Under the pieces are notes generated by a model. That model was given only the letters and a program-made list of their open reading frames with translations, was not told where the DNA came from and made no database searches. Below, in pieces: positions 1-64,000 of a stretch of 64,000 nucleotides of DNA; position 1 is the stretch's first letter; each line of letters opens with the position of its first letter. Source of the stretch: Posidoniimonas corsicana (GTDB lineage Bacteria > Planctomycetota > Planctomycetia > Pirellulales > Lacipirellulaceae); assembly GCF_007859765.1 (NCBI RefSeq), contig NZ_SIHJ01000001.1:1116767-1180766 (forward strand). The letters run 5' to 3'. The position numbers were made by a program, and so were the translations under genes.

Positions 1-530
1 TTAATGTTCCCTGAGCATGCCGCGTAGTCAGAGCGTGCGATCTGGCAGTTGCCCGGACGACAGTTGGGCATATTCCCCGCCAGCGAGCCGAGGTCGGTCC
101 TCGCGTAGGGGTAGGGGACCGGCGGACGGCGGCTGGGGCAGTTGAATGACGGGATGGGGGTCGCGGCGGCGGTCTTCATCATAGTCTCTAGCCGCGCCGG
201 GTTGGTCTCGCCCGCGCCAAGGTCACGCACCGCCTGCTCTTCAATAAACGGCAGGATGCTATACGCCCAACCGCCCGGTTGCGACCGTCCGTAGCCCTGG
301 TTGGGGTCGGCGTACCAACGCCAGCTCCAGCCCCCGGAGGGGAAGAATCCGTGGATGTCCACGTGGTTGTAGGCGCCCAAGGCGACCTGTCTCAGGCTGT
401 TCTGACACTGGGTCCTACGAGCCGCCTCGCGGGCGGACTGCACGGCGGGCAGGAGCAACGCGATGAGCACCCCAATAATGGCGATGACCACCAGAAGCTC
501 GACGAGTGTGAATCCCTTGTGATGACGCAT
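1..530 (-). CDS. DUF1559 pseudopilin-like protein, C-terminus off the window
   Basis: The protein begins [19 protein letters not shown], a type IV pilin/pseudopilin N-terminal methylation motif (G-FTLVELL) followed by one hydrophobic helix. It continues [19 protein letters not shown], the junction typical of the DUF1559 family that is greatly expanded in planctomycetes. About 176 residues are visible and the frame runs open through position 1, so the C-terminal half, including the usual H-x9-DG motif, lies outside. The protein is presumably processed by a prepilin peptidase and exposed at the envelope; its exact role is unknown. It is followed downstream in the opposite sense of the window only by the edge; upstream lies a co-oriented lipoprotein gene, a pairing often seen for this family. 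The family call is firm; the function is not known. Confidence 0.93.
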
Positions 531-558
531 GGGTTGAGCCTAATGTGTGGGGGGAGTG

Positions 559-1185
559 CTAGCGGAGGCTCTGTGGCCTCTTGCCTTCGTAGTTGAGAAC
601 AATGAGGAGGTTCCGGTCACGCCTCGACTGGGGCGACGACTCAAGCCCAAGCGGCGTCTTAACCTCGATCGGCTTAGAGGCTGCCTCGTCCTCGTACAGT
701 TCCACGCGGTAGAAGCCGGGCTGCATAGCCGGGAACGACTTCCCCTCGGTCCGCGGTGAGACCTGACCTACCTGGTTGGTGGTTCCTACCGCGGGCGACA
801 ACGCGTCGCCCTGAAAATCTTCCGGGATGAGCTTCACCAGGACGCCGTTCAGGGGCCTGCCGTTGAGCTTCACCTGTATCGTCGTCTTGACGAAGGCGGT
901 CTTGAGTTTGTCGTAGAGCTTGAAACGCTCTTCGATCTCCGCCGCGGAGAGGCTGTCGCTGCCGTCAGCGTCCAGCGTCTCAAACGCATCCAGGAGTCCG
1001 GGCGACGCCGCGACCTCCTTGCGATCGATCACCGAATCGCCCGAAGCATCCAGTTGGGTAATGGCCGCTTGGGCCATGTCGCTGGGCGACCAATCGGGCG
1101 CGGCGGCCCGGGGAGGGCGGCTCCCGCACCCGGTTATGCCGGCAAGGGTAAACGCCGAAACGAAGCAAAGTATCGCGAGCCTCAA
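559..1185 (-). CDS. Putative lipoprotein with EF-hand-like pair and transthyretin-like domain
   Basis: I chose the TTG at 1185 because AAGGAG lies seven bases upstream and it gives a compact lipoprotein signal, MRLAILCFVSAFTLAGITGC, with the lipobox ending in the lipidated Cys. An in-frame TTG at 1239 would add 18 unlikely residues. Of 208 residues, the middle carries two calcium-loop-like segments, DASGDSVIDRKE and DADGSDSLSAAE. The rest resembles the carboxypeptidase-regulatory/transthyretin-like fold (VKLNGRPLNGVLVKLIPED) that is common in planctomycete lipoproteins encoded beside DUF1559 genes. It is probably anchored at a membrane and exposed to the periplasm. No enzymatic residues were recognised. 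Calcium binding is an inference from the loops alone. Confidence 0.8.
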   Translation of the reverse strand: MRLAILCFVSAFTLAGITGCGSRPPRAAAPDWSPSDMAQAAITQLDASGDSVIDRKEVAASPGLLDAFETLDADGSDSLSAAEIEERFKLYDKLKTAFVKTTIQVKLNGRPLNGVLVKLIPEDFQGDALSPAVGTTNQVGQVSPRTEGKSFPAMQPGFYRVELYEDEAASKPIEVKTPLGLESSPQSRRDRNLLIVLNYEGKRPQSLR

Positions 1186-1269
1186 GCCGGGTCTCCTTCC
1201 AGGTAAGCACGCCAGAAGCGTTCTAATTCCCACCAACAAACAAGACGCAGACGGATAGCAGCGTTCTAG

Positions 1270-3018
1270 TCAGGTCATCAGCCCATTAACCCGCCGGCAG
1301 CAGACGCCGGCCAGCAGCACAGCCAGCGCGGCCATCGACGCCGGCTCGGGCGCTTGCGCGGTGGACGCAGCCAGCGAGTAGGACACCCCATAGTTGTCAC
1401 GCCACACGAGGTAGTCGGACTGGGTGACGCCTCCGCCGTCTCCGGCGCTGTTGATGTTGGACTCGTCCGGGTCGCCGAGGTTATCTCGCCAAAGCGTGTA
1501 GTCGGCGGCATTGACGATGCCATCGCCATTGAAGTCGCCCAGATTCGCCGGGTCCGCGTCAGGAAGCTCGCTCACAAACACCACCTCGCCTAGCGTAAAC
1601 GTAGAGTCACCGTCCAGCAGGAACTCGAAGGTGAGACCCGACTCGGAGAATCCAGAGTCAAGGATCTGCCCAATGTCGTAGCGGGTGAAGCGGTCGAACA
1701 CGCTAGAGCCCTCCTCGGTCACCTCCAGCAGGGCGGTCGAGTCGGACTGGGCGCTTACCTGCCAGGTGTCGTTGTCCAGTCCTGACTGCCCCTCAAGCGG
1801 GATCCAGCTGTCGGTCTGCAGGGGGCTGCCGGAGGAACTGACACGGTAGACTTCGACGCCCTGGGCGAAACCGGTCGAATTAAGCATGGCTGCCTGGCCG
1901 GCGTCCGCGCCATCGTTGTCGATGTAGAGAACGATGTTGTTATTCACAACCTTGGTCCCGGTGTACTCAACGATGCCGCGAACGGGCGTGGGGCCGAGCG
2001 TGGGATCGGTGACCTCAAAGATCAACTCTTCTGTGGCCTGCAGAAAAGCCGGAGCCGCTGGAAGCGTCCAGAACCCGGTGCCCGCTACGGCGAGCGGGGT
2101 TGAAGAGGGGAGCGCGTCGCTCGGGCTCCCAGCGCTGGGGCCCTCGTACGTGTCCGCCACGATGTTCGCCGAATTCCCGCCCGCATTCTCCCAGCCACTG
2201 CGCGGAAGACCGGAAAAAGCTGATGCGTCAAGCGCGCCTAGTGCGGATCGAATCGAGAACCCGTCGAGCGAGTAGGGAGAACCGTGGGGGTTCTCGATCG
2301 TCGCGGCGCCGGTATCGCGATCGATCGTAAGAACCGGAACATTGTTGAGGCTTGCCGCGTAGACCCCGCCAGCAGACGAGAGAGACAATGTCTGGGCGGC
2401 GCCGATTCCGGTCGCGGAAACGTGGGTGAAATCGCCGGAAATGCTTCCTGCAGAGATCAAGGGGTAGCTGCCCGCAGCGGTAACGCCGCTAAAGTCAAGT
2501 TCTAGGCTTCCACCCAGGTTCGCGGCGCCGTTCACCTCGATGGGCGATGTCGTCGCTGGCGTCAGGTCCAGTTTGTAGGTGGCGCCGGAGCCGAATGTCA
2601 GTGTTTGGGCGTTGAGCAGTTGCCCTCCTCCCTGGATATGGAGTCTGTCATTAATCACGGCTGCACGATCGACGACATCCAGCGAACCTGGGTCCGAAAG
2701 CCCCAGCAAACCACCGTTCTGGATTTGGACCGTTCCGTTCTGCACTTCCAATCGGCCTGGTCCGTTGGGTCCGGTGTCCGTGCCGACCGGGAATGCTGTG
2801 GTCACCTGGGCGGTGCCGCCCAGGCCAATGACCGCAACCTCTTCAAACTGGCCTTCAGGCGGGTTGTTGCCAAACCCGTAGTCACTCCAGTTGGCGCCGA
2901 CACCCCAATCCGCGGCGCCTGTGGGCAAGAAGTTGACTACGTTCTGCGCGCTGGCTGACGCCGCAGCGAGAGACCCGGCCGCGATGATCGCAACCCTGTA
3001 GACAGTAAGCCTGAACAT
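1270..3018 (-). CDS. Secreted PEP-CTERM protein with dockerin-type repeats
   Basis: The 582-residue protein starts with a signal peptide (MFRLTVYRVAIIAAGSLAAASASAQ). The N-terminal third is Gly/Asn-rich and reads like a beta-helix or autotransporter-type adhesin repeat (LEVQNGTVQIQNGGLLGLS). Near the C-terminus lie two dockerin-like calcium repeats, LGDFNGDGIVNAADYTLW and a second ending SDYLVWRDNYG. The last 25 residues, PEPASMAALAVLLAGVCCRR, form a PEP-CTERM sorting signal: PEP motif, hydrophobic stretch, basic tail. An exosortase that could process it is encoded at 21.3-23.1 kb. The protein is expected to be exported and cleaved at the PEP motif. Ligand and role are unknown. It is co-oriented with two further PEP-CTERM genes downstream of nothing else obvious. 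Confidence 0.88.
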   Translation of the reverse strand: MFRLTVYRVAIIAAGSLAAASASAQNVVNFLPTGAADWGVGANWSDYGFGNNPPEGQFEEVAVIGLGGTAQVTTAFPVGTDTGPNGPGRLEVQNGTVQIQNGGLLGLSDPGSLDVVDRAAVINDRLHIQGGGQLLNAQTLTFGSGATYKLDLTPATTSPIEVNGAANLGGSLELDFSGVTAAGSYPLISAGSISGDFTHVSATGIGAAQTLSLSSAGGVYAASLNNVPVLTIDRDTGAATIENPHGSPYSLDGFSIRSALGALDASAFSGLPRSGWENAGGNSANIVADTYEGPSAGSPSDALPSSTPLAVAGTGFWTLPAAPAFLQATEELIFEVTDPTLGPTPVRGIVEYTGTKVVNNNIVLYIDNDGADAGQAAMLNSTGFAQGVEVYRVSSSGSPLQTDSWIPLEGQSGLDNDTWQVSAQSDSTALLEVTEEGSSVFDRFTRYDIGQILDSGFSESGLTFEFLLDGDSTFTLGEVVFVSELPDADPANLGDFNGDGIVNAADYTLWRDNLGDPDESNINSAGDGGGVTQSDYLVWRDNYGVSYSLAASTAQAPEPASMAALAVLLAGVCCRRVNGLMT

Positions 3019-3084
3019 CGTTGGACTACCTCAGTTGAGTATTTCGGCTGTGTTATTGCGATGACGGTGTTGTGAACGAAGCAC

Positions 3085-4179
3085 TTAGGCGCCGGTGCAA
3101 CAGGAAACTCGGGGACGGCTCCCGCTCAGCACCGCGATGACCATCGCGATAGCCAGCGCCGTAGGCTCCGGCGCCGCATCCCCCGCAGAGTTCAGACCGG
3201 CGCCAACGACGCGATTGGCGTCGTCTTTCATCAGCCGCCAGTCGACCCAATCGATGTAGCCGTTGCGGTCGATGTCTCCCATGGAAGAGTCGCCCGCAGT
3301 GAAGAGGTTGCTCCGCAAGATTCCCAGGTCGACTGAGTTGCAAGCGCCGTCACCGTCAAGGTCGCAGACCGGTCCGCTCAGCTGCGTGATCCCTTCATTG
3401 AAGTTGTTCACGATGTCGGAGTCGGAGAGCAGTCCGGTATGGACACGGACGTCAGAGAGATAGCCGGAGAACGGGTTGGCGCCGCCGCCGCGCCCAGCGC
3501 CGACGCTGATCGGCCCGTCTGTTGTGTCGAGGTTCTGCCCGCTCGAGTTCGAATCGACCGTGTTGTAAACGCCCGTGAGGACGCCGTTGCGGTAGCCACG
3601 CACCGCGGCGCCGTCGTAGGTCCACGCCACGTGGACCCATTCGTTTGTGATGATGGGAACGATGGGGTCTTCAGGGTTGAGACGCCACGCCCCGTCGTTG
3701 AACCATCCGTTGAAGAGGCCTTGCCCCGCATCGCTGTACTGGAAGCTGCTGTCCTGGTCATTCCCGGACCCGCCCCAGCCAACGGGCGTCTGCTGGCCCG
3801 AGCCGTCCCGAGCAAACACCCATGCTTCTGCGGAACGCGCCTCGTTGCCAATGATCGACGCGGGCGACATATTCGCCGCGACGACCGCGTTTCCGGATGA
3901 TCGGGCCACGTCAAGCGCGAATGGGGCCGTGGTGCTGCCGTCGGAAACGGCGGCGGCCACGTTGAGGCCACCGCCGCCAACAGTCGAAAAATCCCCGGCG
4001 GTGTCGCCCGTTGTGTCGCCGTTCACCCAGGTGCTGCTGACCCCTTCCAGGCTGACGCCCTGCAGATCGACAACCAGTTCACCCGCTACGGCCACCACCG
4101 CGTCGGCCTGGAGGGGCGTCAGTGCGATTGCCCCCACCGCGATGTATGCAACTATCTGAACGCGTCGACCTGTGGTCAT
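3085..4179 (-). CDS. LamG-like PEP-CTERM protein with dockerin-type repeats (paralogue 1)
   Basis: I prefer the ATG at 4179 over the GTG at 4188 because GGGAG lies eight bases before it; this gives 364 residues. A signal peptide (VAYIAVGAIALTPLQADA) is followed by a concanavalin/LamG-type jelly-roll domain: AWVFARDGSG, NEWVHVAWTYDG, GYLSDVRVHTGLLSD. Next come dockerin-like loops, CDLDGDGACNSVDL and GDIDRNGYIDWVDW, and a terminal APEPTALAIAMVIAVLSGSRPR sorting signal. LamG domains usually bind carbohydrate, so a role in binding polysaccharide at the surface is plausible but unproven. It is a clear paralogue of the gene at 4270-5373 with the same domain order, which suggests tandem duplication. 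Confidence 0.88.
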   Translation of the reverse strand: MTTGRRVQIVAYIAVGAIALTPLQADAVVAVAGELVVDLQGVSLEGVSSTWVNGDTTGDTAGDFSTVGGGGLNVAAAVSDGSTTAPFALDVARSSGNAVVAANMSPASIIGNEARSAEAWVFARDGSGQQTPVGWGGSGNDQDSSFQYSDAGQGLFNGWFNDGAWRLNPEDPIVPIITNEWVHVAWTYDGAAVRGYRNGVLTGVYNTVDSNSSGQNLDTTDGPISVGAGRGGGANPFSGYLSDVRVHTGLLSDSDIVNNFNEGITQLSGPVCDLDGDGACNSVDLGILRSNLFTAGDSSMGDIDRNGYIDWVDWRLMKDDANRVVGAGLNSAGDAAPEPTALAIAMVIAVLSGSRPRVSCCTGA

Positions 4180-4269
4180 GCTATTCACTCCCAGTAGATA
4201 TCTATGTTGTGTCTATTCGGGACTTGCCAATCGGCGGCATTCGCCACGGCAGCGAGAGTCGAACTACGC

Positions 4270-5373
4270 TCAAAACTTTCGCCGGCTGCAGACTCCTGTT
4301 CCATTGAGAAACACGAGGACGGCCGCCAGGCTTACTACCGCGGACGGCTCTGGCGCCGCACTGTTAGTGGGGGACGCCGGACCAACAACCCCAATGACAG
4401 TATTTGGGTCGTCCTTGAAGGCCCGGTAGTCGGCAAGATCGATGAAGCCGCTGCGGTCGTAGTCCCCCTGCTCAACTCCGCCCGGAGTGAAGAGGTTGTC
4501 GCTGAGGGAGGTAAAGTCAATGGAGTCGCAGTCGCCGTCGCCGTCGAAGTCACACCCTAGGCCGTCGGCTTCGCCGATCCCTTCCTGGAAGTTAGTAAGG
4601 ATCTGAGCGTCGTTCAGCACGCCGCTGTGCACTCGGACATCGGCGATGTAGCCCTTGAAGGGGTCGTTGCCGGCGCCCGGTCGAGCACCGATATTGACGA
4701 CGGACTCGGGCGTGGTGAGCGGGGCCGGTTGAGCCACTTCCGCGATCTTCTCGCCATTGATATACCCACGCGTCATGAAGCCATCGTACGTCACTGCGTA
4801 GTGAACCCATTCGTCGGCTAACAGGGCTTCGTTGTTGCCCCATCCGGTGTCGTTGAACCATGCCGACAGCAAACCGTTGCCGCCGGTGTTGTAGGAGAAC
4901 CGGCTCATCGAGTTATTCGAGGTCGCGCCCCAGGCGACTACCGATTGCGAGCCGCTCGTGTCGGTAGAGTAGATCCAAGCCTCTACGGTGCGGGTCTGAT
5001 TGCCTTGTACTGATGACGGCGTGTTCCCGGCGGACACGATCGAGTTGGAGACCATCGGCTCGAGCCCCCCTTCGCCTTCGGACAAGAGGCTGAGTGAGAT
5101 CGGTACGCCACCGATGTCGGCTCCGAGGTTGAGCGGCGAAGCGTCGACATCGGCGAAGTCGCCGACGGCGGCAGAGCCGCTGGCCCGATTGGTCCAGGCC
5201 GTCGCATCGCTCACCAGGTCGTTAACCTTCAAATCGACCAGCAGTTCGCCGGCGGTAAAGATCACCGCTTGGGCGGGCGTGGCGACCATCGCCGCCACAG
5301 CCACGACGGCAAGAACCCTGCAGAAACTCACCGAAAGCCGCTGCCGGGCGATCCGCGTGTTGAAGCATCTCAT
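4270..5373 (-). CDS. LamG-like PEP-CTERM protein with dockerin-type repeats (paralogue 2)
   Basis: The ATG at 5373 is preceded by AGAGGAG and is followed by a convincing signal peptide, VLAVVAVAAMVATPAQA; the open frame extends 93 codons further upstream but that part is Arg/Gly-rich and non-protein-like. The 367-residue protein has a LamG/concanavalin-like domain (VEAWIYSTDTSG, DEWVHYAVTYDGF, GYIADVRVHSGVLND), dockerin-like loops (CDFDGDGDCDSIDF and GDYDRSGFIDLADY) and a C-terminal APEPSAVVSLAAVLVFLNG sorting signal. Domain order and many motifs match the neighbour at 3085-4179. It is likely exported and processed by an exosortase. Binding target unknown. Confidence 0.88.
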   Translation of the reverse strand: MRCFNTRIARQRLSVSFCRVLAVVAVAAMVATPAQAVIFTAGELLVDLKVNDLVSDATAWTNRASGSAAVGDFADVDASPLNLGADIGGVPISLSLLSEGEGGLEPMVSNSIVSAGNTPSSVQGNQTRTVEAWIYSTDTSGSQSVVAWGATSNNSMSRFSYNTGGNGLLSAWFNDTGWGNNEALLADEWVHYAVTYDGFMTRGYINGEKIAEVAQPAPLTTPESVVNIGARPGAGNDPFKGYIADVRVHSGVLNDAQILTNFQEGIGEADGLGCDFDGDGDCDSIDFTSLSDNLFTPGGVEQGDYDRSGFIDLADYRAFKDDPNTVIGVVGPASPTNSAAPEPSAVVSLAAVLVFLNGTGVCSRRKF

Positions 5374-5949
5374 CAGTTGCTCCTCTGGATGAACTGGGAA
5401 GACCGTGGCGTGCCTGTCAGGCGGCCCAGGTCGTCGTGGGTGCGTGGAGGGTGGCGCCTCCGCTGCGGACACTCGGCCCACAAAAGCGGCCCTCCCTGAG
5501 CGGTGGCGCCGGCGCCAAACCACATGGCGCCGCCGCCGCTGCCCCGTCCGCCCAAGGAGTGGATGGCCGTGCGCGTCATCGATCAGTGGGACTGGCCCGC
5601 TGCGCGGCCCAGCGCGGGCGGCGCTGCCAGCGCCATCCGCCCGGCCAACCACTGCGTCGCCATGACGCGGCTGGGCCGGTTCTAGTCAGCTAAAAAGGCT
5701 TTCTGAAAAGTTGGTCGTTCCGAATCGACGCAGATGAACCTGCGATGCTTGAAACTGAAATGCATCGAGCAAAGACGAGCAGCGCTCGAACACGGGATCA
5801 TGATCATGGTGCGAGGGGTTTCGCTCAAGCGCAGGATTTGCAAAAAAACACTCCAGGTACGCAACGCAGTCGCGAACCGCTATGCTTGCGATTGGACCGG
5901 CCCGCCAGCCATAGCGAACGGGCTTTCCCCAACTGCCGAGACCGCCAAA
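5374..5949. other. Divergent intergenic region
   Basis: This stretch separates the minus-strand LamG gene from the plus-strand regulator and must hold promoters for both if the regulator starts at 5950. The AGAGGAG ribosome-binding site of the LamG gene lies just right of 5373. The region from about 5400 to 5690 is very GC-rich and carries several short overlapping open frames with Arg/Pro-rich translations that do not look coding. No operator, terminator or RNA gene was recognised. Confidence 0.5.
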
Positions 5950-7134
5950 GTGAAGCCTTTTCAAGAGATTGCATTCGCCTTCCCCCGCGGCTCCCACCAG
6001 GAGGTTTTCATTGAGGGGATCCTTGAATATGCCCGCGATCACCACCGTAAGTGGTCCTATATGATCGCGCCGGAGTCCAATTCGGTCTCAATCACGCAAC
6101 TCGTTGGGTGGCCCGGCGACGGGGTCATCGCGGCTTTGAACACTCCCGCCGAGGCCAAGTGCGCGGAGGGGTTTCATCTGCCGGTTGTCAACATTTCCAG
6201 CGCCCTCAGGCGTTCTCCCATCCCTCGGACGATGGTCGACAACCGCCAGATCGGCATCGCAGCTGCTGAGCACTTCCTCGAGCGGGGCTACGAAAACTAC
6301 GCCTTCTACGGCATGAAGGGCATCGAGTACTCGGCTCAGCGCCTCGAGGGTCTGGCGGAGACCGTCGCCAAGAATGGCCTGCAGGTCCGCACACACTTGG
6401 CCTCGCCCACATTCCGGGTGCGGGGGAGCCACTGGCTTGGCCAGCAGAAAGAGCTGACCAAGTGGGTAGCTAAGCTGCCGGCGCCCTGCGCCGTGCTAGC
6501 TGCGTCCGATGCGCGTGCCCGCCAAGTAATGAATTCGTGCCGTGAACTCAGACTGCACGTCCCCGACCAGATTGCGGTGCTCGGGGTCGACGATCAACAG
6601 ATCATCTGCGAGCACACGCACCCCACAATCAGCAGCATCGCCCGGAACAACATCGCGGAGGGCTATGCGGCAGCACGGATCCTCGATCAGCTCATCGAGG
6701 GGGTGTACGACGAGAACCAGGACCATGAAGAGTTGGTGCCGCCGCACGGGGTGGCGATGCGGGAGTCGACCGATATTGTTGCGATCAGCGACGACCGGCT
6801 GCGGAGCGCCCTGGTCTACTTCCAACAAAACATTGAGGAGCCGGTCACCGTATCGGAGTTGTGCGCGCACAGCGGCGTGTCGCGGCGGTGGTTGGAGTAC
6901 GCGTTCCGCGATCTGCTGGGCGAGAGCCCGTTCCACTACATCCGCCGGCAAAGGCTAAAGCACGCCAAGCGGCTGCTGCGCGAGGAGCGGAGCGCGGCGA
7001 TCAATGTTGTGGCGCGACGCACCGGCTACAGCTCCTCAAATCAGCTTGCGAAGGCGTTCCGTGCCGAGTTTGGCATGTCGCCGCGAGAGTACCGGCGCAC
7101 CATCGACCGCAGCCCCGAGCACCGCGACGCCTGA
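5950..7134 (+). CDS. XylR-type transcriptional regulator, AraC family
   Basis: The protein has an N-terminal LacI/periplasmic-binding-like sensor domain (IAFAFPRGSHQEVFIEGILEYA, DNRQIGIAAAEHFLERGY, VLGVDDQQIICEHTHPTISSI) and a C-terminal AraC double helix-turn-helix (EEPVTVSELCAHSGVSRRWLEYAFRDL, then GYSSSNQLAKAFRAEFGMSPREYRR). This is the architecture of E. coli XylR, which binds its sugar and activates transcription. The GTG at 5950 gives 394 residues, matching the family, whereas the open frame reaches back to 5734; the start is therefore inferred from length, and no strong ribosome-binding site decides it. It sits directly upstream of the pectin-degradation genes and probably controls them in response to a pectin-derived sugar or sugar acid. 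The effector cannot be read from the sequence. Confidence 0.87.
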   Translation: MKPFQEIAFAFPRGSHQEVFIEGILEYARDHHRKWSYMIAPESNSVSITQLVGWPGDGVIAALNTPAEAKCAEGFHLPVVNISSALRRSPIPRTMVDNRQIGIAAAEHFLERGYENYAFYGMKGIEYSAQRLEGLAETVAKNGLQVRTHLASPTFRVRGSHWLGQQKELTKWVAKLPAPCAVLAASDARARQVMNSCRELRLHVPDQIAVLGVDDQQIICEHTHPTISSIARNNIAEGYAAARILDQLIEGVYDENQDHEELVPPHGVAMRESTDIVAISDDRLRSALVYFQQNIEEPVTVSELCAHSGVSRRWLEYAFRDLLGESPFHYIRRQRLKHAKRLLREERSAAINVVARRTGYSSSNQLAKAFRAEFGMSPREYRRTIDRSPEHRDA

Positions 7135-7603
7135 ATGGCCATCGCTGGGCGTTGCGTGTTTGCGCTCACCGCGCCGTGACGGGATGCGTGCCTGGAGTAT
7201 TTTTTTGCGTCAAAGTCAGGTGGTTTGTCGGGCCCGCCTGGCTACCCTTGGAGTGTCGACAGGTCGCTCGCTGCCCTCTCCCTTGCGAGCATCGCGACCG
7301 CCGATCGCAGTCGACAGCGTTAGGGGCCCCGTGAATCGGCGGTTTTCGCGCCGTCGGCGGCCGCGCCGCATCGCCTCTTTTCTCTTCGTCTCTCGGGAGT
7401 CTGACTCTATTGACGCGTTACTCGATGAGCCATCACGGGGTAAACGCCTGGGTCGCATGCGGAGTGTTCCTGGCTCTCGCGCCCCAGTCGCCAGCCACGG
7501 AACAAGGCGTCTCGCCTGAAAATGGCCAGCGTGGTTCAGAGGAACCAATGCTCCGTAGACGCTACGCCAGTTACGTCCAGGTGACTACGTGAGAAGGCGA
7601 TTG
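7135..7603 (+). other. Intergenic region upstream of the pectin operon
   Basis: This gap separates the regulator from the first pectinase gene and is the expected site for its operator and promoter. A run of seven T lies near 7200. A short open frame from about 7425 (MSHHGVNAWVACGVFLALAP) looks like a signal peptide but leads into no recognisable domain and ends at 7592; it may be chance or a small leader. AGAAGG at about 7592-7597 is the ribosome-binding site of the next gene. No clear palindrome was found by eye. Confidence 0.4.
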
Positions 7604-10600
7604 ATGCAGGCCAATAACGAAAGCGAAACACAGTCCACAATCGCCGGCCCGCGGCGGGCGATGCACCGTCCATGGCTGCTGACGCTGCTGTTGCTTCACA
7701 CCTGCCGTCCCACCGATGCGGTCGACCTGTACGTCCACCCCACCGGCGCCAATGGGGCGTACACCTCGGTCCAGGCAGCGGTCAACGCGGCGCCTCCTGG
7801 CAGCGAGAGCAATCGCACGAACATCTATATCGCGCCAGGCGTCTACAACGAGACCTCTAGCTCCAGCGGCAATCTCATCATTAACAAGCCCTTCCTGTCG
7901 TTTATTGGACAGGGCGCAGCGCCCAGCGATGTGGTCATCCAAAACGACGTTGCGGGGCTGACCGGGGCGACCAGGCTGGAGAGCTCGGCCAACGACTTCC
8001 TGGCGACCAAGATTACGTTCCGCAGCACCCGCCCCGATGGCGGCGGCGTGGGCCTCGCTGTGCGCAACAGCGCGGACCGGTCGGCATTCTCCAGCGTGCG
8101 TTTCGAGGGGTACCAAGACACGCTGCTCGCAGAGAACCGGGCACGCCAGTATTACCGTGACTGCTACATCACCGGCGACACCGACTTCATTTTCGGCAGC
8201 GCGACGGCGGTGTTTGAGAACTCGGTAGTTAACAGCACCGCGGGCGGCTGGGTAACCGCCGCCGAGACCCCTGCCAATCAGGCGATCGGGTTTGTGTTCC
8301 TCAACTCCAGGCTCACTGCTGAGGGACCGCCCGGCGCAGGTGACCAGTCGACCTACCTGGGACGGCCGTGGCACTGGCCCGCCAGCGAAGGTGGCAGCCG
8401 CGCCAGCGTGACGTTCATCAGCACCCGGATGGACAGCCACATCCGCTCGGCGGGCTGGGACCCCTGGGACGGCGCGGGCGGCAACCCAGTAAATCCCGAT
8501 CCCGATGGAACAACCCGCTACGCAGAGTTCAACACCATGGACGCCGCGGGGACGCCGGTCGGTGTTGGTCGTGGTGGCGTGCCGCTAGGACGTGTCGGTT
8601 GGGCCGACGCGATGACTGAACAGCAGGCCGCCGCGTATACGCTGGAGAACATCTTCAACGGCCCTGAATTCTGGAACGCCAACCCGGCGCTGCAGCCGCA
8701 GTTTATCGGGCCCTACACCGGCCAGGCGAACTTCCGGGCATGGGACCCGCTGGCTTCTTTGGCCGCGTTGCCGTTCAACCTCGCGGGCGACTTCAACGAC
8801 GATGGGGTGGTCGAAGCCTCCGACTACACGGTCTGGCGTGATAACCTGGGGGAGGATGTCACCCTGCCGAATGAAACCGCCAGTCCGGGCGTAGTCGACC
8901 AGGCCGACTACGACGCCTGGCGTGCGAACTTCGGCCAAAGCCAATCGGAGTCCAGCGTGTCCCACGCCCCCGAGCCGACCGCGGCGGTTACCGCGTCACT
9001 CTTCCTGGCAGCCGGGGCCCAGCGGCGCCGCCGATGCGCGACGGCGCCGCGGCCCCGCTCCGGCCTTGTCGCCTGCGTCGGCCTGCTGGTGGTAGGAGCC
9101 CTCTCACCAGCCGCCCGCGCCGATGCCGACGACCCTTGGCGCCAGGCGGAGGAGATTGTCGCCCGCATCAAGCCGCCATCGTTCCCCAACCGTGTCTTCC
9201 CCGTGACCGATTTCGGCGCCAGGTCTGGCGGGACGGAAGACTGCACAGCGGCGTTCGCCCGCGCCATCGCGGCTTGCTCTGAAATGGGCGGCGGGCGGGT
9301 GGTCGTGCCGGCGGGCGAGTTCCTGACAGGCCCGATCCACCTGCAGAGCAACGTCGATTTCCACGTGTCGGACGGCGCCGAGATCCGGTTCAGCGACCGA
9401 ATCGAAGACTACCTCCCGCCGGTGCTTGTGAGGGTAGGCGGGATCGAGATCTACAACTACTCGCCGCTGATCTACGCCCGCGGTTGCAAGAACGTAGCGA
9501 TCACGGGCAAGGGTAAGCTGAACGGCAATGGCCGCGCCTGGTGGGAATGGGCCTTCCAGGAAACGCGTGAACATTTCGAAATGGGCGAGCGGGGCGTGCC
9601 CGTTGACAAGCGTGTTTTCGCCACTCGCGAGCACAAGATCCGCCCCAGCTTTGTCTGCCTCTTCGATTGCCGCAACGTGCTGCTGGAAGACTTCACTATC
9701 AGCAGCGGCCCAAACTGGACCATCCACCCGGTGTACTGCCGCAACACCACGATCCGGCGGGTGCGGGTGCTCACCGAGGGGCCAAACAACGACGGCATCG
9801 ACCCTGATTCGTGCGTCGACGTGCTCATCGAGGACTGCATGTTCGACACCGGCGACGACTGTGTGGTGCTCAAGTCGGGCTACAACCAGGATGGCTGGCG
9901 AGTTGGCAGGCCGACCGAAAACGTGGTTATGCGTGGCTGCACCAGCAAACGCGGCCACGGTGGGCTAGTGATCGGCAGCGAGATGTCGGGCGGCGTCCGA
10001 AACGTTTTCATGGAGGACTGCCAACTGGATGGCACCGACCACGCCGTCCGCATCAAGTCCCGCGCCGACCGTGGCGGCGTGATCGAGCACGTGTACGTCC
10101 GCAACCTGAAAGTCCGTGACATGCAGCGGGACGTAATCATTATTAATACGGCATACGCAGCGGATACGAGTCAGCTAGCCGCCGACGCGGCGCCGATGCT
10201 GCGCAACATGCGGTTCGACAACATCCACGCCGACGGCGCCCCGGTTGGCGTAGTGCTGTATGGGATGGCCAAAGCGCCGCTACGCAACCTTCACTTCAGC
10301 AACAGCAGCTTTGCGTGCCAGCGTGGCGTCGTCGCCAAGCACATTGAGTCGGTGAACTTCTACCGGGTGAAAGTAGCAGCGGAGCAGCAGCCCGCCTACG
10401 AGTTGCAGAATGCCCGCGACGTCGCGATCACAGGTGTAGAATTGGCCAATCTTAGTCAGGTCTATCTGCGCGTAACGGGCTCACGATCAGGCGGTGTAGC
10501 AATCGAGGCGCCATCGGCGGACGACGCATCGGCGATCGTTGAAACAACCGGTGACGCTCCCGCCGACGCGGTAGCAATTCTGCCGTTCCCATCCCCCGGC

Positions 10601-10621
10601 GCATCGGGAGGGCAGCCGTGA
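7604..10621 (+). CDS. Pectin methylesterase - dockerin - PEP-CTERM - GH28 polygalacturonase fusion
   Basis: The ATG at 7604 follows AGAAGG by six bases and gives 1005 residues. After a signal peptide (about 20-40), residues 40-380 form a pectinesterase domain with GYQDTLL (170), the catalytic DFIFG (194-198) and YLGRPW (251-256). Residues 394-444 are dockerin-like repeats and 454-477 a PEP-CTERM-like end, APEPTAAVTASLFLAAGAQRRRR. Without a stop, a second signal-peptide-like segment follows (486-507), then a GH28 domain: GPNNDGID (727-734), DTGDD (748-752), GHG (784-786) and RIK (816-818). The two enzymes demethylate pectin and then cut polygalacturonate. A sorting signal and a signal peptide in mid-chain are odd and suggest two former genes joined by loss of a stop. 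The downstream transporter overlaps its TGA. Confidence 0.9.
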   Translation: MQANNESETQSTIAGPRRAMHRPWLLTLLLLHTCRPTDAVDLYVHPTGANGAYTSVQAAVNAAPPGSESNRTNIYIAPGVYNETSSSSGNLIINKPFLSFIGQGAAPSDVVIQNDVAGLTGATRLESSANDFLATKITFRSTRPDGGGVGLAVRNSADRSAFSSVRFEGYQDTLLAENRARQYYRDCYITGDTDFIFGSATAVFENSVVNSTAGGWVTAAETPANQAIGFVFLNSRLTAEGPPGAGDQSTYLGRPWHWPASEGGSRASVTFISTRMDSHIRSAGWDPWDGAGGNPVNPDPDGTTRYAEFNTMDAAGTPVGVGRGGVPLGRVGWADAMTEQQAAAYTLENIFNGPEFWNANPALQPQFIGPYTGQANFRAWDPLASLAALPFNLAGDFNDDGVVEASDYTVWRDNLGEDVTLPNETASPGVVDQADYDAWRANFGQSQSESSVSHAPEPTAAVTASLFLAAGAQRRRRCATAPRPRSGLVACVGLLVVGALSPAARADADDPWRQAEEIVARIKPPSFPNRVFPVTDFGARSGGTEDCTAAFARAIAACSEMGGGRVVVPAGEFLTGPIHLQSNVDFHVSDGAEIRFSDRIEDYLPPVLVRVGGIEIYNYSPLIYARGCKNVAITGKGKLNGNGRAWWEWAFQETREHFEMGERGVPVDKRVFATREHKIRPSFVCLFDCRNVLLEDFTISSGPNWTIHPVYCRNTTIRRVRVLTEGPNNDGIDPDSCVDVLIEDCMFDTGDDCVVLKSGYNQDGWRVGRPTENVVMRGCTSKRGHGGLVIGSEMSGGVRNVFMEDCQLDGTDHAVRIKSRADRGGVIEHVYVRNLKVRDMQRDVIIINTAYAADTSQLAADAAPMLRNMRFDNIHADGAPVGVVLYGMAKAPLRNLHFSNSSFACQRGVVAKHIESVNFYRVKVAAEQQPAYELQNARDVAITGVELANLSQVYLRVTGSRSGGVAIEAPSADDASAIVETTGDAPADAVAILPFPSPGASGGQP

Positions 10622-11994
10622 TGGACCCGAACGCGTCCCCTCCACCCAAGGCTGGCAGCTACCGCTGGGTCGTCTGCACGCTGTTGTTTTTCTCCGTGGC
10701 GGTCAACTACATCGACCGGCTGGTGATCGGGATCCTGAAGAAGCCGCTCAGCGATGAGCTCGGCTGGACCGACACGCACTACGGGTACATCGCGGCCGGA
10801 TTCTCGTTCGCCTACGCCTTCGGCTACCTGTTCGGCGGGCGGCTGATGGACCGGATGGGCGTGAAGGTCGGTCTGCCGATCTTCGTTTTCTGCTGGAGCC
10901 TGGCAGCTACCGCGCACGGCCTGGTGGGGTTGATTGGCCTCAATGAGGTGTTCAGCGTCCGCTACCCGTGGTTTTCCTGGGCCGAAGGCGGGCTGGCGAT
11001 GACGACCCTCACTATGCCGATGACCGCCGCCGGATTTATGTTTGCGAGGATCGGTCTGGGCCTGACCGAGGGAGGCAATTTCCCGGGCGCGATCAAGGCG
11101 GTCGCCGAGTGGTTCCCTGTGCAGGAACGGGCGCTCGCCACGGGCCTATTCAACGCGGGCACCAACGTCGGCGCCATCCTCTGCCCGATCGCCGTGCCTT
11201 GGTTGTACGAACGGATCGGGTGGCAATCCACGTTCTACCTAACCGGCGGTCTTGGATTCTTCTGGGTGGCCGCGTGGTGGTTGATCTACGACGCACCGTC
11301 CAGGCACAAACGCGTCACGGCGGAGGAACTCGCCTACATCAATAGCGGCAAGCCGGACGTGGAAGAAGCGCCGACCAGCGCCCCGTGGCTCTCTCTGCTT
11401 GGCTACCGGGCTGTGTGGGCTTACATCCTGGCCAGCATGCTAGCCGGGCCAGCTTGGGGGTTCTACCAGTTCTTTATACCAGACTTCCTGGAACGGCGGT
11501 TCGGCCTCAGCCTGCAGGCCACCGGCTGGTGGACCGGGGCGTTTTTCGCCATCGCAGCGATCGGCGGGGTGGCCGGCGGTTGGCTGGCCGGCGCGTTGAT
11601 GAACTGCGGCTGGTCGCTCAACGCGGCCCGCAAGGTGTCCCTTCTAGTCTGTGCGTTGTGCGTGGTTCCGGTGTTCGCGGCGCCGGCGGCCGGCAACGTG
11701 CTGGTGGCCGTGCTCATCGCCGGCCTGGCCGGGTCCGCCCATCAGGGCTGGTCGGCAAACCTCTACAGCGTTGTCTCGGACACGATGCCCCGCGAGACCA
11801 TCAGCTCCGTGGTTGGCCTGGGCGGGTTCCTTTGCTTCTTCACCGGCGGGTTTGTGAACGGGATCACCGGCATGATTCTTGAGCGGACCGGCACCTACGC
11901 CGGGGTGTTTGGCTACTTCTCCGGCATGTACCTTCTGTCGCTACTCGCTATCCAGCTGCTTGTTCCGGTCATCGGGAGACCACAAGAGTCATGA
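10621..11994 (+). CDS. MFS transporter, probable sugar-acid (hexuronate-type) permease
   Basis: The 457-residue protein is a 12-helix major facilitator. It begins YRWVVCTLLFFSVAVNYIDRLVIGILKKPL, the opening of the anion:cation symporter group that contains the hexuronate transporter ExuT, and has the loop GYLFGGRLMDRMGVK and the segment RIGLGLTEGGNFPGAIKAVAEWFP. It lies in the inner membrane and probably imports galacturonate or a related product made by the neighbouring pectinases. The ATG overlaps the TGA of the preceding gene; a GTG immediately before it is an alternative. Its own TGA overlaps the next start, so translation of three genes may be coupled. The substrate is inferred from family and context. 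Confidence 0.9.
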   Translation: MDPNASPPPKAGSYRWVVCTLLFFSVAVNYIDRLVIGILKKPLSDELGWTDTHYGYIAAGFSFAYAFGYLFGGRLMDRMGVKVGLPIFVFCWSLAATAHGLVGLIGLNEVFSVRYPWFSWAEGGLAMTTLTMPMTAAGFMFARIGLGLTEGGNFPGAIKAVAEWFPVQERALATGLFNAGTNVGAILCPIAVPWLYERIGWQSTFYLTGGLGFFWVAAWWLIYDAPSRHKRVTAEELAYINSGKPDVEEAPTSAPWLSLLGYRAVWAYILASMLAGPAWGFYQFFIPDFLERRFGLSLQATGWWTGAFFAIAAIGGVAGGWLAGALMNCGWSLNAARKVSLLVCALCVVPVFAAPAAGNVLVAVLIAGLAGSAHQGWSANLYSVVSDTMPRETISSVVGLGGFLCFFTGGFVNGITGMILERTGTYAGVFGYFSGMYLLSLLAIQLLVPVIGRPQES

Positions 11995-13619
11995 CCCCCA
12001 ATCAGCCCCACATCCCCCTGACGAATGGCGCCGGCGTGCAGCGAACGGACGCCGCCTGGACGCCCGACCAGGGCGATGGGAGCTACCGCAACCCAGTCAT
12101 CTGGGCGGACTACTCCGACCCGGACGTGATCCGCCACGGCGACGACTTCTACCTGATTGCCTCTAGCTTCCAGTGCACGCCGGGGCTTCCAATCCTGCAC
12201 TCCCGCGACCTGGTAAACTGGAGGATCATCAACCACGCGGTCAAGAACCTGCCGCACCCGCGTTACGGGTGCGCCCAGCTCGGCTGCGGCGTGTGGGCGC
12301 CGTCGATCCGCTTCCACGAGGGCCGGTTCTGGATCGTGTTCGCCATGCCAGACGAGGGCGTCTACGTCACCACGGCGCGCGACCCGGCCGGCGCCTGGAG
12401 CGAACCTCGGCTGATGCACGCCGCAATCGGCGTGATCGATCCCTGCCCATTCTGGGACGACGACGGCTCCGCCTACCTCGCCCATGCTTATGCGCACTCG
12501 CGGTGCGGCATCAAGCACTGTCTGCGGATCCGTCCGATGGCGCCCGACGCCAGCCGACTGACGGGTGAGGGACAGGTCGTTTACCAGAACGAGCAGCGCA
12601 ACCCGACCATCGAAGGACCCAAACTCTACAAACGCAACGGCTGGTACTACATCTCAGCCCCCGCAGGCGGGGTCGAATCCGGCTGGCAGACGGTCCTCCG
12701 GTCGCGCGACCTCTTTGGTCCCTACGAGGAACGCGTCGTGCTGGAGCAGGGGGGCACTGCAATCAACGGGCCCCATCAGGGCGGCCTGGTCGACGACCGT
12801 GACGGCAATTCCTGGTTCATCCATTTTCAGGACGCCGGCGCCTACGGACGCATCACCCACCTGGAGCCTGTGAACTGGCAGGACGACTGGCCGCAGATTG
12901 GCAAGCCGTCGGCCGACGGAGGGCGATGGGAACCGGTGGAATCGCACCGCAAGCCAGCATCGGCGGGCGGCTTCAGCCCCCAAACGCCGCAGTCGTCCGA
13001 TGAGTTCGACTCCGATCAGCTAGGACTGCAGTGGCAGTGGAACGCCAACCACCGCCCGGACTGGCTCTCACTGACCGAACGACCGGGCTGGGCACGTCTG
13101 TTCTGCCGGCCCCACAACCCTGCCGAGCTTGCATCCGCTCCCAACCTGCTGCTGCAGAAGTTTCCGGCGCCCGAATTCGCCGTCGAGACCGAGGTCGAGC
13201 TGGGTCCTGGAATCGAGTCCGGCGTGGCGGGGTTGGCGGTGGTGGGACGCGAACACGCCGCTGTGTACACGCGTCGCGAGCAGTCGCAGCAGCGGGTGTG
13301 CGTCCGGACCGGCGGCGCGGCGTCACTGATCAGCGTAGGACCCGCTTCGCCTGTGCGATTCCGGCTAACGGTCACCAAGGATTCGCTATGCCAGTTCGAA
13401 TTCTCGTTCGGAGAGCGTCCCTTCCAACTGGCCGGCGATCCGTTTCCGGCAACCCCGGGCGTGTGGATTGGGGCCCGAATGGGATTGTACGCCTGCGGGC
13501 CCAACCCGGACGGCGCCAGCTATGCAGACTTCGCTTTCTTCCGAGTGGCGGCGCTCCGCGCCGCAACGCCTGCCTCATCGCATTCGCCGCAGCCCGGTAG
13601 AGTGCAGGTGGGGGGCTGA
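11991..13619 (+). CDS. Glycoside hydrolase family 43 with C-terminal beta-sandwich
   Basis: The 542-residue protein carries a GH43 five-bladed propeller: NPVIWADYSDPDVIRHGDDFYLIASSF holds the catalytic base Asp in the DPD motif, VIDPCPFWDDDGSAYLAH the second Asp region, and PTIEGPKLYKRNGWYYI the general-acid Glu. The C-terminal third (from about residue 330) resembles the lectin-like sandwich of family 43 beta-xylosidases (LGLQWQWNANHRPDWLSL). The family includes beta-xylosidases and alpha-arabinofuranosidases; here it would trim pectin side chains or xylogalacturonan. No signal peptide is visible, so a cytoplasmic site is likely, acting on imported oligosaccharides. The start ATG overlaps the stop of the transporter by four bases (ATGA). 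Confidence 0.88.
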   Translation: MTPNQPHIPLTNGAGVQRTDAAWTPDQGDGSYRNPVIWADYSDPDVIRHGDDFYLIASSFQCTPGLPILHSRDLVNWRIINHAVKNLPHPRYGCAQLGCGVWAPSIRFHEGRFWIVFAMPDEGVYVTTARDPAGAWSEPRLMHAAIGVIDPCPFWDDDGSAYLAHAYAHSRCGIKHCLRIRPMAPDASRLTGEGQVVYQNEQRNPTIEGPKLYKRNGWYYISAPAGGVESGWQTVLRSRDLFGPYEERVVLEQGGTAINGPHQGGLVDDRDGNSWFIHFQDAGAYGRITHLEPVNWQDDWPQIGKPSADGGRWEPVESHRKPASAGGFSPQTPQSSDEFDSDQLGLQWQWNANHRPDWLSLTERPGWARLFCRPHNPAELASAPNLLLQKFPAPEFAVETEVELGPGIESGVAGLAVVGREHAAVYTRREQSQQRVCVRTGGAASLISVGPASPVRFRLTVTKDSLCQFEFSFGERPFQLAGDPFPATPGVWIGARMGLYACGPNPDGASYADFAFFRVAALRAATPASSHSPQPGRVQVGG

Positions 13620-13668
13620 ACCACGGGCACGCCTGTATAACCGGCGCTCACACAGCAGACGAATTCGT

Positions 13669-15408
13669 ATGGCACTTCACCGTCTTTCCATTATCGCTCT
13701 GTTTCTGCTTTCACCCGCAGCCCGCCCGTCTGGGGCTGCCGACACCGCGAATCCACCCGATGGTTGGCAGGACGCCCGGTCCCGGATTGTCCTTGTCGGG
13801 GACTCAACCGTCACGGACGCCGCGGGCTGGGGTGCCTCGTTTGCCGCGTGCCTACGCGACGACGTGCTCTGCGTCAACATGGCTCAAGGCGGACGTAGTT
13901 CCTCAAGCTTTCGAGACGAAGGGCACTGGGACGACGCGCTCGCTTTGCAGCCGGACTGGGTGCTGATCCAGTTCGGCCACAACGACGAGCCGGGACACCC
14001 GGGTCGTGAGAACTCTCCAGGCGAGGGCTACCGCGACAACCTGATCGAGTGCATCGACGAAGCTCGGGAGGCCGGCGTGCGGCCCGTGCTGGTCACCCCG
14101 CTTTGCCGCCGGCAATGGAGTCGCGATCCACAGAGGTTGGGCAGAATCGATTCCTCGCTGGCGGCCTACACGAGGGCAGTCCACGCAGTTGCAGCGGAAA
14201 CCTCCACACCAGTGGTCGATCTGCACATGCGGTCGCTTGAGGCTTACGAGTCGCTCACGCCCACCGGCTGTCGGGCCATTTCGCCCACCAAGGAGAACGG
14301 TCAACTGGACGGTACACACCTCAACCCGGCTGGTTCCGCCCTATTCGGCGCCGTGGTCGCGATGGACTGCCGCTCGTATGTTACCGGGCTCGCGGACTTC
14401 TTCCCCACGAGCAAACTGGCCGAACTTCAGAACGCCCACCGCCCACCGCCCCAGGTGGCGCCACTTCCGGTCGCCGCGCGCGAGGCGCCAAACGCGACCA
14501 CGCCGCATGGCGCCCGCAGCTTCACCGTGGCGGCCGACGGAACAGGCGACTTCAACCGGATCCAGGAGGCCATCGGAGCGGCCCCGACTAACAACAGCGA
14601 CCGCACCACGATCCGTATCCGACCCGGCGTGTATGTTGGTCAAATGCTGATCCCCGCAAACAAGCCAAACATTACCCTCGAGGGCGCCGGCGCCGCCAAG
14701 TCGGTTATCACTTACGCTCTCACGGTGCACGACCCGCATCCCCCCAGCGTCCCGACGAAGTTCAAGGGCCATGGCGTGGTGGTGCTGGCCGATGGCTTTG
14801 AGGCCCGCGGGCTTACGTTCCGTCAGATGGCCGGCGACCACGGGCAAGCGATAGCGTTGCGGATCGACGGCGACCACGCCCGGGTAGAAGACTGCCATTT
14901 GCTAGGGTGGCAGGACACCTTGCGTCTCGAGGGCGATGGGCACCGTTTCGCTCGCTGCGAAATTGAGGGCCGCGTCGACTACATCTATGGCGGCGCTTCG
15001 GCCGTCTTCGACGACTGCGTGCTGCGAACCAAGAATAGCGGCTACGTGACTGCAGCAAGCACGCCACGACACAAGCCGTATGGCTTCGTGTTCTGCAACT
15101 GCCAGCTAACAGGCACGGGGCGGGCAACCACGTACCTGGGACGCCCCTGGCGCCCGCACTCGAGCGTGGCATTCATCGATTGCGAGATGGACGAGTCGAT
15201 CAAGCCCGAGGGATGGCACAACTGGCGTAACCTCAGCAACGAACAGACCGCCCGCTACGCCGAGTTCAACTCGACCGGCCCCGGAGCCGCGCCCCACCAG
15301 CGAGTCGGCTGGTCCCGCCAGCTCAGCGTGGCCGACGCAAATGCATTGCGGGACAAGATTGCCCCTCAACGCACCACCGCTGCGTCGCTACCGGACCAAG
15401 CGCCGTGA
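13669..15408 (+). CDS. SGNH acetylesterase - pectin methylesterase fusion
   Basis: The ATG at 13669 is followed by a signal peptide (LSIIALFLLSPAARPSGAAD) and gives 579 residues. Residues 38-255 are an SGNH hydrolase of the rhamnogalacturonan acetylesterase type: GDST with nucleophile Ser46, FGHND with Asn105, and DGTHLNP with Asp214/His217. Residues 284-570 form a pectinesterase: QAIALR (393), GWQDTL (413-418), DYIYG (437-441) and YLGRPW (489-494). The protein would remove acetyl and methyl esters from pectin, probably in the periplasm. It closes the pectin cluster, 49 bases after the GH43 gene, and seems part of the same transcription unit. Both active sites look complete. Confidence 0.9.
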   Translation: MALHRLSIIALFLLSPAARPSGAADTANPPDGWQDARSRIVLVGDSTVTDAAGWGASFAACLRDDVLCVNMAQGGRSSSSFRDEGHWDDALALQPDWVLIQFGHNDEPGHPGRENSPGEGYRDNLIECIDEAREAGVRPVLVTPLCRRQWSRDPQRLGRIDSSLAAYTRAVHAVAAETSTPVVDLHMRSLEAYESLTPTGCRAISPTKENGQLDGTHLNPAGSALFGAVVAMDCRSYVTGLADFFPTSKLAELQNAHRPPPQVAPLPVAAREAPNATTPHGARSFTVAADGTGDFNRIQEAIGAAPTNNSDRTTIRIRPGVYVGQMLIPANKPNITLEGAGAAKSVITYALTVHDPHPPSVPTKFKGHGVVVLADGFEARGLTFRQMAGDHGQAIALRIDGDHARVEDCHLLGWQDTLRLEGDGHRFARCEIEGRVDYIYGGASAVFDDCVLRTKNSGYVTAASTPRHKPYGFVFCNCQLTGTGRATTYLGRPWRPHSSVAFIDCEMDESIKPEGWHNWRNLSNEQTARYAEFNSTGPGAAPHQRVGWSRQLSVADANALRDKIAPQRTTAASLPDQAP

Positions 15409-15641
15409 CAAAATGGCGGGGCTTCCAGAAGGCATCTGTCCGCCACAGGGAGGTATCTATGGATCTTTCTTGAGCGACATACATCTCCTGCGGGCCCTAG
15501 TCTACAACTGCGTGCATCCGGCGCTACCCACGCAGCCCCCAACAACGGCAAGCCCTCGAATACAAAATCGTCTCCTATCGAAAGCACAGGTAGCGACAAA
15601 CGCCCTAGCCACACCTCGCAGCCCGAGACTTTCGGACCTTA

Positions 15642-16865
15642 CTACCGCCGCGTCAGGATTTGAGTTAGCTCATGGTCCCACTTGTCGATCATCCGACCGC
15701 GGCTGAATTGCTTGTGGTAGACAGCGTGGCAATGCCTGCGCAACTCGAACAAACGGTCTGGCGCCGCAGTTAGTTGCCGCAACTCATCTGCCACCTGCGG
15801 TGCGTTTTCGGAAGTGACAACCCAACCAACTCTATGCTCGCGGATCCACTGCGCAATCGCTGAATCCTCGGCGCCCGCAAAGAGAACTCCCCGCCCGGCA
15901 GCGAGAGCCCCAAAGAATTTTGATGGCACGACTGTACCAGTCCACTCTGGGGTTAGGCTCACTAGGTGCAAATCACAAGAAGTGAGCCTCTTCTCGAGTT
16001 CTGCCTCCGGAGCGAACCCCGCAAAGGTGACATTCGTGTCATCGGACTCAACCGCGGACTTCAGCTCGTCGGTTCGGTGTCCGCGGCCAGCAAAGCAGAA
16101 CCCCACGCCTTCACCGCGGAGCTCGCGCGCAAGACTCAGGAACTCACGGTAGCTGTGGGCCCGACCGAAACTGCCTGAGTAGAGTAGGGCGAGCCGAGCG
16201 TCGCCGAATAGGTTTTCGCGAACCTCCTCGTCGGGTTCAGGCGGGGCCTCGGGCTCAACAAGCGCCCAGGGAGTAATCGTTCCCGACCGTGCGGCGCCAA
16301 TGCTTGGCTCGAGCCTACGCCGCATGCAGGCCCCCAGGTCTGCTACGTAGTCGCAGCGGCGGTAGCCGAGGCGTGAGATCCAAGAGAACAACCGCTCGGC
16401 GGGTCCGCCGGCCGACAGCTTCTCGTCGGCGACCGCCGCCTCGGGGTAAAGGTCGAAGCACCAATGCGCGACCTTGGAACCATGTCTAAACAGCTTCCAC
16501 GGAACTGCGGTGAAGACCCCCATCACCGGATCCGTGCCGACGACCACCACCTCGTTGGGGTGGCGTTTGGCGGTCGCAGCACGTAGCCCCCAGCGTCCGA
16601 CCATCCACATTGCGTTTAGCATCCGCCCTATCCCTGACGACTGCCGCCACGCGGGTCGCCAGATGCGGCGGACCTTGACGCCGTTGACCTCTTCGGTCAG
16701 CGGGAGGGATCGCCGCCCACCGGAGTGCACGCGGTTGCAGGGCCAAGCCTCGACCTCCCAGCCTCGCTGCTGCAGGGCTTCGCCCAGCTCGGAGAATTGA
16801 ACCGAGCTGACGACGTCGTCCGGCGCGAAGAAGTGGTAGAGCAGAACCAGTCGCTTCGCTGCCAA
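15642..16865 (-). CDS. Glycosyltransferase family 4
   Basis: This 407-residue protein has a GT-B fold: N-terminal RLVLLYHFFAPDDVVSSVQFSELGEAL and a GT1/GT4 C-terminal domain with ALLYSGSFGRAHSY, GVGFCFAGRGHR, and the sugar-nucleotide end GTVVPSKFFGALAAGRGVLFAG. It resembles WcaI/WbuB-like transferases of exopolysaccharide loci. It probably adds a sugar to the lipid-linked repeat unit on the cytoplasmic side. The apparent start is TTG; no strong ribosome-binding site is seen. It is the last gene of the minus-strand cluster and converges on the pectin operon. Donor and acceptor are unknown. Confidence 0.87.
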   Translation of the reverse strand: MAAKRLVLLYHFFAPDDVVSSVQFSELGEALQQRGWEVEAWPCNRVHSGGRRSLPLTEEVNGVKVRRIWRPAWRQSSGIGRMLNAMWMVGRWGLRAATAKRHPNEVVVVGTDPVMGVFTAVPWKLFRHGSKVAHWCFDLYPEAAVADEKLSAGGPAERLFSWISRLGYRRCDYVADLGACMRRRLEPSIGAARSGTITPWALVEPEAPPEPDEEVRENLFGDARLALLYSGSFGRAHSYREFLSLARELRGEGVGFCFAGRGHRTDELKSAVESDDTNVTFAGFAPEAELEKRLTSCDLHLVSLTPEWTGTVVPSKFFGALAAGRGVLFAGAEDSAIAQWIREHRVGWVVTSENAPQVADELRQLTAAPDRLFELRRHCHAVYHKQFSRGRMIDKWDHELTQILTRR

Positions 16866-16899
16866 CTTGATGACGCCTGCTGCTCTACGGGGCCCGCAA

Positions 16900-18504
16900 C
16901 TAGGAAACCGCGATCGCCTTACGATCGACCGCGGCGGGCGCCGGAGAACTAGCCTCGGGCGCAGCTTCGATCAAGCTGGCGAGCTGCTGCTCGATCGGCT
17001 CGAGGAAGTCGATTACATCCCGCATCGACTCCAAACCGGCGGTCGACGGGCGCCCCTTGAGGCTCACCTTGCCGACCATGACGCCCTGGTAGTTCAGAGG
17101 GACCACGATCGACCACTCGTTAGGGCCGGCCTTAGCGCTGCTGTCCTCCCACGAGGCGTAGAAGTGCTCGTGCAGGCGGGGGATGTTGATAGTCATCCGC
17201 ATGCCGCGGACGTCGTAGCTCGGGGCCCGTTCGCACATCGCCTGCCACAGGTCACGCCAGGCCCGCTGGCCCTGCAGCTGAATCGAATGGTGCGTCTGGT
17301 CCGTCTGGTCAGCGGCGCTGGACCGCTTCCGCAGGGAGCGGAAGCGTTTCGCGACCTGGTGCAATAGCAGGCTCAGTTCGGTGTGCCCGAACACCCGCAA
17401 CGAAGCCAGCGCTCCGAAGACCGCAAAGACGCTGAGGATGGCGTAGGCCTCGTTGTTGGTCGCGTAGCTGGCAAGGGCGCCGGCGCAGGTAACCGACGTC
17501 AGCAATGCCGCGACCGCGGCCGCCTGGCTGACCGACAGGCCCCTGAGGATCAATGAATGGTGGAAGTGCCCCCGGTCGGCGGCGAACACGCTCTGGCCGG
17601 TGAGCACCCGGCGAAGCAGCGCGGCCGCGGCGTCGAAGATGGGGATCGCACACAGCGCCACCGGCACGGCGATCGCCACCACGGCCTGCTCCTTGATCGA
17701 GCAGCTGATCGAAACGTACGAGACCACCAGGCCGATAAGCATGCTGCCGGTGTCACCCAGGTAGATCTTGGCCGGCGGCCAGTTGTAGCGGAGGAAGCCG
17801 ATCAGGGCGCCCGCCACGGCAAAGCTCAACGCGGCGCCCGCAACGTGACCCCGCCCCAACGAGATCAACCCCATCGTAAGGCAGACTACCGCGCCGACGC
17901 TCGACGCGAAGGCGTCAGACCCGTCGATCAGGTTGAACGCGTTGATCGCCCCGAGGCAGAAGAAAATCGCGAACGGGATAGCCATGTCGCCCAGCTCGAC
18001 GCCGACGCCGGCCAGGCTGATGTACTCAAAGTGCGCGCCGCCTACCGCCAGCAGCGTTGCGGCCAGGAACTGGCCCAGCAGTTTGTAAATGCCGGTCATG
18101 CCGACAAAGTCGTCGATCACCCCGACCAGCAGCAGCACCGCCGCGGCCGGCAGCAAGCCGACGTAAAATCCATTCCATGACGGATCGCCCGCTAGGCCTC
18201 CCCAAATTGACGCCAGGGAAAGGGTGATCGCAACCGCACACGCGACCGCAATGCCGCCGCCCAGCGGCACCGATTCGGTCTGCAGCTTGCGATCGCCGTC
18301 GGGCCGGTCGATCAGCGACAGCCGCCGGAACGTGGTGGCGATGAAGCGGGTCAACGCCATCGCCGCCAGGGCCGAGGCGCTGAATAGCAATATCGTGGTG
18401 AGCGTAGTCAAGGGCAGGCTCTGGGCGCCGGAAGGCTGGCACCCGAGGGGCCGGTCCGCAGCGGGGGGCGCTGGACCGACGCAGGGGGAGGGGGTGTAAG
18501 TCAA
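16900..18504 (-). CDS. MraY/WecA-type undecaprenyl-phosphate sugar-1-phosphate transferase with extra C-terminal region
   Basis: The membrane protein holds the polyprenyl-phosphate phosphotransferase signatures: DRPDGDRKLQTESVPLGGG, GVIDDFVG, FNLIDGSDAFAS, IYLGDTGSMLIG and the cytoplasmic DRGHFHHSL. It would start lipid-linked assembly by moving a sugar phosphate to undecaprenyl phosphate. The family core ends near residue 370; about 160 further soluble residues (from LLHQVAKRFRSLR) are unusual and of unknown role. The open frame begins with TTG at 18504, but the first 30 residues are Pro-rich and unlike membrane protein; a TTG at 18411, giving 503 residues that begin just before the first helix, is equally possible. 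A true WecA-type role against MraY is inferred from its place in the polysaccharide locus. Confidence 0.88.
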   Translation of the reverse strand: MTYTPSPCVGPAPPAADRPLGCQPSGAQSLPLTTLTTILLFSASALAAMALTRFIATTFRRLSLIDRPDGDRKLQTESVPLGGGIAVACAVAITLSLASIWGGLAGDPSWNGFYVGLLPAAAVLLLVGVIDDFVGMTGIYKLLGQFLAATLLAVGGAHFEYISLAGVGVELGDMAIPFAIFFCLGAINAFNLIDGSDAFASSVGAVVCLTMGLISLGRGHVAGAALSFAVAGALIGFLRYNWPPAKIYLGDTGSMLIGLVVSYVSISCSIKEQAVVAIAVPVALCAIPIFDAAAALLRRVLTGQSVFAADRGHFHHSLILRGLSVSQAAAVAALLTSVTCAGALASYATNNEAYAILSVFAVFGALASLRVFGHTELSLLLHQVAKRFRSLRKRSSAADQTDQTHHSIQLQGQRAWRDLWQAMCERAPSYDVRGMRMTINIPRLHEHFYASWEDSSAKAGPNEWSIVVPLNYQGVMVGKVSLKGRPSTAGLESMRDVIDFLEPIEQQLASLIEAAPEASSPAPAAVDRKAIAVS

Positions 18505-18612
18505 AGGTGCTGTGCTCTATTGGCGGTGAACCGCCCCGCGGTCCGCCACAGCCCTTATTAAAGTCACCCTCTCCGTTGCGTCAAGGCGATTCCGCCCCCG
18601 CCGCGGCCTCCC

Positions 18613-19470
18613 TTACCCCTCTACAACTTGCCTAATCGGACCATCGACCGACTCTGAACTCGACTGCCGCCAACGCAACTCCCGCACCTTCACGTCAATC
18701 ATGAGTTCGTAGGCTGCGCGCATCCGGCTGTAGTAGTAGCCAGGCGCCCCATCAAGGAATCCCAGTCGAGCGACGTAAAGGTAAAGGAACATCAGACCTG
18801 GGCGGCCGGGAAGCCGGTACGCAAGATGCTTCATCGCCTTCCGCCGACGGCTCGCATCTCGGCAGATTAGTCCGGACCAGTCGACCGAGCTTTGGATCTC
18901 CTCAAGCAGATCCTCGGCCTCGAACGAGCTGTACCGGTTGTGGCGGTCGAACCAGTGAGACACACCGTGACTGAACGGGTGGTGCAGCAGGTGCCCCTGA
19001 AGCTCGCCAGTCCCACCGTCGACAACGGCCACCGGGTTTACCAGGCGTTCGTAGCGGATCCGGTCCGGGCGGAATACGCGGACAATCCATGTTGGGTAGA
19101 GCTGTGACCGGCGGAGCCAGCGTCCCATAAAGTAGTCCTTGCGACGCACGCGGAAGGCAGACTCCTGCGCCGACGCCACAGCCCGCTGCGTGACCTCCTG
19201 GCGCAACTCATCATCGCACTGCTCATCGGCATCGATATACAAGACCCAAGGGTGCTTGAAGTCGATGTTCCCCACCGCCCAGTTCTGATGGGCCGACCAG
19301 TTGTCGAACTTGCGCGTCACCACACGCGCGCCCAGTCCGCGCGAGATCTCGGTCGTCCGATCGGTGCTCTCCGAATCGTACACGACGATATCGTCCGACC
19401 AAGCAACCGACCCTAGGCAGCGGCGGATGTTTGATTCCTCGTTCTTCGTCAGGATCAAAACTGATACCAA
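18613..19470 (-). CDS. Glycosyltransferase family 2
   Basis: The 285-residue protein has a GT-A fold: VSVLILTKNEESNIRRCLGSVAWSDDIVVYDSESTDRT, and the metal-binding DxD-like VLYIDADEQ. It resembles WaaE/KdtX-type beta-glycosyltransferases, which act in lipopolysaccharide core or exopolysaccharide assembly. The start is a TTG immediately after the TAG of the upstream methyltransferase gene, so translation is probably coupled by reinitiation. It likely works at the inner face of the membrane. The sugar is unknown. Confidence 0.87.
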   Translation of the reverse strand: MVSVLILTKNEESNIRRCLGSVAWSDDIVVYDSESTDRTTEISRGLGARVVTRKFDNWSAHQNWAVGNIDFKHPWVLYIDADEQCDDELRQEVTQRAVASAQESAFRVRRKDYFMGRWLRRSQLYPTWIVRVFRPDRIRYERLVNPVAVVDGGTGELQGHLLHHPFSHGVSHWFDRHNRYSSFEAEDLLEEIQSSVDWSGLICRDASRRRKAMKHLAYRLPGRPGLMFLYLYVARLGFLDGAPGYYYSRMRAAYELMIDVKVRELRWRQSSSESVDGPIRQVVEG

Positions 19471-20112
19471 CTATCCGACCTTTCTGGCTATCGCAATCAT
19501 TGACTTGGCAAGGGCCGGAACGCGACCGACTCGGCGGAAGCGGATGTCTTGGAACCCAGCCTCTTCCAACAACGAAGTTAGCGTGGCAATCGACCAGAAC
19601 TTGATGTGCCCATGGTCCCATAGGGCCGTGAAGTGCTTGTCCATGGTCCCAGATAGCGCCATCACGCAATTCTTGATGTAGCCGTGGTAGGGCGTGGAGA
19701 CAATGGCTACGCCGCCAGGCTCAACTAGCGAATAGAGCGTTGCCGCGTAGTCGCGCGGGGCGTACACGTGCTCGACCACTTCAAGGCTTATGACAAGTGG
19801 GGATGCGCCATACACAGGTGCCAGGTCATCATAGGCCGAGCCGACCTCCAGTCGAAGATCTGGATAGGCGGCTTTTGCCTGCGCGATCCCCTCGCTCGAT
19901 ACGTCGACCCCTGAAACATTGAAGCCCTGGCGTGCGAAGTGGTGTGCGACTGAACCGTTTCCGCACCCGAGGTCGAACAATCGCCTTGCTCCGCCTTGGC
20001 TCTCCGCGTGACGTTTGACCTCTTCGTCGACCGCTGGCAGCAGATACGCGTGCGAGCAGTTCTGTCCACTGCCCTCGTATTTGTAACCACTTATCTCGTC
20101 AACTTGCTTCAT
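19471..20112 (-). CDS. Class I SAM-dependent methyltransferase
   Basis: The ATG at 20112, eight bases after GGAGG, gives 213 residues. The SAM-binding motif I is RLFDLGCGNGSVAHHFARQG, followed by VSGVDVSSEGI and the post-motif region PLVISLEVVEHV typical of the Methyltransf_11/23 group. Its place between a glycosyltransferase and an acetyltransferase suggests O-methylation of a sugar or of a repeat-unit end in the exopolysaccharide. The substrate cannot be read from the sequence. It overlaps the end of the upstream acetyltransferase by 14 bases and its TAG abuts the next TTG start. Confidence 0.85.
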   Translation of the reverse strand: MKQVDEISGYKYEGSGQNCSHAYLLPAVDEEVKRHAESQGGARRLFDLGCGNGSVAHHFARQGFNVSGVDVSSEGIAQAKAAYPDLRLEVGSAYDDLAPVYGASPLVISLEVVEHVYAPRDYAATLYSLVEPGGVAIVSTPYHGYIKNCVMALSGTMDKHFTALWDHGHIKFWSIATLTSLLEEAGFQDIRFRRVGRVPALAKSMIAIARKVG

Positions 20113-20686
20113 CACAACTGCCTCCAGACGAGGATTCCCCCAATACACGATCTCCGAGGTAGGACGCAGGGTTCCCCCCCACAATTGCCCAATCCGGCAC
20201 GTCCTTGAACGCGGCCGCCCGGGCGCCTACCACGGCGCCCTCGCCGACCGTGACGCCGGGGCCGATGAACGCCTCGGCGCAGACCCACGCCTGCGGGCCA
20301 ATCGTGATCGGCGGCCGCAGCAGCGGCAGCGCCGGGTCGCGGTGGTCGTGCGTGCCGGCGCACAGGTGGGCCCGGTGCGAGATGGTGGCCCGGTCGCCGA
20401 TGCTCACCGGCCCCAGGTTGTACACCAGCGCGTCCTCGCCTATGGCCGCGCCGTCGCCGACGCTCAGCATCCAGGGGTAGTACACGATGGCCGTCGGGTA
20501 CACGTGCACGTCGCGGCCCACCCGAGCGCCCAGCCGCCGCAGCAGCCACCGCCGCCACGCGAAGCAGGGCCGCGGGCTGTAGCGGAACAGCGGCTTCGCC
20601 AGCCCCCACACGACCCGCAGCAGCAGCTCGCCACGCGAGTACTTGACCGCGCGGCGGTTCTCGGCGATGTCAAGCTCGGGGGGCAC
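20099..20686 (-). CDS. WcaF-like colanic-acid-type acetyltransferase
   Basis: The 195-residue protein is a left-handed parallel beta-helix acyltransferase. Hexapeptide turns are seen in VGRDVHVYPTAIVYYPWMLSVGDGAAIGEDALVYN and IGPGVTVGEGAVVGARA, and the segment HLCAGTHDHRDPALPL holds the catalytic His region of the WcaF/CatB group. Such enzymes move acetyl from acetyl-CoA to a sugar hydroxyl of the lipid-linked repeat. It lies in the minus-strand polysaccharide cluster and overlaps the methyltransferase gene. Upstream is a long repeat-rich intergenic stretch, so it may begin a separate transcript. Confidence 0.86.
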   Translation of the reverse strand: MPPELDIAENRRAVKYSRGELLLRVVWGLAKPLFRYSPRPCFAWRRWLLRRLGARVGRDVHVYPTAIVYYPWMLSVGDGAAIGEDALVYNLGPVSIGDRATISHRAHLCAGTHDHRDPALPLLRPPITIGPQAWVCAEAFIGPGVTVGEGAVVGARAAAFKDVPDWAIVGGNPASYLGDRVLGESSSGGSCDEAS

Positions 20687-20754
20687 GGGGGTTGGTGGGG
20701 GGTGGCTAGTGGCTGGTGGTTGGTGGGGGGCAGGCGGGGTACCTCGAGGGATGG

Positions 20755-20846
20755 CTCAAAAACAACTTCCTCATTGCATCCCTCTCCCCCAAGGAGGGAG
20801 AGGCAAGGTGAGGGGGTGAAAAAAAATCGCGGAAGTTGTTTTTGAG
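20755..20846. repeat. 92-bp MITE-like element with 16-bp terminal inverted repeats
   Basis: CTCAAAAACAACTTCC at 20755-20770 is repeated as its exact complement GGAAGTTGTTTTTGAG at 20831-20846. The interior contains a second, imperfect palindrome: CCTCTCCCCC at 20780-20789 facing GGAGGGAGAGG at 20793-20803, and a GTGAGGGGGTGAAAAAA tract. The size, the ends and the absence of coding capacity fit a miniature inverted-repeat element or a transcribed hairpin. No flanking target duplication is obvious. Confidence 0.6.
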
Positions 20847-20882
20847 TCAGCCAGAAGCTCGGGAGGGGAGGATCTTCGGCGC

Positions 20883-21070
20883 GGGACTTTTGTCCCGGTT
20901 GGCGACTTTTGTCCCTATTTACCAGTATCGATTGTTAGGGACAAAAGTCGTCCCCGATTGCGGCGCCGTCTTGGCGTTAGTCCCTTGCCAGCAAAGGGTT
21001 GTGTCGATTGTGCCGAGCGGGGCGGGCCGGCTTTTGTCCACCGTAGAGCGACAACAGGGACAAAAGTCGG
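20883..21070. repeat. Cluster of GGGACAAAAGTC words forming hairpins
   Basis: GGGACTTTTGTCCC at 20883-20896 is almost its own complement. CGACTTTTGTCCCT at 20903-20916 pairs perfectly over 14 bases with AGGGACAAAAGTCG at 20937-20950 across a 20-base loop. Further copies are CTTTTGTCC at 21031-21039 and GGGACAAAAGTCGG at 21057-21070. The arrangement could be a terminator-like or recombination-related structure, or tandem protein-binding sites. Confidence 0.6.
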
Positions 21071-21287
21071 ACAAAGCTGACGCCCCTACCAAGCCTCGTC
21101 GCTCGCCCCGACCATCGCCCCGTCCCGCGACCCGCAGCGGGCGCCACCGTGCCGTTCAAAAAAGCCCCCTGTGCCCGCCGGCACGCCATACCTCTTCAGC
21201 ATTCTCCCAGAGAGGGTGGCCTGGTTTCGACTTAAAAGTGGCAAGAAAACTGACTGTACACTGCCCCTCGCCCGCTCCCGGCTCGCG

Positions 21288-23075
21288 TTACTCTTGTAGA
21301 GTCCCTGATCCGGCATGCCCTGAATCGGATAGCTGCTTGCTCGATTCCGGCAGCATTTCGGGCGTATTTTGGCCCAACAGGAAGCTTTCCAGCATGTGGC
21401 TGCTCGACTCTAGCAACTCCGACAGCTCTTGTTGTTGCGACTCGGTAAAGGGCTGTTCTTGCTCGGCGAACACCTGGATCTGGATCAGCTTCTGAGGCCG
21501 GAGGCTAAGCTGTCGGGCGTGGCGCCATTTGTGGATGAGGGTGTCAACCGCGTAGCCGAGGCTTGGCAAGTGGGCAGGCGGCGCAATCAGCCGACCGTCC
21601 TCAAAGTAGTTGGCAAACGCGACCCGCCCGTAGGTTCCGCGCTCGCTCTCGAGGTCAGCGGTCACGTACCCCCCGCCTTCGACGGGAACATCGCTCGCCA
21701 GGGCGTGGTTGGCCTCACTGGTTTGCCGCCAACCCGAGTTGGTGTAGCAGCCGCAGACGTTGTGCCACCGCCGGTGAAACGGGAAGTCGATGGAGAGTAT
21801 GGCGGTGTGGTCTCCACCTGCGTCGGTGAGGTAGTAGACCATCGAGAGCGGGGCCAGCTCTGAGATCGTGTTGCGTTCCTGCAGCTCGTGCTTCGTGACG
21901 CGCCATGGAGCGACTGCAGCGTCCACACGCGACTCGTCGAGGTCGAGCAGTCGCGCTACCACGCCGCTACGGTCGAGGGTTGACGCGCGGTAATTTGCGT
22001 ACAGAGCATAGCCGTGCAGCAGACCAACCGCGGCGAAGCACACCGCCAGCGTTCCGAGACGCAGCGCCGGAACGGGGCGCACAGCGGGCCGGTCTAGCAG
22101 ACGCGCATCCCGGTCCGGCTGTGGAAACAGCAGGAAACTCACCGCACGGTTGTAGAACCTGGCGACGCGGCCTCGTTCCAATGAAAACCCTTCTTCCTGC
22201 CAGCCGTCAATCCGAGCGGCTAACGCCGCCAAGGCAAGATCGGTCGACCACAGGCAGAGCATCAGCACCGCGAATGCTGCTAGGCCAACCAACTCGTGCT
22301 GCGGCCCGGCTGTCAGGTCAATGCCGTGCCAACTGTACATCGCGGCGATAGCGGTGATCCGCGACGCGTTCATCAGCAACGCCCACCCGACGCTGCAGGC
22401 GATCAGCAAGAGCGTGTGCAGCAACGGCCGCTGGCGCCAGACCGCCAGCACCGCCGCCGCGGCGATCACGGACATGGTGGACACAACCCCGCTGCAGGCC
22501 TCATCAACAAACAACGGCTTGCCGGGCAGTTCGATGATGTTGCCCGCCCGAACGTGCAGCACGCCTAGGCTGTCAAGCATCAGGCTGCTGAGTCCCGAGC
22601 TGCGTTGCTGCAGCGCGGCGGCCAGCTTGCGGTCGGCTTCCAGCGGCATCCGCTGAGTGACCAAGAACAGGGCCCACAGGTCCCAGAACTGGACCGCGCG
22701 CACGCGTCGAACCACAAACGCGGCGGCGGCGAGCGTCAGCGTCGCGGCCGCGCCGCCCAGCCAAGGCCCAAACAGCCCCGCGTGCAGCAGCAGCACGCCC
22801 AGCGCGCCCGACAGACAAAGCAGTTCCGGCCACCACGAGCGGCTCGCCCGGGGCCCGATGGTCCCCTCGGCGGCCTGCCAACGCTGCCACGCCACGAACC
22901 CGATGAAGGCGTAGATGAACGGGAAGTAGGTGTACATGTCGCGAGACGCGAGCACCGACAGCTCGGCCGCGAAGAGGGGGAGCACGCCCAGAGCGATCGC
23001 CGCCGCGGCGGCAATGAACAGCGGCTTGCGACCGACGTGGAACTCGGCGTTCGTCGAAGCAAACGTGCTAGGCAT
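21288..23075 (-). CDS. Exosortase with C-terminal EpsI-like domain (XrtU-like)
   Basis: The ATG at 23075 follows GGGGAGG and gives 595 residues. The N-terminal 280 residues are a multi-helix exosortase with the catalytic triad in order: Cys194 in FVDEACSGV, Arg239 in LLMNASRIT and His260 in PQHELVG. A hydrophilic C-terminal part (about 360-560) with FPFHRRWHNVCGCYTNSGW resembles the EpsI companion domain usually found beside or fused to exosortases. The enzyme is predicted to cleave PEP-CTERM proteins at the inner membrane and to pass them to the surface or polysaccharide. Four PEP-CTERM signals occur elsewhere in this window. It lies among glycosyltransferases, as is typical. The subtype is inferred from planctomycete context. 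Confidence 0.88.
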   Translation of the reverse strand: MPSTFASTNAEFHVGRKPLFIAAAAAIALGVLPLFAAELSVLASRDMYTYFPFIYAFIGFVAWQRWQAAEGTIGPRASRSWWPELLCLSGALGVLLLHAGLFGPWLGGAAATLTLAAAAFVVRRVRAVQFWDLWALFLVTQRMPLEADRKLAAALQQRSSGLSSLMLDSLGVLHVRAGNIIELPGKPLFVDEACSGVVSTMSVIAAAAVLAVWRQRPLLHTLLLIACSVGWALLMNASRITAIAAMYSWHGIDLTAGPQHELVGLAAFAVLMLCLWSTDLALAALAARIDGWQEEGFSLERGRVARFYNRAVSFLLFPQPDRDARLLDRPAVRPVPALRLGTLAVCFAAVGLLHGYALYANYRASTLDRSGVVARLLDLDESRVDAAVAPWRVTKHELQERNTISELAPLSMVYYLTDAGGDHTAILSIDFPFHRRWHNVCGCYTNSGWRQTSEANHALASDVPVEGGGYVTADLESERGTYGRVAFANYFEDGRLIAPPAHLPSLGYAVDTLIHKWRHARQLSLRPQKLIQIQVFAEQEQPFTESQQQELSELLESSSHMLESFLLGQNTPEMLPESSKQLSDSGHAGSGTLQE

Positions 23076-23101
23076 GCTCTGTCCTCCCCTGGAGCGGTGG
23101 T

Positions 23102-24145
23102 CTAGTCGGTCGAGACACAAGCCGGTGGCGGGCCGCCCCCCAACACCCATTCGTAAACGTCGATCATCTGGCGGGCGATCTCCGGCCACGAGAACTGCTG
23201 CTCAACATAGGCGCGACCGCGGAGGCCCATCGCCCGCAGCTCGTCAGGCGGGGTTCGCATCGCCGAATGGAGGGTGTCGCGCAACACGTCGGGCTGCATC
23301 GGGATCCACCAGCCGCAGCGTTCCGTTTGGAGGCACCTCCACGGCGCGCCATGCGTGGTGATGACCGGCACGCCCGCCATCAGCGACTCGGCGACCACGA
23401 CGCCGAAATTCTCGCTGTAGGTCGGGAGAACAAACAGGCTTGCCTGCTGCAGGAGCCGGTGCTTTGGTTCACCTTCGACAGATCCAATGTACCGCACCCC
23501 AGTTTGCAGCTTGGCCTTGGCGAGAATACCTTCCTCGTCAGGTCCAGCGATGACTAGGTCCCACCCCTGAGGCGCCAAGCCTCCCCAGGCCTCCAGAAGC
23601 TCTTGGATGCCCTTCTTGCGATGCACGCGGGAGAGGAATAGCACGTAGGGACGCGACGGAGGGGCAGCGTCTGCCTCGGTGAGCGGCAATGGCTCGACCC
23701 CATTTGGGATCATCGCGATCGGCTGGCGTGCGCCGAGTTCACGAAGTTCCGCAAGCTCCATCTCACTCGTTGCGTGAACCAGGGCGGCCTCCATAAGATC
23801 GCGCCGCGCAAACGCCCACCAGGCTATGCTTTTCTTCCATCTGCGGAAGTTCATCGCCCAGGGGCTAAGCATTCCTCTTGGCGTAACGATTCTAGGCACA
23901 GAGAACCGGCGTGCAGCCTCAGCGGATGAACGGTTAATCTGGAGCCATTGCCCGTGATCGTGGATCACGCCCTGGCACCGAGTGGCGAAGCGTTCTAGCA
24001 CTTCCTTGGGAGTTACAGTAACCTCTACATGCCAGTCGCGTTTTTGAGCTGCGATGCTCCGACAAAGCGCAGGGACGGTCCGTGACGGTCCGCCTTTGCT
24101 AGGTTCGAGCGAAGCGACTGAGTGCAGTGCAATCACTTGGTTCAA
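23102..24145 (-). CDS. Glycosyltransferase family 4
   Basis: The 347-residue protein has a GT-B fold with RIVTPRGMLSPWAMNFRRWKK, the donor-domain start YVLFLSRVHRKKGIQELLEAW and the signature FVLPTYSENFGVVVAESLMAGVPVITT, including the conserved E-x7-E. This GT4 subgroup often adds mannose, fucose or glucose in exopolysaccharide loci. The start is TTG, after GGAAGA. It lies 26 bases before the exosortase and is divergent from the acyltransferase at 24164, with only 18 bases between, so its promoter must lie inside that gene or further upstream. Confidence 0.88.
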   Translation of the reverse strand: MNQVIALHSVASLEPSKGGPSRTVPALCRSIAAQKRDWHVEVTVTPKEVLERFATRCQGVIHDHGQWLQINRSSAEAARRFSVPRIVTPRGMLSPWAMNFRRWKKSIAWWAFARRDLMEAALVHATSEMELAELRELGARQPIAMIPNGVEPLPLTEADAAPPSRPYVLFLSRVHRKKGIQELLEAWGGLAPQGWDLVIAGPDEEGILAKAKLQTGVRYIGSVEGEPKHRLLQQASLFVLPTYSENFGVVVAESLMAGVPVITTHGAPWRCLQTERCGWWIPMQPDVLRDTLHSAMRTPPDELRAMGLRGRAYVEQQFSWPEIARQMIDVYEWVLGGGPPPACVSTD

Positions 24146-24163
24146 CTGAGCGTCTTCCAGCTA

Positions 24164-24739
24164 ATGCCAGCCCTAAAGTACTTCCGTCGCGGTGGCATTG
24201 TATACGGAACCTGCTACACAGCGCGTCAAGGGTTTGCGTATATCCAACGCAGCTTCGCGAGCATCATCCACTCCCAGAGTTTCGCTTCCTGCGGAGCAGA
24301 CTTTCGTTGTGGAGTGGGTGTTTTCATCGACTACCCGCGCAACATTCGAGTTGGTCATCGCTGCTTAATTGACAACGGAGTTGCAATTGGAGCAGAGTTG
24401 CCGCAGGGATCATTAATCATCGGCGATGACGTCCAAATCAACCGGAACTGCAGCATCGACTTCTCGGGGACTCTCACCATAGGGAACGGCACTCTCATCT
24501 CAGCGGAGTCAACAATCTTGACCCACGATCACGGTCTCGACCCGCGATCAACTCCTGAAGGAGCATCGCTAGAGATCGGTGACTTTGTATGGATTGGCGC
24601 TAGATCTATCATCCTACACTCGGTGAGCCAAATCGGCGCGCGATCAGTAATAGCTGCGGGATCGGTTGTCACCAAAGATGTTCCGTCAGACACGGTTGTT
24701 GCCGGAAACCCGGCGAGACCGATTCGGCGCAAGACGTAA
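24164..24739 (+). CDS. Hexapeptide-repeat acyltransferase (WbbJ/serine-acetyltransferase-like)
   Basis: The 191-residue protein has left-handed beta-helix repeats: VGHRCLIDNGVAIGAELPQGSLIIGDDVQINRNCSIDFSG split over several turns, the catalytic-His segment STILTHDHGLDP, and the closing turn IGARSVIAAGSVVTKDVPSD with VVAGNPARPIR. It likely acetylates a sugar in the polysaccharide. It is the only plus-strand gene in the cluster and faces the sulfotransferase, whose stop is eight bases away, so it may have been inserted. Base composition here is visibly lower in GC than in the cluster flanks. Start chosen as the ATG giving a normal family length. Confidence 0.83.
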   Translation: MPALKYFRRGGIVYGTCYTARQGFAYIQRSFASIIHSQSFASCGADFRCGVGVFIDYPRNIRVGHRCLIDNGVAIGAELPQGSLIIGDDVQINRNCSIDFSGTLTIGNGTLISAESTILTHDHGLDPRSTPEGASLEIGDFVWIGARSIILHSVSQIGARSVIAAGSVVTKDVPSDTVVAGNPARPIRRKT

Positions 24740-24746
24740 ACAGCGT

Positions 24747-25622
24747 TTAGCTAGCAAACGTGGAGATGGATTCCTCTAGAGAGCCGAGCACCTTGATTCC
24801 CCAAGTCTCACGAAATACCCCTGCATCCTTCTTCAGCATGCCGTGTAGGTACTCTACTGTTTCAGCGCTAGGCCGACGGTAGGAATTCGCCTCCTTCCTG
24901 TAGCTAACACTTGCCCCTAACCGCCGCCTCAAATCGCCGCTCATCGCCCGCCGCAAGGTCTTGCGGTAAATTGCCGAGTTCGCGAACCAACCGGCAAGTC
25001 GCATCGGGGTTCGCCGCTGTGCCCTGGAATTCCATACTTCAGTGCTCGCCAGTTTGACTGGCTCGAGACCTAAGAAGCTAAAAACTTTGGCGGCCCCGGC
25101 ACACCGACTCGCTGAGTACTGCTCAAAACCGACGCACATTACCTGCGATGTCGGGAACACGCTTGTCCATCGTTCAATCTGTGTCGCGTACCTGCTAAAG
25201 TCCACGTAGTGACTCTCACGGCGCAATTCTGAATCGATATCCCCGCTAACGCGGCCCGTGTCCAACCAGTGGTTATAGTGACTCACGCACCGCCCGATAA
25301 CATTACGCACGATGTAGATGACTCGCAAATCCGGCCCAATTACCTTCAAGGCGCGACCTGGCGCGCCGTTGTACATGGGAGACATGGTGTACATTGTGGA
25401 CGCTTCACCACACAGCGCTGATGTGGGAGCTGCGCGGAATAGCTTAAGGTACGCCTTAAGCCCTCGTGGTGTTAAGACATCATCACTAGAGAGCGAATTG
25501 GGCTCTTTCTCATCAGGGAAGAATACTCGCGGGTGTTGGTCGAGGTCACGGAATAACGTTGTCGTGCCTGACTTCATCGCGCCTATGACTAGAAAGTCCG
25601 GCGTTCTCAACGTTTTCCCCAA
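24747..25622 (-). CDS. PAPS-dependent sulfotransferase
   Basis: The 291-residue protein opens PDFLVIGAMKSGTTTLFRDL, the 5'-phosphosulfate-binding loop, and has VIYIVRNVIGRCVSHYNHW, the 3'-phosphate-binding motif of the sulfotransferase superfamily. It would move sulfate from PAPS to a hydroxyl of a sugar, in this context probably in the exopolysaccharide. The start TTG immediately follows the TAG of the polymerase-like gene. Codon and base use are less GC-rich than in the surrounding genes, a hint of transfer. The acceptor is not known. Confidence 0.86.
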   Translation of the reverse strand: MGKTLRTPDFLVIGAMKSGTTTLFRDLDQHPRVFFPDEKEPNSLSSDDVLTPRGLKAYLKLFRAAPTSALCGEASTMYTMSPMYNGAPGRALKVIGPDLRVIYIVRNVIGRCVSHYNHWLDTGRVSGDIDSELRRESHYVDFSRYATQIERWTSVFPTSQVMCVGFEQYSASRCAGAAKVFSFLGLEPVKLASTEVWNSRAQRRTPMRLAGWFANSAIYRKTLRRAMSGDLRRRLGASVSYRKEANSYRRPSAETVEYLHGMLKKDAGVFRETWGIKVLGSLEESISTFAS

Positions 25623-26930
25623 CTAGACCTCGATTTCCCTGGAGTTAGACAGTGAGCTTCTACCCCTGCATACGATTAGGGCGGGCACAACAAGTACTAT
25701 TAGCCGGATAACTCCAAGCCAAAAGCGGTTCGTGTCGTGTGATATCGTATTCGCCATGGTGAAGACCGCGTTAGCCCAAATCCCCATCGCAAGTGCACTT
25801 CCACTTCGTGCCGCACGATACACAATTCCGATCGAGTAGCTGAAGGCAAAGAATAGTAGAGACCCAAAGTAGCCAAACGCCTCGTAAGCACGTGCAATCC
25901 CCGTCGTCGGAGTGCCTAGCGGTTCTCTGTATCCGAATACCTTAAATCCGTCCGGTGCAGACTGAGTGGTGGGAATAATGTGGTCCCGTAGATCGCCAAA
26001 CAGTTGCCGCGGCAGTAACAGCCGCCCAACTGTCACCAAATCGGCCGTTCCGAGGTCGTAGTCCCAGGTGCGAGACTTTGCTTCGATCGCAAACGCAGCA
26101 TTAGTGGTCTCAGCTGTCGCCACGCTCGTTGCTGCCTCTGACAGATCCATTCGTTCGACCGCTGTCGTCGCAGCTTCGCCCATCGCCTCCACCGAAACGC
26201 CATGCGCAGCCCACTGACCGGCGCCATCATGGAGTGCATGCCTGTACGATTTCCCAAATGCGAGAAGGATCACCAATCCAGGAACTGCTACGAGACCAAT
26301 CCATGTCGGTGGACGCTTGCCTCGGGTGAACCACAAGGCACCTAGTACGACGAGCGCAATCTCCGCCACCGCAGTCCGCTTTGCGACTACAAAGACCCGG
26401 TATAGCATAAATGCAGCGGAGATACCCAATGGCAGGAGGTAGGACCGATTCTTGGTCCGCATCCACCCGGTAAGCGCAAAGCCAAACGAAATCGCTAGAG
26501 ACGTCGACAGGAAAGCTATCATCGCAACTGGCCCCTCGGGTTGTCGGGACTCTCTCAGGTGCGATGGCAGAGTAGAAAGCAAGGCGAGAGTTGCGATGCC
26601 GACCGACAGCAACCACCATGTTACAGCTACATAGTTAACCTCGGGTTGCTTAAGGGCATTCTTCCAGCGAGCGCTCTTCTGCGAGGCCTCGTAGCCACCG
26701 ATCGCCATCGCCAGGCACAGCGTAGCCATCAGGATTGTCTTGCTTATCGCCCCGGGTGGAAGCGAATTTGATTCCGACAAGAGCCAGAACTGAGGCCCCC
26801 AGAACCCAATAAAGATAATGGAGACAATAAACGACAGTGATAAGATCCCCTCGGGCCGCCTTACGCCGCGGTACACTCCAACCGAGGCTGTAGTGAAGAA
26901 AACGATGAGCTCCAAATTCGCGTGATCCAC
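25623..26930 (-). CDS. O-antigen/oligosaccharide repeat-unit polymerase-like membrane protein
   Basis: The 435-residue protein starts with GTG and shows about ten to twelve hydrophobic segments, for example FIVSIIFIGFWGPQFWLL (read as LSFIVSIIFIGFW) and VNYVAVTWWLLSVGIATLALL. A large polar loop lies in the middle-to-late part (GQWAAHGVSVEAMGEAATT). Wzy proteins share little sequence, so the call rests on topology, length and its position between flippase, sulfotransferase and glycosyltransferase genes. It would join repeat units at the outer face of the inner membrane. An alternative is another multi-helix envelope protein. Confidence 0.66.
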   Translation of the reverse strand: MDHANLELIVFFTTASVGVYRGVRRPEGILSLSFIVSIIFIGFWGPQFWLLSESNSLPPGAISKTILMATLCLAMAIGGYEASQKSARWKNALKQPEVNYVAVTWWLLSVGIATLALLSTLPSHLRESRQPEGPVAMIAFLSTSLAISFGFALTGWMRTKNRSYLLPLGISAAFMLYRVFVVAKRTAVAEIALVVLGALWFTRGKRPPTWIGLVAVPGLVILLAFGKSYRHALHDGAGQWAAHGVSVEAMGEAATTAVERMDLSEAATSVATAETTNAAFAIEAKSRTWDYDLGTADLVTVGRLLLPRQLFGDLRDHIIPTTQSAPDGFKVFGYREPLGTPTTGIARAYEAFGYFGSLLFFAFSYSIGIVYRAARSGSALAMGIWANAVFTMANTISHDTNRFWLGVIRLIVLVVPALIVCRGRSSLSNSREIEV

Positions 26931-27016
26931 TGCCGATTAACCTTGGCTTGCTACAGAGTCCTTGTGAGACAAAGGGGCAGCGGACGAGTCACGGCGATTC
27001 TCAACCTCCCTCAACA

Positions 27017-27829
27017 TTAGATTCGAGCTGTCCAAGTGTGATCGCGTTCATAGCCCAGCGCAACAAGTTGGTCGCCTGCATGCTCCTTGAACGCAGCAAC
27101 GGCCGCCGGCGTGAAGTGGTTCTTCCAATCGCCCGCGATACCCTTCCTGTTGTGCGAGCTTGCGTCACTCTCTCCTGGCTTCCTGCCCGTTTGCCTCTCG
27201 AAGCTGAATTTCTCCACTGTATCTCGTACTCGGACAGGATCGGCAGGCGTCCCCGAATGCGATTCGATGGCCCTGCCGAGGGTTCCGGCGCAGTCGGATA
27301 GTAAATCTTCGTAGCGCACCAATGCGACATGTTCCCGACTTGAAGTCCATTGCTGAACGTGGTCCGCCCAAGGAGTTGAAATGCCTAGCGGGCGTGTGCA
27401 CCAGCGTGTGACGAAGGTTGCCATGTTCTCCGCCGAACTTTCCACTGACCATCTATCGGCAACGGCTTCGGGAAACAATCGCTGAACGTACGCTTTCGTT
27501 CCCTCGTCGCCCGCTTCCAATCCTCGGAGCACGTGAAAATAGGCTGATGTGCAGACGTCTCGCCCATCCCTGTACAGGTAGAAGACGCGTCGAAGCCGTG
27601 GGCTGTACTTCCAGTGGTTCTGGATAACACAGCTGCAGCCCATAGGGAACACTGTGTGCGTGGGCTTGGGTATCTGGAGGTAGTCAGCGACCATCTTCGC
27701 CAGCCAAGTTCCACCCGACTTGGGAAACTCCGTCACGTAGTAGAACGGGAACGACTCGCCCCAGAACTCTCCAACGAACCTTGTCGAGCGAGTGCCGAAC
27801 CGACGCATCCACCCGGAGATGTAGCTCAT
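27017..27829 (-). CDS. Sulfotransferase (second)
   Basis: The ATG at 27829 overlaps the stop of the flippase gene (ATGA) and gives 270 residues. YYVTEFPKSGGTWLAKMVADYL is the 5'-phosphosulfate loop, RRVFYLYRDGRDVCTSAYFHVL the 3'-phosphate site, and HVALVRYEDLLSD together with NRKGIAGDWKNHFT are the conserved C-terminal blocks of the classic sulfotransferase domain. It differs clearly from the sulfotransferase at 24747, so the two probably modify different positions. The product would be a sulfated polysaccharide. The open frame extends upstream to 28195 but that part is the shadow of the flippase gene. Confidence 0.87.
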   Translation of the reverse strand: MSYISGWMRRFGTRSTRFVGEFWGESFPFYYVTEFPKSGGTWLAKMVADYLQIPKPTHTVFPMGCSCVIQNHWKYSPRLRRVFYLYRDGRDVCTSAYFHVLRGLEAGDEGTKAYVQRLFPEAVADRWSVESSAENMATFVTRWCTRPLGISTPWADHVQQWTSSREHVALVRYEDLLSDCAGTLGRAIESHSGTPADPVRVRDTVEKFSFERQTGRKPGESDASSHNRKGIAGDWKNHFTPAAVAAFKEHAGDQLVALGYERDHTWTARI

Positions 27830-29190
27830 AGTGCCAGAATCGAATTGCGTGTTGAACCCGGGCGCGTGCGCCACGGCGCGCGGACCATGGCAGAGAAAGC
27901 GTCTATCATTCCTTGCTGAGAGAGAGCCGACGCACGCTTCGTTGAGAAAAACAAGAAGGCAAGGTCGACCAAAGCTAGCATAATCGCTGCACCAGTGACA
28001 TTCGCCACATTGACCACCGGAACGGCAAATATGCATCCGGCAGCGATGCACGCGAGTAGCGTTAGCGAGAATGACTCGTGCTTGTTCATGGACCTTGCAA
28101 GAGTGGTGTTCACCATCGCGACGGCGTGCGCGGAGGCTCCAAGCAAGAGTGCGAAGAACGCGGTTGCGTTGTAAGCAACCTGGTCGTCGAGCCAAACTGA
28201 AGTAATCACCGGTCCGAGTGCGGCGAGCGCTAATGCTGCGCTAACCGATGCCCAGAATGACGAAGACAACAGCAGATCGTACATTCGCCGCAAGAGCTGC
28301 AAGTCCCCCTTTGCAATGGCGGCCGACATTTCCTGCTGCACCGCGCGATTCACTGTTCGGGTCAGTTGGAGCACTAACGAAGAAAGAGTTCGGAACGCAG
28401 TGAATGCCACCACAGCCGATGCTGAACTCGTATACCCTATGACTGCCACCATCGACTGTGACCGCAGCCCCGCAGCAAGCGGTAGAAGCGTATCAGCCAA
28501 GGAAGGTCGAACTAGTGATCGTGCAGAGTTGAAAGTAGCGCTGGCAAAACCAAAGCTTAGCCATGGCACTTGCTTCCTGAGTGCGGCGAATCCAAGCAGT
28601 ACGAAGACCGCTTGACCGGCGACCATCGCAAAGGCCACCGCTGATGGCGTACCTCGGCTGAGCAATGTGATAACGACAGCGACGAATGCTGCTAGCCTTG
28701 AGCCGTGCTGCCACATGAAGCCCGTAGCGTACTTCCCTGCCGCCCTGTAGCCCGCAAGCAACAGCCCAACCACAAGCTGGAGACTCACCTGAAATGCAAA
28801 CGCGATGAGCAGCGTCGTCACTGTGCTACGATCCAAGGCTCTAAACCCAAATAAACGACCTAGATCGACGAACGCGAGTAGAACGGCACCGAGCAGAATC
28901 AGTACGCCAACGGCCAAAGTTATTAGGCTAGAGGTCTGGAACACTTCCTCGACTCTGCGCTTGTCGTCGTGCGCCGCTAGTATCATCTCCGTGCCGCCCG
29001 CTGACGCAAAGCCACCGCCTCCTTGAGCAATGAATGTAGGCAGAGCAGCCAAGATCAACCACTCCCCGTACTGCTGCTCCCCCCAGCAGGTCAGGTACAA
29101 GGGAACGCTTAGAAGTTGGGTCGCGACGGTGACAATCTGCCCGAAGGCATTCGCGCCAATACCTCGTAGAGTTCGCTTTCGAATCGACAT
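27826..29190 (-). CDS. Wzx-type oligosaccharide flippase
   Basis: The 454-residue protein has about twelve to fourteen hydrophobic segments and opens RTLRGIGANAFGQIVTVATQLLSVPLYLT, typical of the polysaccharide-synthesis flippase family in the MOP superfamily. It would turn the lipid-linked repeat unit across the inner membrane. The gene lies directly downstream of gmd, 19 bases away, and its stop overlaps the start of a sulfotransferase gene. GC content falls here compared with gmd. Confidence 0.84.
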   Translation of the reverse strand: MSIRKRTLRGIGANAFGQIVTVATQLLSVPLYLTCWGEQQYGEWLILAALPTFIAQGGGGFASAGGTEMILAAHDDKRRVEEVFQTSSLITLAVGVLILLGAVLLAFVDLGRLFGFRALDRSTVTTLLIAFAFQVSLQLVVGLLLAGYRAAGKYATGFMWQHGSRLAAFVAVVITLLSRGTPSAVAFAMVAGQAVFVLLGFAALRKQVPWLSFGFASATFNSARSLVRPSLADTLLPLAAGLRSQSMVAVIGYTSSASAVVAFTAFRTLSSLVLQLTRTVNRAVQQEMSAAIAKGDLQLLRRMYDLLLSSSFWASVSAALALAALGPVITSVWLDDQVAYNATAFFALLLGASAHAVAMVNTTLARSMNKHESFSLTLLACIAAGCIFAVPVVNVANVTGAAIMLALVDLAFLFFSTKRASALSQQGMIDAFSAMVRAPWRTRPGSTRNSILAL

Positions 29191-29209
29191 TAGAAGTTGG
29201 GCGCCAAGC

Positions 29210-30229
<1,020 letters not shown>

Positions 30230-30265
30230 GGGTCTCTCGTGGACGTCGGTATCCGTTGTGGTGGG

Positions 30266-31225
30266 CTACTGGGCCCGGAGGGTGGCGGACTGATTGCTGG
30301 CGAGGAAATCCTGGTAGGTCAATCGGAGCCCGTCACTCAGGCTGATAGCGGGCGTCCAACCGGTGGACTGGATGCGTGACGAATCGGTCAGCTTGCGGGG
30401 TGTGCCGTCTGGCCGCGAGGTGTCGTAGCTAATGCGGCCGGTGTAGCCGACGGTCTGAGCGATGAGCTGGGCGAGCTCGCCGATTGGGATGTCCTGGCCG
30501 GTGCCGGCGTTGACCCAGTCGGGCGGGTCGGGGAGGTTGAGCAGGTGGACCAGCGCGGCGGCCAGGTCGTCGACGTGCAGGAACTCGCGGCGGGGCTTGC
30601 CGGTTCCCCAGACGACCACCTCTTCGAGGCCGTCCTCTTTCGCCTCGTGGAACCGCCGCAGCAGGCCGGGCAGCACGTGGCTGTTCTCTGGGTGGTAGTT
30701 GTCGCCGGGCCCGTACAGGTTGGTGGGCATGGCCGAGTGGTAGGTCACGCCGTACTCCTGGCGGTAGTACTGGCAGAGCTTCAGCCCGGTGATCTTGGCC
30801 AGAGCGTAGGCCTCGTTGGTGACTTCCAGCGGCGAGGTGAGCAGCGAGTCCTCCGGGATCGGCTGCGGCGCCAGCTTGGGGTAGATGCAGGTGCTGCCGA
30901 GGAACAGCAGCCGCCCGACGCCCGCCTCGTAGGCGCCCTGAATCGTGTTGAGCGCGATGCGGGTGTTGTCGATCATGAACTCGACCGGGTAGGTCGAGTT
31001 TGCGACGATGCCGCCGACCTTGGCGGCGGCGACGATCACCTGGTCGGGCTTCTCTGCAGTGTAGAACTCGTTGACGGCGGTTTGGCTGGTGAGGTCGAGC
31101 TCCTCGCGGGTGCGGAGGATGAGCTCGTAGCGCGGGTCGTTCTCTAGAGCGCGGACCAGCGCCTTGCCCACCATGCCGCGGTGGCCGGCGATGTACAGTC
31201 GAGTCTTTGAGGAGGAGTTGCTCAC
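30266..31225 (-). CDS. fcl: GDP-L-fucose synthase
   Basis: The GTG at 31225 gives 319 residues with the expected N-terminus, [21 protein letters not shown]. Further family blocks are [33 protein letters not shown], the catalytic Tyr in [15 protein letters not shown], and the nucleotide-sugar site [22 protein letters not shown]. The enzyme epimerises and reduces the product of Gmd to GDP-L-fucose, using NADPH. It lies 36 bases upstream of gmd in the same transcription unit and 17 bases after the antiterminator gene. Confidence 0.96.
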
Positions 31226-31242
31226 GGCTTCATGGTCGGCAG

Positions 31243-31812
31243 CTAGGAGGTAACGAGCAGGTCGGCGTGCACTTCCACGACGATCCCGCCCCCAAGGGCG
31301 CCAACGCCGACCCACACCTTGTGGGGCCGCGACGCGTCAAGCACCACGCCCTCCCAGTCCTTCATGGCGCCGCCGGTGACCCGGACCCGCTGGCCCTTCA
31401 CCACGTGATTGTACAGCTCGACGCTCTCCGGCCTGGTCTGCAGGCACGACTCGAGCGACTGGAGCTCGCGGCGGAGCACGTCGTGCTCGGCGTCGTTGGT
31501 GGGCAGGAAGTGCAAGATCCGGTTCGTGCGGACCGCCTCGAGGCGGCGGGTTTCTTCGGCGGCGAAGAATAAGTAGGAGGGGAAGAGGGGGAGCAGCGAA
31601 CGCCGCCGGCGGCCCCCGGAGGTGGTGAGCCGCTCGACCATCGGCAGGAAGTACGAAACGCCCAGGCTCATCAGGTCCCGGGCGAGTGACTTCTCCTGCC
31701 GCGGCTTGCAGTACGCCACGTGCCACGGCGTTGCCCAGTCCTCCGCCGACAGCTGGGCTGACGCGGTGGGCGCGGAGTAGCTGATCGGTGGGTCAGCGTT
31801 TTGGGTGAGCAA
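31243..31812 (-). CDS. NusG/RfaH-like transcription antiterminator
   Basis: The 189-residue protein has a NusG N-terminal domain, [20 protein letters not shown] and PLFPSYLFF, and a C-terminal KOW region, [20 protein letters not shown]. It is not the housekeeping NusG because it leads an exopolysaccharide cluster and has a diverged sequence, like RfaH or UpxY. It probably rides with RNA polymerase through the long downstream operon and suppresses early termination. It is the first gene of the unit; no ops-like element was recognised in the leader. Confidence 0.9.
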
Positions 31813-32542
31813 GGCGGGAGGAAGCTCAGGAGGCGGGGCAGGGTGGGTGGACTCCGTCCACGTCAGCGCACCTCAATGAGTGCACATCCGGGCGAGCCAC
31901 ATCCGTCCTTTCAGTGTAGCTGGGGGTGAAACCCCCACAAGCGGAGGGCAGCGGTTGGTCTGAGATAGGCGGGAAAACGCGACCGTTTGTGCCGGATGCG
32001 CGCTGCCCGCGCATCGCCGGGCCGCGGGGTCGATCTCGGTGGGAGTCTGACGATTGCGCGGAGAAGGCGTCTCGCAGAACCCATTCGGATGTGCTGCTGG
32101 TAGACCAGCCCCTCATTCGGCGCTTCGGGCAAGCGCACCGCTCCGCCCCGCCGCTCAACGCCATCCAAATCGCAGCACTTTCCCAGAAGAGTGGTCCGAA
32201 TCGTTCTGTCCAGAAAAAAAAGCGGTGCGGACAAGAATTGGCGCGGACTTCCACATAGCTTGACTGCAAGCACTTACTGCGCAACCCATTACACAGGTTC
32301 TACCTGAACGCCGATGCGAGGGTTTCGTCCGATCCAGCTCGCGCAGACTCGGACACCTCACGATGCTCAACGCGGTTTCACAAACAGAGCGACGCAGGCG
32401 CACGAACGCGCACTCCCCAGTAGACCGCGCTGGGTAGCCGTTCTCAGCAACGAATTGCGATCGCGACCGGAACTGGGCATCCGGACCATAAGCCGCGAGC
32501 CGTCTTTGCTGCGCGCAAGCAACGCCCTACCGTTCATTCACG
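31813..32542. other. Leader/intergenic region upstream of the exopolysaccharide cluster
   Basis: No convincing gene was found. This is the expected place for the minus-strand promoter of the antiterminator and the rest of the cluster. A small hairpin (TGGGGGT-GAA-ACCCCCA, 31921-31937) and an A8 run near 32214 are visible. Short open frames on both strands have Arg/Ser/Pro-rich translations and appear to be chance. The right end may be the eroded start of the pseudogene that follows. Confidence 0.5.
31921..31937 (-). promoter_or_regulatory. Hairpin in the leader of the exopolysaccharide operon
   Basis: TGGGGGT and ACCCCCA are separated by GAA and pair over seven bases. Read on the minus strand this lies about 110 bases before the antiterminator start, inside the likely 5' leader. 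It might be a pause or recruitment hairpin for the RfaH-like protein, or an unrelated repeat. Only the structure is seen. Confidence 0.35.
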
Positions 32543-33322
32543 CCCACCAACTACCCGGGCGTCAATTTCACCAACGTTCGCGGGATCAACGAAACGCACC
32601 TGGTTGGCAACCCGTGAGTACTTGAGCTAGGCGTGGCCAGGACGGGCTTACGCTACGACGGGTAGGGTTACGCGGAGGTCGCCTACCCAGGCAGCCTTGC
32701 TCTAGCAGCCCACGACATCGACGGAGGAACCAACGTTCGTCTCTAACCTTGCCGCCGTCCGACAGGTCAGGGGCTTGTCTACGACGGCGCCAAGCAGCGG
32801 TGGCATTCAGGCCTTCGCTGTCGACGGCGGCAATACTACTGGCGCCTACAGGCCGGGGCCCGGCCGAACGAGCCGCGATCTCACGACTACGCACTTCTCC
32901 CCTGGGACGCTCACGCTCAATTCTAACTGGAGAGGTTCCCAGCATCGCAGGCGCGTTGGGCTGGTTCAACCGATCGCTTGCGGTAGCTGCGCGGCCAAGG
33001 GAAGGTGGTTGATCTTCGACGAAGGATGCTCCACCGGTGACTTGGCGGACGTCAGTCCCCGGAGACTCTCCGGGGAACGCGTGTGGACTTCGCCGGTGAA
33101 TCGGGGCGCGCTTGACTCGCTCAATGCGCCGAATGCGATGATGTCCTCCAGTGCGACAGGCCCGCTGTTCACAAGCGATGCTTGTGCGGCGGCTCCTACG
33201 CCCGCATAAAGTTCCGGATTGAGTCAGTCGTTGTGGCGCCCAAGTTCGGCATGCTTCTGCTGGCGGGCACGCGGCTATTGTTGTGGTGTAGTGCCACCGG
33301 CCCGCCGCGATGCCTAAGCTAA
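32543..33322 (+). pseudogene. Decayed HAF-repeat/PEP-CTERM extracellular protein gene
   Basis: Fragments in different frames and interrupted by stops read like one protein. At 32543 the translation is NYPGVNFTNVRGINETHLVGNP then TGA at 32615; from 32634 it is RTGLRYDG, a TAG, then GYAEVAYPGSLALAAHDIDG; near 32770 QGLVYDGAKQRW; near 32800 GIQAFAVDGGNTTGAY. The pattern x-GL-x-YDG...VxxPGS...AxxIDG is that of HAF-type repeats in secreted proteins. At the far end, from about 33226, comes a hydrophobic tail, VAPKFGMLLLAGTRLLLWC, like a worn PEP-CTERM signal. At least two stops and two frameshifts make function unlikely. A sequencing problem is possible but would need several errors. Confidence 0.55.
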
Positions 33323-33391
33323 CGCGCTGAGCTCTGCTCTTGCGAATTCTCAAACGCGGTTCGGGGCGCCGAAAAGGTCCGCGGAAACAAT

Positions 33392-33607
33392 CTACTCGGC
33401 CCTAAGGGAATGCCACCGACGCAGCGCATGGATCAGGACGCCGAGAGCCTGCTTCTCGGTGGCCTCCTCAATGTGGCTGAGCACGCCGGCGGGTGGGTCT
33501 TCCCAGTCTGAGTCGATGCTCCCGCTTGGGCCGGCGATCTTGCACAGCGAGGCGCAGACCATGCCATCGAGCCGATAGGAACGATCTCGTCTGACTTTAT
33601 TGCTCAT
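33392..33607 (-). CDS. Small hypothetical protein
   Basis: The frame encodes 71 residues, MSNKVRRDRSYRLDG at the start and IEEATEKQALGVLIHALRRWHSLRAE at the end, with a plausible amphipathic helix in the C-terminal half. AAGG lies six bases before the ATG. It is 113 bases downstream of the 207-residue unknown gene on the same strand and may be its operon partner. No family was recognised; coding status is likely but not certain. Confidence 0.45.
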   Translation of the reverse strand: MSNKVRRDRSYRLDGMVCASLCKIAGPSGSIDSDWEDPPAGVLSHIEEATEKQALGVLIHALRRWHSLRAE

Positions 33608-33720
33608 CGATGCCTTGCTTTCCCTCGCTCTGATACTGTTCTCTACGCCAAAGGGAAGAATTGCTTGAACTCGGCGCCGTGAACCACGCTTCGCGCTCTA
33701 GCTTCTCACCACTGACTTGG

Positions 33721-34344
33721 CTACCGTCCCACGGATGTGAGCTGTTGTAGGCGGAGCAGTAGTTGGGTCAGATCACTGCCGCCGTCACTCGACGGCGGGC
33801 TTCGATGCGGCCGCACCCGTTCCTCCACTGTCGTCGTCGAGCACGCAACCCGTCGGTCGATGACGGAGAAGGTTCGATTGCACAGGAACCGTACTGCCCG
33901 ACGGTAAACCTCTCTCTGCTCGTCTGGCTCCAGCAGCGGTTGTCCGACATTCTCGCAGGCCGAGGAAACGATCGACCTAAGGCTCTCGATCTCGTTGCCC
34001 GACTCAGCAACAAAATCGGCCAGCCGCTCGTCGTTGTCGATCTCAGCGAGCAGCTCCGACTCTACCCAATGGTACACCGCCGCCACCGCTACACGCAGTG
34101 ACTCCGGCTCTAGCAAGGCGTCCCGCTCACGCGAGGGTACCAGCAGCACGGACAGCAACTGATCGAGGCGCCGCAGACGCTCTTGATAGGGTAGCGCGTC
34201 GAACTCCGCGCAGCCGGTGGGTCCATCCTCGCAAGCCAGGTTGTCGACCAGCACGCCCACCGCGATCTCAATCACCGATCGCTCCCCGCGCATCAGAGCG
34301 TCGGGCACGTCGTGTCGGAACTCTCGCCCGTCGTTTTCTGTCAT
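33721..34344 (-). CDS. Hypothetical protein
   Basis: The frame encodes 207 residues and starts with ATG six bases after GAGGGAC, a good ribosome-binding site. The protein is acidic and mostly helical, with blocks such as AEFDALPYQERLRRLDQLLSVLLVP and AVAAVYHWVESELLAEIDNDERLADFVAES. The C-terminus is Arg/Ser-rich. No signal peptide, membrane helix or known domain was recognised. It is divergently placed with respect to the globin-coupled kinase at 35133, which could indicate a functional link, but this is speculative. Confidence 0.6.
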   Translation of the reverse strand: MTENDGREFRHDVPDALMRGERSVIEIAVGVLVDNLACEDGPTGCAEFDALPYQERLRRLDQLLSVLLVPSRERDALLEPESLRVAVAAVYHWVESELLAEIDNDERLADFVAESGNEIESLRSIVSSACENVGQPLLEPDEQREVYRRAVRFLCNRTFSVIDRRVACSTTTVEERVRPHRSPPSSDGGSDLTQLLLRLQQLTSVGR

Positions 34345-35132
34345 GGGTCCCTCGTCGTTTCTCGAGCTGGAAGCCGAGTGGTCGGCGACGCCTGTCTCGA
34401 CCGAATACCTTTGACGGCACGGAGGAGTCGGGGCGCCGCCGTCCTATCCTTGTTGCAGGCTATCCGAGCCTCGAGAGTCGAGCCATACGGGCTAACCCTT
34501 GCGCTATCATCCAAACGCAGTAGGTGGGGAGTCTGCTGAGAAGGCCGTTGAGGGATAGCCCCTAGGCCGGCATCGCACCGCCACTCCATCTCGTTCGCGT
34601 CGCGTCACCGTTCGCACAACGCGTGTGGCATCGTGTGAGTTTCTGCATGGGTCTGTTTGGGAGTGCACGAGTCTTTACGTGAGAGAATCTGTGACTGACG
34701 CAACGGATGCGACTGACACATCGACGGCAAACAGCGATGCGACTTCGGCTGCCCGAAGTTGGTTGGCAGTCCTGCGTAGACGTGATCGACTTCCATTGAT
34801 GAAAGGCTAATCGTCTTCGCGTTGTACCGCGCGTCGAAGAATTTCAATCCAAACCGCCTCCAGCCCAGTTGTCCTAGCGGCGCAGCGGCAACTGTGTGTA
34901 TCCTCAGGCAGGATCAACGCGTTGCCGCGCAACTCATCAACTGCTCGCTTGGCTAGTTCCCTATGTGTCTGGCCGGCGGAGCGACACAGCGCAGGATGTG
35001 CTCGCAAGATCAACCCCCATCGCGACAGGCGTGTGCGCGGACCGCACGTCGGACGGTCTTGTCGCGCTTGGGCAGAGTCGAAGCGTCGCGCGGCGCCAAG
35101 TGTGATCAACACGGAAACGACAAGGGCCGTAG
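34345..35132. other. Intergenic region before the globin kinase
   Basis: About 790 bases without a secure gene. A minus-strand frame at 34807-35112 (101 codons, ending RRAVDELRGNALILPEDTHS and about 30 more) and a plus-strand frame at 34625-34810 (rich in Asp/Thr/Ala) could encode small proteins, but neither has a clear ribosome-binding site or known domain. No tRNA or terminator was recognised. The promoter of the 1053-residue kinase should lie near its right end. Confidence 0.45.
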
Positions 35133-38100
35133 ATGGCAGACACGAACGACGATGACCTTAAGAGCGCGTTGGGCCTCACCCCCGAGGCGGTTGAGACCCG
35201 GCTGCAGATGATAGGTCTAGACGCCTCCTCGCGAGACAGCCTCGGCAGCTACTGGCCGACCGCACAGGAGTCGACCGCCATACTGCTTGAGCAGTTCTAC
35301 GACCAATTCATTTCGACCCCAGACCTGGCCGCGGTGCTTGGCCACCCGAGCCGCATCCCAAAACTGATACTTGTTCAAACCGAGTATTTGGAAAGCCTGT
35401 TCTGCGATCCGATCGACGCCGAGTACGTTGATCGCCGACTCCGGATCGGCGCCCGCCACCACCAGCTGCGTGTGAAGCCCCAGTGGTACCTCGCGGCGTG
35501 CGCGCATCTCCTCTGCGGCTACATCGAGGCCGCGCCCACGACCAATCGGCAGGAGCCGATGGCGGTCGACGAGATCGACGCGATGGTCAAGAGCCTGTTC
35601 TTCGACGCCTCGCTTGTCCTCGACGCCTACATGCGTAACGCGGACCTGGCCGCGACGAGCGGAGCGGCTGAGCATACCGGCCCACACGTTCCGACGGGGG
35701 AGCGATCCGGCATGCCAACGCCGAGTTCGGTGAACGGTCAGCGTCACGCCACGGCGGCCATAAGACGCCTGCGGATGAACGAGAGCGACGTCAGCCGCCG
35801 AGCGACTTTCCTGGGACTGGAAGACCGCTGTCTGGAGGGCCTCGCCGCCGCCGCGCCCGCGGTGCTGGACGCCCTCCCGGGGGTGCTCCAAGAATTCTAC
35901 GACCTGATCGAATCCACCGCGGACCTTGCCGGGATGCTGGAAGGCGAGCAGGTTCAACGGCTGATGTGGCAGGTGAGGTCGTACTGGAGCGAGCTGCTGC
36001 GGGGAGAGATCGACCCGGTGTATGCGACCTCGCGGATGCGCATCGGCGCGGTGCACGAGCAGCTCGGCATCCCACCGCAGCTCTACCTTGCCGGCCTGGC
36101 GCGGCAGGTGAGCCGCTTGCTGCCGGTGGTGATGGGGCGGGGCGACGATGGCCGGCACACGCTCAGCACGCTGTTCCGACTCGTGTTCTTCGACGTGACG
36201 TTCGTGATCGACGCGTACATGGAGGCCCGCGCGTCCCGCCTGCTCCAGCTGCGCGGTTTGGCGTCGCAGGTAATGACCGACGTCAGCTCCGCGGTTGTCG
36301 TTACGGACCGGGAGTGTCGCGTGCTGTTCGCCAACGAGGCGTTCGTGTCGATGGTGGGGATCGACCCCGGCCTGCTGTACTGCATGGAGCTTGCCAACGC
36401 GATCCCCAGCATGGATCTAGAGGGGGTTGTTCGGTCCGTCGGCGCTAGCCCACAGCGGCGGCTGATGCTGGTCAAGAAACTGGGGGACCGCAGTCTGCGT
36501 GTGACCATCAGTGAGCTTGAGGCATCGCAACCGGCCGAGGGCAAGATCGCAATCGTCCTGGACGATGTGAGCGAGCTTGTGCGTGTCGGCGACTCGTTCG
36601 ACAGCACGTCCGCGCAGTACCAACGGCTTGCCGACGTTGTCGCGGCGGTGCTCTGGGAGATGGACTGGGAGACTCGGACGCTGGTGTCGCTGTCACGCGG
36701 CGCGTTGGAGCTGATCGGCCAACGGGACGTTTCGCTGCTTGGACGCGCCCATGCTTGGACGACGGCGATCTACCCCGAGGACCATGCGGCGTTTGTCGCG
36801 GCCTGCGAGAGCCTGAATGAGCTTACGCACAACAGCTGCGAGTACCGCATGGTCCGGTCGGACGGCCAGATCGTCTACGTGTCGTCCCACCTGACTCGCA
36901 CCACTTCAGAAGGCGACAAGCTACGCATCGCGGCGGTGACCACCGACATATCGCAGACCCGTAGCACCGACCGCCTAAGGCTGTCGTCGCTGGAACACTT
37001 CTCGTCCAACATCTGCGACGTTGTCAGCACGGCGGTCGCGTCGGTCGAGTTTGACCTCCAGCGCATCGCCGCCGCACCAACGCCGCCCGGTGCGTCAGAC
37101 CGCGGCGTTTCCCAGGCCCTGTTCGCCGTCAAGCGGGTCGCGTCTGTCCTCGGCAGCCTTAACGCGTTCTCCGGTCGCCAGCGGCTGGATGTTCAGGCGG
37201 CCGACCTCAACGATCTTGTCCACGAGTTCCTCGCCGAGATCAAGGTCATCGCCGGCGAGGAGTGCGACCTTGAGCTGCAGCTGGCGCCCGACCTACCCCG
37301 CTGCCGTGTCGACCCGCGGCGGTTCCTAGTCGTCGTCAGCCACCTGATCGACAACGCGCGCCGCGCGGCGTCGGGGCGTGTGCACATTGTCATCGGCACC
37401 CGCTGCCGCGGGGACTTTGACGACATCCCTTGCCCCATCGCTCACAAGCCCGATTGGATCGAGCTGAGCATCGCTGACCGAGGGCGTGGCATGCCCTACG
37501 AGGTACGGCGGAGGGCGTTCGAACCCTTCTACTCCGCCTTCGCGGAGCCCGGCCGCTACGGCCTTGGGCTGAGCATCGTCCACGGGTACGTGACACAGTG
37601 CGGTGGGTACTTAGCGTTGAGCAGCGTTGAGTCCGAGGGCACCACGGTCGCGATGAGGTTCCCGGCCATCAACGGAGAGGTGGAAATGGCCGCGCCGACG
37701 AACGGGTCGGCCGCCCCAGCGAAGGTCCTGATTGCGGGCGGAGGAGACCACGAGATCAGCGCAGCAGTCGCTGCGGCGGAAGCCCTCGGGTGCACCGTGC
37801 GGGTTGCTCGGAGCGTCGCGTTGGCCCTAGAAGTAGTCGGGCGTGATGGCATGGACATCCTGATATCCGACTCCGCGTTGGCGGGCCCGACGGATGGCTT
37901 CGGGCTAGCGAACATCGCGGTGTCGTACACGCCGCATATTGGCTCAATTGTGCTGGTCGATGCCGGGGCAGCAAATCTTGCCACGCACAACCCGGCAAGC
38001 GGCCTGCTCGTGCTGACCAAGCCCGTGGACGGCGAAGAGCTTTCCACCCACATTCAAAGTCTGCTGGGAAGGAATGCCCGGCGGGTTGACGAGCTGGCTC

Positions 38101-38294
38101 GCCTGACGGCGCGCGAGCGTGAGGTGCTGCAGCACGTGGCGACGGGGAAATCGCAGGTGGACATTGGCCGGCTGCTGGGTATTTCCGAACGCACTGTCGA
38201 ACAGCACGTCCGGGCCGCTCGCAAGAAGCTCAACGCGGTGAGCACCGTCGACGCCGTCGTTCAGGCAATCGGGAACCGAGAGATTGTTCCCTAA
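35133..38294 (+). CDS. Tandem globin-coupled hybrid histidine kinase with LuxR-type DNA-binding domain
   Basis: The 1053-residue soluble protein contains two globin-coupled sensor (protoglobin) domains, about 20-170 and 220-365. Their proximal-His regions align: RRLRIGARH (His109) with PQWYLAA, and SRMRIGAVH (His308) with PQLYLAG. Two PAS-like domains follow (about 376-485 and 495-610), then a kinase with candidate phospho-His622 (SLEHFSSNI), N-box Asn741, DRGRG (782-786) and GLGLSIVHGY. Residues 864-978 resemble a receiver with Asp913 and Lys963 but only one acidic residue at the N-terminal site. Residues 990-1047 are a LuxR/GerE helix-turn-helix (LTAREREVLQHVATG). Heme domains would sense oxygen or another gas. 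Joining sensor, kinase, receiver and DNA-binding end in one chain is very unusual. Targets unknown. Confidence 0.88.
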   Translation: MADTNDDDLKSALGLTPEAVETRLQMIGLDASSRDSLGSYWPTAQESTAILLEQFYDQFISTPDLAAVLGHPSRIPKLILVQTEYLESLFCDPIDAEYVDRRLRIGARHHQLRVKPQWYLAACAHLLCGYIEAAPTTNRQEPMAVDEIDAMVKSLFFDASLVLDAYMRNADLAATSGAAEHTGPHVPTGERSGMPTPSSVNGQRHATAAIRRLRMNESDVSRRATFLGLEDRCLEGLAAAAPAVLDALPGVLQEFYDLIESTADLAGMLEGEQVQRLMWQVRSYWSELLRGEIDPVYATSRMRIGAVHEQLGIPPQLYLAGLARQVSRLLPVVMGRGDDGRHTLSTLFRLVFFDVTFVIDAYMEARASRLLQLRGLASQVMTDVSSAVVVTDRECRVLFANEAFVSMVGIDPGLLYCMELANAIPSMDLEGVVRSVGASPQRRLMLVKKLGDRSLRVTISELEASQPAEGKIAIVLDDVSELVRVGDSFDSTSAQYQRLADVVAAVLWEMDWETRTLVSLSRGALELIGQRDVSLLGRAHAWTTAIYPEDHAAFVAACESLNELTHNSCEYRMVRSDGQIVYVSSHLTRTTSEGDKLRIAAVTTDISQTRSTDRLRLSSLEHFSSNICDVVSTAVASVEFDLQRIAAAPTPPGASDRGVSQALFAVKRVASVLGSLNAFSGRQRLDVQAADLNDLVHEFLAEIKVIAGEECDLELQLAPDLPRCRVDPRRFLVVVSHLIDNARRAASGRVHIVIGTRCRGDFDDIPCPIAHKPDWIELSIADRGRGMPYEVRRRAFEPFYSAFAEPGRYGLGLSIVHGYVTQCGGYLALSSVESEGTTVAMRFPAINGEVEMAAPTNGSAAPAKVLIAGGGDHEISAAVAAAEALGCTVRVARSVALALEVVGRDGMDILISDSALAGPTDGFGLANIAVSYTPHIGSIVLVDAGAANLATHNPASGLLVLTKPVDGEELSTHIQSLLGRNARRVDELARLTAREREVLQHVATGKSQVDIGRLLGISERTVEQHVRAARKKLNAVSTVDAVVQAIGNREIVP

Positions 38295-38397
38295 TCGAGG
38301 GCATAGACCCGACGCCGGTGGTAGGCTCCGAGCATGCGAAGAAGCTGTCTACTCCACAGCTGCCAGGCAGGAAGGTAACTGCGCGCTGCCTCGCCTT

Positions 38398-38631
38398 CTA
38401 CTCCTGTGGTTCGACACGCGCTGCGAGCAGCTCTTGGCATGCGATCAAGTATCCAAACTCGAATGCTGAGCGGGCGCCGATTTTCTTCATCACGGTCCGC
38501 CGGTGATTCTCTACGGTACGGACGCTGAGCTGCAGTTGCGTAGCCGCTTCGCTGTTAGTGGCGCCACACTTGAGTTCCCGCAGCAGCTTCGAGTCACGTT
38601 CCGTAAAATGAGGAGCTGGTTCAATCGTCAT
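38398..38631 (-). CDS. Single-domain LuxR-type transcriptional regulator
   Basis: The 77-residue protein is almost only a GerE/LuxR helix-turn-helix: FTERDSKLLRELKCGATNSEAATQLQLSVRTVENHRRTVMKKIGA. It has no sensor or receiver domain. Such small proteins can act as bare DNA-binding regulators or as competitors of larger LuxR-type factors. It is convergent with the globin kinase, whose stop lies 103 bases away and which ends in the same domain type. Start is the ATG at 38631. Confidence 0.82.
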   Translation of the reverse strand: MTIEPAPHFTERDSKLLRELKCGATNSEAATQLQLSVRTVENHRRTVMKKIGARSAFEFGYLIACQELLAARVEPQE

Positions 38632-39281
38632 CTGCTTCCCTTCTTCGACTGGAGTAGTACACCCGCTACAGCGTGCCAGCCCGTCAATGCGGCTACGCGG
38701 CTAGCTGGCGTGCTGGTTGCCTTTGCACACGGTCGGTTGCAGCAGAGTCTTCATCAGCTCACGTCGTCAGGACTCTTGAGGCTGTGTGCTTCGATCCGGT
38801 CAGCGGCAGCCAGAACTTGACAAGGTGCGCCAATTCTCGCGTCGCATTAGGGGGCACCCCCTACGCAGAAGCCCTTAGGCAATGGCGCCTACCAGGGCTG
38901 ACCCGTACAGCTCTCGACACGGGTTGTGCCAGGCGTTGTACACACGCCCCACAGCGTTGGTAGCGGCAGCATGCATTCGGAAGCCGCAACTTACCATGCA
39001 GTAGCCGCTCTCCTGCTACAAATCCCGTACATCGTGCCCCAGCCTCCCTGAGGTTGACCGCAATATTTCTGGCGAACATCGGTCATGGGTACGCCAATCG
39101 GGCGTTCTCGGTCGAATTTGAATCTTTTCTTCTTTTTCGAGGGCACTTTCAAGCTTCCCGCAGGGAGGAATCTCTAGAGTGGATCCGCGCGGCGCCTGCG
39201 GCCGGGAAGGCCGACATCGGCGTGGATGCGATGGTTCCGTACCCAGGGCCGAATTGGCGAAGGCGTAATCAAAGGGATGGG
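38632..39281. other. Intergenic region before the ECF sigma factor
   Basis: About 650 bases with no convincing gene. An open frame continues the sigma-factor frame upstream to 39054, but its translation is not conserved-looking and the family length favours the ATG at 39282. A polypyrimidine tract lies near 39125-39140. The promoters of the small LuxR gene (minus) and of the sigma factor (plus) should be here; no consensus was seen. Confidence 0.45.
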
Positions 39282-39818
39282 ATGGGCGAAGCCGACTCCA
39301 ACACCGACGACCGGTTCATGCAGTTGCTGACGCAGAACCAGCGCCGGCTGCTTGCGTTCATCGCCGGCATGACGCCTTCCTTGGGCGACGCCGAGGATGT
39401 TCTGCAGGAGATAAACATGGCGTTGTGGAAGAAGCGCGAACTCTATGACTGGGACCAGGGGTTCCTGCAGTGGGCGTTCGGGTTTGCGTGGATCGAGATC
39501 CGGCGTTTCCGCGACCGGCATTCAGCAAAGCACCTGTGGGCGAGCGACGCGGTCCTCGAGTCATTGGCCGCGGCGTACCCCAGAGAGACAGGCGTGCGGG
39601 AGCAGCGGCTCGACGCGCTCGCCGGCTGTATTGACAAGCTATTCACCGACGAGCGTCTGTTGATTAACGACTTCTACGCGCGACAACAGTCGGCCAAGGC
39701 CCTCGCCGAGTCCACGGGCCGGTCCGTCCGAAACGTCTACAAGCTGCTGACCAAGACTCGTCAACGGCTGCGGGAATGTGTTGAGCGGAGCTTGGCGCAG
39801 CGTTCAAGACCCGTGTGA
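39282..39818 (+). CDS. ECF-type RNA polymerase sigma factor (Rhodopirellula/Verrucomicrobium type)
   Basis: The ATG at 39282, preceded by AAAGGGATGG, gives 178 residues. Region 2 is FMQLLTQNQRRLLAFIAGM, DAEDVLQEINMALWKK and FLQWAFGFAWIEIRRFRDR; region 4 is DFYARQQSAKALAESTGRSVRNVYKLLTKTRQRL. This group of sigma factors is typical of planctomycetes and verrucomicrobia and is commonly followed by a FecR-like membrane protein, as here 55 bases downstream. It probably directs transcription of a small set of envelope genes in response to its partner. The signal is unknown. Confidence 0.92.
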   Translation: MGEADSNTDDRFMQLLTQNQRRLLAFIAGMTPSLGDAEDVLQEINMALWKKRELYDWDQGFLQWAFGFAWIEIRRFRDRHSAKHLWASDAVLESLAAAYPRETGVREQRLDALAGCIDKLFTDERLLINDFYARQQSAKALAESTGRSVRNVYKLLTKTRQRLRECVERSLAQRSRPV

Positions 39819-39873
39819 TGCGGCCCAATTACTCATTTCGCTTGATCTCTAACGGAAACGCGAAAGTATCGGG

Positions 39874-41442
39874 ATGACCGATCCGAGAGAGCAGTCCGAT
39901 CTCGATCGACTCGAGCAGCTGGTCGGCGATAAGTGCAACGGCGCCCTCGATTCCGATGGCTACGCTGAACTCCACGCCCTGCTGGCGCGGTCGGAACGGC
40001 TCCGGTGCGAGTACTGGGAGCTGATCGCATTCAACACCGACCTGCACTGGGTCCTCGCCGATGTCCGGACGCCCCAACAGCGTCGGGACACGGACTCGCC
40101 AACACCCCACCACGGCCAGCCCGTCCGGCTGCCCATCTACTGGCTTGCCGCAGCACTCGCGGCGAGCCTGCTGGCGGCCATTGGTCTGGCGGTAAGCCTT
40201 TGGCCTGGCAGCGAGGATGATCTGCCTACCGTGGTCGCCGATGCGGGCGGCGAGCGCGATGAGCTAGCCCTACCGAACGCGGACAGCCGGGCCTCGCAGC
40301 AACCTGCGCAGCAGAACCCCGGTGCCAGCACTGCGATCTTTGCTGCGTCGTTGACCTCGCCAACCAACGACAGCCGCTGGCGGAGCTCACAGAGCTCAGA
40401 CGCGAACCCTCAGCGTATCCGACTCGGAGAGAAGCTCTGGGTCGATGCCGGGGCGATCGAGATGCAGATCGATGGGGGCGCGGTGGGCGTGCTCCGCGCC
40501 CCCGTGGAACTCCAATTGCACAGCAGCTCCCGGCTTCAACTTGTGCGGGGACGGATCACGGTGACCGCCCCCAAGCTTACCAACGGATTCACCGTCGACA
40601 CCCCATCGGCCGAGGTCGTTGACCTCGGTACGGTGTTCTCCGTCGCGGCCGCCGAGACGGGGACCGACCTGGTCGTGTTCGGAGGCAAGGTCGACCTACG
40701 CGTGCCACCAACCAATCCCAAGAACGGCGGCGCACCTCCGGGCGACGCCCTGCACCTCGCCAAGGGAGACGCCGTGCACGTCAGCAGTGAGGGCGGGTTG
40801 TCGCGGATCATGAGCGTGCAGTCGTCCGGTGATCCGATGGACCTTAACCGAGCGCCGCGGACGCCGGTCGTGGGCTCGGTCGCTGACAACGTCGACCGGG
40901 AAGGAAACTGGAAGTTCTACGAGATCGTCGCCGGCGGGATGCGGGAAGACGCGCCGGCCTACGTCGACCGCTTTCACGAATGGAACGGGCTCACGCCGGA
41001 CGGCATGCCCGCGTACCTGGTTGGCGGCGACTACGTGCGGATGTTCAACGAGGACAAGGCGGACGAGGACCTGCGGATCGAGATCATGCTCACCCGCCCC
41101 TCGGCCCTCTATGTGCTGCTCGACAACCGGGTCGCGGCGCCGGATTGGCTGGCCGCCTCATTCGAGAACACGGGCGACGAGATCGGGGTCGACGAGTCCC
41201 CTCACGATACCGCGAACCGCTTCCCCGCCAACGATCAGTTCGCCCAGGTAGGACCAGGCGAGAGCATCGATCGCGTTCACTCGATCTGGAAGGCGGCGGC
41301 GCCTAACGGCGGCCCGGTCGTCCTAGGACCCAACGGACTGCTGCCCAACCGTCAGGACCAAGACCCACGCCCCAGGTATATCCGCGCAAACATGTACGGG
41401 GTCGTAGCGGTCCCTTTGGCCGACGCCCCCGCTGCCCCCTAA
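39874..41442 (+). CDS. FecR-domain membrane protein, probable sigma-factor partner
   Basis: The 522-residue protein has a cytoplasmic N-terminus of about 85 residues (DRLEQLVGDKCNGALDSDGYAELHALLARS, resembling an anti-sigma helical region), one membrane helix (86-110) and an outer FecR domain: LVRGRITVTAPKLTNGFTVDTPSAEVVDLGTVFSVAA and VVFGGKVDLRV. The C-terminal half continues for 200 residues with no family that I could name. It is likely the regulator or signal receiver for the sigma factor encoded just upstream. Topology would place FecR in the periplasm or paryphoplasm. Confidence 0.85.
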   Translation: MTDPREQSDLDRLEQLVGDKCNGALDSDGYAELHALLARSERLRCEYWELIAFNTDLHWVLADVRTPQQRRDTDSPTPHHGQPVRLPIYWLAAALAASLLAAIGLAVSLWPGSEDDLPTVVADAGGERDELALPNADSRASQQPAQQNPGASTAIFAASLTSPTNDSRWRSSQSSDANPQRIRLGEKLWVDAGAIEMQIDGGAVGVLRAPVELQLHSSSRLQLVRGRITVTAPKLTNGFTVDTPSAEVVDLGTVFSVAAAETGTDLVVFGGKVDLRVPPTNPKNGGAPPGDALHLAKGDAVHVSSEGGLSRIMSVQSSGDPMDLNRAPRTPVVGSVADNVDREGNWKFYEIVAGGMREDAPAYVDRFHEWNGLTPDGMPAYLVGGDYVRMFNEDKADEDLRIEIMLTRPSALYVLLDNRVAAPDWLAASFENTGDEIGVDESPHDTANRFPANDQFAQVGPGESIDRVHSIWKAAAPNGGPVVLGPNGLLPNRQDQDPRPRYIRANMYGVVAVPLADAPAAP

Positions 41443-41484
41443 TAACCGAACCGCATCGCCGATCTCATCCTTCAAGGTAAACGC

Positions 41485-42009
41485 ATGGACCACGCACACA
41501 ACGACGTTGACTGCAGCCCCGAGTTCGCATCGCCCGTCCCCGCCGGCGCCGATTCACTTGCCGACCGCCTTCCGTCGGATGCAGGGCTTTCCATTTCGGA
41601 ACGCATCGACGCGTGGCTGCACACACTGCAGCGGCGCGACACTCTCCGCCTCACCATGATGTACGCCGACCAGGTGAGTGGGTACGCGTCGAGCCTGCCG
41701 TGGGACTCGCTTCGGATGAGCGAGGTGCGCCGGGCGTGGGAACTGAGGCTGAGTCAGACGAGGGGCTTGCTGCAGACAGAGGTGGTCGACCTGCAGCACC
41801 ATGAGTCGGGGCAAATCGGCTTTGCCCACTTCTTGCTCATCTTGTCGTCTGACGCGCAAGAAAGCTTCGACACCCAGACGCTCCGCGTCACGCTCGGCTT
41901 TCGCCGCCAAGACAGCGCATGGCAGATCGTCCTCGAGCACATCACGGACTCACAAGAGTTCATCCCTGATCAGGAATGGGTTGTGTCTTGCCCCGATACC
42001 GAAAAGTAG
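41485..42009 (+). CDS. SnoaL/NTF2-like fold protein
   Basis: The 174-residue protein has a disordered N-terminus of about 35 residues and then an NTF2/SnoaL-like domain: LSISERIDAWLHTLQRRD, VRRAWELRLSQTRGLLQTEVVDLQHHESGQIGFAHFLLIL, and LRVTLGFRRQDSAWQIVLEHITDS. Such small alpha+beta cone domains serve as enzymes or ligand binders. AAGG lies before the ATG. It follows the FecR gene by 42 bases and may be co-transcribed. Function unknown. Confidence 0.72.
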   Translation: MDHAHNDVDCSPEFASPVPAGADSLADRLPSDAGLSISERIDAWLHTLQRRDTLRLTMMYADQVSGYASSLPWDSLRMSEVRRAWELRLSQTRGLLQTEVVDLQHHESGQIGFAHFLLILSSDAQESFDTQTLRVTLGFRRQDSAWQIVLEHITDSQEFIPDQEWVVSCPDTEK

Positions 42010-42069
42010 CCAATCATCTCTCCCGTGCGCTGAGAAACGCCCCCGCCTCCACAGAGAACGCATCCCGTC

Positions 42070-42711
42070 CTACTTCGCAGCCGACTGCTGCTCGAACTCG
42101 CTGCGGGTCGATTCGTCAATGAAATAGAAGGTTTCGCCGCCGACGTTGAGGGTCGCGGCGGCGGCGTACTTGGGGAAGCTGACCTTCGCGACGGGGTCCA
42201 CCACCATGTGGTCCTTCAGGTAGTAGTTGTTCTCGTGCAGCGCCACGTAGGTCTGGACGAAGCCGACGATGCGGTCCTCGATCCAGCTGGCGAGGGCGTC
42301 CTCGTCGACGGCGTCGAGGGGGAAGTCGACCTCGCTGTGCGAGTCGAACTTCATCAGGATGGGGAGGATCTTGAGGTCGTAGCTGACGATCAGGTTCCGG
42401 ACGTCCGGGTCCGGCGCCACCGAGAAGGTCAGGTCGATCTTGGCGAGTTCCGACCGGAACGCAAACAGGCAGCTCCGCCGGCTCGGTTCGACGACCGGGT
42501 GCGTGTCAACGCGCTCACCGAACTTCTGTGCCAGCGCCTCGAGCCGGGGGCGCCAGATCGCGCTGAGCCGCTCGACGGTTTGGCCGAACTCTTCCAGCCG
42601 CTGCTGGCGGCCGAGGTACGCCTCGGCCTGCTGAGACTTGAGCTGCTGCGCCCGCTCATCGGCCGCCGCCAACTCCGCGTCGATGCGATCGATTAGGCTT
42701 TCAATGGCCAT
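42070..42711 (-). CDS. Conserved hypothetical protein with N-terminal coiled coil and YHS-like end
   Basis: The 213-residue protein starts six bases after GGAGG. Residues 1-65 form a predicted coiled coil (ELAAADERAQQLKSQQAEAYLGRQQRLEE). The middle is a beta-rich part, and residues 168-205 resemble a YHS metal-associated motif: MVVDPVAKVSFPKYAAAATL, then GGETFYFIDESTRSEFEQ. The metal-binding Cys residues usual for YHS are absent, so metal binding is doubtful. No signal peptide is present. Function unknown. Confidence 0.7.
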   Translation of the reverse strand: MAIESLIDRIDAELAAADERAQQLKSQQAEAYLGRQQRLEEFGQTVERLSAIWRPRLEALAQKFGERVDTHPVVEPSRRSCLFAFRSELAKIDLTFSVAPDPDVRNLIVSYDLKILPILMKFDSHSEVDFPLDAVDEDALASWIEDRIVGFVQTYVALHENNYYLKDHMVVDPVAKVSFPKYAAAATLNVGGETFYFIDESTRSEFEQQSAAK

Positions 42712-43343
42712 CCAAGACCTCCAAGTGGATAAAGTTAACGACCAGACAGACTAGATAGGACTTGGGGACGGCTGCGCCGCCCTAATCGCCGGGCTGAAGG
42801 CGACGATTTCCGTGCACTTAGCCCAAATATGAGTGATTGCAAGAGTCGCGCACTCGCGACAAGAGACCGTGCCGCGGGCGCCGCTCCAACCACACTCTTC
42901 TCTACCCATGATGTTTTGACACGTGACACCTGCCAGCGCTCCGCCCGCCGGGAGACCGGCGGCGTTTGACTACCTGCCAGGTGGAAATGGTGTTCGAAAC
43001 ACTTGCCCCCGACAGCGCTCAATCGAGTGGACTACCGGCAAAGAGGCTCCACTCGATAAGCGTCAGCCGTGGACTCTCCGAACGCTACTCACTGACGACG
43101 GATTCTACGACAGACTTGGTCGCAAAGCGACCAGTATCTACTGGACTGGGCGCCCAGACCGTGCCAAACTTACGGCGGCGGCTCGTCGGGCTCGGCTCCT
43201 TCGAGCGTCCGAGTCTCGGTCGAATGGGACTCGGCTGGCAAGTCGGAGCAGCGATTAGCGAGATCGCCGTGGCGGACCGGTTGGCCGTGGGCGGCGCCGC
43301 CCCAGAAGAATTGCAGTAGGGATAGGGAATCAGGGGAGGAATC
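42712..43343. other. Intergenic region
   Basis: About 630 bases lie between divergent genes. The left end carries the GGAGG of the minus-strand gene and the right end the GGGGAGG of the plus-strand gene. Overlapping open frames of about 110 codons at 42923-43319 lack good ribosome-binding sites and known domains. No RNA gene or clear palindrome was recognised. Confidence 0.45.
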
Positions 43344-44243
43344 ATGACGCGAACAACGCTGATGTTGACGCTTGCGGTGTCGAGTGCGCTGATCGGCCAG
43401 CACGCCTACGGCGATCACGCGGCGGACGAAGCCCTGATCAGGAAGTCGGTCGCGGACTACGTGGGCGCCTTCAACCGTGGGGACGCGGCCGCGGTGGCCG
43501 CGCTGTGGTCGCCAGAGGCAGTCTACACAGACCCGGGCAGCGGCGAGCAGCTCGTCGGGCGTGAGGCGATCAAAGCTCAGTTCTCGGGTGTTTTTGCTTC
43601 TGGCGACAGCCCAACCCTTGCCGCCACCACCGATTCCATCGAGTTTGTTTCGCCGAACGTCGCCATCGAGCGAGGGACCGCGGTCGTCAAGCTGCTGGGC
43701 GATCAGCAGGAGGAGACTCAGTACACGGCTGTTTACGTCAGGCGTGACGGGAAGTGGCTGCTCGACCGAGTCTCGGAGGAGCAATCAGAGGCCGCAAGCT
43801 CCAACTACGACCACCTCAAAGAGCTCGAATGGATGATTGGCGAGTGGGTCGACCGCGACGATCAGGCCGTTGTTGCGACCTCCTGCCAGTGGACCAAGAA
43901 CCGCAACTTCATCACCCGCATGTTCGGGGTCAGTATTGGTGACCGCACCGACTTCTCGGGGCTGCAGATCATTGGCTGGGACCCCGCCGCGAAGCAGCTC
44001 AGGTCGTGGGTGTTCGACTCCGACGGTGGGTTCGGGCAAGGCGCCTGGACGCGGAAGGGCGATTCTTGGCACATCCACACCACCGGCGTGGCGCCGGATG
44101 GCAGCCAGTCGTCGGCGTTGAACGTCATTACCCGCGTGGACGACAACACCCTCACCTGGCAGTCGCTCGACCGCAAGGCAGGCGGTGAGCTGCTCCCCAA
44201 CGTCGACGAGGTGGTCGTCGTTCGGCAGACGGACGCGGAGTAG
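43344..44243 (+). CDS. Secreted SgcJ/EcaC-type SnoaL-like protein with C-terminal beta domain
   Basis: The ATG follows GGGGAGGAATC. The 299-residue protein has a signal peptide (TLMLTLAVSSALIGQHAYG), then a DUF4440/SnoaL-like domain: IRKSVADYVGAFNRGDAAAVAALWSPEAVYTDPGSGEQLVGREAI and VYVRRDGKWLLDRV. The second half (from LKELEWMIGEWVDRD) is a lipocalin-like beta domain that often follows in planctomycete proteins. It is probably periplasmic. The real activity is not known. The stop lies 94 bases before the next plus-strand gene. Confidence 0.8.
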   Translation: MTRTTLMLTLAVSSALIGQHAYGDHAADEALIRKSVADYVGAFNRGDAAAVAALWSPEAVYTDPGSGEQLVGREAIKAQFSGVFASGDSPTLAATTDSIEFVSPNVAIERGTAVVKLLGDQQEETQYTAVYVRRDGKWLLDRVSEEQSEAASSNYDHLKELEWMIGEWVDRDDQAVVATSCQWTKNRNFITRMFGVSIGDRTDFSGLQIIGWDPAAKQLRSWVFDSDGGFGQGAWTRKGDSWHIHTTGVAPDGSQSSALNVITRVDDNTLTWQSLDRKAGGELLPNVDEVVVVRQTDAE

Positions 44244-44337
44244 CCGACAGCCGTTCAACGCGTCGGCGGTGCGACGCGACCACTCGCGGCTGGACGTCGC
44301 ACACGGGCACAGAACAATCTCGGTAGAGGAAATTGAC

Positions 44338-45780
44338 ATGAAACGGGCATTCTTGGTCGTCGCAGTCTTGATCAGTTGCCTACTAGTCGCTGACCACGTG
44401 TTGGCGCGCGGTGGTCGAGGCGGCGGTGGGCGCGGAGGCGGCGGTGGCGGATTCAGCCGTGGCGGCGGAGGTGGCTACAGCCGCGGCGGGTTCAGTGGAG
44501 GGGGCTACTCCCGACCGCCCGCCAGCCGGACCCCGTCGGTGAGCCGTCCCGTCTCGCGTCCGTCTACGCCTTCGGCGTCCCGTCCGAGCGTTTCGCGTCC
44601 CAGCACCCGCCCCCCCTCCGCGACGACCCGCCCCAGTGGCCCCCGGCCCGGCGGATCGACTCCCGGCGCTCGGCCTGGCGGTGGCGCCCGACCCGGCGGC
44701 GGCACGCGCCCGGGGACGGGAGCGGGGGGCCGCCCGTCGACGTCGGACCTGCAGAACTTCCTCGACCTGAAGCCGTCCACCGGCGCACGGCCCGGGACCC
44801 AACCTTCGACCCGCCCCGGTGGCGGCCGCGGCAGTTTCGCGGGGGGCGCCGCCGCGGGCCTGGCGGGGAGCGCCGCGGCAGACTTCCTGCGTGACACGAG
44901 CGCTCGCCCCGGCACGCTGCCGGCTGAGCGTCCCGGAGCGGGCGACCGACCCGGCGGCGGCGAACGTCCCGGCGCAGGCGACCGGCCTGGACCAGGCAAC
45001 CGACCGGGCGCAGGCGACCGACCTGGAGCTGGTGACCGGCCTGGCCGCGGCGAGCGTCCCGTCCACCCCGACCGTCCGCTGGCGAGCAGCCGGCCCGACC
45101 GGATCGAGAACCGCGGCCAGCGCCAGGAGATCCGCCAAGAGCGGCGCGACGAGATTCGTGATCACGTGCACGATCACCCGATCCGCGACTTCTGGTCCGA
45201 CCACCCGCTGTGGGGCGCTTGGGCCATCACGCGGCCCTACCGCTGGGCGGCGTGGGGCGGCGTCGCCGGTTGGGTCGACTACGGCTGGTCCAACCCCGTC
45301 TACTACAACTACGGCGAGAACGTCTACTACGAGGACGGCTCCGTCTGCTACGACGGCGAGCCGGTCGCCACCGAGGCCGAGTACATCGAGCAGGCGGAGC
45401 AGATCGCCTCGCGCGCCGACGACGTCGAGGTCGACGAGGGCGATTGGATGCCGCTCGGCGTGTTCGCCGTCACCCAGGACGGCCAGAAAGACGGCCCCGA
45501 CCCGACGCTGTTCCTGCAGCTGGTGATCAGCAAGGAGGGCGTTATCTCCGGCACGCTCAACGACACCAAGACCGACACCACCCAGACCATCGAAGGCATG
45601 GTTGACAAGGGATCGCAGCGGTCGGCGTGGAACGTTGTGGGCAAGGATCGGCCGATCATGGAGACCGGCATCTACAACCTCACGCAGGACACGGCGCCGG
45701 TGCTGGTTCACTTCGCCGACGGATCGACGCAGCAATGGCTGCTTGTGCGGCTCGATGATCCAGCGGGACAACAGGAATAG
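44338..45780 (+). CDS. Secreted Gly/Arg/Pro-rich low-complexity protein with conserved C-terminal domain
   Basis: AGAGGA precedes the ATG at 44338, giving 480 residues with a signal peptide ending near ADHVLA. Residues 24-60 are Gly/Arg-rich, 60-130 are Ser/Pro/Arg repeats, and about 195-245 are short tandem units of the form GAGDRPG. A Trp/Tyr-rich segment (IRDFWSDHPLWGAWAITRPY) follows, then a conserved C-terminal domain of about 100 residues (LGVFAVTQDGQKDGPDPTLF). It resembles planctomycete surface proteins annotated as protocadherin-like. It probably binds envelope polymers through its basic repeats, an inference. The repeats are protein-coding tandem repeats, not CRISPR. Confidence 0.78.
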   Translation: MKRAFLVVAVLISCLLVADHVLARGGRGGGGRGGGGGGFSRGGGGGYSRGGFSGGGYSRPPASRTPSVSRPVSRPSTPSASRPSVSRPSTRPPSATTRPSGPRPGGSTPGARPGGGARPGGGTRPGTGAGGRPSTSDLQNFLDLKPSTGARPGTQPSTRPGGGRGSFAGGAAAGLAGSAAADFLRDTSARPGTLPAERPGAGDRPGGGERPGAGDRPGPGNRPGAGDRPGAGDRPGRGERPVHPDRPLASSRPDRIENRGQRQEIRQERRDEIRDHVHDHPIRDFWSDHPLWGAWAITRPYRWAAWGGVAGWVDYGWSNPVYYNYGENVYYEDGSVCYDGEPVATEAEYIEQAEQIASRADDVEVDEGDWMPLGVFAVTQDGQKDGPDPTLFLQLVISKEGVISGTLNDTKTDTTQTIEGMVDKGSQRSAWNVVGKDRPIMETGIYNLTQDTAPVLVHFADGSTQQWLLVRLDDPAGQQE

Positions 45781-46057
45781 CGGGAGCACACGAGGATGAG
45801 GGAAGCAACGGGGGTCCGGTGACCCCGCTGCTGGGCGTGCTGCGGATGCTGTAGGACGTCTTCTGGGTCGAGTTGGCGGTGACTGTTTTTCTGGCCACTC
45901 GCCGGCAAGTTGCGGACCGTGGCACTGGTGTCGACGGTCCACACTTTGCTGCGCAGGGTCCCGGCCAAGTGAGCTACCGACGAGCCGCCGCCCGGAGTCC
46001 GGTTGTTTGCCACGCGTCCTCCCACTCCACCTGTTACTTGGAGGCGTTGAACCCGCA

Positions 46058-48403
46058 GTGACCCCGGACGAGCAGCAGTACGACGAGCAGCCCACGCGGG
46101 AAACGGACGTAACGGCCAAAGGCGAGACAACGTCGCTTCCGGACAGCGCGGACGACACCTCCCCCACCGCGGGCGATAGCCCGTCGCCACAGGGCCGCGT
46201 GGGCACGACGCTCGGCAAGTACAAGATCACCGGCGTCCTGGGCCAGGGCGGCATGGGGGTGGTCTTCCGCGCCTACGACCCGGCGATCGACCGCGAGGTG
46301 GCGATCAAGCTGCTGCCCGAGCAGCTGGCCAACAACGAGACCGTGCTCAACCGTTTCCGCGCGGAGGTGCGTTCGGCCGGCAGGCTGAGCCACGCGAACG
46401 TCGCCGCGATTTACGACGTCGGCGAGGAGGGCCGGGCGCACTACATCGTGATGGAACTGATTGGGGGAGGGAGCGTCTCGGACGAGCTGCAGCGGCACGG
46501 CGCGCTGCCCGTGCTCGACGCCACCCGCATTGCCATCGACGCCTGCCAGGGCCTAGCGGCCGCCCACGCCGCCGGCCTGATCCACCGCGACGTCAAGCCG
46601 GCCAACCTGCTGAGGGCGGCCGACGGCGCCGTCAAGCTGACCGACTTTGGCATCGCCAAGGTCTCGTCGCTCGATTCGTCCGACTCGCCCCACCTGACTC
46701 GCACCGGCACCGTCGTGGGCACGCCCCACTTCATGAGCCCCGAACAGTGCCAGGCGGAGCCCGTCGACGCCCGCAGCGACATCTACTCACTCGGCGCCAC
46801 CTACTACTGTGCTCTGACCGGACGCCAGCCCTACCAAGACTGCGACAGCGTCATGCAGGTGCTGTTCGCCCACTGCAAGAAGAGCATCCCCGACCCACGC
46901 GAGACCAACCCCGAGGTCCCGGTCGCGTGCTCCGAGATCATCGCCCGCGCGATGGCCAAGGACCCCTCCGACCGCTACCAGACCGCCGAGGCGATGCTGG
47001 CCGACCTGCAGGCGGTCACCTCCACCCCATCGGGCGAGACGCGGATCGAGCTCCCGAGCCAGTCGGGGACGGCCCACCCGACGGTCTCGTCAACGGAGTC
47101 CGGCCCCACACGCAGGCGGTTCGTCGCCGTCGGCGCCGGCGTCGCGATTGCCTGCCTGGCGGCGGTCGTGGCCGGGTCCTGGATGGGGCGTGACCCCGCG
47201 TCGGGGTCGTCGGCGATCGCCGCGGCGCAGGGAGACCCCATCGACGTGGGGGTGCTGCAGTCGCTCAGCGGCGCGATGTCGGTGAGCGGCGCTAGCGTCA
47301 CCAACGCGACGCTGCTGGCAATCGATGAGATCAACGAGCAGGGCGGGCTCCTGGGGCGGCCGGTGAACCCGATTGTAGCGGACGGCCGTTCGGACTCGGA
47401 CGTCTTCCAGCGCGAGGCGGAGCGGCTCATCAGTGACGACCAAGTCTGCGTCGTGTTCGGCTGCTGGACGTCCGCCAGCCGCAAGTCGGTAAAGCCACTC
47501 TTCGAGCAGCACGACCACCTGCTGGTCTACCCGGTCTGGTACGAAGGGATGGAGACCTCTCCCAATATCGTGTACCTGGGGGCCGCCCCCAATCAGCAGA
47601 TCATCCCCGCGGTCACCTGGGCCCGCGAGAACCTGGGCAAGAAGCGGTTCTTCCTGGTCGGCTCTGACTATGTATTCCCGCGCGCCGCCGCTGAGATCAT
47701 CAAGAGCCAGCTGCAAGAAACGGACGCGTCGATCGTTGACGAGCGCTTCCACCCGGTCGGAAGCTCGGACTTCCGCTCGACGGTGCAGGCCATCCAGGCC
47801 GCCAAGCCGGACATGGTACTCAACCTGCTCGCCGGCGACGCCAACACTGCCTTCTTCCGGGCTTTGAGGGAGGCGGGCGTTAGCACCGGCCAGACCCCGT
47901 GCCTGTCGTTCAACGTGGGCGAGCAGGAGCTCCGCACGCTCAACGCCGCCGACGTGGTGGGGGACTACGCGGCGATGACGTACTTTCAATCGCTGGACAC
48001 GGAGGCCAGCCGGAACCTCGTCGAACGCTTCTCCAAGAAGTACCCACAGCGCGTCGTCTCCGACCCCATGGAGGCGGCCTACATCGGCGTGCACCTGTGG
48101 GCCCAGGCCGTGCGCGAGGCGGGCAGCGTCGAACCGAAGGCGGTGCGGCGTGCGATGCTCAACCAGCGCCTCACCGCGCCCGAAGGAGAAGTCCGCATCG
48201 ACCCGGACACGCAGCACTGCTTCAAGACGCCGCGGGTCGGGCAGATCCAGGCCGACGGGCAGTTCCGCATCGTCTGGACCGCTCCCGCTCCAATCGCCCC
48301 AGAACCCTACCCGCCCGGCCGCACCGCCGAAGACTGGAAGGCCTTCCTTCACGACCTCTACTCGGGGTGGGGGAACCAGTGGGCCGCGCCCCGATCTCAC
48401 TGA
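46058..48403 (+). CDS. Ser/Thr protein kinase fused to a urea/amide-type solute-binding domain
   Basis: From the GTG at 46058 the protein has 781 residues; the start is uncertain because GGAGG is 13 bases away. Residues 54-320 are a complete PknB-like kinase: GQGGMGVVF, VAIKLL (Lys84), HRDVKPANLL (Asp178), DFGIA (Asp196) and GTPHFMSPEQ. Residues 355-376 are one membrane helix. Residues 394-750 are a type I periplasmic binding fold of the UrtA/AmiC group: VGVLQSLSGAMSVSGASVTNATLLAIDEIN, VVFGCWTSASRKSVKPLFE, LVYPVWYEGMETSPNIVYLGAAPNQ. The outer domain probably binds urea or a short amide and controls the inner kinase. The gene is followed by glgX at 37 bases. Confidence 0.88.
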   Translation: MTPDEQQYDEQPTRETDVTAKGETTSLPDSADDTSPTAGDSPSPQGRVGTTLGKYKITGVLGQGGMGVVFRAYDPAIDREVAIKLLPEQLANNETVLNRFRAEVRSAGRLSHANVAAIYDVGEEGRAHYIVMELIGGGSVSDELQRHGALPVLDATRIAIDACQGLAAAHAAGLIHRDVKPANLLRAADGAVKLTDFGIAKVSSLDSSDSPHLTRTGTVVGTPHFMSPEQCQAEPVDARSDIYSLGATYYCALTGRQPYQDCDSVMQVLFAHCKKSIPDPRETNPEVPVACSEIIARAMAKDPSDRYQTAEAMLADLQAVTSTPSGETRIELPSQSGTAHPTVSSTESGPTRRRFVAVGAGVAIACLAAVVAGSWMGRDPASGSSAIAAAQGDPIDVGVLQSLSGAMSVSGASVTNATLLAIDEINEQGGLLGRPVNPIVADGRSDSDVFQREAERLISDDQVCVVFGCWTSASRKSVKPLFEQHDHLLVYPVWYEGMETSPNIVYLGAAPNQQIIPAVTWARENLGKKRFFLVGSDYVFPRAAAEIIKSQLQETDASIVDERFHPVGSSDFRSTVQAIQAAKPDMVLNLLAGDANTAFFRALREAGVSTGQTPCLSFNVGEQELRTLNAADVVGDYAAMTYFQSLDTEASRNLVERFSKKYPQRVVSDPMEAAYIGVHLWAQAVREAGSVEPKAVRRAMLNQRLTAPEGEVRIDPDTQHCFKTPRVGQIQADGQFRIVWTAPAPIAPEPYPPGRTAEDWKAFLHDLYSGWGNQWAAPRSH

Positions 48404-48440
48404 CGGCCCAAGGGGTTGTGCACTCGAAAGCCGATCGGCC

Positions 48441-50507
<2,067 letters not shown>

Positions 50508-50576
50508 GCGTGATTCCAACGGACTTCGCCCTGCCGCTGCCGCGGGCGCTGTCATGCGCGGCTTCGACAACGTTGC

Positions 50577-51065
50577 CTACCGGTTCCAGCCGCCGTACCA
50601 GTGGTTCTGGTACGCGCCGGGAGTGCTCACCGACGGCTGCACCGGCTTCTGAATCCCCATGCCCGGCATGGCGCCGATGTAACCGCCGCCCGGATTGGCC
50701 GTGTACCCCACATTGCCCTGAACCTTCCGTTGCTGCACGTAGCGAGACTGATCCGTCAGCACCGCTTCGCGCCTCGCCAGATCGGGACGCACCACCGCGG
50801 AATAGGCGGTGCCGCCAAGGTCGCCGCCGAGCAGCGCCCCGCTGACATACGGGCTGACCGCCACGTTGTTGCGGAAGTACCTGTCGTACAGGTAGCGGTT
50901 GGTGTCCATCGTCCGGCCCGGGTGCTCCTGCAGCGTTCTGCGGTACGCGTCCGAGTAGTTCGTGTACTGGGCCTGGCAGGCGCCGTAGCAGGCTGACACC
51001 AGCACGAAGGTCAGCAGGCCGCTGGCGGGTGGGCGGCGCCAGGAGGGTAGGCTTGCAAACGCCAT
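50577..51065 (-). CDS. Hypothetical secreted protein
   Basis: The ATG at 51065 gives 162 residues with a signal peptide (GLLTFVLVSACYGACQA). The mature part is Tyr/Gly/Asn-rich: YLYDRYFRNNVAVSPYVSGALLGGDLGGTAYSAVVRP and ends in a Gly-rich tail, GYIGAMPGMGIQKPVQPS. No known domain. Similar short Tyr/Gly-rich exported proteins are common in planctomycetes. It lies 19 bases after the deacetylase-like gene on the same strand. Confidence 0.6.
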   Translation of the reverse strand: MAFASLPSWRRPPASGLLTFVLVSACYGACQAQYTNYSDAYRRTLQEHPGRTMDTNRYLYDRYFRNNVAVSPYVSGALLGGDLGGTAYSAVVRPDLARREAVLTDQSRYVQQRKVQGNVGYTANPGGGYIGAMPGMGIQKPVQPSVSTPGAYQNHWYGGWNR

Positions 51066-51084
51066 GATGGGCTCCCGGGCTGTG

Positions 51085-52062
51085 CTAGCGGGCCGACGCG
51101 TCGAACCGACGCATAATCTCAGTCCAGGTCGTGAGGACAACGTCGTCCTTCGACAGGCGTTGCTTCAGCTTGTCATCCCGCAGGAGCTCGAAGTCCCACA
51201 CATACTGCCGCCAGTCGGGCGTGAGGGACTTGAGGGCGTCGGATTCCGTCGCGGGCGCGAACACCAATTGCGAGATCCCCGCAGGAAGATTGTCGATAAG
51301 CGTGAGCGTCTTGGTAAGCTTCTCCTCGTAGGACTCCGTGCGCGGCACGATCCGTAGTTCTCGCAGCTTCGGGAGCGGGTATTCGGCAATCAACTGGGCG
51401 AGACTGTCTGACACCTGCAGGCCGTGGTCGGCAAAGTGCGCCATTAGCTCAGGCGTCAGATCGACAACGACTGCCGGGATCCAGTTCTTCCTCGCGAAGT
51501 CGAGGTACACGCCCGCAAGATCCGGCCGGGCGTATAGCGCGCCGAGATGGGTGGTGAGGTGTGTGGGCCGCATCCCCGTCCGTTCGGCGCGGAGCAGCTG
51601 CGCGTCGAGCTCACGGCTCACGTCCTCACTGCTGGCGCTGACCGCCATCTGGAGCACGCTACGCCACAGGTAGCCGTGGCTATCGCTGAGTGACGTCGGG
51701 CCCTGCCTACCGCTCACGGGGGCCCAGCGGTAGAGCGGCCACTCGCTGGTGAGCGTCAGCTCCAACCCAACATCGGAATCGGGGTGGCCTTTGGCGTAAT
51801 CGGCCGCGTGCGGAAACCACACACAGGGCGCCATTGCGCTAGCCGAAAGGGACGTGCCGTCCTCGATCAGGGCGGCCACCGCTTCGTTGGTCTCAAAGCA
51901 GAGCCCCATCTCGTTAGCGTGCAGCACAACGACTTTCTTGCCCGGAGGGTACCCGAGCACCTCGGCCCAGTCCTCAGCGCCGCTGGCCGTCGCCACTCCC
52001 AGCAACAGACTCGCGGCAAACGCGGCCCTTCGGAATGCGAAACACTCAGTACCAATCGCCAT
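51085..52062 (-). CDS. ChbG/HpnK (YdjC-like) deacetylase family protein with altered metal site
   Basis: The 325-residue protein has a signal peptide (AAFAASLLLGVATASGAE) and the family's fold: KKVVVLHANEMGLCFETNEAV, DVGLELTLTSEWPLYRWAPV, and RPTHLTTHLGALYARPDL. The family normally removes acetyl groups from carbohydrates with a metal held by a H-A-D-D motif, a His in GxHLTLTSEW and a His in xHxG. Here the first is HANE (Asn50, Glu51) and the second has Glu101 in place of His; only His168/His172 remain. It may be inactive or use another site. It is probably periplasmic. Confidence 0.8.
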   Translation of the reverse strand: MAIGTECFAFRRAAFAASLLLGVATASGAEDWAEVLGYPPGKKVVVLHANEMGLCFETNEAVAALIEDGTSLSASAMAPCVWFPHAADYAKGHPDSDVGLELTLTSEWPLYRWAPVSGRQGPTSLSDSHGYLWRSVLQMAVSASSEDVSRELDAQLLRAERTGMRPTHLTTHLGALYARPDLAGVYLDFARKNWIPAVVVDLTPELMAHFADHGLQVSDSLAQLIAEYPLPKLRELRIVPRTESYEEKLTKTLTLIDNLPAGISQLVFAPATESDALKSLTPDWRQYVWDFELLRDDKLKQRLSKDDVVLTTWTEIMRRFDASAR

Positions 52063-52780
52063 CTTTGGTCATCTCGGTGCGAGGCAAGTGGAAGACACAC
52101 GACCAACTATAGCTCGTCATATCCTATCAGGCAGCTATCGCCAGCGGGTTTATCGGCGCGACCACTACAGCCACGACTACTAACGCGGGACACAGAGCTG
52201 TTTGTCCCGATGCTCGGCGAAACTGAACATTGGGCGGACTGCTGGGTGATCCGGGTGGTGTAATCAGACGACACGCTCAGCGTCTCGATCTCCGAAACTG
52301 GCGCCGCCACTAACATCGTGCCCAAGCCGGGATGGCGCCCGACAATGCACTTTCGGTGGCGGTTGTTTGACGAGCGGCGGTAGGATCGGGTAACGCTGAC
52401 GGTGCTGCAGAACCTGCTGCAGCACTGCGGCAACAACTTAACGCTGATGAGCGATGTGGGTCTGTCGGCGGAGCGGGCGGCGAATGAAGTGTGGGACGCT
52501 TTGGGGTTGAGCCGGAGCGGTGTCTTGTGGGGGGCACCACTCAACAGGCCGCAGAGCCAACCGGTCGCGGACGAGCGTTGCATTGTCGGGCCGACGGATT
52601 TCGATTCGACTACCTCCAGCACCCCACGCGGGCCTGCATCGCCTGCTAAGCCATGCCAACGCAAGAACTTGGCGACGAGAATGGTGCTAAGCCGCGCCCC
52701 ATCTAGACGCGACGCTCTCCAGACTCTTCCAGATTGCACCTGACACTGGGGTAGTCTACCCCACGGACTACTGAGCCCCG
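52063..52780 (+). other. Gene-poor region with a possible decayed coding frame
   Basis: One plus-strand frame reads like protein across two stops. From 52210: MLGETEHWADCWVIRVV, TAA at 52261, then SDDTLSVSISETGAATNIVPK, a further stretch ending FDERR, TAG, then VTLTVLQNLLQHCGNNLTL and SAERAANEVWDALGLS to about 52520. No family was recognised and no start signal is clear. It may be an eroded gene. The opposite-strand frame (52107-52826) is Ser/Arg/Cys-rich and seems to be a shadow. The end of the region is probably the terminator zone of the ten-gene operon to its right, but no hairpin with a T-run was found. Confidence 0.3.
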
Positions 52781-53326
52781 CTACACCCTCCGCAGGTACT
52801 CGCAAGGAACGTGATCCGTAAGCCACACTCCGTTGCCAGTCACGTAGAACTCAAAGCCGTTTGCAACCATTCTTCTTGCATCAATCGACAGCAACACAGG
52901 CTTGCCGTGTCGCATCCCGACTTGGATCATTGTCTCCTTGTCGGTCGACATATGCACGTGGTGGCGGCGGCCCTTGACGAGCCCCTGCTGGAGGATGGAG
53001 TCGAGATGACGCGTGGCCGTGCCGTGATAGAGCACGTCAGGAGGCGTCGCCGGATCGTACCCAAGATCCACTTCCGCTGAATGCCCCTGCCGAGCCCGAA
53101 TCCGAAGCCCGTCCTCGGAGAACTCGAATCGCTGTTTGTCGTTTTCGGCGACGACCTGTTCCAGGACCGACGCCGACAAAGACTTGCCATAGCTGGCAAA
53201 GGCAGCGATGAGGTCGTCAACGCGGACCCAGCCCCCTTCTCCCAATTCGAGTCCAACTGAGTCGGGGCGGTGCCTGAGCACGTAACTGAGTTGTTTACTG
53301 ATCTTCTTGAGTGATTGAGCGTCCAT
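52781..53326 (-). CDS. kptA: RNA 2'-phosphotransferase (Tpt1/KptA)
   Basis: The 181-residue protein has an N-terminal winged-helix lobe, KKISKQLSYVLRHRPDSVGLELGEGGWVRVDDLI, with the catalytic R-H pair in LRHRP, and a C-terminal ART-like lobe with DVLYHGTATRHLDSILQQG and RRHHVHMSTD. The enzyme uses NAD to remove an internal 2'-phosphate from RNA, releasing nicotinamide and ADP-ribose 1'',2''-cyclic phosphate. Bacteria lack the classical fungal tRNA splicing route, so its substrate here is unknown. It is the last gene of the NAD/ADP-ribose operon, 26 bases after an ADP-ribosylglycohydrolase. The neighbouring macrodomain and PARG genes could act on its products. Confidence 0.95.
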   Translation of the reverse strand: MDAQSLKKISKQLSYVLRHRPDSVGLELGEGGWVRVDDLIAAFASYGKSLSASVLEQVVAENDKQRFEFSEDGLRIRARQGHSAEVDLGYDPATPPDVLYHGTATRHLDSILQQGLVKGRRHHVHMSTDKETMIQVGMRHGKPVLLSIDARRMVANGFEFYVTGNGVWLTDHVPCEYLRRV

Positions 53327-53352
53327 TTCCTGATTCCTCTCCGCCGCACTAG

Positions 53353-54297
53353 CTATCGGACCGCATCCGCATGTCTTCCATGAAGGTTCTTTGCTAGCTG
53401 TTTGATGTAGGTTCTCCCCTGCTTTCGATCTTCGAGGTTATTGAGCAGGTGCCCCGCGATCGTATTGACACCGAGATAGGCCCCGCTGATGGCGCCTGCC
53501 ATCGCCGCGATTGTGTCCGTGTCGCCGCCGAGCAGGATTGCGTTGCCAATCGTCTCTTCGTACGAATCGGGCGTGAGCCCGAAGGCAGCGACCGCCGTCA
53601 CGACCGACGCGGTTGCCTCAATACCGTTACCGAAGAGCCCCAAGTCGCGGTCATCCTCCAATCGACCGGCTCGCCTCAGCGGCCCGCTATACTCGACGGA
53701 CGCGCACCGCGAAGCCAGCTCTTCGAAGAACGAACTGCGGTCAAGCTGATCAAACGACGACGCAATCGCCACCGCCAACGCGATGACCTGAGCCCCCTCA
53801 ATACCAAGCGGATGAATGTGAGTCGGCAGCGAAGACTGTCGGGCCTGCTCCCAGACGGCGTCATGATCGTCACGGAACAACAACCCCACCGGAGCGACTC
53901 GCATCGCGGCGCCATTGCCGAAAGATCCACCTTCGAACAAGTTCTCAGCCCAGAATCGATGATCTTCTCCGTCGCACATCGCCTGAAGGACCACCTTAGC
54001 CCCACGACCGTACCCACGCTGCGGCAGGTAGTTCGCAGCGAATCGGGAACAGAGCACCTCATCGTCGATCCGCCCGCAAGCAACGAGCGTTTCGGCAACG
54101 CCTATCGCCATCTGCGTATCGTCGGTGTACCACAGCTCGCCCGGAGGCGGGTGGTCGATCAGGTCGGTCGCCGACCTATAGCGCCGCTCCATGAAATCGG
54201 GCGACTGCCCTTCGAAGTGGGCACCGAGAGCATCTCCGACCGCCAAACCGAGCAGGCAGCCAACGAATCGTTCTTCCACACAAATGCCCGTGGGCAT
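53353..54297 (-). CDS. ADP-ribosylglycohydrolase (DraG family), full length
   Basis: The 314-residue protein has both halves of the binuclear magnesium site: GCLLGLAVGDALGAHFEG and LWYTDDTQMAIGVAE at the N-terminus, and GNAILLGGDTDTIAAMAGAISGAYLG near the C-terminus. Such enzymes remove ADP-ribose from arginine, serine or nucleic acids, or cleave O-acetyl-ADP-ribose. AGGAG lies before the ATG. It lies nine bases after the macrodomain gene. Which linkage it cleaves cannot be read from the sequence. Confidence 0.94.
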   Translation of the reverse strand: MPTGICVEERFVGCLLGLAVGDALGAHFEGQSPDFMERRYRSATDLIDHPPPGELWYTDDTQMAIGVAETLVACGRIDDEVLCSRFAANYLPQRGYGRGAKVVLQAMCDGEDHRFWAENLFEGGSFGNGAAMRVAPVGLLFRDDHDAVWEQARQSSLPTHIHPLGIEGAQVIALAVAIASSFDQLDRSSFFEELASRCASVEYSGPLRRAGRLEDDRDLGLFGNGIEATASVVTAVAAFGLTPDSYEETIGNAILLGGDTDTIAAMAGAISGAYLGVNTIAGHLLNNLEDRKQGRTYIKQLAKNLHGRHADAVR

Positions 54298-54306
54298 ACC
54301 TTACTC

Positions 54307-54927
54307 CTATCGCACGACTTGCTGTTCACCATCGTACCGGATGCGCTTTTCCCGCTCGATAACGTTGTTCCAATCAAGCTGGTGGGGCGGGCTCAAGTAG
54401 TGTTTGTAGGCGGCTGCCATTTGGCGCCCAGACTCTGAGTAGTCCATTCCTCCGAATCCGCACCCCATTGCTGGCAGAACAACCGTGCGGATCGGATGAT
54501 CGTGGGCGGTGTTGTACCGATACACTGCCGTCAGTGCGGCGAACGTGGCGAGGTAGACGTTGTCGGTTCCGCGAATCGAACCTGGAACCCGCATCGTAGG
54601 CGCGTGACACACGTAGAGACTGTGAGAACTCCCGGTTGGTTCAATGATTGCAGTGCCGACAGGTTGTTCTCCGAGGAACTCATCGAGTATCCGATGCTGA
54701 ATCCGTTTGCACAGCTCGACCCCGTGCAGCCTCACAACTGCAGCGTCGATACCGGCATTCATGATCCCGTAGCAGTTCGCCGCCGTCACAAAGCAATCGT
54801 GGGCATCCAGCCCCTCGTAGGCCGTCTGAATCACTCGTACCGTGGGAAGTCCCTCGAATCGCTCGCTAAACGCCTCGGCAGCCTCTCGTTCCGGATGGAT
54901 CAGCCATATCTCGATCGGTAGTGGCAC
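54307..54927 (-). CDS. Macrodomain protein
   Basis: The 206-residue protein shows the ADP-ribose-binding macro fold: VIQTAYEGLDAHDCFVTAANCYGIMNAGIDAAVVRLHG, where AAN...G...G forms the distal-ribose loop, and TVVLPAMGCGFGGMDYSESGRQMAAAY, the phosphate loop. Such domains bind or hydrolyse ADP-ribose derivatives, among them ADP-ribose 1''-phosphate, which arises from KptA chemistry. The start GTG abuts the TAG of the Nudix gene. Its place between a Nudix hydrolase and a DraG gene supports an ADP-ribose role. Catalysis against plain binding is unresolved. Confidence 0.9.
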   Translation of the reverse strand: MPLPIEIWLIHPEREAAEAFSERFEGLPTVRVIQTAYEGLDAHDCFVTAANCYGIMNAGIDAAVVRLHGVELCKRIQHRILDEFLGEQPVGTAIIEPTGSSHSLYVCHAPTMRVPGSIRGTDNVYLATFAALTAVYRYNTAHDHPIRTVVLPAMGCGFGGMDYSESGRQMAAAYKHYLSPPHQLDWNNVIEREKRIRYDGEQQVVR

Positions 54928-55485
54928 CTAGTCACCCCCTTTCCGACTCCTCAATGCCTCAGACGCAGCGAATAGTCCAGCCAAGAGCTTGAGATCCGCG
55001 ACTGCCGACCTGCTTCGCAGCCAGGTCAACACGTCGCCAAGAGGCGCCTCGTGAACGGTGATGTCCTCGCTAGCATCGCCCCCACCAGGGCCTTGCCGCT
55101 GCAAGCCCTCGGCCAGGAAAAGCGTGATCGACTCGTCGGTCAAGCCCGGCGACGAATACCCGGTCATTAGTTCAGTCCACCGATCTGCAACGTAGCCGGT
55201 TTCCTCGAGCAGCTCCCGTTTCGCCGCTTCGACAAGCGCCTCATCTTCCTTGCCGACAATGTCACCGCTCAGGCCCGCGGGAAGTTCGATAACGGTCTGA
55301 TTAACAGGAGGCCGGTGCTGCTCCACCAGAACGACATCACCAGCATCTGTAACGGCCACAATGCCAACCGCGGATCGGGCGATGTTGCGCACGGCATACT
55401 CCCACCCGCCACGCCTGAGCATTGACACGTGTCGTCCCTCGTAGACTGGCGTTGGATTGATGTCTGACATCCTTACGTCCTTCAT
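54928..55485 (-). CDS. Nudix hydrolase, ADP-ribose-pyrophosphatase type
   Basis: The 185-residue protein has a complete Nudix box, G-x5-E-x7-REL-x-EE-x-GY, seen in GKEDEALVEAAKRELLEETGY. Flanking blocks ARSAVGIVAVTDAGDVVLVEQHRPPVNQTVIELPAG and YSSPGLTDESITLFLAEGL are those of NudF-type ADP-sugar hydrolases. It probably splits free ADP-ribose to AMP and ribose 5-phosphate. The ATG at 55485 comes two bases after the stop of the truncated DraG gene; a second ATG at 55470 with AAGG before it is possible. It would limit ADP-ribose, the likely signal for the operon's regulator. Confidence 0.92.
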   Translation of the reverse strand: MKDVRMSDINPTPVYEGRHVSMLRRGGWEYAVRNIARSAVGIVAVTDAGDVVLVEQHRPPVNQTVIELPAGLSGDIVGKEDEALVEAAKRELLEETGYVADRWTELMTGYSSPGLTDESITLFLAEGLQRQGPGGGDASEDITVHEAPLGDVLTWLRSRSAVADLKLLAGLFAASEALRSRKGGD

Positions 55486-55487
55486 GG

Positions 55488-55892
55488 TCAGTTGTCGTGC
55501 AGGTGCAGTTGTGGCATCGCCTCGACGCCCGCTTCGAGCCGAGAGATCGCCTCGCGTGTCGCATAGCCAATATCGAAGACCTCCTCATCCGGAGTCCACA
55601 CTGCATCTTGCATCCACGCCACAAACCGCGACGCCTGGTCCTGGTAGTCGACGCCCGCACTGGCGAAGCTGTCCGCCAAGCAGAGCATCAGCGAGGAGTC
55701 ATCAGACCAAGTCCCGGCGGGCTGATGGTGGGTCCCGTAAGCCCGCATCCCCGTGACCGCCGATTCGCGCCGGGAGTCCCGACTCGTGAAATCGACCGGC
55801 ACACCGAGTGCATCGCCCACCATGCAGCCGAGCATGCCTGCTTCAATGGCAACGACTTGATCGTCGACTCTGCTACTCTGGATGCCGTTCAT
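55488..55892 (-). CDS. Truncated ADP-ribosylglycohydrolase (N-terminal part only)
   Basis: The 134-residue protein keeps the N-terminal DraG motifs GMLGCMVGDALGVPVDF and GTWSDDSSLMLCLADSFAS, but ends after MPQLHLHDN, where full relatives continue for about 170 more residues including GGDTD. Half of the metal-binding residues are thus missing. The gene is neatly set in the operon: ATGA overlap at its start and two bases between its stop and the Nudix start. This suggests a stable short form, not a recent accident. It might be a regulatory or complementing subunit, or a dead remnant kept for coupling. Confidence 0.85.
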   Translation of the reverse strand: MNGIQSSRVDDQVVAIEAGMLGCMVGDALGVPVDFTSRDSRRESAVTGMRAYGTHHQPAGTWSDDSSLMLCLADSFASAGVDYQDQASRFVAWMQDAVWTPDEEVFDIGYATREAISRLEAGVEAMPQLHLHDN

Positions 55893-56737
55893 TGAAAGGC
55901 TCCCTCAAACCTCTGCTGGAAGGGGCGGAAGATCGACTCGTTCTTTGTACCGTCAAGGACCGCAAAGGTCACGCTCTCAAAGGCGTCGCGGTACGTCCCT
56001 TCTCCAAGCAAAGCCTCGCTGAACAACTCTGCAATTGCTTCAGGGTCGTTCCGGAACACGCCGCATCCCCAAGCCCCGAGGACTAGGTGTCGATACGCAT
56101 GCCTCACAGCAACCGCAAGCACCTTGTCAATCCGACTCGCCATCGTTGGCAGTATCCTCTCGACGTTGGCCGGCTCGTTGTCATGGACCGCCCCTGCGTT
56201 CACCGCCGGTGAGGTCAGTATGCCGACAACATAAGGCGCCGACAGCAGTTGACCGTCATCTGAGCGGAGCACTGGGACGCGGGGGCTCAGGATCATGTAA
56301 TCGGTGTACAACGCTGTCCGGCAACCGCGGTTGGCCTCGTAGTAGTCCGCCTGCGTCTGCAACGACGCGTACAGGGCAGACGAGCGCGCCAGGCTCTCCT
56401 CCTGCGCTTGGCTGCCGCCCAGGAAACCGCCGCCGGGGTTCTTCGCCGAGGCGAAGTTGAGCAGCAGCACGTCACCGAGGCCGCGTTCCGCCACCAACCG
56501 ATGAGCAGCGGTCAACGTCGTTTCGTTGCGTACCTCAAACGCTGTCGACGCCTGCATGTTCGCGTCCCTCTCGCTTGGCCCGTCGTGATCGCTAGGGCGG
56601 ATGAGAGTCGTCGCGGCTAGGCAAGCGTCGACCTGCTGGTTGACCTCGACGCGACCAAATCCGTCGACTTCGTACCAACCGCGTTGCACGATCTCGAGTG
56701 TTTCCTTGGCGATTCCCGCCCGGTTGCTGCGGCTCAT
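55889..56737 (-). CDS. Bacterial-type poly(ADP-ribose) glycohydrolase (TIGR02452 family)
   Basis: The 282-residue protein has the PARG signature in LLLNFASAKNPGGGFLGGSQAQEESLARSS: the GGG loop and the catalytic Glu pair in QEE. Further blocks are YTDYMILSPRVPVLR and HRHLVLGAWGCGVFRNDP (read from AYRHLVLGAWGCG). This fold is a macrodomain relative and cleaves ribose-ribose or terminal ADP-ribose bonds. It overlaps both neighbours by four bases. It likely supplies ADP-ribose to the Nudix hydrolase. Natural substrate in a bacterium is uncertain. Confidence 0.93.
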   Translation of the reverse strand: MSRSNRAGIAKETLEIVQRGWYEVDGFGRVEVNQQVDACLAATTLIRPSDHDGPSERDANMQASTAFEVRNETTLTAAHRLVAERGLGDVLLLNFASAKNPGGGFLGGSQAQEESLARSSALYASLQTQADYYEANRGCRTALYTDYMILSPRVPVLRSDDGQLLSAPYVVGILTSPAVNAGAVHDNEPANVERILPTMASRIDKVLAVAVRHAYRHLVLGAWGCGVFRNDPEAIAELFSEALLGEGTYRDAFESVTFAVLDGTKNESIFRPFQQRFEGAFQ

Positions 56738-57345
56738 TCGGATTCCTCCCCCTCGATCCGCACCCCTGCTTCCTTCATTTGATGGATTGCCGCGTTGCAG
56801 TCGCCTGGAGTTAGCTCGACGCCGCGGCTTCCTTCGGTCAGTAGTCGCACGCTTAAGCCGAGTCCGACCGCGTCCAGGGCGGTGAACTTGACGCAGTAAT
56901 CGGTAGCCAACCCCATCACGTCGACGGCGGTGACACCTCGTCCCTTTAGGTAGTCGCCCAAGCCGGTCGCCTTCCGATGGTCGTTGTCGAAGAAGCCGCT
57001 GTAGCTGTCGATCATCCGGTCCGTCCCCTTGCGGATGACATGGTCAACGCCTTCGGTGTTCAGTGCAGCGGCAAACTCGGCGCCTGGGGTCCCTTGCACG
57101 CAGTGGTCAGGCCAGAGGATTTGTTCGAGGCCGTCAACGCTGATGACCTCACCGACAGCATGGCCGTCGTGCTGGCTCGCGAAGGACTGGTGGTCGGCAG
57201 GGTGCCAATCCTGTGTGGCGACGACAAGCTCGTATTCGGGCATCAATCGATTCGCCACAGCGACCACCTCATCCCCGTTTGGCACCGCGAGCGCGCCGCC
57301 GGGCAGGAAGTCGTTTTGGATGTCGACAAGTATTAGGACTTTCAT
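56734..57345 (-). CDS. pncA: Nicotinamidase
   Basis: The 203-residue protein is a full-length isochorismatase-fold amidase. It has catalytic Asp8 (VLILVDIQNDFLPGGAL), the metal ligands in VVATQDWHPADHQSF, the Lys in VIRKGTDRMIDSYSGF and the nucleophilic Cys in VMGLATDYCVKFTALDA. It deamidates nicotinamide to nicotinate, which the PncB encoded at 61.7 kb can use. Nicotinamide is released by NAD-consuming reactions such as that of KptA in the same operon. It overlaps the neighbours by four bases at each end. Confidence 0.96.
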   Translation of the reverse strand: MKVLILVDIQNDFLPGGALAVPNGDEVVAVANRLMPEYELVVATQDWHPADHQSFASQHDGHAVGEVISVDGLEQILWPDHCVQGTPGAEFAAALNTEGVDHVIRKGTDRMIDSYSGFFDNDHRKATGLGDYLKGRGVTAVDVMGLATDYCVKFTALDAVGLGLSVRLLTEGSRGVELTPGDCNAAIHQMKEAGVRIEGEESE

Positions 57346-57800
57346 TGTTTTCCTCCGATTGCTGGATGCTGGACCACCTGATCGGCGACCGCCGCAATCG
57401 AATCCTGCAACTCAACCTCGGGCCGGCGTAGTCTCAACTGCACTTCCAGGTCGAACCGCCTTGCGTAGACTGGGTCCGTGCCCACCACCAACGGGACGCT
57501 CGAACTGCAGCAGGCCCCAAGCTCGAACAAGGCGATCGGGCAAAGCGTCTGCGGAGGGAACCAGAACGCAACTAAGCCGGCCCGCTGCAGATAACGCCAC
57601 TCCCACTCAATCTGCCGCCTGCCCTCTACGGCGTCGCCCATCGGGAACGCCTTCCTCCTCGGACTTACCACGCTCAGGCTGTGGCCCTCGACGCGCCCGA
57701 GGAACTCGGCCTGCCAGTACTCGGTGTCGGAAATGCCGCCTGCAAGGAACACATACGGATCTTCGCCGCTGTACTCGTTCGGCGCTTCAATGTAGTTCAT
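57342..57800 (-). CDS. Nucleoside 2-deoxyribosyltransferase-like protein
   Basis: The ATG at 57800 gives 152 residues. PYVFLAGGISDTEYWQAEFL and IEWEWRYLQRAGLVAFWFPPQTLCPIALFELGACC match the PF15891-type branch of the nucleoside 2-deoxyribosyltransferase fold, with the family's ExG/ELG segment (ALFELG) that carries the catalytic Glu. These proteins cleave or transfer N-glycosidic bonds of nucleosides or nucleotides. In this operon it might act on an ADP-ribose or nicotinamide-riboside-like compound. That is inference. It lies ten bases after the DraG gene and overlaps pncA by four bases. Confidence 0.85.
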   Translation of the reverse strand: MNYIEAPNEYSGEDPYVFLAGGISDTEYWQAEFLGRVEGHSLSVVSPRRKAFPMGDAVEGRRQIEWEWRYLQRAGLVAFWFPPQTLCPIALFELGACCSSSVPLVVGTDPVYARRFDLEVQLRLRRPEVELQDSIAAVADQVVQHPAIGGKQ

Positions 57801-57810
57801 GGGTGGTTTC

Positions 57811-58860
57811 TCAGTACGGTGGCAGCAATCGACGGAATCCCATCCCCAACACAATGGCGGCGAAGACCGCATTCCTTGGGAGTGTGGCCAGCCAATGCAT
57901 CGGCGGCGGGTTCGTGTACCGCTGCCCAGCCAGGTTCTCTGCAAGCGCCTTAGCCGCCCGCTCAATCCAATCAACGTCTCGTGGCCACTCGGTGAGTCCA
58001 GCGACCCATTCGCTTGGGATCGCGGCGTCTCCCAGGTTAGCTCCCGCAATCGCGCCGGTGATGGCGGCGACGCTGTCCGTGTCACCTCCCAGCAGCACAG
58101 CTTGAGTTACGCTCTGCCGATATTCGTTCGGTGACGACGCCCAGCAGTACAGGGCCGCCGGCACGGTTTGGTTAACGTATCCACCAATCCCGTTGGTCCA
58201 TCCTTGGGACTCGGCAAACTCGGCGGGGCTCAAGCCGTCCACGAGCGCACAGTGCGCCGCGGCAAGGCGTTCACGAAGTTCGGGCCCTTTGATTCGCTCC
58301 GCTTCGCGACCCAGGAATCCGCTGGGATCGACGGGCTTCCCTCTTGCCGTCAATCCGGCGGCACGGGCGACAACTAGCGCGCCTTCCTCCGCATTGGGAT
58401 CGGTATGAGTCAGCCGGGTCGAGCGGCGAACGAACTCCTCGCACTGGGCGTCCGAGCGCGACGCGACGCCTATTAGCGCCGATCGCATCGCTGGTCCGTT
58501 GCCGGCGCTGAAGACGCCACTCCGGCCGGGACCGAAGCCAACCAGCAGTTTCAAGCAGGCGCGCAGCGTCGCAAGCCCGACACCGGCTGGCGCCGCCAAC
58601 AACCAGCGTTTGAGCTGGCTCGCCATAAGCCGCTCGAAGGCTTCGGGATCATGGTTCGCGATAGCCAGCGAGCGGGCGACCATCACTGTGTGCTCGGTGT
58701 CGTCGCTGCACACGCCGAAACCCGCAAACAGCGCAGGCGACAAGTCATCGCCGTAGAGCTTCGTCGCTCGCCTCGGCGCCAGCCCCTCCCTCCGCAACCC
58801 GACGGCGTCACCCACGGCAGTGCCTAGCAGGCATCCTAGGATGTGTGGGTAGAGGGTCAT
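57811..58860 (-). CDS. ADP-ribosylglycohydrolase (DraG family), full length
   Basis: The 349-residue protein has ILGCLLGTAVGDAVGLRREG and GVCSDDTEHTVMVAR in the N-terminal half and TQAVLLGGDTDSVAAITGAIAGANLG in the C-terminal half, so both metal-binding sets are present. A hydrophobic C-terminal tail, RNAVFAAIVLGMGFRRLLPP, is unusual and could touch the membrane. It starts three bases after the stop of the nrtR-like gene. This paralogue is clearly different from the one at 53353, suggesting a different linkage or substrate. Confidence 0.93.
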   Translation of the reverse strand: MTLYPHILGCLLGTAVGDAVGLRREGLAPRRATKLYGDDLSPALFAGFGVCSDDTEHTVMVARSLAIANHDPEAFERLMASQLKRWLLAAPAGVGLATLRACLKLLVGFGPGRSGVFSAGNGPAMRSALIGVASRSDAQCEEFVRRSTRLTHTDPNAEEGALVVARAAGLTARGKPVDPSGFLGREAERIKGPELRERLAAAHCALVDGLSPAEFAESQGWTNGIGGYVNQTVPAALYCWASSPNEYRQSVTQAVLLGGDTDSVAAITGAIAGANLGDAAIPSEWVAGLTEWPRDVDWIERAAKALAENLAGQRYTNPPPMHWLATLPRNAVFAAIVLGMGFRRLLPPY

Positions 58861-58863
58861 GGT

Positions 58864-59553
58864 CTAGATCTCAAAGTTGAAGCCTTGTTTCGTCAGGCGG
58901 TCGTAGGTGCGTTTGTCGAAGCGGTAGAGCCGCGCGGCCCGGTGGGCGACGTCCTTCTCGATCTCCTTCGTTTCCTTGACGATCTCCATCGCAAGCACCT
59001 TCTTGCGAAAGTTCCGCTTGTCCAGTTCGCGGTCGAGGATCACCTCGTACATGTGCTGAAGTTGCCTCAGCGTGAAGCGTTCTGGCAGCAGCTCGAAGCC
59101 AATCGGCTGGTAGCGGACCTTCCCTCGCAGCCGCTCGTGAGCGGCGTCAAGGATCGCTTGGTGGTCGAACGCCAGCTCCGGCAGGTCGCTCACCGGGAAC
59201 CAGGCCGCGTTGCGGGCATCGGTGCTCGCCTGGACGTGGTGCCCCTCCAAGTTCACCAGGGCGTAATAGGCGACGGTAACCACCCGCTCGCGGGGATCAC
59301 GCTCGACGGCTCCAAAGGTGTAGAGCTGCTCGAGGTAGATGTCCTTCAGCCCCGTCTCCTCGACTAGCTCCCGCCGCGCAGCGTCATCCAGCGTCTCGTC
59401 GACCCGCACGAAGCCACCGGGCAGGGCCCACCCACCCTCGAAGGGCGCCAGATCCCGCTGGATCAGCATTACCTGCAGGTCCTCCTCGTCGAGTCCAAAG
59501 ACGACGATGTCGACCGTAAGAGCGGGTCGGGCAAATTCGTACAGATGCGTCAT
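58864..59553 (-). CDS. nrtR: NrtR-type transcriptional regulator (Nudix domain plus winged helix)
   Basis: The ATG at 59553, seven bases after GAGG, gives 229 residues. Residues 1-145 form a Nudix domain: [37 protein letters not shown] and a complete box, [23 protein letters not shown]. Residues 150-229 are the winged-helix part typical of NrtR ([34 protein letters not shown]). NrtR proteins repress NAD-salvage genes and leave DNA when they bind ADP-ribose. Two palindromes lie 11-55 bases upstream of this gene and one upstream of pncB, so autoregulation and control of both units is likely. The intact Nudix box means it could also be an enzyme. Confidence 0.92.
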
Positions 59554-59564
59554 GGGAGAGCCTC

Positions 59565-59585
59565 TTAGTGTTACCCCTACACTCC
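59565..59585. promoter_or_regulatory. Probable NrtR operator 1 (nrtR promoter)
   Basis: TTAGTGT-TACCCCT-ACACTCC matches the perfect palindrome before pncB in the left half and spacer start, and in five bases of the right half. It lies 11 bases upstream of the nrtR ATG. Binding here would block the promoter or ribosome access of the ten-gene operon. Confidence 0.7.
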
Positions 59586-59588
59586 GCA

Positions 59589-59607
59589 TAGTGTCTACAC
59601 CACACTA
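59589..59607. promoter_or_regulatory. Probable NrtR operator 2 (nrtR promoter)
   Basis: TAGTGT-CTACACC-ACACTA is a perfect six-base inverted repeat with the same seven-base spacing. Its centre is about 23 bases, or two helical turns, from that of operator 1, so two dimers could bind on one face of the DNA. Confidence 0.7.
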
Positions 59608-59656
59608 AGTCAAGCTTGAGCAGAAGAACCTCGGTAGCTCCGTGGTTATGTCGCGA

Positions 59657-61648
59657 CTAGGAGCCATGACCGTCGTGCGAGTCGGCGTCCTGCAGTTCGT
59701 TCAACTCTCTTCGAAACCAGCCCGAGAGGATCGGGAACCGGCACCACGTCTTGGGGTCGAGGTTCTTGTCGTCGACGTGGAACGAGGGGGCGTACCGCTC
59801 CCGCTTCCACTGATTGCGGCTCCAGAGTTCGAAGAAACGCCGCACCCAGGCGGTAAGGCGGCCTGGTTCGTACCCCGAGAACTGGGCCGATACGGCCGAC
59901 AGCGTCTCAGCCGGCGAACGCTTCTCGCCGATCGCGTGGTCCTCGATCGCGTCAAGAAGGTCGTAGGGCATCAGGTCGTCTTCGTCTGTCTGACCCGCAT
60001 CCTGCGGACGCAGCTCCGCAGTCGGCTGCTGCCGATTGACCACGCTCAACTCGGGAATCGACCCCAATCCATCGGGCCCTTCTCCCTCGAGCCACCCGAG
60101 CCACTGCCGCAGGAACGCCTTGTCGATGCCGGCGATCGGGCTCAGGCCCCCGCATGTGTCGCCGTCCATGGTGGCGTAGCCCACCGCCGCCTCGCTGCGA
60201 TTGCTGGTCGCCAAGAGAAGGGCGTTCTTAACGTTCGCCAGCATCCACACCGAGGGGGCTCGCGAACGCGCCTGGATATTCTGCAGCGCAATGTCGTCGG
60301 ACTCCCAAGTCAGCTCGCGGCCGAGCGCGGCCTCGGTCTTGCGGGTGTAGCTGTCGCAGACGTCGTCGACGTCCAATTCGATACGCGTCGCTCCGATGGC
60401 CAGGGCGATCTCGCGGGCCGCGTCCCGCGTGGTCAAAGAGCTGTTGCGGGTGGCTTGGTACACCGTCGTCAGCACCGCTGCGGTAAGAGTATCTAAGTCA
60501 TTCTCCGGACCATGGCCGAAAGCCTCGCAAGCGGCCGCAATACCGAGCTCGTCAATTGCCCGTTGCACCGTCATTCTCACCAGGCACACAACAGCCGCCG
60601 AGTCGGCGCCGCCGCTGAGCGACACGACGAACCCGTGCGACCGGCTCTTGCGGGCGTAGTCGTGCAATCCGAGAGTCACCGCCCGTGTGAACTCCTCCTC
60701 CTTGAGATGCTTGGACTTCTCCCAATCCGCAACCTGAGCTTCTTCGCCAGTCGGCTTCGCCGCCGGCAACTTGAACGCTACGGGCGTCGACCGTGCGTTA
60801 TCGACGACCACTTGAGGCTCAAAGCTCGCTGACTGCGCGCGGCGCATCCGCGGCGCGTCGACGTCAACTGTCGCCACCATCACGGAGACCGACTCAAATC
60901 CCAGCCGCGGCCCGCAGGCGACGGTTTCGCCGCAAGTGGCGATGATCGTCTGGCCGTCGTAGATAACGCGGCCCGCCTCGTTGCCTACCAGGTTGCTGTA
61001 AACGTAAGTGACGGCTAGGCTACGCGAGGCTTCTTCCACCAGCCGCCGACGCGTGACCGACTTGCCGAACGCGAAATGGCTGGCGCTCGGATTGAAGAGG
61101 ATGTCCGCCGAGAGCTTCGCGTGGTCGAGCCCGGGTCGGTTCGCAACCCAAGCGTCCTCGCAGATCTCGAATCCCAATCGGACGCCATCAATATCGAACA
61201 GAAGGTCACCGATCGGAAGTTCACTCCCGGCAAGACGGATGCTGGTGACGGCGTCGTCGGGCCAAGGCTTGAACCATCTCGGCTCGTAGTGCAGCCCGTC
61301 GCCCGCAAGATGCTGCTTTGCGACCAATCCCGCAATCGCGCCGTCCACCAGCAATGCTGTCGCGTTGAAGAGAGCGCCGGCATGCTGTATGGGCAAACCG
61401 ACCGATACCGCCATGCCCTCGGTGCTCGACAGGAGCTCCGCGAGCACACGTTCCGCCATCCGCAATACCCCACGCGAGTAGAACGCGTCCTCGCACCCGT
61501 ACCCAGTAATGCACAGCTCTGGCAGGCAAAGCAGCCGGGCGTCCGCTTCGCGGGCGGAGGAAATAGCTCGGCGGATGTTCCGAGCGTTCGCGTCCCAATC
61601 TAGGGGCGTCTGGTTCAGCGCGGCAGCGGCAACGCGAACAAGTCTCAT
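59657..61648 (-). CDS. nadE: Glutamine-dependent NAD+ synthetase
   Basis: The 663-residue protein has an N-terminal nitrilase-type glutaminase (LPELCITGYGCEDAF with Glu, WFKPWPD with Lys, GFEICEDAWVANRP with the nucleophilic Cys) and a C-terminal ATP-pyrophosphatase-type synthetase with SLSGGADSAAVVCLV and LANVKNALLLATSNRSEAAVGYATMDGD. It makes NAD from nicotinate adenine dinucleotide, ATP and glutamine. GGAGG lies five bases before the ATG. It follows pncB by 33 bases in the same unit. Secure call. Confidence 0.97.
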   Translation of the reverse strand: MRLVRVAAAALNQTPLDWDANARNIRRAISSAREADARLLCLPELCITGYGCEDAFYSRGVLRMAERVLAELLSSTEGMAVSVGLPIQHAGALFNATALLVDGAIAGLVAKQHLAGDGLHYEPRWFKPWPDDAVTSIRLAGSELPIGDLLFDIDGVRLGFEICEDAWVANRPGLDHAKLSADILFNPSASHFAFGKSVTRRRLVEEASRSLAVTYVYSNLVGNEAGRVIYDGQTIIATCGETVACGPRLGFESVSVMVATVDVDAPRMRRAQSASFEPQVVVDNARSTPVAFKLPAAKPTGEEAQVADWEKSKHLKEEEFTRAVTLGLHDYARKSRSHGFVVSLSGGADSAAVVCLVRMTVQRAIDELGIAAACEAFGHGPENDLDTLTAAVLTTVYQATRNSSLTTRDAAREIALAIGATRIELDVDDVCDSYTRKTEAALGRELTWESDDIALQNIQARSRAPSVWMLANVKNALLLATSNRSEAAVGYATMDGDTCGGLSPIAGIDKAFLRQWLGWLEGEGPDGLGSIPELSVVNRQQPTAELRPQDAGQTDEDDLMPYDLLDAIEDHAIGEKRSPAETLSAVSAQFSGYEPGRLTAWVRRFFELWSRNQWKRERYAPSFHVDDKNLDPKTWCRFPILSGWFRRELNELQDADSHDGHGS

Positions 61649-61681
61649 GCAAGCCTCCTTGTCGCGGGGCGGACCTCGGCG

Positions 61682-63157
61682 TCAATCGCCGAAGTCCCAC
61701 CGCACCTCGCGGATCATCTGGTCGCGGATCTCGTGCAGCCCGATGTCGAGTCCAACCGGGTGCTCGTGGGGGTTCATCAGACGCTTGACGGCAGGGTGAA
61801 GCCGGCCCAGTTCACGCTGCGTCCGCGCCCGCGTATCGTCGATCTTATCTTTCGACTCTTCTGTGAATGGGACCACGACTTCCCCCGCTCGCATCACGGG
61901 AACAAGCAGGTTGGTCCCGGTAGCGTCGGGCGGGATCTGCTTACGGCGGTTGGCGTCCCCCGCGTCGACGATGACGCTCCGCTGGTCGATGCCGCGTGTC
62001 TCGTCGTAGATCATATCGCCGACGAGGCCCTTCTCGTTCTCGAACCGCCGAACCTGCAAAACGCCCGGGATCGAGGTCTTCACGGCTTGTTCGGAGAGCT
62101 TTAGTTTCGGCTCCCATTCGCCCTCGCCGCTCTTGATCGCTCCGAGCTTGTAGACCCCGCCCAGAGCGGGCTGGTCGTACGCGGTGGCTAGCTTCGTGCC
62201 AACGCCCCACACGGCGATCCTGGCCCCTTGGCCCTTCAGGCTCTGGATGATGTTCTCGTCGAGATCGTTCGACGCGACGATAGTGGCGTCTGGGAAGCCT
62301 CCGTTGTCCAACAGCTTGCGGGCCTCGATGCTTAAGTACGCCAGGTCACCGGAGTCTAGCCGGATGCCGATCATCTCGTAGCCGCGTTCCCGCAGCCGCT
62401 TGCCTGCTTCAACGGCCTTGCGGACGCCCTCCAGTGTGTCGTAGGTGTCCACTAAGAACACACAGTTGTTGGGCATCGCCTCGGCGTAGCGATCAAAAGC
62501 CTTGGTCTCGTCGTCGAACGACATGACCCAGCTGTGCGCATGCGTTCCCTTAACTGGGATGCCGTACTGTTTACCCGCGAGCACGTTGGATGTTGCGGCG
62601 CAGCCGCCGATGTACGCGGCACGGCTCGCGGCGAGCCCCCCGTCGATCCCCTGCGCCCTTCGCAGGCCAAACTCTAGCACCGGCTCCCCTCCGGTTGCCC
62701 CGCTGATGCGAGCCGCTTTGGTCGAAATAAGGGTCTGGAAGTTGATGATATTCAGGAGTGCCGTTTCGAGGATCTGACACTGGAGAATCGGTCCGCGAAC
62801 ACGCACCAGCGGTTGCTGGGCGAAGGCGACGGTTCCTTCGGGCATTGCGTCGACATCGCACGTCAGGCGCAGTTCACTCAAGTAGTCTAGGAAGCCCCCG
62901 TCGAACAACGGCCCACCGTCGTTGCCCGTCAGGGTCGTCAGATACTCAACGTCCGAAGCGTCAAACCGGAACGACTTGAGGAAATCGACCGCCGGCCCCA
63001 GCCCGGCAGCCACGGCGTAGCCACCCGAGAATGGAGGCTCGCGAAAGAATAGGTGAAATACCGCCTCCTGCTCGCTCCGGCCGAGCTTCCAGTAGCCGGA
63101 GGCCATCGTCAGTTGGTAGAGGTCCGTCAGAAGAGCCAGTGAAGTGGCGTAGTGCAT
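61682..63157 (-). CDS. pncB: Nicotinate phosphoribosyltransferase
   Basis: The 491-residue protein has the family's blocks: [60 protein letters not shown] and [11 protein letters not shown], plus [23 protein letters not shown] near the C-terminal third. It joins nicotinate with PRPP to give nicotinate mononucleotide. GGGAG lies seven bases before the ATG, and a perfect NrtR-like palindrome lies 17-37 bases upstream. With pncA, nadE and an unseen nadD it completes the route from nicotinamide to NAD. Confidence 0.97.
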
Positions 63158-63173
63158 GGCTTCGCTCCCTTTG

Positions 63174-63194
63174 TTAGTGTTACTTTTACACTAA
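63174..63194. promoter_or_regulatory. Probable NrtR operator 3 (pncB-nadE promoter)
   Basis: TTAGTGT-TACTTTT-ACACTAA is a perfect seven-base inverted repeat with a seven-base spacer. It lies between pncB and the next gene, 17 bases from the pncB ATG. The same pattern occurs twice before the nrtR gene, so one regulator probably controls both units. Confidence 0.78.
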
Positions 63195-63231
63195 CATGCG
63201 GCGTGTCAACCCCTTCGATCACCGTTGCGCC

Positions 63232-64000
63232 TCAAATAGTCTCTGCTTGATCTCCCCCCCGTGCGGTGAGAATATCCCGTTCAGCTGCCCACTGCCCAAT
63301 ATCGTCACGGTTGATCGCCGCCGCCATCAGCTCAGGAAACAGGTCCGGCGTGCACGCGAACGATGGGGCGCCGAGCGATGACAGCCTGGCCGCGAGCGCC
63401 TGATCGTAGAACGGCGCGCCTTCGTCGGACAGCGCCAGCAGCGTGATGAAGGTCACGCCGGCGCCCTGGAGCGCTCCGACCCGCCGCACGAGGTTCTCGG
63501 CGACCCCGCCCTCGTAGAGATCGCTGATCAGCACGAATATCGTTTCGTCGGGCGAGTCGATCAGGCCCTGGCAGTAGCCGACGGCTCGGTTGATGTCGGT
63601 GCCGCCCCCCAGACGCGTCGAGAACAATACCTCGACCGGGTCGTCGAGCTGGTCGGTCAGGTCGACCACCGAGGTGTCAAACACCACCAGCCGCGTGTCG
63701 ACGGCGGGGATCGATGCCATCACGGCGCCAAACACGCTTGAATAGACAATCGACGACGCCATCGACCCCGACTGGTCGATGCACAAGATCACCCTGCGGA
63801 GTGAGCTGCGCTTGCGGCCAAACCCGATACGCGTCACGGGGATCACTGTCTTGTAGTCCGCCTGGTAGTGTTTCAAGTTGGCGCGGATCGTCCGCGGCAA
63901 GTCGATTTCGTTGTGACGCGGCCGCCGGTTTCTCAGCGCGCGGTTCAGGGCACCGGCGACCGCGTCTCGCATCGGGCTCTCGAGCCGCTGCAACAGCTCC
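63232..64000 (-). CDS. VWA-domain (CoxE-like) protein, N-terminus off the window
   Basis: At least 255 residues are visible and the frame is open through the window edge, so the N-terminal part is missing; the TTG at 63993 is unlikely to be the true start. The von Willebrand A domain has a full MIDAS metal site: ILCIDQSGSMASS (D-x-S-x-S), LGGGTDINRA (Thr) and VLISDLYEGG (Asp). Upstream is a basic linker, NRRPRHNEIDLPRTIRANLKHY, as in CoxE/YehP-like proteins that work with MoxR AAA+ ATPases. The partner genes would lie beyond the edge. It is separate from the NAD units; its stop is 37 bases from the operator. Confidence 0.86.
   Translation of the reverse strand, partial: ELLQRLESPMRDAVAGALNRALRNRRPRHNEIDLPRTIRANLKHYQADYKTVIPVTRIGFGRKRSSLRRVILCIDQSGSMASSIVYSSVFGAVMASIPAVDTRLVVFDTSVVDLTDQLDDPVEVLFSTRLGGGTDINRAVGYCQGLIDSPDETIFVLISDLYEGGVAENLVRRVGALQGAGVTFITLLALSDEGAPFYDQALAARLSSLGAPSFACTPDLFPELMAAAINRDDIGQWAAERDILTARGGDQAETI

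Follow-up and report, generated by a model that had tools for sequence, protein, structure and literature searches.

The window analysed here, 64,000 nucleotides of the Posidoniimonas corsicana genome, contains a gene whose product joins two globins to a histidine-kinase-like core and a DNA-binding domain. This locus raises the question of how such a chain could carry a gas signal to DNA: through a His-Asp phosphorelay folded into one protein, as the first-pass annotation had proposed, or by another route. With moderate confidence, we read the protein as a hybrid kinase turned haem-globin transcription factor, which probably controls its own expression and works by conformation and perhaps ATP or ADP instead of a His-Asp relay.

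Domain architecture and relatives

A single ORF on the plus strand, from an ATG at 35133 to a stop at 38294, encodes a product of 1053 aa. Pfam finds Protoglobin in two stretches (E 5.9e-51), PAS_8 (3e-5), PAS_3 (1.6e-9), HATPase_c (E 8.3e-17) and a C-terminal GerE helix-turn-helix (HTH; E 3.6e-15, 55.8 bits, cut-off 23.5); Response_reg falls below threshold (E 0.0091, 16.6 bits vs a cut-off of 30.2). Using phmmer, the protein matches HemAT, AfGcHK, CckA, ZraS and LuxR-type structures, and its PDB matches include NifL, DivL and RetS. Its features are as follows.

35133..38294, plus strand: tandem-globin PAS/pseudo-kinase/pseudo-receiver/LuxR-HTH protein, 1053 aa (ORF, Pfam, full-length relatives)
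35184..35639, plus strand: globin 1; proximal H109, distal B10 Y56, E11 V81 (HemAT alignment; fold match to AfGcHK/HemAT, Z about 18)
35781..36227, plus strand: globin 2; proximal H308, distal B10 Y256, E11 Q280 (alignment; fold match to 2w31, Z 17.3)
36267..36584, plus strand: PAS-like domain 1, residues about 379-484 (PAS_8 E 3e-5 at 379-411; end taken from predicted strands, low confidence)
36687..36935, plus strand: PAS_3 domain, residues 519-601 (Pfam)
36960..37172, plus strand: DHp-like helical hairpin; H-box position D629 (37017-37019), not His (limits from the structure model)
37311..37667, plus strand: HATPase_c; N741, D782/G784/G786, F799 and G810/G812 intact
37722..38072, plus strand: receiver-like domain; acidic pair replaced by G869 and G870, V942 for Thr/Ser, D913 and K963 present (receiver fold in the model)
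38100..38264, plus strand: LuxR/GerE helix-turn-helix (Pfam); SERTVEQHVR identical in all three HTH-bearing proteins

The composition first read from the letters alone (two globin sensors, two PAS-like domains, a histidine kinase, a weak receiver and a LuxR helix-turn-helix in one chain) is confirmed by Pfam and by the relatives, with the correction that the kinase-type DHp/HATPase part has no phospho-His. The architecture is not a product of chance, because relatives of 49% and 37% identity share the full domain order and one of 35% lacks the HTH only. A full-length AlphaFold2 model built with three sequences has a mean pLDDT of 56.7, with 380 of the 1053 residues at 70-90 and none above; both globins, the ATPase and the receiver are the better-modelled stretches, and the domain arrangement in the model is untrustworthy. 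Compared with 998 chains by VIA-align, the model gives its best globin fold match to AfGcHK (Z 18.4, residues 19-167), followed by HemAT (Z 17.9, residues 14-164) and 2w31 (Z 17.3, residues 217-364); CckA scores Z 19 and receiver domains Z about 18.

Among the matches listed from 97 related genomes (own included), the sole full-length relative is that of Aeoliella straminimaris (about 49-50% identity), which belongs with the window genome to the Lacipirellulaceae (Pirellulales); the other listed matches are of partial coverage only. A second full-length relative, at 37-38% identity, carries the MAG label Planctomyces sp. MAG-38 (locus L024; hereafter the MAG). Scanning contigs by two peptide patterns, an insensitive method, gave six loci, two of them full-length (Aeoliella L025, MAG L024) and four parts of the C-terminal half. 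A two-row alignment (E <= 1e-60) matched 2/396 genomes of the order. A tandem-globin alignment (E <= 1e-15) matched 34/392 phylum genomes, with both halves covered only in the window's own, and 24/297 class genomes, four of which cover both halves (own, Aeoliella, MAG and G921); the order, phylum and class samples overlap and were drawn evenly, so that these counts are not whole-phylum frequencies. The G921 protein (L082 4091-7183, minus strand; 35% identity) is a tandem-globin hybrid kinase with two globins, PAS, kinase core and receiver, and has no GerE match in Pfam. The HTH-bearing tandem-globin proteins found thus number three (window, Aeoliella and the Planctomyces-labelled MAG).

The architecture was expected to be rare, and this holds in the samples searched, with tandem globins in 4/297 class genomes. 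Tandem globins as a common arrangement were rejected, none of 30 other globin ORFs (29 phylum loci, one in the own genome) being tandem. A Pfam survey of the class (E <= 1e-8) matched 198/297 genomes, the window's own not being among the matches listed. Plasmid records with a match number 20, of which 10 were listed; four cover at least 80% of the query and span 480-654 nt, and none of these four is tandem, one globin being matched by both query halves. Our literature search, which covered titles, abstract starts and passages, returned no account of a sensor kinase with tandem globins, nor of a kinase that combines globin and HTH. Separately, two equally scoring single-domain protoglobin genes stand 4.9 kb apart in another genome (G164:C12, 40825-41340 and 45729-46244), perhaps a recent duplication.

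In all four tandem-globin proteins, both N-terminal Protoglobin domains carry a proximal His and a distal B10 Tyr. H109 and H308, named at first reading as aligned proximal residues, match the proximal His of HemAT and are kept in 4/4. The residue at E11 (the HemAT Thr95 position), which passages of two papers describe as a second hydrogen-bond donor in some globin-coupled sensors (PMC12805357, PMC10882959), is V, L and L in globin 1 and Q, Q and Q in globin 2 of the three HTH-bearing proteins, and T and L in G921. Each of the four proteins therefore has one polar and one nonpolar E11 pocket, and because these pockets differ, the two domains likely have unlike O2 affinities. The proposal that duplicated globins widen the sensing range gains indirect support from this difference, the affinities themselves being predicted. 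In a tree of 39 globin rows, which include three duplicate window/Aeoliella domains and leave out G921, the globin 1 domains group as a clade (98/96), as do the globin 2 domains (100/99), and a sister relation of the two clades is weakly supported (89/43). Since each clade spans three species, the duplication, as judged from this tree, predates the split of the three HTH-bearing species.

Candidate operator and neighbouring genes

The genomes with an HTH-bearing sensor have a 16-bp palindrome, TRCGGGNTANCCCGYA, upstream of it. Its symmetric form is TACGGGC-TA-GCCCGTA, a 7-2-7 layout that we take to resemble NarL-type sites. In the window, two candidate sites lie between the sensor and a divergent gene.

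33721..34344, minus strand: divergent 207-aa partner gene (P0002) of no known family, with the same divergent placement in Aeoliella
34486..34501, no strand assigned: candidate operator 1, TACGGGCTAACCCTTG, 13/16 to the palindrome
34549..34564, no strand assigned: candidate operator 2, TGAGGGATAGCCCCTA, 12/16 to the palindrome, 63 bp from operator 1

Twelve-mers like GGCTAGCCCGTA are common to the three upstream regions (788, 399 and 258 bp). The best 12-mer triple was equalled by 1/400 shuffle sets, and again by 1/400 after correction over eight word lengths; an earlier run at length 12 gave 0/60. Among the other word lengths only 13 stood out (4/400), and at lengths 8, 9, 10, 11, 14 and 16 the sets as good numbered 399, 156, 274, 40, 42 and 158 of 400. 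Aeoliella has two copies of the palindrome (13/16 and 15/16) 59 bp apart. A second site equal to the one observed arose in 0/1000 shuffles of the window region and 0/1000 of the Aeoliella region, scores that are flattered since the pattern was partly derived from these sites. The region upstream of the MAG sensor has two weaker sites at a distance of 55 bp: 9 of 1000 shuffles did as well as the better one (12/16) and 49 as well as the second (10/16). Across the 64-kb window, nine pattern matches with up to three mismatches were found vs a chance mean of 8.87; the only 2-mismatch matches are the pair at 34486/34549, and none has fewer mismatches.

In the MAG, a perfect palindrome, noticed after the pattern was fixed, lies at L024 8061-8076, about 210 bp before the gene for an NtrC-type sigma-54 activator (L024 8288-9700). 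The MAG sensor is directly downstream of this gene, the two being assumed to form one unit, and faces a DUF892 gene and a catalase gene (L024 13243-15437), neighbours that hint at an oxidative-stress setting there. Exact copies of the palindrome occur in 2/25 genomes; each of the two has a single copy, and it lies at the sensor locus. None was found in the window genome or in the 22 other genomes of these 25, G921 included, 21 of the 22 being taken as free of a tandem-globin sensor from the order, phylum and class searches. A backward control has one exact match in each of 5/25 genomes, vs 2 for the pattern, and it is therefore the placing of exact matches that counts, not their number. No genome-wide enrichment was seen: sites with up to two mismatches number 85, 54 and 42 in three genomes vs 91, 126 and 67 for the backward control, rarer in 3/3. 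A large palindrome regulon was rejected on these counts. The window genome has six 1-mismatch sites, five of them readable, and all five lie under stop-to-stop frames of at least 100 aa, which are no proof of coding.

The window palindromes stand 569-647 bp before the sensor ATG and 142-220 bp before the partner ATG and, being nearer the latter, may have more to do with the partner gene than with the sensor. No sigma-70 promoter-like site was found in 34200-35200, where 0.3 were expected.

The same neighbours bear on another reading, in which the protein is a pseudo-kinase like NifL, RetS or DivL, the PDB matches already mentioned. Its main output would then be nucleotide-dependent binding of a partner (P0002 in the Lacipirellulaceae, perhaps the NtrC-type regulator encoded directly upstream of the MAG sensor), and the HTH would only recruit the complex to the promoter. 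In favour, P0002 is present in 2/196 order genomes, the two Lacipirellulaceae that hold the sensor, and in 1/294 phylum genomes, its own; the Aeoliella homologue (36% over 156 aa) has the same divergent placement. However, the searches of the MAG genome and of G921 gave no P0002, so one and the same partner would not suit every member. Nor does P0002 have a usable fold, its structure model being too poor for a fold search (pLDDT 47.9). It has no Pfam or NCBIfam match, and its Aeoliella homologue has a sub-threshold match to Nrap_D5 (18.3 bits vs a cut-off of 27). We regard partner binding as an unlikely main output and prefer a transcription factor acting through its own HTH.

Elsewhere in the window, no RNA families or tRNAs were found. 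Upstream of the sensor, at 27017-31812 (minus strand), sulfotransferase-domain, GDP-mannose dehydratase, second epimerase/dehydratase-family and NusG-like genes together look like a fucosylated exopolysaccharide cluster. The stretch 39054-41442 (plus strand) encodes an ECF-type sigma factor, of which only region 2 was recognised, and then a FecR-domain protein; a 213-aa ORF at 42070-42711 (minus strand) has no Pfam match at E <= 0.001.

Kinase core and receiver

The first-pass annotation saw in this chain a complete gas-sensing two-component pathway. When searched by hmmsearch with the DHp-ATPase alignment, the H-box His of CckA, ZraS and KinB falls at the column of D629 in the window protein. 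This column holds D, G and N in the three HTH-bearing proteins, the window protein thus lacking the phospho-acceptor His of a hybrid kinase; G921 keeps the His. The profile also matched 38 control loci, which were picked by resemblance to the query and are not a random sample; 22 are aligned over the column and 22/22 have His, the alignments of the other 16 starting later and not being countable. Secondary alignments that passed through PAS regions, with V in L022 and T in the loci of the sensor itself, were dropped. H622 was rejected as the phospho-His: the CckA/ZraS/KinB profile alignment gives D629, and in the other two HTH-bearing proteins H622 is replaced by A (Aeoliella) and D (MAG). Pfam finds no HisKA domain in the window protein, which by itself says little because G921, with its His, shows none either. 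The residue after the phospho-His column is V or I in 4/4 proteins vs mostly an acid in the controls, so that even G921 may be a weak kinase. The ATP-binding N, G1, F and G2 boxes are intact in 4/4.

At the receiver positions (acid pair / Asp / Thr / Lys), G921 has the canonical ED/D/S/K. The MAG protein has DS/D/T/K, the Aeoliella protein DS/E/S/K, without the phospho-Asp, and the window protein GG/D/V/K, leaving the acidic pair, Asp, Thr/Ser and Lys of a hybrid kinase incomplete. The MAG and Aeoliella proteins have Response_reg matches that pass the Pfam cut-off. The His is lost with the HTH (3/3) and kept without it (1/1), an association in n=4 sequences. With D, G or N in the phospho-His column and a receiver phosphorylation site that is not conserved, the complete two-component pathway is not supported. 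What stands of the proposed histidine kinase is a kinase-like core with intact ATP motifs, and of the proposed DNA-bound sensor, tandem globins, this core and a DNA-binding domain in one chain.

A working His-Asp phosphorelay ending on DNA nevertheless has the hybrid-kinase domain order, the intact HATPase and the His and canonical receiver of G921 on its side. We consider it quite improbable: the H-box His is missing in 3/3 HTH-bearing proteins, an acid is replaced by V or I after it in 4/4, the window receiver lacks both acidic residues and that of Aeoliella the Asp. Alternatively, the receiver could be phosphorylated by another kinase and drive the HTH, with the protein's own core as a sensor only. 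The above-threshold receivers of the MAG and Aeoliella, and the Asp/Thr/Lys kept in the MAG, would fit such a scheme; the Glu for Asp in Aeoliella and the lost metal-binding pair of the window protein argue against it and make it very improbable. That the gene is decaying and has no present function, as lost catalytic residues could imply, is hardly credible given that full-length ORFs exist in other genomes (49% and 37% identity), that the haem His and the ATP motifs are invariant, that SERTVEQHVR is identical and that palindromes are sited at the locus.

Proposed mechanism and comparison with known systems

We therefore return to a haem-globin transcription factor. The two globins, with their unlike distal pockets, would bind haem and with it O2 or another diatomic gas, and ligation would alter the linker/PAS region as well as the DHp/ATPase core of the dimer. 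With no phospho-His and an eroded receiver site, the signal would reach the C-terminal LuxR HTH from there allosterically, by conformation and not by phosphoryl transfer; a second input could come from ATP or ADP, the nucleotide site being intact. The HTH is predicted to bind the palindrome ahead of its own transcription unit, which would amount to autoregulation, and in the window the regulator would also be positioned to control the divergent partner gene. DNA binding and the direction of regulation we infer from this arrangement. The window protein may thus bind its own promoter, and genes would probably be switched directly, without passing phosphate.

More tentatively, and at slightly less than an even chance, we suggest a lineage in mid-conversion. 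A relay kinase of the G921 type (His, receiver, no HTH) would have given rise to a haem-controlled transcription factor (HTH, His lost in three, receiver eroding stepwise), in which a single DNA-bound protein would cover two gas ranges through its two functionally different globins and the palindrome would be its operator. The G921 protein is likely an active cousin; both it and the window protein have two globins, PAS, kinase core and receiver, and it differs in having the His, a canonical receiver and no HTH.

Globin sensors drive chemotaxis, cyclic nucleotides, stressosomes and kinases. HemAT, EcDosC/YddV, PccGCS and BpeGReg have a single globin and chemotaxis or cyclic-di-GMP outputs, and we know of no DNA-binding end in any of them. 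AfGcHK, the globin-coupled histidine kinase of Anaeromyxobacter, has a Protoglobin-type sensor before a histidine-kinase core, like the window protein, with one globin and a separate response regulator; unlike AfGcHK, the window protein has two globins, no phospho-His and its own HTH. AfGcHK is described as an active kinase whose autophosphorylation is raised by O2 binding (PMC8697598). The proximal His and B10 Tyr of the window protein recur, according to passages of two papers, in HemAT, EcDosC/YddV, PccGCS and BpeGReg (PMC12805357, PMC10882959).

A NifL-like pseudo-kinase would act through nucleotide binding without phosphotransfer; in the window protein the His is absent and the ATP motifs are present. 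NifL of Azotobacter acts on NifA and is not known to have globins or an HTH. The chloroplast sensor kinase CSK, DivL and RetS are histidine-kinase relatives, the latter two being among the window-protein matches; to our knowledge, they have other sensors and no attached DNA-binding domain, and unlike CSK the window protein has its output domain attached. The HTCS of Bacteroides, as the window protein, combine kinase, receiver and HTH in one chain; they keep His and Asp, are membrane sensors and end in an AraC HTH. Loss of the His is also described for CSK in passages of one paper (PMC5054060).

Taken together, a globin sensor apparently acting on DNA through a disabled kinase core would show a route for the switch from two-component to one-component regulation, and the relatives offer possible intermediate states of such a conversion. 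The predicted 16-bp operator makes the idea of direct DNA control testable. Finally, two unlike haem pockets in one chain would bear on whether a single regulator can report two gas levels to a bacterium.
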